From contig JALUHL010000047.1 of the NCBI GenBank assembly GCA_027053695.1, positions 1-5,125 on the forward strand: a stretch of 5,125 nt of DNA, in the 5' to 3' direction. Positions 1 to 5,125 of the stretch are shown one piece after another. Under the pieces are notes generated by a model. It had not been told where the DNA came from, searched no databases, and saw only the letters and a list, made by a program, of their open reading frames with translations. Every line of letters begins with the position of its first letter. Position 1 is the stretch's first letter. The position numbers and the translations under genes are program-made. This DNA comes from Ghiorsea sp. Lineage in GTDB: Bacteria > Pseudomonadota > Zetaproteobacteria > Mariprofundales > Mariprofundaceae.

Positions 1-953
1 GCACCTCCATGGCTTTTCACCACAATACCATTCAAGCCCAATAAAGGCGCACCATTATGTTCGCTAGGATTAAGTGCAGTTTTTACACGTTTTAAAGCTT
101 TGCGGGACAACAACGCACCTGCTTTGGCTGTAATACTGGATGTTAATTCTTGTTTTAACGTGTCCAAAATCAGGCTGGCTACACCTTCCATAGTTTTTAA
201 AGCCACATTGCCTACAAAACCATCACACACAACCACATCCACGCGGTCGGAAAAAATATCTGTGCCTTCAACATTGCCAATGAAGTTCAAACTGGATTCT
301 TGAAGTCTAGGCGCTGCCACTTTAATGACATCCGTACCCTTACCTTCTTCTGTGCCGATGTTTAACAAACCAACGCGTGGGTTTTCCACACCTTCAGCAG
401 CTTGCAAATAGCAGCTACCCATCACCGCAAGTTGCACCAAATGGTCGGATGAACAATCCACATTTGCCCCAATATCCAAAAAGAATGTGCCGCCATCGCT
501 AGCAGGAATCATGGAAGCTAGCGCTGGCCTATCAATGCCCGGCAATGTTTTAAGGATAAGTTTAGAAATCGCCATCAGTGCGCCTGTGTTACCCGCACTC
601 ACCAAGGCATCCCAATCACCATCCCGAACAGCGCGCGCGCCAACATGGATGGATGATTGTTTTTTACGGCGCACAGCAATCGCTGGTGCATCCGTCATTT
701 CGATAAATTCTGCAGAGGGTACAATCTCGACTTGGTCAGCAAGACCTCGTGCCTTTAAAGCTGGCTCCAATACTTCTACCAGCCCACAAACACCAAACTT
801 TGCCTCTTTAGAAGACGAAGCAATCACTTGGCTTAACGCATCAAGTACAACATCGGGAGCACCATCGCCACCATGTCCATCAAGAAGGATGCGTATGTGT
901 TTGGAGGGTGCAGGCGCATTTGCCTGCGTTACATCTGCTGTTGCAGTTGGCAT
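1..953 (-). CDS. plsX: PlsX phosphate acyltransferase, C-terminus cut by window edge
   Basis: PlsX makes acyl-phosphate from acyl-ACP and inorganic phosphate, the substrate PlsY uses to begin phospholipid synthesis at the membrane. 317 codons are visible, and the family is usually about 330-350 residues, so only the extreme C-terminus is missing. Family motifs read in order: an N-terminal LLDGHGGDGAP (residues 23-33; the usual form is D-A/V-M-G-G-D), SAGNTGALMA (119-128), LDIGANVDC (159-167), GLLNIG (195-200), GNVEGTDIF (226-234), CDGFVGNVALKTMEG (243-257), GAPLLGLNG (301-309) and the SHG near the end. The ATG at 953-951 shares its A with the rpmF stop codon (TAATG), and GGAAG lies just upstream inside rpmF, so translational coupling to L32 is likely. 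About 18 residues precede the first conserved strand, a low-complexity Ala/Thr/Pro-rich extension. Identification is secure; the pathway role comes from family knowledge. Confidence 0.96.
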   Translation of the reverse strand, partial: MPTATADVTQANAPAPSKHIRILLDGHGGDGAPDVVLDALSQVIASSSKEAKFGVCGLVEVLEPALKARGLADQVEIVPSAEFIEMTDAPAIAVRRKKQSSIHVGARAVRDGDWDALVSAGNTGALMAISKLILKTLPGIDRPALASMIPASDGGTFFLDIGANVDCSSDHLVQLAVMGSCYLQAAEGVENPRVGLLNIGTEEGKGTDVIKVAAPRLQESSLNFIGNVEGTDIFSDRVDVVVCDGFVGNVALKTMEGVASLILDTLKQELTSSITAKAGALLSRKALKRVKTALNPSEHNGAPLLGLNGIVVKSHGG

Positions 954-1135
954 TAAGCTTCCGCTGTTGCCACAACCTCACGGCCTTTATAATGTCCACA
1001 GCTTTGGCACGCGTAGTGTTGACGATGCATTTCACCGCACTCTGTGCATTCGCTCATGCCAGAAAGTTTAATCGTATCGTGCGCGCGGCGCATATTACGT
1101 TTTGAGGCACTGGTTTTTCTCTTTGGTACAGCCAT
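953..1135 (-). CDS. rpmF: 50S ribosomal protein L32, zinc-ribbon (C+) form
   Basis: This 60-residue protein begins MAVPKRKTSASKRNMRRAHD, the standard L32 N-terminus: a basic tail that threads into 23S rRNA of the large subunit. Cys30-x2-Cys33 and Cys43-x2-Cys46 form a zinc ribbon, so this is the zinc-binding 'C+' type rather than the cysteine-free type of E. coli. The reading frame stays open to an ATG at 1156, but the true start is the ATG at 1135-1133: a strong AAGGAG (1147-1142) sits six bases before it, and the seven extra residues are not part of L32. The gene lies 98 bases after yceD and overlaps plsX by one base (TAATG), the usual yceD-rpmF-plsX order. A strong inverted repeat just upstream overlaps the Shine-Dalgarno region and is listed separately. 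Confidence 0.97.
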   Translation of the reverse strand: MAVPKRKTSASKRNMRRAHDTIKLSGMSECTECGEMHRQHYACQSCGHYKGREVVATAEA

Positions 1136-1141
1136 TTCATA

Positions 1142-1162
1142 CTCCTTCGTTGTCACAACGAA
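1142..1162 (-). promoter_or_regulatory. rpmF Shine-Dalgarno with overlapping perfect inverted repeat
   Basis: On the minus strand TTCGTTGT-G-ACAACGAA (1162-1146) is a perfect 8-bp inverted repeat about one central base. As RNA it could form a 7-bp stem with a UGA loop. Its 3' arm ends in the first two bases of AAGGAG (1147-1142), the rpmF ribosome binding site, so folding would crowd that site. It could instead be a DNA operator. The repeat and the overlap are seen directly; a regulatory role is inference. Confidence 0.55.
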
Positions 1163-1163
1163 C

Positions 1164-1177
1164 TACGCTTTCGCGTA
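1164..1177 (-). other. Potential GAAA-tetraloop hairpin in the rpmF leader
   Basis: Read on the minus strand, TACGC-GAAA-GCGTA forms a 5-bp stem closed by a C-G pair around a GNRA-type GAAA tetraloop. It lies directly upstream of the repeat that overlaps the rpmF ribosome binding site, so the yceD-rpmF spacer mRNA may carry two adjacent hairpins. On the other strand the same bases are followed by C and six T residues, giving a weak terminator-like shape with no plus-strand gene known to need it. Confidence 0.4.
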
Positions 1178-1233
1178 CTTTTTTAAATCATTTCTCTAGC
1201 TTCTTTGTGCGCACCCTAACAGGCAAAACACAA

Positions 1234-1788
1234 TCAAGCATCAAACTTAAAACCTTTGAGTGCAGCAAAAGCATTATCTTTAACTCTTTTATGGCAATCG
1301 CAACTGCCTTGATTCAAGTCAATGCCACACTGCAAGCACAAACCTTTACAGCTTTGCGAACAAACCACCAGCGGCTGCCATGCCAACCAAAAATGCTCTC
1401 TGAGCACTTCCAAAACATCCAACTTGCCATCGGCCAAACATTCAGGCTCTTCGCCTGTAAGTTGCAATTCGGCTTGTTCTTCTTCGCTTTTGCTTTGCCC
1501 AAGGGCGCAAATCACATCCACATCTCCAGACATATCATGCGCAAATTCAACATTGCATCGCCCACATGACCTAGGCACTTTCATCCGCCAAACACCTTTT
1601 AAAACAAAGTGTTCACCATGGTTTTCTAAGCTGCCTTGCCAAAGCATATCCGTAAATAAGGGCGAATGGGCATCCAAATCAGCGAAGCTTTCATCCGCCA
1701 GCTCCGATACAGGAATGCATACATCCCACTGCCGACCAGACTTTGCAAGCTCTTGAAGTATAAGGCTAAACTTATCTCGTTGAGACAT
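1234..1788 (-). CDS. yceD: YceD/DUF177 family protein, 23S rRNA accumulation factor
   Basis: A 184-residue protein of the YceD (DUF177) family, close to the family's usual 170-180 residues. Members sit next to rpmF across bacteria and plants and are needed for normal 23S rRNA accumulation; the molecular role is not settled. Visible signatures are a Cys75-x2-Cys78 pair in PRSCGRCNVEF (72-82), an acidic middle, and a C-terminal cysteine cluster Cys143, Cys147, Cys151, Cys154, Cys163 and Cys165 around GLCLQCGIDLN (149-159), ending with the family's typical F-x-x-LKGFK (174-181). The cysteine pairs suggest metal binding, probably zinc, by inference. The start ATG (1788-1786) has a good ribosome site, TAGGGGG, at 1802-1796, and a sigma70-like promoter about 60-85 bases upstream. 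It is followed by rpmF after 98 bases, most likely in the same transcript. Confidence 0.92.
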   Translation of the reverse strand: MSQRDKFSLILQELAKSGRQWDVCIPVSELADESFADLDAHSPLFTDMLWQGSLENHGEHFVLKGVWRMKVPRSCGRCNVEFAHDMSGDVDVICALGQSKSEEEQAELQLTGEEPECLADGKLDVLEVLREHFWLAWQPLVVCSQSCKGLCLQCGIDLNQGSCDCHKRVKDNAFAALKGFKFDA

Positions 1789-1846
1789 GGCTTAACCCCC
1801 TACATCCTAGCATTATAAAACCAACGCACAGCAAAAACGAGCGCGC

Positions 1847-1860
1847 ATTATGTGCATAAT
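1847..1860. repeat. 14-bp palindrome covering the -10 element
   Basis: ATTATG-TG-CATAAT is a perfect inverted repeat with 6-base arms and a 2-base centre. Its left arm is exactly the -10 hexamer (CATAAT on the minus strand) of the predicted yceD promoter. A symmetric site in this position could be bound by a dimeric repressor. An A/T-rich palindrome this short can also arise by chance, so the operator reading is inference. Confidence 0.4.
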
Positions 1861-1874
1861 CCGTGATTGGTCAA
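1847..1874 (-). promoter_or_regulatory. Sigma70-like promoter for yceD-rpmF-plsX
   Basis: On the minus strand TTGACC (1874-1869) is followed by 16 bases and CATAAT (1852-1847), matching five of six bases in each consensus hexamer. Transcription would start near 1840, giving a leader of about 52 bases before yceD. A perfect TATAAT also occurs at 1817-1812, but no matching -35 element is seen at the right distance. Located in the fxsA-yceD gap, this promoter would let the rpmF operon run independently of fxsA. Confidence 0.6.
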
Positions 1875-1906
1875 GCATAGAAAACAACAGCTTTTAAGGG
1901 AAATAA

Positions 1907-2353
1907 TCAGTCTTTTTTAATCACTTCAACATCAATGATTTCAACTTCAGGGTAACGCTTGTGTTGCGTGCTTGAAGGGGCATCCTCATAGCTCGAGCCT
2001 GCAAGTAAATATTTTGGCATGAGCAAACGCCGTACACCGGGAATCAACAATAAAAAGCCCAGTGTGTCCGTGATAAGCCCTGGGAAAAATAAAAGTATAC
2101 CTGCAATCACCAGCATCAAGCCATGCGCACTATGCTCAGCAAGCTTTTCTTGCTGCATATTGGCCATACTTTGCCTTGCTTGCATCAAGGTTTGCAGCCC
2201 TTGAATGCGGATAATCAACCCGCCTAAAGCGGCAGTAAACAAACAAAGCGCAATGGTCGCAAAGCCGCCAATATCGCTACCCACTTCAATCAACACATAA
2301 AGCTCGGCAAGGGGGACAACAACAAACAAAATGAATAAAAGACGTAATAACAT
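1907..2353 (-). CDS. fxsA: FxsA family inner-membrane protein
   Basis: A 148-residue protein with the layout of FxsA: an N-terminal hydrophobic helix with the PLAELYVLIEVG motif (residues 14-25), a second membrane segment (about 29-48) ending in RIQG (49-52), an amphipathic stretch, then the hallmark FFPGLITDTLGFLLLIPGVR (89-108). A short hydrophilic, acidic tail follows. E. coli FxsA, when overproduced, relieves exclusion of phage T7 by the F plasmid; its normal role is unknown. The start at 2353 begins directly at the first hydrophobic helix (MLLRLLFILF). No Shine-Dalgarno sequence is visible before it, and TTGAAA (2388-2383), 17 bases, TACATA (2365-2360) would place a transcript start on the A of the ATG, so a leaderless mRNA is possible. 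It is divergent from the ion-channel gene and separated by 118 bases from yceD. Confidence 0.9.
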   Translation of the reverse strand: MLLRLLFILFVVVPLAELYVLIEVGSDIGGFATIALCLFTAALGGLIIRIQGLQTLMQARQSMANMQQEKLAEHSAHGLMLVIAGILLFFPGLITDTLGFLLLIPGVRRLLMPKYLLAGSSYEDAPSSTQHKRYPEVEIIDVEVIKKD

Positions 2354-2474
2354 GGCTTATATGTAAGGCGGAGCGCCACAACTTTCAAGGGTTACGTATG
2401 GATAACAAATGGCATTCATTTTGCTGACCATCTTTTGAACAGCAATGTAAACCTACCCAAAAGCGAGCGTATCC
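2354..2474. promoter_or_regulatory. Divergent intergenic region between fxsA and the channel gene
   Basis: These 121 bases must hold the promoters for both divergent genes. On the minus strand TTGAAA-N17-TACATA (2388-2360) is a plausible fxsA promoter. On the plus strand I found no convincing -35/-10 pair for the channel gene; TTGCTG near 2421 and TTGAAC at 2435-2440 lack good partners. A small GGCG-GAG-CGCC inverted repeat lies at 2367-2377. Confidence 0.4.
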
Positions 2475-5125
2475 ATGAAAAAAGTTATGTCCCTGATGAA
2501 AGATAAAAGCCTACTATATTACCATGTTGAATGGATATTGATGCATCCAAGGTTTGGTATTTTAATGCTGGGGCTTGTCGCTCTTTCTTTCACGCATAAA
2601 CCTTGGCTCGCGGCTATTTTATTTTGTATTTTCACCATAGAAATTGGCGCTCGTATTGCCATAATCATCTACAAAACAAAGACAAACCCTTATCGCAAAT
2701 CTTTAAATCGGAAAATTGACGGTCTATTCCTTATTCTTGACATCATCGGCATTGCCTCTCTCCTTATCACTATTTTTGACATTCCTTTCCAAGCCGAAGA
2801 TGCCGCCATGGTACGCATGTTCCGTGCTTTATATTTGCTGCGTACTTTGCGTGTGTTCCGCTATTTTGATTTGCAAAGTGCCATGTATTCTCCCACATAC
2901 GGCATGTTCACATCCTTGGTAATCATGATTTCATTCTTTGCCACGGACACACTGCTGTGGGTGGTCATTATTTTCTTCTCCGTTGAACTTGTGCTGCGTT
3001 ATCTGATTATGAAGAATATGAATTTTGAATCCGAAAAAGAAAAACGCTATGAGTGGTTCTTCTGGTGGCTGGATGCGCTGGCAACCATTGTGATGGTGCC
3101 AGCATTTGCTATTATCCCTTATGGCGCTGCCCTGCGAAGCATGCGCCTTATTCGCTTGTTGCGCCCATGGATGGTCATTATCCGCAACCTTAAAGATGTG
3201 ATGCGGGAAGGTCAGTTCATGCAGGAAATTAACCTGATTGTATTGGTGCTTGCCGTGATCTCTATTGCAGGCGGTATTTTTGGTAATTTTATGATGCATG
3301 GCTTTGATTTTACACAAGATGGCATCGTTGACGCGCAAGATGATGGCATGATTCCCAAGATTTGGTTTGCTTTCCGTTTATTTACTGACCCTGGTAACAC
3401 TGTAGCTTTTCCAGAATCAAGCTCCATTGCCATATATTCTATTTTTGCCGTTATCATTGGCGTATTCATCTTTGCCTTCTTCATTGGCATTGGGGCAAGC
3501 ATTGTATCGGACTTGATGAACAAGCTGCGCAATGAACGCTTGGTGATTACCCGCCACATGGTGGTTTTTGGTTGGAACAATGTAGCACCTTATATTATCG
3601 CCCACCTTCGTCTGGTCGCAGAGCGTTCATTTTCTCATCTAAAATTGGTTTTGTTGCACCATGATGAGCAAGTACCTGAAGTGTTGTTGGAAGAAAAGTG
3701 GGTCACCTATCGCTATGGTGATGCCAAAAACATTCAAGATTTGCAGCGCGTCAACCTATCCGCAGCCAGACAGGCTTTAGTGCTTTTGCCGACTGAGCAA
3801 AGAGAAGCAGAAACCTTGCCTGAAAGCTTTTATTCCCTTGTCGCTATTCGTAATATGCAGCCTGATATTAAGCTTAGTATCGCTGTGCCGGGCATGAATA
3901 CTCCACGCATAGCTGAACACAAACATATGTTGCAAGTCGGCTGGGATAACCAAGGCGTATATGATAAACCCACGGTCATTTTATCGGCTGCAGATTTTCG
4001 TGCCAATGCCCTTAAAAACATTCTTCAATACAGTGATTTTGACCAAGTTATGAATCGCCTCATGATTCCAGAGCGCACCGAGGAATCATCGCTACAAGCC
4101 ATAGACTGGCAAGGCGCATTAACACAACAAGATAAAAGCTATATCTTATCTTCTGAAGATAACAAACATTCAGGTGATGTTTTTGCTATTGCTCAAGCTC
4201 TATTGATGCGCGGTGTCACCTTGGTAGGACTTGTGGATGAGCAGTTTAAAGTGGTTCCGCTGTATCGCTTGAAGCAACTTGACACTCTAAAAGTACGCGG
4301 CATTGCTGGTATTGCCTTGAATGAAAATGCTTTACAGGGTGAATTAGCTTATGTGCTTAAAACACAAGTCACTACAGTGCCTGCGTTGGAAGAAGCGCCA
4401 AACGTGAATATACAGGCATCTAAACCGCATATGCGCCTGCTGATTACTGGCTGGGTAGAAGGACTACCTTTATTACTTCAACGCTTGGCACCCGATTATG
4501 AAAATATTCACGTGGTTGTGCTCGACTGTTTTGATGAAGGCACGTTAAAAGACACCCAAGATTATATCCAACAGCGTTTGGCCACAGAAATCGATAGCGG
4601 GAAAATATCGCTGCTTATCAAAGCTTGGGATGGCAGTCATATGGAAATGCTGCGTGAACATGTCATCAACGCATCGCATGTTATGCTGGCAGATCCAATC
4701 AACAGCAAACAAAAACCCTTCACCGTCATCTCAACCATATTATCGCATATGATGAGTATTGTACGCACCGAGCATGTGCAACCCAAAATTTTTCCTATAT
4801 TACATGACCGTGACCAAGCACGCCTATTACAAGAGGAGTTGGATAGGTTCAGCTTACCCACAGAAGTGCACTTGCTCGTACCTGATGAATTTTATGGCGC
4901 ATATATCGCCCACACCAATTTTCATATGTACACAGCAGAAACTGAAGATGTCTATAAAATCAAACGTGTATTGCGGCATATTATCCATGATTTCATGGCT
5001 GACGATGATGATACCGACGCCTTGGAACTCTACACTTTAAAGGTAGATGCAGCCCTTGCTGATGAGCCTGAAGCTTTGTATGCATCTTTATTGGAGCAAG
5101 GTTATATCTGGATTGGTTATCGCTT
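2475..5125 (+). CDS. CASTOR/POLLUX-like RCK ion channel with two tandem voltage-sensor domains, C-terminus cut by window edge
   Basis: At least 883 residues of a membrane channel subunit, open to the window end. Voltage sensor 1 (about residues 27-130): S2 with FTIE (53-56) and R60, S3 with D89, S4 with R114, R117, Y120, R123, R126, R129. Voltage sensor 2 (143-237): S2 with FSVE (168-171) and R175, S3 with D200, S4 with R221, R224, R227, R230. A single pore follows: S5 (about 250-272), an acidic turret, pore helix (292-303), filter TDPGNT (304-309), and S6 (316-346). Two RCK-like Rossmann units start at HMVVFGW (361-367) and MRLLITGW (653-660); neither has GxGxxG. RYGDAKNIQDLQRVNLSAAR (413-432) and the IGYR near the end (880-883) recall plant CASTOR/POLLUX, whose C-terminus has IGYRL, so perhaps 40-60 residues are missing. 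The ATG at 2475 is the first after an in-frame stop at 2448 and has only a weak GAG ribosome site. Predicted: inner-membrane, tetrameric, gated by voltage and ligand. The ion carried is unknown. Family placement is from motif memory, not a search. Confidence 0.85.
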   Translation, partial: MKKVMSLMKDKSLLYYHVEWILMHPRFGILMLGLVALSFTHKPWLAAILFCIFTIEIGARIAIIIYKTKTNPYRKSLNRKIDGLFLILDIIGIASLLITIFDIPFQAEDAAMVRMFRALYLLRTLRVFRYFDLQSAMYSPTYGMFTSLVIMISFFATDTLLWVVIIFFSVELVLRYLIMKNMNFESEKEKRYEWFFWWLDALATIVMVPAFAIIPYGAALRSMRLIRLLRPWMVIIRNLKDVMREGQFMQEINLIVLVLAVISIAGGIFGNFMMHGFDFTQDGIVDAQDDGMIPKIWFAFRLFTDPGNTVAFPESSSIAIYSIFAVIIGVFIFAFFIGIGASIVSDLMNKLRNERLVITRHMVVFGWNNVAPYIIAHLRLVAERSFSHLKLVLLHHDEQVPEVLLEEKWVTYRYGDAKNIQDLQRVNLSAARQALVLLPTEQREAETLPESFYSLVAIRNMQPDIKLSIAVPGMNTPRIAEHKHMLQVGWDNQGVYDKPTVILSAADFRANALKNILQYSDFDQVMNRLMIPERTEESSLQAIDWQGALTQQDKSYILSSEDNKHSGDVFAIAQALLMRGVTLVGLVDEQFKVVPLYRLKQLDTLKVRGIAGIALNENALQGELAYVLKTQVTTVPALEEAPNVNIQASKPHMRLLITGWVEGLPLLLQRLAPDYENIHVVVLDCFDEGTLKDTQDYIQQRLATEIDSGKISLLIKAWDGSHMEMLREHVINASHVMLADPINSKQKPFTVISTILSHMMSIVRTEHVQPKIFPILHDRDQARLLQEELDRFSLPTEVHLLVPDEFYGAYIAHTNFHMYTAETEDVYKIKRVLRHIIHDFMADDDDTDALELYTLKVDAALADEPEALYASLLEQGYIWIGYR

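Follow-up and report, generated by a model that had tools for sequence, protein, structure and literature searches.

A tandem-sensor channel gene of Zetaproteobacteria with a CASTOR-like pore and its neighbourhood of motility genes

The channel gene and its predicted parts

The window, a stretch of 5,125 nucleotides that constitutes contig C47 of a Ghiorsea genome, carries on its plus strand one long open reading frame extending from base 2475 to the window end, and on its minus strand the genes plsX, rpmF, yceD and fxsA (identified by Pfam). The plus-strand gene runs past the window end; contig C15 opens with the last residues seen in the window, and a FliK-like open reading frame follows the channel end there. 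No Pfam match was found within the partial sequence of this frame, which we call FliK-like because its match in the close relative L016 precedes flgD and flgE. A database copy of the channel protein (P0001) is identical across the window and comprises 952 residues. In Pfam and NCBIfam the window protein stays below every curated cut-off, although 7 of the 46 aligned family members reach that of Ion_trans (best E 9.2e-14). The following features were assigned:

2475..5123, plus strand: tandem-sensor channel gene, residues 1-883 of 952, the rest past the window end
2547..2864, plus strand: module 1, S1-S4, residues 25-130 (predicted helices, hallmarks in 46/46 sequences, structure matches)
2802..2864, plus strand: S4 of module 1, residues 110-130, with R114, R117, R123, R126 and R129
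2865..2891, plus strand: inter-module linker, residues 131-139, without a pore element in the model
2892..3206, plus strand: module 2, S1-S4, residues 140-244 (predicted helices, hallmarks, homologous to module 1)
3123..3206, plus strand: S4 of module 2, residues 217-244, with R221, R224, R227 and R230
3216..3293, plus strand: S5, residues 248-273 (AlphaFold2 helix)
3306..3344, plus strand: acidic EF-hand-like turret loop, residues 278-290, with conserved D278 and D/E289
3384..3398, plus strand: filter TDPGN, residues 304-308 (conservation, alignment to 2TM Castor_Poll_mid proteins)
3420..3530, plus strand: S6, residues 316-352, of low confidence beyond 338
3549..5123, plus strand: double-RCK gating ring, residue 359 onward, cut at the window end

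A sequence-only reading had placed at bases 2553 to 3524 a channel subunit with two complete voltage sensors in succession before a single pore, and no pore segment between the first S4 and the next helix. These coordinates are correct, base 2553 being the start of residue 27 and base 3524 the end of residue 350, and the arrangement itself is confirmed by motif, fold prediction and conservation. AlphaFold2, run on the single 952-residue chain (mean pLDDT 80.3, with some ten-residue blocks of the membrane part at 51-60 and the end of S6 below 50), gives four helices in each module, at residues 25-37, 43-70, 77-94 and 110-130 in module 1 and at residues 140-155, 159-181, 187-205 and 217-244 in module 2. 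The pore domain follows with helices at 248-273, 292-304 (the pore helix) and 316-352, which brings the model to ten membrane helices and one pore helix; between the two modules, residues 130-140 hold only a short helix at 133-137. Mean numbers of lysine plus arginine are 5.0, 3.8, 3.0 and 3.5 in the four predicted inside loops and 0.0-0.7 in the six predicted outside loops, which fits the predicted topology; the N-terminus (2.2) and the loop between S4 of module 1 and S1 of module 2 (1.0) are of little information in this respect.

Voltage sensors are characterized by an aromatic-x-x-Glu-x-x-x-Arg motif in S2 together with an aspartate in S3. Both modules possess this combination, and F53, E56, R60 and D89 of module 1 as well as F167, F168, E171, R175 and D200 of module 2 are each present in 46 of 46 aligned sequences. 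The same is true for each of the S4 arginines in the two modules, which are spaced at every third residue, with a tyrosine (Y120, 46/46) replacing arginine at one expected position of module 1. Judged from this alignment, the sensor hallmarks in both modules exceed chance. Module 1 shows the four-helix S1-S4 fold in the predicted structure, and the S1-S4 segments of the two modules align in register (hhalign probability 96.8, E 3.1e-10); the profile of module 2 matched none of the PDB chains up to E 10. Matches to G protein-coupled receptors (neuropeptide Y receptors, E 0.004 and 0.007) were considered to be due to chance because they cover S2-S3 only and because fold matches point to channel S1-S4 domains.

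Within the filter, D305 and N308 are found in 46/46 sequences, P306 and G307 in 45/46 and T304 in 44/46. A potassium channel is ruled out by this TDPGN filter, and the modelled gating ring, and probably the pore, are CASTOR/POLLUX-like rather than of the K+ type. In the turret loop, D278 and an aspartate or glutamate at residue 289 occur in 46/46 sequences, and the loop is a possible periplasmic Ca2+ site.

Distribution and two divergent lineages

The order of sensor, sensor, pore and gating ring recurs in the 46 aligned sequences, is present in the isolates Mariprofundus ferrooxydans PV-1, M. micogutta ET2 and M. erugo P3, and is found again in a divergent lineage (lineage B), which rules out an assembly or fusion artefact. 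In the genome analysed here lineage B is represented by a second, longer tandem-sensor gene (L002/L091), whose relatives mostly have 1,100-1,470 residues, and in a tree of 40 lineage-A and 6 lineage-B rows a branch with full support separates the two. A profile scan of 398 genomes, which included the class Zetaproteobacteria and about 320 genomes outside it, gave four matches outside the class; three of these span the region from the pore and S6 to the start of RCK1 and represent 2TM channels, and the fourth lies over the lineage-B tail and is a chemoreceptor. The protein search listed 120 of 171 matches, mostly without a name. Within the genomes scanned and the matches listed, sensor-sensor-pore-RCK-RCK occurs in two divergent lineages of one class. 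The sequence-only reading knew of no characterized channel of this order. Among the top results of literature searches, with most subscription journals and preprints outside, there was no described sensor-sensor-pore channel and no paper on these genes, and in the main text of a voltage-sensor review (PMC13095418) the terms 'tandem', 'eight' and 'two voltage sensor' are absent. The architecture is genuine and conserved and, within the scope of these searches, has no published description.

The lineages differ in what they retain. In an alignment of 21 lineage-B rows (the query and 20 of 68 matches), E56, R60, D89, R114, R117, R123 and R126 of module 1 are kept in 21/21, whereas module 2 keeps E171, R175, D200, R221 and R224 but no longer has arginine at 227 or 230 in any of the 21. 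The outer sensor is therefore more strictly kept across the lineages. D278 of the turret is likewise found in 21/21, and the acidic EF-hand-like loop is stronger than in lineage A. These data bear on the possibility that module 2 alone senses voltage and that module 1 is a fixed bundle, serving as a scaffold or as a dock near flagellar or chemoreceptor proteins. The fold matches of module 1 do include TRP-type S1-S4 domains, which are not classical sensors, one of its S4 positions is occupied by tyrosine, and the connection to S5 is made by module 2 alone. However, module 1 has five S4 arginines, the S2 glutamate and the S3 aspartate in 46/46 sequences, and the retention of its hallmarks in lineage B while module 2 decays is the opposite of what a fixed bundle would predict, so that we consider this explanation unlikely.

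The C-terminus of lineage B (the last ~120 residues of P0121 and its relatives; L072:1376-2584) resembles a chemoreceptor tail (HMM E 2.5e-4). Matching tail pieces occur in separate short frames of the class genomes G020, G001, G002, G060 and G076, some of which may represent contig ends or frame breaks. The lineage-B matches G039:C35 and G005:C99 have near-equal scores and equal frame length and spacing, which suggests near-identical or contaminating contigs.

Association with flagellar and chemotaxis genes

Among the matches listed, 43 lineage-A loci stem from titled genomes, and their neighbours were counted by eye; the titles refer to Zetaproteobacteria or to genera of that class, with the exception of L041 and L056, which are titled proteobacteria only. 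L036 and L053, two contigs from the same assembly, may represent a single gene. The fliF-motE block contributes upstream genes on the same strand at 17 of these 43 listed loci; downstream, fliK, flgD or flgE are present at 18, and at least one of the two groups is found at 25. In M. ferrooxydans PV-1, whose channel gene occupies L025:5995-8847, the order is fliF-fliG-fliH-fliI-fliJ-like-motE/flbB-like-channel-fliK-flgD-flgE, where the fliJ and motE/flbB genes are named on weak matches. CheA follows downstream at 6 of 16 listed lineage-A loci that were checked, accompanied by CheW at five (identities by Pfam at L039 and L040), and among these six, L042 also carries upstream flagellar genes. In total, 30 of the 43 listed loci have a flagellar or CheA neighbour. 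At eight of the remaining 13 the downstream sequence extends to about 2.1 kb at most; at the other five (L032, L033, L046, L048 and L056), each with ~6 kb downstream, no directly adjoining motility gene was found, although a chemoreceptor gene is located at a distance of a few kb in L032 and L046. As in the window, fxsA lies upstream on the opposite strand at nine loci (L016-L023 and L053). A gene for a lapG-like cysteine protease, below the curated cut-off, follows flgE in PV-1 (L025:13906-14595), and a lapG-like gene is also found after flgE in the Mariprofundus-type loci L024, L028, L045, L049 and L058.

Lineage B, for which 43 regions were looked at, is situated in a chemotaxis operon between a receptor gene and cheY-cheA. 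A chemoreceptor (MCP) gene lies directly upstream in 38/38 regions that show 500 bases or more on that side; downstream, 30/30 regions with 3,500 bases or more show CheY and CheA (genes identified by Pfam in L075, and CheR in L080). This tie of the channel family to operons for flagella and chemotaxis, like the CASTOR/POLLUX likeness of pore and ring, was overlooked by the sequence-only reading.

Of 78 Zetaproteobacteria genomes, 51 carry both channel and fliF and 20 carry neither, 4 have the channel alone and 3 fliF alone, an agreement in 71 of 78 (Fisher p 7.7e-12, kinship being ignored). For the 39 genomes with a completeness of 90% or more and a contamination of 5% or less, the corresponding numbers are 25, 10, 1 and 3 (p 4.5e-6), and for the channel and CheA (PF02895) in all 78 they are 44, 19, 11 and 4 (p 3.2e-7). 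Genomes with both channel and fliF and genomes with neither were found within the same seven genera, which suggests that the two were lost jointly and repeatedly. In one genome that gave no fliF match, a short channel match (31 residues, with a stop; G018:C53:195-287) is possibly the remnant of a recent channel loss.

An ordinary channel for ion homeostasis or energy stress, whose motility neighbours are merely co-regulated and which has no effect on swimming, might account for the five listed lineage-A loci that lack an adjoining motility gene despite ~6 kb in view, and NavBP-type channels also serve pH homeostasis according to the title of Ito 2004. Yet the family occurs in three separate motility contexts (the flagellar operon, CheA-CheW and MCP-CheY-CheA), and its joint presence or absence with fliF argues further against this explanation, which we regard as improbable. 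Since many copies of the gene are located among flagellar and chemotaxis genes, the predicted channel probably allows membrane voltage to influence swimming.

A proposed voltage input to motility and comparison with known channels

We propose, with about an even chance of being right, that the gene encodes an eight-sensor tetrameric CASTOR-like cation channel, perhaps Ca2+-permeable, that couples voltage and a cytoplasmic ligand to motility. By analogy with the families it resembles, the protein would be gated by voltage and ligand and would form a tetramer with eight sensors; we infer its selectivity, its ligand, the movement of both S4 helices and the effect on swimming. Zetaproteobacteria live off redox energy. 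When respiration or the proton-motive force changes, the sensors would move; module 2, directly joined to S5, would work on the pore, and module 1, outside the pore, would set the voltage range or steepness. The cations that enter would then affect either the motor or the CheA arrays encoded next door, and the channel would feed the energy state of the cell into flagellar and chemotactic control. Anatomy and gene context may indicate that voltage controls motility by way of a cation pore of CASTOR type; that the eight-sensor channel is the membrane-potential input of motility, with paralogues in flagellar and chemotaxis operons, is a tentative proposal. A sensor that conducts little or nothing and whose RCK ring passes S4 motion mechanically to CheA or the motor would suit the chemoreceptor-like tail of lineage B and its place between receptor gene and cheY-cheA, but is very improbable given the strong conservation of pore helix, D-P-G of the filter and S6.

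If both sensors work, eight sensors on one natural pore would make it possible to test how gating depends on the number of sensors and on their coupling. Should the link to motility hold, it would offer a genetic handle on the old question of voltage-gated channels steering swimming, and Zetaproteobacteria would, if the proposal is true, have a dedicated electrical sense.

CASTOR, POLLUX and DMI1 are plant nuclear channels with bacterial 2TM relatives. The modelled ring is a two-RCK gating ring of the CASTOR type. The filter agrees in part: TDPGN has the Asp, Gly and Asn of the CASTOR/POLLUX filter AD-S/A-GN but Pro for Ser/Ala. The Pfam family Castor_Poll_mid gave no match to the window protein up to E 1 and is absent among the families matched by the 46 members up to 0.1. 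The channel has eight extra helices in two S1-S4 modules, whereas the bacterial 2TM relatives start shortly upstream of the pore, and its ten modelled membrane helices and pore helix differ from the four transmembrane segments predicted for CASTOR in a section of PMC6697748. A CASTOR-like pore, known from plant symbiosis, is joined here to predicted voltage sensors of bacteria.

From module 2 on, the order S1-S4, S5-pore-S6, RCK1, RCK2 is that of Slo/BK channels; the profile match to Aplysia Slo1 (E 0.002) covers residues 175-467, and Slo1 structure alignments (4 of 50 VIA rows, rmsd 17-20) begin at residue 136-138. In contrast to Slo/BK, the filter is TDPGN instead of TVGYG. BK carries a single extra helix, S0, at whose place a whole S1-S4 module is found here. 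With TPC, Nav and Cav the channel shares more than one sensor per chain. In those channels sensor and pore alternate, whereas here the two sensors adjoin, the model having no pore element at residues 130-140.

BacNav/CavMr and NavBP of alkaliphilic Bacillus are also bacterial voltage-gated cation channels. BacNav has one sensor per subunit and a TLESW-type filter, as opposed to the TDPGN filter, ten helices and RCK ring found here; BacNav channels are not known to carry such a ring. In a passage of PMC7041947 the authors of CavMr suggest that Ca2+ entering in response to voltage might influence the rotation of flagella, and the title of Ito 2004 assigns NavBP a role in both swimming and pH homeostasis.
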